Positions 1-11,613 of a stretch of 11,613 nucleotides of DNA are shown here, piece by piece (within the stretch, counting starts at the first letter, position 1; the number at the start of each line of letters is the position of its first letter). The notes beneath the pieces are model-generated. The model ran no database searches and was not told where the DNA came from. It was given only the letters and a program-made list of their open reading frames with translations. The stretch is from Boothiomyces macroporosus (lineage: Eukaryota; Chytridiomycota; Chytridiomycetes; Rhizophydiales; Terramycetaceae), in the NCBI GenBank assembly GCA_027604185.1, contig JADGKB010000208.1, positions 1 to 11,613 on the forward strand, written 5' to 3'. Made by a program: the position numbers and the translations under genes.

Positions 1-22
1 AGCAATACAGAAACTATGGAAA

Positions 23-832
23 TCAAGTTTTTATTTGGCCATCTTTTGTGGTCATATTCGACAATGAATTTGATTTCCTTATAAAGTTGATTTTTAGTTT
101 CGAGCCATACAGAATATTCAAAAAACACAATGGTGGAAGAATGATGAATTCAATTGGTATCAAAACACCTGTTATTGACGGCCAGGTGTTTAGAATGAAT
201 GGAATGTAAATCACTGTTCTTACTAGGCACAATATCAGGGCAAACACTGCTGATGTGAATGCTAGTGATTCTAATCTTTCTGCTCCTTGGCTCTTTACTT
301 GCCGTACGATAGTAAAAACATTGACTGCAAAGTAGATTGCCACGATGCCTATGTAGACTGTATTCATTACAGTTTTCGTTACTGCTTCAGTGGGTGATTC
401 AGAAAATAGGCAAGCACCGTTATACATTCCAGTAACGTAAAAGAACTGGCCAACTATTCTTGGGCCAGCATCTAGCAGTACAAACATGAAAACCCACAGG
501 TACTTCCATCTGACTTCCAGGTACATGACACGTAGAGTAAATATCCAATCTATAATTGCTTCACTAAAGTTTTTTGTAAATCCTTGGAGGTTCCACAAAG
601 CACAAACTTCCACGATTCCTTTATCCACCATATACATTGTAATGATTTGGTTAGTGAGCAATACCACGCCAAACAAAATATGGCACAACCCAATCAGAGT
701 CAGATTTTGCTTTGACCGAAATTGCTTTGCATAATAAATGATTGTAAATATAATGTTTAGAATCGACACGACGAATTCTATTATAGATGCCACGAATTGT
801 GATTCTTTCATTAGAAAGAATAATGCTGTCAT
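23..832 (-). CDS. Seven-helix membrane protein, paralog 1 of 3
   Basis: Predicted 269-residue integral membrane protein, intronless. The start chosen is the ATG at 832. The open frame runs further upstream only through non-ATG codons, and paralog 2 begins at the equivalent point. Seven hydrophobic segments can be traced and align with those of the two neighbours. Shared landmarks are WNLQGFTKNF before helix 3, IDWIFTLRV with a following LE at its inner end, a WPSITG turn before helix 7 and LPPLCFLNILYG in helix 7. A cysteine at the start of helix 3 and one in the loop after helix 4 (NGACLF) are conserved, as in the helix 3/loop 2 disulfide of GPCRs. A receptor-like role is an inference from topology; no named family was recognised. 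AATAAA lies just before the stop (30-35). It is the most downstream member of a same-strand tandem array. Confidence 0.82.
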   Translation of the reverse strand: MTALFFLMKESQFVASIIEFVVSILNIIFTIIYYAKQFRSKQNLTLIGLCHILFGVVLLTNQIITMYMVDKGIVEVCALWNLQGFTKNFSEAIIDWIFTLRVMYLEVRWKYLWVFMFVLLDAGPRIVGQFFYVTGMYNGACLFSESPTEAVTKTVMNTVYIGIVAIYFAVNVFTIVRQVKSQGAERLESLAFTSAVFALILCLVRTVIYIPFILNTWPSITGVLIPIEFIILPPLCFLNILYGSKLKINFIRKSNSLSNMTTKDGQIKT

Positions 833-1040
833 TGTTGAAATTTGAATATCACAAGTAATTGACAGTTTGATTTTCCTCAAATCTTTAGCTTCGCAATAAC
901 CGATATTAAGGAACCACAAAGCAATATCTGAATAGAAATCAGTGATCCTTTGATGGATAGCTGCCTATTGAGAATACACAGATTGTTAAACACCGTTCTA
1001 GGTCCACCAAAGAACAGAGAAAGACTCAGGAATGCCTTGT

Positions 1041-1915
1041 TTAGTGGATTTTATTAGGTTGGCCTTTGGAAACAATCTTTTTTGGCGTTTCGCTCATCAT
1101 GGAACTATTCTTGGTGGTGTCATTTCCGACAACCTTTGAGTTGCTATTCCCACGAACATTAAGTTTCGCCCCAAAGGCAATATTCAGGAAGCACAAGGGT
1201 GGCAAGATACACATTTGTATAGGAACCAGAATCCCAGTTATTGATGGCCAAGAGTTGAGAATATAAGGAATGTAAAATACAGTTCTAGTTACACATAGCA
1301 TTATTGCAAAAAACGTCGAAGTAATTGACAAAGACTCGAATTGCTGTGTGTTGTTTCCTAATCCTTTTATCAATTGATACATTTTGTAAATGAAATACAA
1401 TGCTACAATGGCAATATACACGGTATTCATCACAGTTTTGACTACCCGTGGGGTAGGAGGATCAAAGAGCGTGCATAGTCCTGAATTAAGATTGAATACC
1501 CGAAGGCTGCACAGTAGTTACATACAAGCACAAGGACACAATCCTGGGAATGGCATCAAGAGCGGCAAACAAGAACAGCCAAGTGTACTGAATCCAAGGA
1601 GAACGCTCCAGAAAATAAACGCGAAGTGTGAATATCCAATCAATATTTGCCTCTGCAAAATTCTTTGTAATTCCCTGCATTAAGGATAAATACTTGCAAG
1701 TTCCACGCACCGCAGAATGTTGTAGCGTTTCCATTTAGAATAAGGACATATGTAATGATTTGATTTGCGAGGTAAACTACACCAAACACCATGTGACAGT
1801 AACTGATGATTGTCCATTTGTTTTTCCAATAGTATGGAATCATGATTATTAGGTTTATAATCCCAACAACCAACTCACATACAGTCGCTATATACGTAGG
1901 AGTGATGGCGACCAT
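1041..1915 (-). CDS. Seven-helix membrane protein, paralog 2 of 3, three exons with 19-nt introns
   Basis: Spliced model: exon 1 is 1915-1694, exon 2 is 1674-1500 and exon 3 is 1480-1041. These total 837 nt, giving 278 residues plus stop. Unspliced, the gene reads as three overlapping fragments in different frames. Removing 1675-1693 joins WNLQ to GITKNF, and removing 1481-1499 joins VQPSG to LCTLFDPP. Both joints then align without a gap to the intronless paralogs (WNLQGFTKNF and HSNGICSLLDP). The start is an ATG followed by GTC. Helices, WPSITG, the paired cysteines and the helix 7 motif LPPLCFLNIAFG match the neighbours. The rest of the reading frame is intact, which argues against a pseudogene. 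AATAAA (1050-1055) lies just before the TAA stop. Function is unknown; receptor-like topology is inferred. Confidence 0.8.
1481..1499 (-). other. Ultrashort intron, 19 nt, phase 1
   Basis: On the minus strand it reads GTATTCAATCTTAATTCAG. It is identical to the first intron of the same gene at 15 of 19 positions, including GTATT, CTTAAT and CAG. Removal splits a glycine codon (G|GA) and restores the loop PSGLCTLFDPP, matching NGICSLLDPNG in the paralog. Retention leads to a stop at once. Confidence 0.8.
1675..1693 (-). other. Ultrashort intron, 19 nt, phase 0
   Basis: On the minus strand it reads GTATTTATCCTTAATGCAG. It has GT-AG ends and a CTTAAT branch-like motif four bases before the end. 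Its removal is exactly what is needed to restore WNLQ|GITKNF, which is continuous in the paralogs at 23-832 and 2427-3236. Retention shifts the frame and ends the protein within about 18 codons. Confidence 0.8.
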
Positions 1916-1983
1916 AATAATTTGCAGTTGAGCTGGAAATTCAATAACGTCACAAACAGTGAAATAATGTGCTATTGTTCATC

Positions 1984-2219
1984 TGTGGTATTATAGTTCC
2001 AAGTGTAGTGGTTTAGATTGATTGGCTCTTTGAAAGGGGTAAAAAAACCATACTGTAAATCTGTCCTTTTATTCAGTTTTCCCTTTTGAACAATACAGTA
2101 GGCTCATCATTTAAACTATCGTCTCGCGTGACATCATCAAATGTTGGACGATCGTCAATACGATTCGCAGTAAGATTAGATAACAATCCCAGTAAGATTA
2201 GATAACAATCCACCACTGG
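1984..2219 (-). repeat. Dispersed repeat family 1, copy A
   Basis: About 235 bases that match 6583-6813 over most of their length, with substitutions and small indels. The best conserved blocks are the segment from TATTATAGTT through TTTAGATTGATTGG, the CTTTTATTCAG block and AGTAAGATTAGATAACAATCC. The last block is duplicated in tandem here (2169-2190 and 2191-2212, period 22). The repeat lies between receptor-like paralogs 2 and 3. On the minus strand it holds the 3' end of an open frame, described separately. Confidence 0.8.
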
Positions 2220-2342
2220 GCTCTGGAGAAATTGAGGTTGTATACCGCAACTCGAAAATACAGGAGGAAACGCGTATTGTGGGCATATCAGTACCACGCA
2301 AAGTCTGAACCAAACACATTCCAGCAGTCTTGGAGTTTGCAC
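2073..2342 (-). pseudogene. Fragment of unrecognised repeat-borne gene, copy A
   Basis: Minus-strand coding remnant ending in a TGA whose last base begins an AATAAA signal (2068-2073). The C-terminal reading, with TFDDVTRDDSLN and TVLFKREN, matches the frame of copy B at 6683-6817 (TFDDVTCDGSL, TVLLKKREEKGN). A 22-base tandem duplication (2169-2212) shifts the frame. The original upstream frame seems to continue as RYTTSISPEPSGGLLSNLT, preceded by about 40 more open codons back to a TAA near 2360. The protein is not recognised. Shared coding sense in two diverged copies suggests it once encoded part of a mobile-element or multigene-family protein. Confidence 0.5.
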
Positions 2343-2426
2343 TTACTAGAATACCTCCTTATTTACGAATCTAGGTTGGTTGAGCAAACAAAAATGTAAC
2401 AGCAAAAGATATATTAAGACCGCAGA

Positions 2427-3236
2427 TCACAAGTAGCCTTTCCCTTTCGATACAAAGCTACCAACACTTTGATTCTGAGAGCTGCTTTTACTTTTCGACC
2501 TGGTTGTCAGTGCTCCACGGATTTTCAATTTCGCACCATAAATGATATTGAGGAAGCAGAGAGGTGGTAAGATACAAAGCTGGATAGGAATCAGGATACC
2601 AGTGATGGAAGGCCAGGTATTCAAAATGTATGGAATATAGAATACAGTGCGGGTCAAGCACAGCATCACAGCATACATTCCCGAAGTGAGAGTGAGAGAT
2701 TCCAATTGTTGAGAAGTACCCACTCCGCGTATCACTTGAACCATTCTATAAATAAAGTAGCATGCAACAATACCAATGTAGATGGCATTCATTACAGTCT
2801 TGACAATTCTAGGTCCGTTTGGGTCCAACAAGCTGCAAATACCGTTAGAGTGAATGGTATCTTGGTACAGAAATAGCGAAATTATACGGGGAATCACATC
2901 AAGTGCAGCGTACATTCCGACCCAAAAGTATTGGACGTGCCTGTTTCTTTCGAGGTAGTAAACCCTTAGGGTAAATATCCAGTCAATCCACACTTCTGCC
3001 AGGTTTTTTGTGTACCCTTGCAAGTTTAATAGAAAGCATGATGTAGTCTGATAGTTGATTGATATCAGATACATGGTTACTATTGTATTGGATAGGAAAA
3101 ACAGACCAAATAGAATGTGGTGGTAGCTGATAACAGTAAGAGTACGGTTCCAATAGTACGGAATGTATAGCAATACATTAACAGTTGCGACTACTAGTTC
3201 TGCAACGGCTGCACAGTATGTAGCCACGTCTACCAT
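2427..3236 (-). CDS. Seven-helix membrane protein, paralog 3 of 3
   Basis: Predicted 269-residue intronless membrane protein starting at ATG 3236 (MVDVATYC), the point where it begins to align with paralog 2. An in-frame ATG at 3287 would add 17 hydrophilic residues. Approximate helices: 5-28, 36-60, 67-93, 101-124, 145-166, 182-206 and 211-237, followed by a basic, Ser-rich tail. C67 at the top of helix 3 and C124 in the next external loop are conserved in all three paralogs. IDWIFTLRVYYLER closes helix 3, WPSITG precedes helix 7, and helix 7 carries LPPLCFLNIIYG, loosely like the NPxxY region of GPCRs. This gives the intronless reference for both splice sites of paralog 2. Receptor or transporter function is not shown by sequence alone. 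Confidence 0.83.
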   Translation of the reverse strand: MVDVATYCAAVAELVVATVNVLLYIPYYWNRTLTVISYHHILFGLFFLSNTIVTMYLISINYQTTSCFLLNLQGYTKNLAEVWIDWIFTLRVYYLERNRHVQYFWVGMYAALDVIPRIISLFLYQDTIHSNGICSLLDPNGPRIVKTVMNAIYIGIVACYFIYRMVQVIRGVGTSQQLESLTLTSGMYAVMLCLTRTVFYIPYILNTWPSITGILIPIQLCILPPLCFLNIIYGAKLKIRGALTTRSKSKSSSQNQSVGSFVSKGKGYL

Positions 3237-3314
3237 TGAATTAAATTTTGTTTGAGGGTATAAATACTTGTGATGGTCCCTGACCATCGGAGTCCTTTGG
3301 CTTAATTGGGCCAA

Positions 3315-3860
3315 ACGTGTGGAAGAAACTCCGGAGGTTCACCCAAATGCTGACAGTTGGATGGTCCCCACAAGCGTTCACGTTTAAAACTAGTTGCTGT
3401 AGCGCATATAATGGCTCTATTCCGACATATCAAGGCGCTTTTTTGCGGAATGAATATATATGGAGGTCGAGAAAAGCACATGGCAAATCCCGGTAATTCT
3501 TTTGCAAATGGCACTGGGAATTAATCATCCTCAGCCATTTCTAAATCAATTCAAAATGGGTGGTTTACGGTCAGTGTACCTTTGAGTACACTATGGAATC
3601 CAATGGGCAGCCCAAACTCATTTCTTGATAATTCCACTATTCTGTTACACAAAATTGAAGCAAACAAGGCAAGTTGCAAATGGAATAACATTGGGAAGCA
3701 CAAAATTGGATTGTGCAGAATACAAACAGATTTAACCCCTTATTACCTTTTTGCTCTAGTACTATTGCAAACATCCTTTATCCAGATTTTGATTATATCA
3801 AAAGGTTTCTTTACACAAACTCACAAAATTCACAATGATAAATCAACATAGAAGTCTAAT
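3315..3860. other. Intergenic stretch between the two gene arrays
   Basis: About 550 bases with no supported gene; the open frames here lack plausible starts or recognisable composition. It must hold the promoter of the receptor-like gene (reading left) and the 3' flank of the secreted gene at 3865. The only local structure seen is a 7-bp inverted repeat, AGTGTAC / GTACACT with a 6-base loop (3573-3592). Confidence 0.5.
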
Positions 3861-3863
3861 AGC

Positions 3864-3869
3864 TTTATT
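3864..3869 (-). promoter_or_regulatory. Poly(A) signal AATAAA containing the stop codon
   Basis: The TAA stop of the secreted gene is the centre of AATAAA (CAATAAAGC on the minus strand). AATAAA is the usual cleavage and polyadenylation hexamer. Its placement implies a very short 3' UTR. Confidence 0.6.
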
Positions 3870-4526
3870 GAATGAGTAGCAAAAGAATCCACAGACTGGA
3901 AAAGACAGACACGGCAGAATTTGCAGTTTTCTGTGGTTGCCAATTACAATAGTTGATCAAAGTGTTGATTTCATTCTGTACCGGCCCAGCAACAGTTTGG
4001 TCCAACGATGATAATGGAATGGCAGATACATTAGTGAGCTGCATAGCAACACAGCTAGTGCATACCAATGTCTTTTGATTGAGTAAATCTTGAACTGCCA
4101 GAGTTGTGTTTAACGAAGAAGAAATATGTCCAAGAAAAGTAGGTTTTTGACTAACGAGGCAGTAAGTGCCATTGGCCCGCACACAAGCACCGGCTCTAAT
4201 AATACTAGTTTTTGCTAAATTATAAAGTAAATACCAGCCAACTGCGAAACAGTCATTAGCGAAGAAGTATCAGCAAGCTCACCAGCGCAAGTGGCCGATA
4301 CAGAGCCTACGAAATTGTTGACTGCTGTTTGACACTGGGGGTTGCAAATAGAGTTTAAATTGTCTGTAATTTGTGTAAACAGTGTTTGAACACCATTGGT
4401 GGAAATTGAATTGAGGTCCATGTACTGTCCACATGCATTATCTATTAGCTGTTTGTTTTGGTTGAGAAAGGTACTGCATTCTACGTCCAAAGGTTTGGCA
4501 ACAACGGCAGTCAGAAACAAGAGCAT
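3865..4526 (-). CDS. Secreted ten-cysteine GPI-type protein, paralog 3, with 20-nt intron
   Basis: Spliced model: exon 1 is 4526-4235 and exon 2 is 4214-3865, totalling 642 nt and 213 residues. The start is ATG 4526, which gives a short leader MLLFLTAVVA before KPLDVEC; the frame extends nine bases upstream only to a TTG. Removing 4215-4234 turns two half-proteins into one whose junction, SQLAAKTSIIRAGAC, aligns without gap to GQLAAVALIARTGAC and SQLVGIANIAQAGLC in the neighbours. All ten cysteines of the family are then present in order. N-glycosylation sequons occur, and the C-terminus is a hydrophobic tail (WILLLLIQ) typical of GPI attachment signals. The TAA stop sits inside an AATAAA. 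Likely cell-surface or wall protein; the family is not named with certainty. Confidence 0.82.
4215..4234 (-). other. Ultrashort intron, 20 nt, phase 1
   Basis: On the minus strand it reads GTATTTACTTTATAATTTAG. It has GT-AG ends, the same GTATT start as the introns at 1675 and 1481, and a TATAAT motif just before the acceptor. Removal gives a G|CA alanine codon and an ungapped alignment with both intronless paralogs. Retention ends the protein within six codons. Confidence 0.82.
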
Positions 4527-4611
4527 TTTGGACAACTTTTTGACTGGCGAAGCTGAAAGCCCCAGTTCCCTTGAAATGTTATCTAAAAAAGAGTGTAAAA
4601 AATTCTATGTA

Positions 4612-5238
4612 TTAAAGGAATAAAGACATTAAAATGTAGATTGCAGTGGGGTCAACTCTAAATGCACTGCTCTTGGTCGGGGTGGTTGAATTACTGCCAG
4701 TGTTTTGAATATTTGTGAATCCACAAAAATCAACAATTGATTTGGTAGCCTGATACAGCGGACCGGTTACGGATGCATCCATATTTGACAGCGGGAGCGC
4801 GTCAATGGCTTGGATTTGCTTCAGTGTGCAGTTGGTGCAAGTAAAGGTCTTGTTTGACATAATATAGCTTGAAGTTTCATTCAGAGACTTGCTTGGCAGT
4901 TCTGCAATTTGTTGTGGAAGACAGAATTGATCGTTATTTTGAACACAAGCACCTGTGCGAGCAATTAGGGCCACGGCTGCCAGTTGGCCAATTGTATAAC
5001 CAGATGCAGTATCGGCAACATTATTAGAGCAATTTCCCATTTGTTGAAAGTTGCCGATAGCTTCTCCACAAGGCTGTTGACAAACAGCTGCCAAGTTGTT
5101 GGCTGTTTGTTGCAAGAGATAGAGTGGTCCGAATCCTGAAATGACATTTAAATCCAAGGAGCTACCGCAGTTTGACAGTATCGCCGATTTTTGATTTGAC
5201 AAGTATGTTTGGCAGTAACCAGTTAGTGGTTCAGACAT
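4612..5238 (-). CDS. Secreted-family ten-cysteine protein, paralog 2, start uncertain
   Basis: The middle member of the array keeps all ten cysteines, the internal TIGQLAAVALIARTGAC region without intron, sequons, and a C-terminal hydrophobic tail (AIYILMSLFL) after a Ser/Thr-rich linker, consistent with GPI attachment. The coordinate given uses the first in-frame ATG (5238), which leaves only MSEPLTGYC before the first cysteine and no leader. The frame is open upstream to a TAA near 5339. There, SLVLQFQSV resembles the leader SLVVSSVLA of paralog 1, but the position of the expected ATG reads ATT. An ATG at 5309 is out of frame and meets TAG after five codons. So the start may be non-ATG, supplied by unseen splicing, or lost. 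Confidence 0.68.
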   Translation of the reverse strand: MSEPLTGYCQTYLSNQKSAILSNCGSSLDLNVISGFGPLYLLQQTANNLAAVCQQPCGEAIGNFQQMGNCSNNVADTASGYTIGQLAAVALIARTGACVQNNDQFCLPQQIAELPSKSLNETSSYIMSNKTFTCTNCTLKQIQAIDALPLSNMDASVTGPLYQATKSIVDFCGFTNIQNTGSNSTTPTKSSAFRVDPTAIYILMSLFL

Positions 5239-5332
5239 TACACTTTGAAATTGTAAAACAAGGGATTTAATACCTTGGAGGCGCTGGAGGGCTAGTTGGC
5301 GGCGATCATGAAACAATAAAAAGAAATATATT

Positions 5333-5998
5333 TTAAATTAATAGGAAAAATGAAAGAGCCAGTCCAGAGGCAATTTCATAAGCAGCTGCACCGCTCTTTG
5401 CTGTAGCTTGTGCTGCTCCAATAGTAAATTGACAAAGGGAAGAAATTTGGTCAAATCCGTTTCGAATTGGTGTCACAAGGGATGTATCCAAAGAACTGAG
5501 AGGGATAGCAATCACAGCAGAAATTTCTGCGCTCGTACAATTGTTACACAAAGCCTGTTTGTTACCCAATACAGCAGCTAATGCGTCGGAAGCATTTTTT
5601 CCTGCAATAATTGGAGCAAGTGTCGATACTTGAGATTGGATACAATAATTGTTTGTGTTTGGGTCTTTGGCACACAAACCAGCTTGGGCTATATTTGCGA
5701 TACCAACCAACTGACTGATTGTAAGCCCAGTAGATACATCTGCAACTTGAGATGTGCAATTTCCAAAATTAGTAGAGAGATCCTTTACTGCTTGGAGGCA
5801 TTGAGGGGTACAAATAGAAGTAAGTTGTGGGGCAGTTTGAGAAGCAATTGTCCCAATAGTATTTTCTGAAAGTGAATTTAAATCCAAATACTGTCCACAG
5901 TTGGTGACGATGTTTGCCTTTTGGCTGGATAAAACGGACTGACAGGGAACAGTGAGCGAGTCTGCAAGAACGCTAGACACAACCAAGCTTAGCAACAT
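5333..5998 (-). CDS. Secreted ten-cysteine GPI-type protein, paralog 1
   Basis: Complete, intronless, 221 residues, starting at ATG 5998. A leader of about 12 residues (MLLSLVVSSVLA) is followed by DSLTVPC. Cysteines are at 19, 34, 63, 67, 81, 109, 119, 151, 154 and 189, the same set as in the two neighbours, suggesting a disulfide-bonded fold. Shared motifs are CGQYLDLNS, ADVSTGLTISQL, a CNNC pair and IPLSSLD. The last 25 residues go from a small-residue region (KSGAAAYE) to a hydrophobic tail (LALSFFLLI), the layout of a GPI signal. Likely anchored at the plasma membrane or linked to the wall. It resembles small fungal cysteine-rich GPI proteins in layout; the exact family is not assigned. 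Upstream is a T/A tract (about 6004-6020). Confidence 0.85.
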   Translation of the reverse strand: MLLSLVVSSVLADSLTVPCQSVLSSQKANIVTNCGQYLDLNSLSENTIGTIASQTAPQLTSICTPQCLQAVKDLSTNFGNCTSQVADVSTGLTISQLVGIANIAQAGLCAKDPNTNNYCIQSQVSTLAPIIAGKNASDALAAVLGNKQALCNNCTSAEISAVIAIPLSSLDTSLVTPIRNGFDQISSLCQFTIGAAQATAKSGAAAYEIASGLALSFFLLI

Positions 5999-6039
5999 TT
6001 TCTCTTTTTTTTTAAAAAAAACGCACTTTTAACTCCATT

Positions 6040-6270
6040 GGCTTGGTTGTTTGAGCCCACATGAAACGAAACATCACAACCACAATCGGGGCCATTGTCT
6101 AAACGCTTGTTGGTGTAGAGGGATCAAGGAATTATCAAAGCTATTTCATCTGTCAAGTTGGCTTAGAGAGCACCACTATGGAAACCTCTACATTGTGAGA
6201 CCACTATGGAAACCTCTACATTGTCAGACAACTTGAGGATACACTAGGAAATATTCAAAAAGTCGAGTTA
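6040..6270. other. Non-genic stretch upstream of the secreted array
   Basis: No gene supported. It contains a short tandem repeat (6173-6224) enclosed by an 8-bp inverted repeat, TCAAGTTG near 6153 and CAACTTGA near 6229. It probably includes the promoter of the gene that starts at 5998, since that gene is read leftward. Confidence 0.4.
6173..6224. repeat. Tandem duplication, period 28
   Basis: CCACTATGGAAACCTCTACA plus TTGT occurs at 6173-6196 and again, identical, at 6201-6224, separated by GAGA. The perfect identity indicates a recent duplication. Confidence 0.9.
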
Positions 6271-6273
6271 TAA

Positions 6274-6622
6274 ATGTTCAAAGTTAAACGTTGCTGTTAT
6301 AGTCCACCTTTCGGTAATGTGCTCAAAGAAAGTGTATCAAATAGTCCCGCGTTATCAGAAAGTATATTTTTCGTGATGACGTCCAAGATACGAAAATGGT
6401 TTGTACGTGATGAAAACAAGATGAAGATAACAGAACGCAAGATTCCTGTGACTGCTTTCATGAACAGTGGGAAGATGCTTCAAAAGATAAGCATAGGCTA
6501 GAATAGGATAAAGAGGATATTAATTGGCCTCAAGGATACACTGAAGGAAGATCTGGATGAGAATTGTCTCAAAGCCTTTCCATGTGGATATTATAGTTCT
6601 ATGTGTAGTGGTTTAGATTGAT
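6274..6622 (+). pseudogene. Unrecognised open stretch with one in-frame stop
   Basis: A plus-strand frame from ATG 6274 is open for 75 codons to a TAG at 6499-6501. It then continues in the same frame through LIGLKDTLKEDLDENC to a TGA within repeat copy B. The charged, low-bias composition looks coding, but no family was recognised. It could be a decayed mobile-element gene or a chance frame. Confidence 0.25.
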
Positions 6623-6813
6623 TGGTTCTTTGAATGAAAATGGGTAAAGACAATTAGACTAAACTGTGAATCTGTCTTTTATTCAGTTTCCTTTTTCTTC
6701 TCTCTTTTTTAACAACACAGTAAAGTCTAAACTACCGTCACACGTGACATCATCGAATGTTACGCGACCTTTGCTATGATTCACAGTAAGATTAGATAAC
6801 AATCCATCAGTGG
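6583..6813 (-). repeat. Dispersed repeat family 1, copy B
   Basis: Diverged second copy of 1984-2219, in the same orientation and without the 22-base duplication. The shared order of blocks (TATTATAGTT, TTTAGATTGATTGG, CTTTTATTCAG, ACATCATC, AGTAAGATTAGATAACAATCC) makes homology clear. Weaker similarity may reach about 6850. Confidence 0.8.
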
Positions 6814-6817
6814 ACAT
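6683..6817 (-). pseudogene. Fragment of unrecognised repeat-borne gene, copy B
   Basis: Minus-strand frame of 44 codons from ATG 6817 to a TGA, which again overlaps AATAAA. It shares GLLSNLT, TFDDVT and a Lys/Arg/Glu-rich end with copy A. The frame is kept although the DNA differs and has indels, so the ancestor was probably coding. The ATG may be accidental, as copy A continues upstream. Confidence 0.45.
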
Positions 6818-6882
6818 TTAAATTGGAAGGGATACAATTGGAAAATCACTTTGGATAAAAAGACAATTCATAATAAATTGAA

Positions 6883-7086
6883 ATGAGGACGAAATATTAT
6901 GGATTTATTCTGGATACAGATTATGTGGAAGGCTATATGGCAAAAGGCGGAATAGGATGATTCAAACGGGTATTGAAGTCAAAGAAATTAACCCTTGAGG
7001 TACAGAAAAGGAACAGGAAAAAATTCACAAATGCTCAGAGGGAAATTAAATTCCCACAACATAAAATAAAGATATTTTTACTGTAA
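6883..7086 (+). pseudogene. Unrecognised open stretch with one in-frame stop
   Basis: From ATG 6883 the frame reads KYYGFILDTDYVEGY, meets TGA at 6958-6960, then continues with a Lys/Arg-rich segment to TAA at 7084-7086. The composition is protein-like but no family was recognised. It lies between repeat copy B and the piggyBac remains, so a decayed transposon gene is the likeliest origin. Confidence 0.2.
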
Positions 7087-7352
7087 TTCAGTTTATTTTG
7101 CATTTATTTATGGCATTACCTTTATTACTCAATATGATTCAATCCTGTTTGGACGACCTTCAAACTTGAAAAGATTGAAATATAAAGTTTATTTAATCGA
7201 TATATCCTGTGTAAGAATTTGAAGGAAATGAGCACTTGATATTCTCTACTATGCAATCTGGTAATCTTTGACGATATCGATATCTTTGAGCAAAACCGAT
7301 ACATTTCAAATCGTTTTTCATTTGCTAAATCATTCTTGGCGATTAGAAGGTT
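7087..7352. other. Stretch without a supported gene
   Basis: A minus-strand frame of 94 codons (7125-7409) occurs here with no recognisable motif. It is AT-rich and adjoins the piggyBac remains. Nothing else is seen. Confidence 0.35.
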
Positions 7353-7422
7353 ATGAGTATCACTGTCTGTAAAACAGAATGATAACTCTTTTCGACAAGC
7401 ACGTTTCATTTTTTTTCAAAAA

Positions 7423-7987
7423 TTGCGATACTTGTTTGGTTTTCAATTTGAAGATTGCTTGCACACTCACTCACGTCTAGAATGCGATCTGTGCGGCGAA
7501 GTATTTTGTCACCAACATTTTACTTCTTTACAACGTTGCATTTCATGCATTGAGATTGATGATACTGACTTGGAATTGTCTGATATTGCGGAAGAGGGTG
7601 AATACTCAGGACCATAATGAAGTAGCAGAGTTTGTATGCCCAGCTACCTTTCAACCAAAGTCCAAGTACAAAAAACAAATTCCAAAGGAAAAGGCCCAAT
7701 TTGTTGAATCAATTTGGAATGAATCTAAAACTTTTGAACATAAAGGATTCGCATTCACTGGCCCTTGCCCTGGACCAACTACTACTGCAATAACTCCTTA
7801 CGACATTTTTCACACCAGAAATGGTAGGTTTGATACCAATTTATACATGAAGACCGAAAGATACATTGCGAAGATGCACAATAAAGAAATACGATTTGGC
7901 AGTGTCACAAGTGAAGATATTTCCAGCTATATTATTATTTTGCTCTTGAAATCTATGCACCACAAGCCTCAAGTAAAATTAAACTGA
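7423..7987 (+). pseudogene. piggyBac transposase, N-terminal part
   Basis: Acidic N-terminal stretch (DDTDLELSDIAEEGEYS) in one frame, then in the next frame FTGPCPGP, ITPYDIF, a TNLY-like motif and a hydrophobic segment ending in KSMHHKP. This is the usual order in the N-terminal half of piggyBac transposases (DDE_Tnp_1_7 type). The two frames switch near 7598-7622, either a frameshift or a 25-nt intron. There is no ATG in the first frame, which is open upstream to about 7353. A Cys/His cluster (CDLCGEVFCHQHF) precedes the acidic part and is not explained by the family's N-terminus. Translation stops at TGA 7985, before the rest of the domain. Confidence 0.65.
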
Positions 7988-8021
7988 TCCAATTCGTCAT
8001 ACTCCAATTTTTGGAATAGTC

Positions 8022-8254
8022 TAAAACAAGATTATGTGATTTAGAAGATGAATTAGCGCGCATAATAAAGTAGTTTTGAATTGTTTTGAACTGTTCTTTA
8101 GCTGTGTTTTTATTAGATTAATAACAGTATTTATAGCAAGTTCCCTTGAACAACATTAAAGGCTTAAGTAAAGAGCCCTTGTTCTATGTTAGTAAACTGA
8201 CAATGACTCGTGAGTAGTATTTGTTTCAACACTTATCAGGTGTTGTTTCCAACA
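8022..8254. repeat. Dispersed repeat family 2, copy 1
   Basis: About 233 bases closely matching 8942-9154 in direct orientation, from TAAAACAAG to GTTGTTTCCAACA. Copy 2 lacks about 20 bases within the AT-rich part. Both copies end in a hairpin, CAACAC-7 nt-GTGTTG, in which the stem is kept while the loop differs. In the plus sense both read KGLSKEPLFYVS, TMTRE, stop, YLFQHL, similar to the segment expected after HHKP in piggyBac proteins. In the minus sense copy 1 includes the last codons of the Myb-like remnant. Confidence 0.85.
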
Positions 8255-8589
8255 TTATTCTCATTCTGTTTTCATCAGGTTCATGATTATCAAAGAAGTT
8301 TTCCAATTCCCATTCCTGCTCGTCGATTAAGTGATCTATACTTTCACCTGTTGAAACTAAAGTAGGATTAACATTCTGCCTTTCCCCAAACAATTCATCC
8401 ATCTCTTGAAAGTAAGCACAAGCCTTTTCAAGCTTTTCCTCAATAGTCTTTACACCATTCATTCGATCCTTTTCAGTTACCCCGTAACCAGTTTGAATAG
8501 TCTTTGTTCGTGTCCATGTAGGAATTTCTGTATGATGCATAACGAGCCTTGATACTTTGCTTTGGCCAGTCCTTACAAATGTGGAGGGG
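8226..8589 (-). pseudogene. Myb/SANT-like (trihelix) DNA-binding protein remnant
   Basis: The upstream frame (about 8589-8505) reads KDWPKQSIKARYASYRNSY, like the end of a Myb/SANT-type domain. A frameshift near 8500 leads into TIQTGYGVTEKDR, then EKACAYFQEMDELFGERQNV, the helix and linker that commonly follow such domains, and an acidic tail to TGA at 8226. Proteins of this kind accompany PIF/Harbinger transposases in many eukaryotes, and Harbinger remains lie on the same strand at 9819-10561. The N-terminal part of the domain is missing. It lies antisense between two parts of the piggyBac remnant. Confidence 0.5.
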
Positions 8590-8614
8590 ACATCATTCTT
8601 TACGACGGTGATTG

Positions 8615-8928
8615 ATGCTTAATACTAGATATATTACGAATAAAGCGGTGTTTGAAATGTACTGCATTGCTGAATTAACCACTGGTTACGTCAAACGGTG
8701 TTTGATTGAGAAAGGCAGTGCCGCAAAATACTGTACGGACAAGCTAAAGCAGCAGTTACATTGATGGAGGAAGCAGGAATAATGGATAGTGGACATTTAC
8801 TTGCCGTTGACAATCTGTATACCGACTGGTATCTATTTTTAGAACTATTTAGAAGGAAAACGGATACGATTGGAACAGTTAGAAAAAACAGACGAGACTT
8901 CCCCAAATCAATAATGAATATGGAATAA
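8615..8928 (+). pseudogene. piggyBac transposase, central part
   Basis: Two frames joined by a shift near 8740. The first reads NKAVFEMYCIAELTTGYV, matching the segment with the TGY motif. The second reads GHLLAVDNLYTDWYLF and then GTVRKNRRDFP, the hallmark DNxYT...GTVRxNRxxxP region of piggyBac proteins; the aspartate of VDN is the second catalytic residue. The preceding part with the first catalytic Asp is absent, its place being taken by the Myb-like fragment. A TAA at 8926 ends the frame just before repeat copy 2. Confidence 0.75.
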
Positions 8929-8941
8929 AACAATTTGGGAT

Positions 8942-9154
8942 TAAAACAAGGTTATGTGATTTAGAAGATAAATTGGCACGCATAATAAAGTAGTTTTAAA
9001 TTATTATTATATTAAATTAATAGCAGTATTTATAGCAAGTTCCCTTGAATAACATTAAAGGCTTAAGTAAAGAGCCTTTGTTCTATGTTAGTCAACTGAC
9101 AATGACTCGTGAGTAGTATTTGTTTCAACACCTATAATGTGTTGTTTCCAACAG
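8942..9154. repeat. Dispersed repeat family 2, copy 2
   Basis: Direct copy of 8022-8254 that separates the central and C-terminal piggyBac parts. It begins at a TTAA (8941-8944), the target site used by piggyBac-type elements, though copy 1 has CTAA there. The copies are about 920 bases apart. Only the right boundary is sharp; left of the repeat a weak CAATTT similarity continues. Confidence 0.85.
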
Positions 9155-9717
9155 AGATTATGGGAGCGAATTCAGTGGCAAAAATTAACAGACCATTTAC
9201 ATTTATCAACTGGTTGGATAAAAAACCAGTAATGATTCTTGGATCTGTTACAAACTTGGACAAAGTTAATGAAAAACCTGCATGCGTAAGGCTTTACAAT
9301 GAATGTACGCCTCAAACAATCAAATGAAAGCTGGAAGAAAAATAGGAAGATTAAGCATCAAGAAGTATTATATTATTTCACCATTTGTTGGATACAATTT
9401 TGCTCAATAGTTTTATTTCATACAAACAAATCCCTGGAGTTACGATCATATCCCACCAAACCTTTCGTGAATTACTAGTCAAGGAAATGATACGTAAATA
9501 CACTAGTGTCAATTTGAATAGTCTTGATCTTCCAAACCCTTCAACTGAAACGGAGTGTATTCCTGAGGTATCCAATTATTCCAGGTATTGTGCTTATTGC
9601 TCTCTTGGATCTGATAGAATTCGCTATCCAAACGTTGGTGATGATGGAAAAGATAAGAGAAAAAAGAGTGTTGTAGTGTCTTTGTTCCAAAAAGCACTAC
9701 TGCTTGATCAAAGGTAG
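9155..9717 (+). pseudogene. piggyBac transposase, C-terminal part
   Basis: One frame throughout, broken by TGA (9325), TAG and TAA within 30 bases. It reads FTFINWLDKKPVMILGS (the W-x-DKKPV block of the family), then VRLYNE, then FHHLLDTILLNSFISYK and TFRELLVKEMI. It ends in the start of a C-terminal cysteine-rich domain (YCAYCS), whose remainder (CLCSKKHYC) is in another frame. The GGVDxxDQ block with the third catalytic Asp, expected after VRLYNE, is missing. The element is therefore inactive. Confidence 0.75.
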
Positions 9718-9818
9718 AAATTGTTTGTTACTGAAATGATTAAAATTGATTTCTTAACACTTAAATTTTGTATTTGACTGAGTTTCTGTAATTATATATT
9801 AACTTTTGATTATGGATG

Positions 9819-10046
9819 CTAAATGATAGGGTTAGTTGATTTCTCTGTATTCTTTTCATTTAAGGGAAACATTGGCTTAAGAAATCTATTTTTCAACCAC
9901 CCAAATGCAGTTTCAACAATCATTCGCTTGGATGATAGTATGTAATTGAATCGTATTTCATAGACTGATAGCTCTCATTTCTCATGTGGCATAAAAGGAA
10001 ATACCAAAGATTGAGTCAGACCAAAACCTGAATCACTAAGATACAA
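9819..10046 (-). pseudogene. PIF/Harbinger transposase remnant, C-terminal core
   Basis: The minus-strand frame reads YLSDSGFGLTQSLVFPF, one TGA, FNYILSSKRMIVETAFGWLK and NRF, to a TAG at 9819. This is the DDE_Tnp_4 pattern: an Asp in the DSGY-like block, then the catalytic Glu in R-x-x-VE-x-AFG-x-LK-x-RF. The upstream part with the other catalytic Asp was not found. It could form one element with the Myb-like remnant further left. Confidence 0.75.
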
Positions 10047-10049
10047 AAA

Positions 10050-10429
10050 AAGGATTGGTTGCAATTGCTAATATTCCTCAACACTCACAGCAAAAGAGTG
10101 CGATTGATGTGGTAAATTTGCTCTAGGAAAGGAATAATGAAATTGTAAATATGATATCCAATATGAAAAATGATTTATACCGGAAATCATATACCACTAT
10201 CATAGTTTTTAACAGATTTAAAATACTTTGCAAAATCGACAATAAATCCAATTCCAATATCAAATATATTAATTTTAGAACATTTCACACATCAAAAGTT
10301 GTCTTACTATGATTCCTCTAGCTCGTCTAACATGGCATACTTTGTCTTTGATATTTTGCATCAATATTGATTGAGTATCATCTATAATTTCAACATCTCT
10401 AACCTCAAAACTTTTATCTTTCAAATCTA
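10050..10429. other. Stretch without a supported gene
   Basis: AT-rich sequence between the two Harbinger pieces. No motif was recognised on either strand. It may be decayed internal Harbinger sequence, but nothing in it shows that. Confidence 0.4.
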
Positions 10430-10561
10430 TCAAGATAGTATAAGACTGTTCATGCGCCTAAGACAACAACACTTTGGCGAATGGTTCTTTCGCTTAATTA
10501 AGCATTCGAATGCTGTTTCTACACACATTCTTTTCGATGAAATCCGAGTATTAAATATTTG
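10430..10561 (-). pseudogene. Second PIF/Harbinger transposase fragment
   Basis: The minus-strand frame reads FNTRISSKRMCVETAFECLI, then KRKN, to a TGA. It is clearly the same block as FNYILSSKRMIVETAFGWLK at 9819-10046, so two different copies lie about 500 bases apart. Only the region around the catalytic Glu remains. It abuts LINE-derived sequence on its upstream side. Confidence 0.65.
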
Positions 10562-10596
10562 AACGCTCTTTACAAATAGGTGAATATATCATATCC

Positions 10597-10992
10597 CTAA
10601 TCACCGAAAAGATGATTGTATATTTGGACTATTTCTTGGACTTGATTTTCAAAGGGGATCCATCGGAGAGCATTAAGATTTGCTCGGTTCAATAAGGACT
10701 GGAGCAGTGAGTTTTGAGTCACTGCTTTGCTGTATAAAGTGGAAGCAGTGTGAGTTCGGATTTGAGCTTGGACCAGAGTGGTAGCTGGAAAGTCTTGGAC
10801 TTGAGGATCGTTATTGATGAAGGGAGCAAAGAAACAAGTGGAGAGATAGTTGTTTCACTGAGATACAGTTTCTAATACACACAGTTTGTGCATTGCTGCA
10901 ATGGAAGTGCTTCTGCTAGCGCCAAGGATTATCCTGAGTGCTAGATTCTGAGACTTGTCGTGAGCAATGTCTATATACAAACGCAATTCATT
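10597..10992 (-). pseudogene. LINE (non-LTR retrotransposon) ORF2 C-terminal fragment
   Basis: The minus-strand frame is 132 codons with a single internal TGA (10855-10857). It contains SQNLALRIILGASRSTSIAA, the motif (Q-x-x-ALRIILG, then ST-x-IAAL-like) found just after the reverse transcriptase core of fungal LINEs. A long tail ends in ALRWIPFENQVQ. The polymerase core itself (YADD-type motif) is not in the window. The sequence upstream on this strand is Copia-derived, so the fragment is truncated by another element. Confidence 0.65.
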
Positions 10993-11011
10993 TCACAATC
11001 TTAATTTCCAT

Positions 11012-11100
11012 CTAATGATTTAAGTACTCACCAGTGTATTCTGTCTTTGGTTCACTCATATGCTTAATAAGCTCAGTAGTTGAACCAGAATCCTAGAGGA
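11012..11100 (-). pseudogene. Copia-type retroelement protease fragment
   Basis: The minus-strand frame reads IIL, TAG, then DSGSTTELIKHMSEPK to a TAG at 11012. D-S-G followed by S/T-T at the start of a short domain after a gag zinc knuckle is the layout of the retroviral-like aspartic protease in Ty1/Copia polyproteins. It lies in a different frame from the gag part, so the polyprotein is broken. Confidence 0.5.
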
Positions 11101-11192
11101 TTATTGTTCAGCTCCTTTATTGAAATCTGCAACTTTTGAATTTCTATTCCAAGTAAACTGATCACCAATTCGACAACGGTCACTCACATAAT

Positions 11193-11613
11193 TCAATAGC
11201 GGTTGTATTTCCTGCAGTAGTCGCACATCATTTTAAGAGAATTGTTTGCGTTGGCTGAATGTGCTAGCGCCTTCCGTTGAAATTCTTGACGTTCTACAAT
11301 TGCAGTGACATTGTAATGTTCCAGCAAATTTGATCTTAAAGTTGTGAAGTGAGATCTGTTCATCTTTTCAGATTGGAGATTGCCGATTGACTTATGAGTA
11401 GAGACGATAACCTCCCGGTAAAAGCGCTGATGGACATGTTCCAATACTGTTTCAATTTGGTCAGCATAGGAAATCATGCCACCACAAGCCAAAAGATGTG
11501 CATACCTCTTGTTGTATTCTTTCCAAAAGGAAGTGAGGTCAATGCCATCCATTTTTACAGCCTTGAGATCTCTTTTAGCTGAATAAAAATCGGTGGATCC
11601 GAATTCTTCTTCT
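11193..11613 (-). pseudogene. Copia-type gag, partial, open at the right edge
   Basis: The minus-strand frame is open to the end of the window and stops with TGA at 11193. FWKEYNKRYAHLLACGGMIS followed by ADQIETVLEHV resembles the UBN2/gag region of Ty1/Copia elements (a central segment with a conserved L-x-x-G then a spaced leucine-rich part). The C-terminus CDYCRKYN is the first half of a CCHC zinc knuckle. The second half (YVSDRC) is in another frame that runs to a TAA at 11101. An ATG at 11552 is internal, because coding sense continues upstream of it. Confidence 0.6.

Follow-up and report, generated by a model that had tools for sequence, protein, structure and literature searches.

Very short introns in two gene families

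Can segments of only 19 to 20 nt be spliceosomal introns in a fungal nucleus? The question is raised by the 11,613-nt stretch of the Boothiomyces macroporosus genome analysed here (contig JADGKB010000208.1; the window), in which three short segments interrupt two unrelated genes. The initial annotation had described them as GT-AG introns of 19, 19 and 20 nt on the minus strand, and our reading of the sequence confirmed both their ends and their positions. The genes, their introns and their nearby paralogs are the following:

1041-1915, minus strand: middle multi-pass membrane-protein gene (topology by eye), exons 1694-1915, 1500-1674 and 1041-1480
1675-1693, minus strand: intron 1 of the middle gene, 19 nt, GT-AG, GTATTTATCCTTAATGCAG
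1481-1499, minus strand: intron 2 of the middle gene, 19 nt, GT-AG, GTATTCAATCTTAATTCAG
23-919, minus strand: paralog of the middle gene, no intron at either site, true start uncertain
2427-3314, minus strand: paralog of the middle gene, no intron at either site, true start uncertain
3865-4526, minus strand: gene for a Cys-rich protein of secreted type with a signal-like start (by eye), exons 4235-4526 and 3865-4214
4215-4234, minus strand: intron of the Cys-rich gene, 20 nt, GT-AG, GTATTTACTTTATAATTTAG
4612-5316, minus strand: paralog of the Cys-rich gene, without the intron, true 5' end uncertain
5333-5998, minus strand: paralog of the Cys-rich gene, without the intron

As had been proposed, retention of the segments would truncate the proteins: in-frame stops lie about 17, 3 and 6 codons beyond the donors of 1675-1693, 1481-1499 and 4215-4234, respectively, and after splicing both genes are open through to their ends. 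The spliced middle gene aligned with its ortholog P0003 at 98% over 248 residues, and the spliced 4215-4234 gene with P0131 at 83% over 212 residues, both with 0 gaps; the latter product is also part of the public model P0130, to which it is identical across 213 residues. The gapless alignment claimed after splicing therefore held for these orthologs but not for the paralogs. The spliced middle gene matched 2427-3314 (which has an identical copy on contig C161) at 60% with 1 gap position in 242, and 23-919 at 49% with 10 gap positions in 259, including a gap of one residue that lies two residues upstream of the site of intron 2. Against each of its paralogs the spliced Cys-rich gene showed 7 gap positions, the matches being at 34% and 35%. 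That each family has two nearby members lacking introns at these sites was borne out.

With the matrix of our motif-guided gene finder, the splice sites of 1675-1693 (phase 0), 1481-1499 and 4215-4234 scored 5.91, 4.12 and 3.53, the quartiles of all predicted introns being 3.21, 4.59 and 5.87. The predicted branch A is nt 14 in both introns of the middle gene. Note that the window gene models rest on homology, because the four genes that this finder called in the window were all intronless and, at its threshold, included neither of the intron-bearing genes nor the membrane-protein genes 23-919 and 2427-3314. A Pfam scan of seven window frames gave no match at the cut-off (0/7); among the middle gene's two paralogs, one had a CD225 match below the cut-off and the other had none. 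Taken together, the three window segments are, to judge from their sequence, almost certainly introns.

A genome-wide peak at 19 to 22 nt

Our results suggest that these introns are not a local peculiarity: very probably, ordinary U2-type spliceosomal introns of about 19-22 nt occur throughout the B. macroporosus genome, a length near the shortest known from any organism. The initial annotation had made its reading depend on a genome-wide peak near 19-20 nt, and such a peak was strong in motif pairs, in two gene finders and in a whole-genome scan. In a sample of 20 loci of 10 kb each (200 kb, on large contigs), GTA...TAAY...AG pairs spaced at 19, 20, 21 and 22 nt numbered 72, 72, 48 and 20, compared to 7-12 per length at 12-18 nt and 4-17 per length at 23-59 nt. 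When the branch motif was dropped, no clear length peak was found among plain GT..AG pairs in the same 200 kb. At least 30 open codons flanked both sides of 55-78% of the 19-22-nt pairs, versus 10-24% in the four groups of other lengths used as controls; the 18-nt pairs (n=7) reached 57%.

Both gene finders were home-made and missed many genes. A codon-only first version was too weak (40 genes with 26 introns, 15 of them of 19-22 nt) and was replaced. The motif-blind finder, which demands only GT-AG, gave 100 introns in its first pass (51 of 19-22 nt) and 98 in its second, which was used; 42 of these 98 measured 19-22 nt, and 36 of the 42 start with GTA although only GT was demanded. The remaining 56 gaps, of other lengths, are taken for errors as a group rather than case by case. 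The motif-guided finder predicted 51, 82, 35, 13 and 3 introns at 19, 20, 21, 22 and 23 nt, plus one of 108 nt (n=185), a length table that is not independent because this finder favours 15-26 nt by design. Retention would shift the frame or introduce a stop for 182 of the 184 short guided introns. In-frame stops were present in 33 of the 35 21-nt introns, against 27.0 expected across three frames, an excess that we do not press because a 21-mer lacking stops may simply be taken as coding by a gene finder. At locus L024 the guided model is intronless, yet motif pairs are present.

In support of these results, the pattern GTATTN{5,30}TTAATNCAG, which is unable to match fewer than 19 nt, had 131 matches in the whole genome versus 8 for its backward control; among the 100 matches listed, 30 were of 19 nt and 26 of 20 nt. 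The other 44 listed matches are more than the backward control gave, and a number of introns may therefore be longer. The peak is narrow, with most introns no longer than about 21 nt, although here it reaches 22 nt and no firm bound can be set on the proportion of longer introns. Extrapolation of 184 introns per 200 kb to the 15.2-Mb genome would give roughly 14,000 such introns.

Donor, branch motif and spliceosome

Three features of U2-type introns are present: a donor complementary to U1, a branch motif complementary to U2, and encoded U1, U2 and U6 RNAs. The guided introns of the 200-kb sample have a weak donor, (A)AG|GUAAUU or GUAUUU. Beyond the required GT, +3 is A in 90%, +4 is A in 61%, +5 is T in 43%, +6 is T in 64% and -1 is G or A in 80%; the +5 position pairs poorly with U1. 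The GTATTYA start that the window introns had been said to share does not generalise: the sampled donors resemble GTAAT or GTATT, with yTNAy as the branch motif. Of 184 predicted introns, 182 carry T-N-A close to their 3' end, mostly as TTAAT, CTAAT or TTAAC. There is some circularity in this test, since an acceptor matrix was part of the guided finder; the strict TAAY..AG form was found in 25 of the 42 motif-blind 19-22-nt introns. By motif, the branch position is fixed: the branch A falls at nt 14-15 in 159/182 introns and 5-6 nt from the intron end in 162/182.

Two U2 RNAs and one U6 RNA scored above the cut-off, and a U1 RNA scored 68.8 bits, slightly below its gathering score of 69.5 (E 1e-15). 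The 5' end of U1 is AUACUUACCUG, U2 contains GUGUAGUAUC, and the recognition sequences of U1, U2 and U6 are canonical. Alteration of U1 or U6 to fit the odd +5 T donor might have been expected, but both are canonical. A partial inventory of encoded factors includes SF1, U2AF65, a METTL16-type methyltransferase, Yju2, Isy1 (on contig C39, its first exons outside the model) and Cwc25. Loss of U2AF65 or SF1 is thus ruled out, and the N-terminus of Cwc25 (MGGGDLNLKKSW / MGGGDLNLKKSWHPNTYKN) did not show the loss of the glycine plug described in Stentor.

These features suggest how such introns may be recognised. The whole intron would be read as one unit of fixed length, its donor paired by U1 and then passed to the U6 ACAGAG box. 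The U2 GUAGUA would pair with yUNAy, leaving only a few nucleotides between the two helices; branching would then produce a 14-15-nt lariat loop, followed by use of the AG that lies 5-6 nt past the branch A. U2AF65 is retained although no polypyrimidine tract would fit downstream of the branch site; it may bind the U-rich middle or work via protein contacts.

Conserved genes and alternative explanations

The segments could instead be parts of longer introns sharing one end with them. Public gene models splice out some of the short introns and mis-model others, and a few would fit this idea: the U2AF65 model P0010 lacks 11 residues beside the first 19-nt intron of that gene, and in P0002 and P0009, by eye, longer introns seem to end at the acceptors of the window intron sites. 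However, the 11 residues are kept in Globomyces P0011, in Kappamyces P0012 and in the 19-nt splice model, and P0130, P0131 and P0003 agree exactly with the short splices. Moreover, among six multi-intron guided proteins, four of which were compared with PDB, the PKA product is gapless to PKA-C alpha over 295 residues (27-321) once four introns of 19-20 nt are removed. Longer introns are therefore very unlikely. Intron conservation in relatives was judged solely from protein alignments.

Removal by another route, such as endonuclease-ligase excision, DNA elimination or ribosomal bypassing, is more improbable still. Such small lariats do seem sterically difficult; but the GT-AG ends, the branch motif at a fixed place, able to pair with the U2 GUAGUA, and the canonical U1, U2 and U6 are what a spliceosome needs, and we know of no non-spliceosomal route that would preserve them. 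Assembly errors or decaying duplicate genes, suggested by the presence of the window genes twice on two small contigs (C208 and C161), can practically be dismissed, since all but one of the 20 sampled pieces of 10 kb, which come from large contigs, contain guided introns, all 184 sequences differ, and the interrupted genes give conserved spliced products.

Comparison with known short introns

The preferred reading, U2-type introns of about 20 nt, has few parallels. The nucleomorph and ciliate comparators named initially were apt, and mikrocytids have to be added. Chlorarachniophyte nucleomorphs have introns of 18-21 nt, more than 800 in about 300 genes (PMC10245619), nearly the same narrow range and likewise numerous; those are remnant endosymbiont nuclei, whereas here the genome is fungal and of 15.2 Mb. 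According to the same source, the parasite Mikrocytos mackini has 224 introns of 16-17 nt, also numerous and uniform, with a highly reduced spliceosome (PMC10245619), unlike the set of factors encoded here, as far as our inventory goes.

The heterotrich ciliate Stentor coeruleus, from a different kingdom, has introns of 15-16 nt (PMC9505925). By that account it shares with B. macroporosus the GU-AG ends, a fixed branch A, conserved U2 and U6 recognition sequences, a GUAAUUU-type donor in its commonest intron and a similar tail past the branch A (5 nt, versus 5-6 nt here). It differs in that the branch A lies at nt 10-11 rather than 14-15, the branch motif has no strong consensus compared to yUNAy here, and the Cwc25 glycine motif, kept here, is absent. 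Among fungi, the likewise intron-rich Cryptococcus neoformans has introns three times longer (mean 63 nt; PMC8476143), and the consulted parts of that 644-genome study mention no species whose introns are as short as about 20 nt. A pan-eukaryotic survey excluded introns below 30 bp (PMC10639083).

Implications

Our literature search did not find routine introns of about 20 nt described in a fungus. It is fairly probable that in Terramycetaceae (Boothiomyces, Terramyces), and perhaps in the wider Rhizophydiales, the introns of a full-sized, intron-rich fungal nucleus have undergone a collapse to about 20 nt under a spliceosome that remained standard and kept SF1, U2AF65, METTL16, Yju2 and the Cwc25 glycine plug. 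If so, earlier surveys would have missed the collapse through filtering out or mis-modelling very short introns, and tiny lariats would not depend on special branching factors, in contrast to the steric-avoidance idea put forward for Stentor. The retained Cwc25 plug weakens the notion that branching factors must be altered for so small a lariat.

Introns of about 20 nt would now be placed in an opisthokont whose U1, U2 and U6 have canonical recognition sequences. How short an intron the ordinary spliceosome can handle thus becomes a question that can be put to a relative of the model fungi. If B. macroporosus is, as we take it to be, a free-living saprobe, intron shrinkage is separated from parasitism and from organelle reduction. 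Finally, there is a practical side, the annotation of these chytrids: near short introns, some public models lose conserved residues or fuse neighbouring genes.

Three short segments in the window genes are very probable introns

All three segments proposed as introns in the initial annotation are present in the sequence as described:

1675-1693, minus strand, first segment in the middle membrane-protein gene (1041-1915)
1481-1499, minus strand, second segment in the same gene
4215-4234, minus strand, segment in the Cys-rich gene (3865-4526)
23-919 and 2427-3314, paralogs of the middle gene without introns at those sites
4612-5316 and 5333-5998, paralogs of the Cys-rich gene without an intron at that site

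Retention of any segment shifts the frame and brings in a stop, and their removal leaves both genes open throughout. The spliced middle gene aligned without gaps to P0003, its ortholog in Boothiomyces sp. JEL0838 (98% identity over 248 residues), and the spliced Cys-rich protein to P0131, from Boothiomyces sp. JEL0866 (83% over 212 residues, no gaps). For the four window paralogs, the claim of gapless alignment was too strong. Small gaps are present there; none falls exactly at an intron site, though in the 23-919 paralog a gap precedes the intron 2 site by two residues. In addition, P0130, the public B. macroporosus model, contains all 213 residues of the spliced Cys-rich protein, identical. 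The splice-motif scores of the window introns were 5.91, 4.12 and 3.53, the quartiles for introns predicted by our guided gene finder, whose training set excluded the window, being 3.21, 4.59 and 5.87. When run on the window, this finder called neither of the intron-bearing genes.

Note that the membrane-protein genes of window 1-5300 have a second copy on contig C161 (about 3370-6631), in which gene 2427-3314 matches at 100% and the remaining genes have equal or almost equal scores. This copy stems from a recent duplication, unless the two contigs are uncollapsed haplotypes. An additional paralog of the family, with its own 20-nt intron (GTAATTTATCTTGACACTAG), is present on contig C22 (loci L009 and L010).

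Predicted intron lengths peak at 19-22 nt across the genome

The assembly of B. macroporosus (Chytridiomycota, Rhizophydiales, Terramycetaceae) comprises 216 contigs and 15,203,306 bases; its contig C22 encodes, without mismatch, all 268 residues of P0007, a protein annotated as B. macroporosus. From this assembly we took a non-random 200-kb sample, made up of twenty 10-kb pieces on 19 large contigs (bases 20,001-30,000 of C1-C19 and 30,001-40,000 of C1), in which GTA was paired with TAA[CT]N{1,3}AG and the pairs tallied by distance. A length peak was observed, with 72, 72, 48 and 20 pairs at 19, 20, 21 and 22 nt, compared to 7-12 per length at 12-18 nt and 4-17 at 23-59 nt (Poisson tail for 72 pairs vs 11.5, 5e-33). 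At least 30 open codons flanked both sides of 71, 78, 63 and 55% of the 19-, 20-, 21- and 22-nt pairs, compared to 10, 19, 24 and 19% of control pairs at 16-17, 23-26, 30-39 and 40-59 nt; for the seven 18-nt pairs the figure was 57%. GT..AG without the branch motif, a pair too common for a length peak to be expected, showed no clear one in the same 200 kb.

In the whole genome, the pattern GTATTN{5,30}TTAATNCAG had 131 matches, compared to 8 for the pattern read backward. Among the 100 matches listed, 30 were of 19 nt, the shortest match possible, and 26 of 20 nt; the remaining 44 fell at 22 other lengths, 1-6 at each. These 44 exceed the backward control, a surplus that may come from true acceptors paired with chance donors; it is also possible that some longer introns exist in the genome.

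Two gene finders were applied. The motif-blind one, a Viterbi finder giving a flat score to any GT-AG gap of 12-300 nt, called 98 introns. The 42 of 19-22 nt started with GTA in 36 cases and carried a strict TAAY..AG in 25; for the other 56, which ranged over 13-261 nt and never exceeded three at one length, the counts were 21 and 14, and some of these perhaps use a real acceptor but the wrong donor. The guided finder, which uses the learned splice motif and penalises introns outside 15-26 nt, predicted 185 introns in 103 gene models, or some 1.3 for each kb of coding sequence. The counts for 19, 20, 21, 22 and 23 nt were 51, 82, 35, 13 and 3, and the single remaining intron measured 108 nt. 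The 184 short ones all differ in sequence, are present in 19 of the 20 pieces, and if retained would break the frame or gain a stop in 182 cases. Extrapolation gives roughly 14,000 introns in the whole genome.

Spliced proteins align with known structures

Four of six listed multi-intron proteins from the guided finder were compared with the PDB. The PKA catalytic subunit gene has four introns (20, 19, 19 and 20 nt), and its predicted spliced product aligned over residues 27-321, without gaps, to PKA catalytic subunit alpha. Spliced Rae1 (two introns), SSF1/PPAN (three) and lipoate-protein ligase (three) also aligned. Counted by hand on the four alignments, 9 of 12 junctions are placed well within blocks free of gaps; the other three (both of Rae1 and the last of the ligase) are 1-5 residues from a one- or two-residue gap.

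In the U2AF65 gene four introns are predicted, each of 19-20 nt. P0010, the public model, agrees with the short-intron model at the last three of them. Around the first, it omits 11 residues (GMFLLPCHLLK), which splicing at 19 nt retains and which are matched in the proteins of Globomyces and Kappamyces. At least four of these introns are already spliced out in public B. macroporosus models, one in P0130 and three in P0010, so they exist in the annotation, without description as far as we found. Some public models of these chytrids (among P0002, P0009, P0010 and P0130) fuse tandem neighbours or drop conserved residues at tiny-intron sites.

By the sequence tests run, introns of about 20 nt are real and genome-wide in B. 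macroporosus, which on this evidence adds a lineage to the few that have this known but very rare intron type. Our searches of open-licence full texts, among which subscription journals are mostly absent, turned up no fungus, chytrid or otherwise, described as having introns near 20 nt, so that any priority is provisional. The available passages of PMC8476143, PMC10639083, PMC5364385 and PMC10245619 mention no such fungal introns; in those of PMC10639083, introns under 30 bp were left out in all species.

The splicing machinery and intron geometry

U1 starts with AUACUUACCUG, U2 contains GUGUAGUAUC and U6 contains UACAGAGAAG, all matching the Rfam consensus. Two divergent U2 genes (L041 and L042) have identical branch-recognition sequences. 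SF1-HH, Yju2, Isy1, Cwc25 and the METTL16-type Methyltransf_10, a family that includes bacterial members too, scored above the Pfam cut-offs. In the six-frame search the U2AF large-subunit model reached 230.7 bits, below its cut-off of 310.3; for the spliced U2AF65 protein, proteins named U2AF large subunit were among the matches listed. A gene on contig C177 (L046) with an RNA-binding domain, an RS-like tail and a 20-nt intron resembles RBMX2/Ist3. Donor position +4 is A in 61% of guided-finder introns, in agreement with the presence of METTL16, since a +4 A preference with METTL16 is reported for Saccharomycotina in the available part of PMC10581693.

The N-terminus of Yju2 is MAERKVLNKYIPP. 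That of Cwc25 (L050, C49:3190-3800), whose gene is interrupted by a 21-nt intron containing three stops in frame, is MGGGDLNLKKSW, with the GGG plug kept; another match, with the same score, is on C100.

A T-N-A motif is present in 182 of the 184 short introns, its A (the predicted branch A) at nt 14-15 in 159 of the 182 and followed by 5-6 nt in 162. In Stentor, according to the portion of PMC9505925 available, the branch A is at nt 10-11 with a 5-nt tail, and the Cwc25 glycine motif is missing, a loss that its authors tentatively tie to the tight lariat. The tails are therefore alike, whereas the donor-branch distances differ, the predicted lariat loop of B. macroporosus being about 4-5 nt longer. 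Since B. macroporosus keeps the motif with this longer loop, its loss would not be required at this intron size.

Such an intron would be recognised as one unit. The U1 and U2 helices would lie almost in contact, which would call for U1 to pass the donor rapidly to U6. The AG adjoining the branch site would be used, and U2AF65 would be unable to bind a tract downstream of it.

Other features of the window

The broken open frames at 7423-9717, with a stretch repeated near 7990-8160 and 8940-9150 (by eye), resemble the transposase of a PiggyBac-type element together with its zinc-binding tail; a Pfam search of two of these frames gave no matches. Outside the described genes, 1981-2200 and 6590-6800 are similar by eye, with gtagtggtttagattgattgg in both, and are possibly the remains of a repeat.
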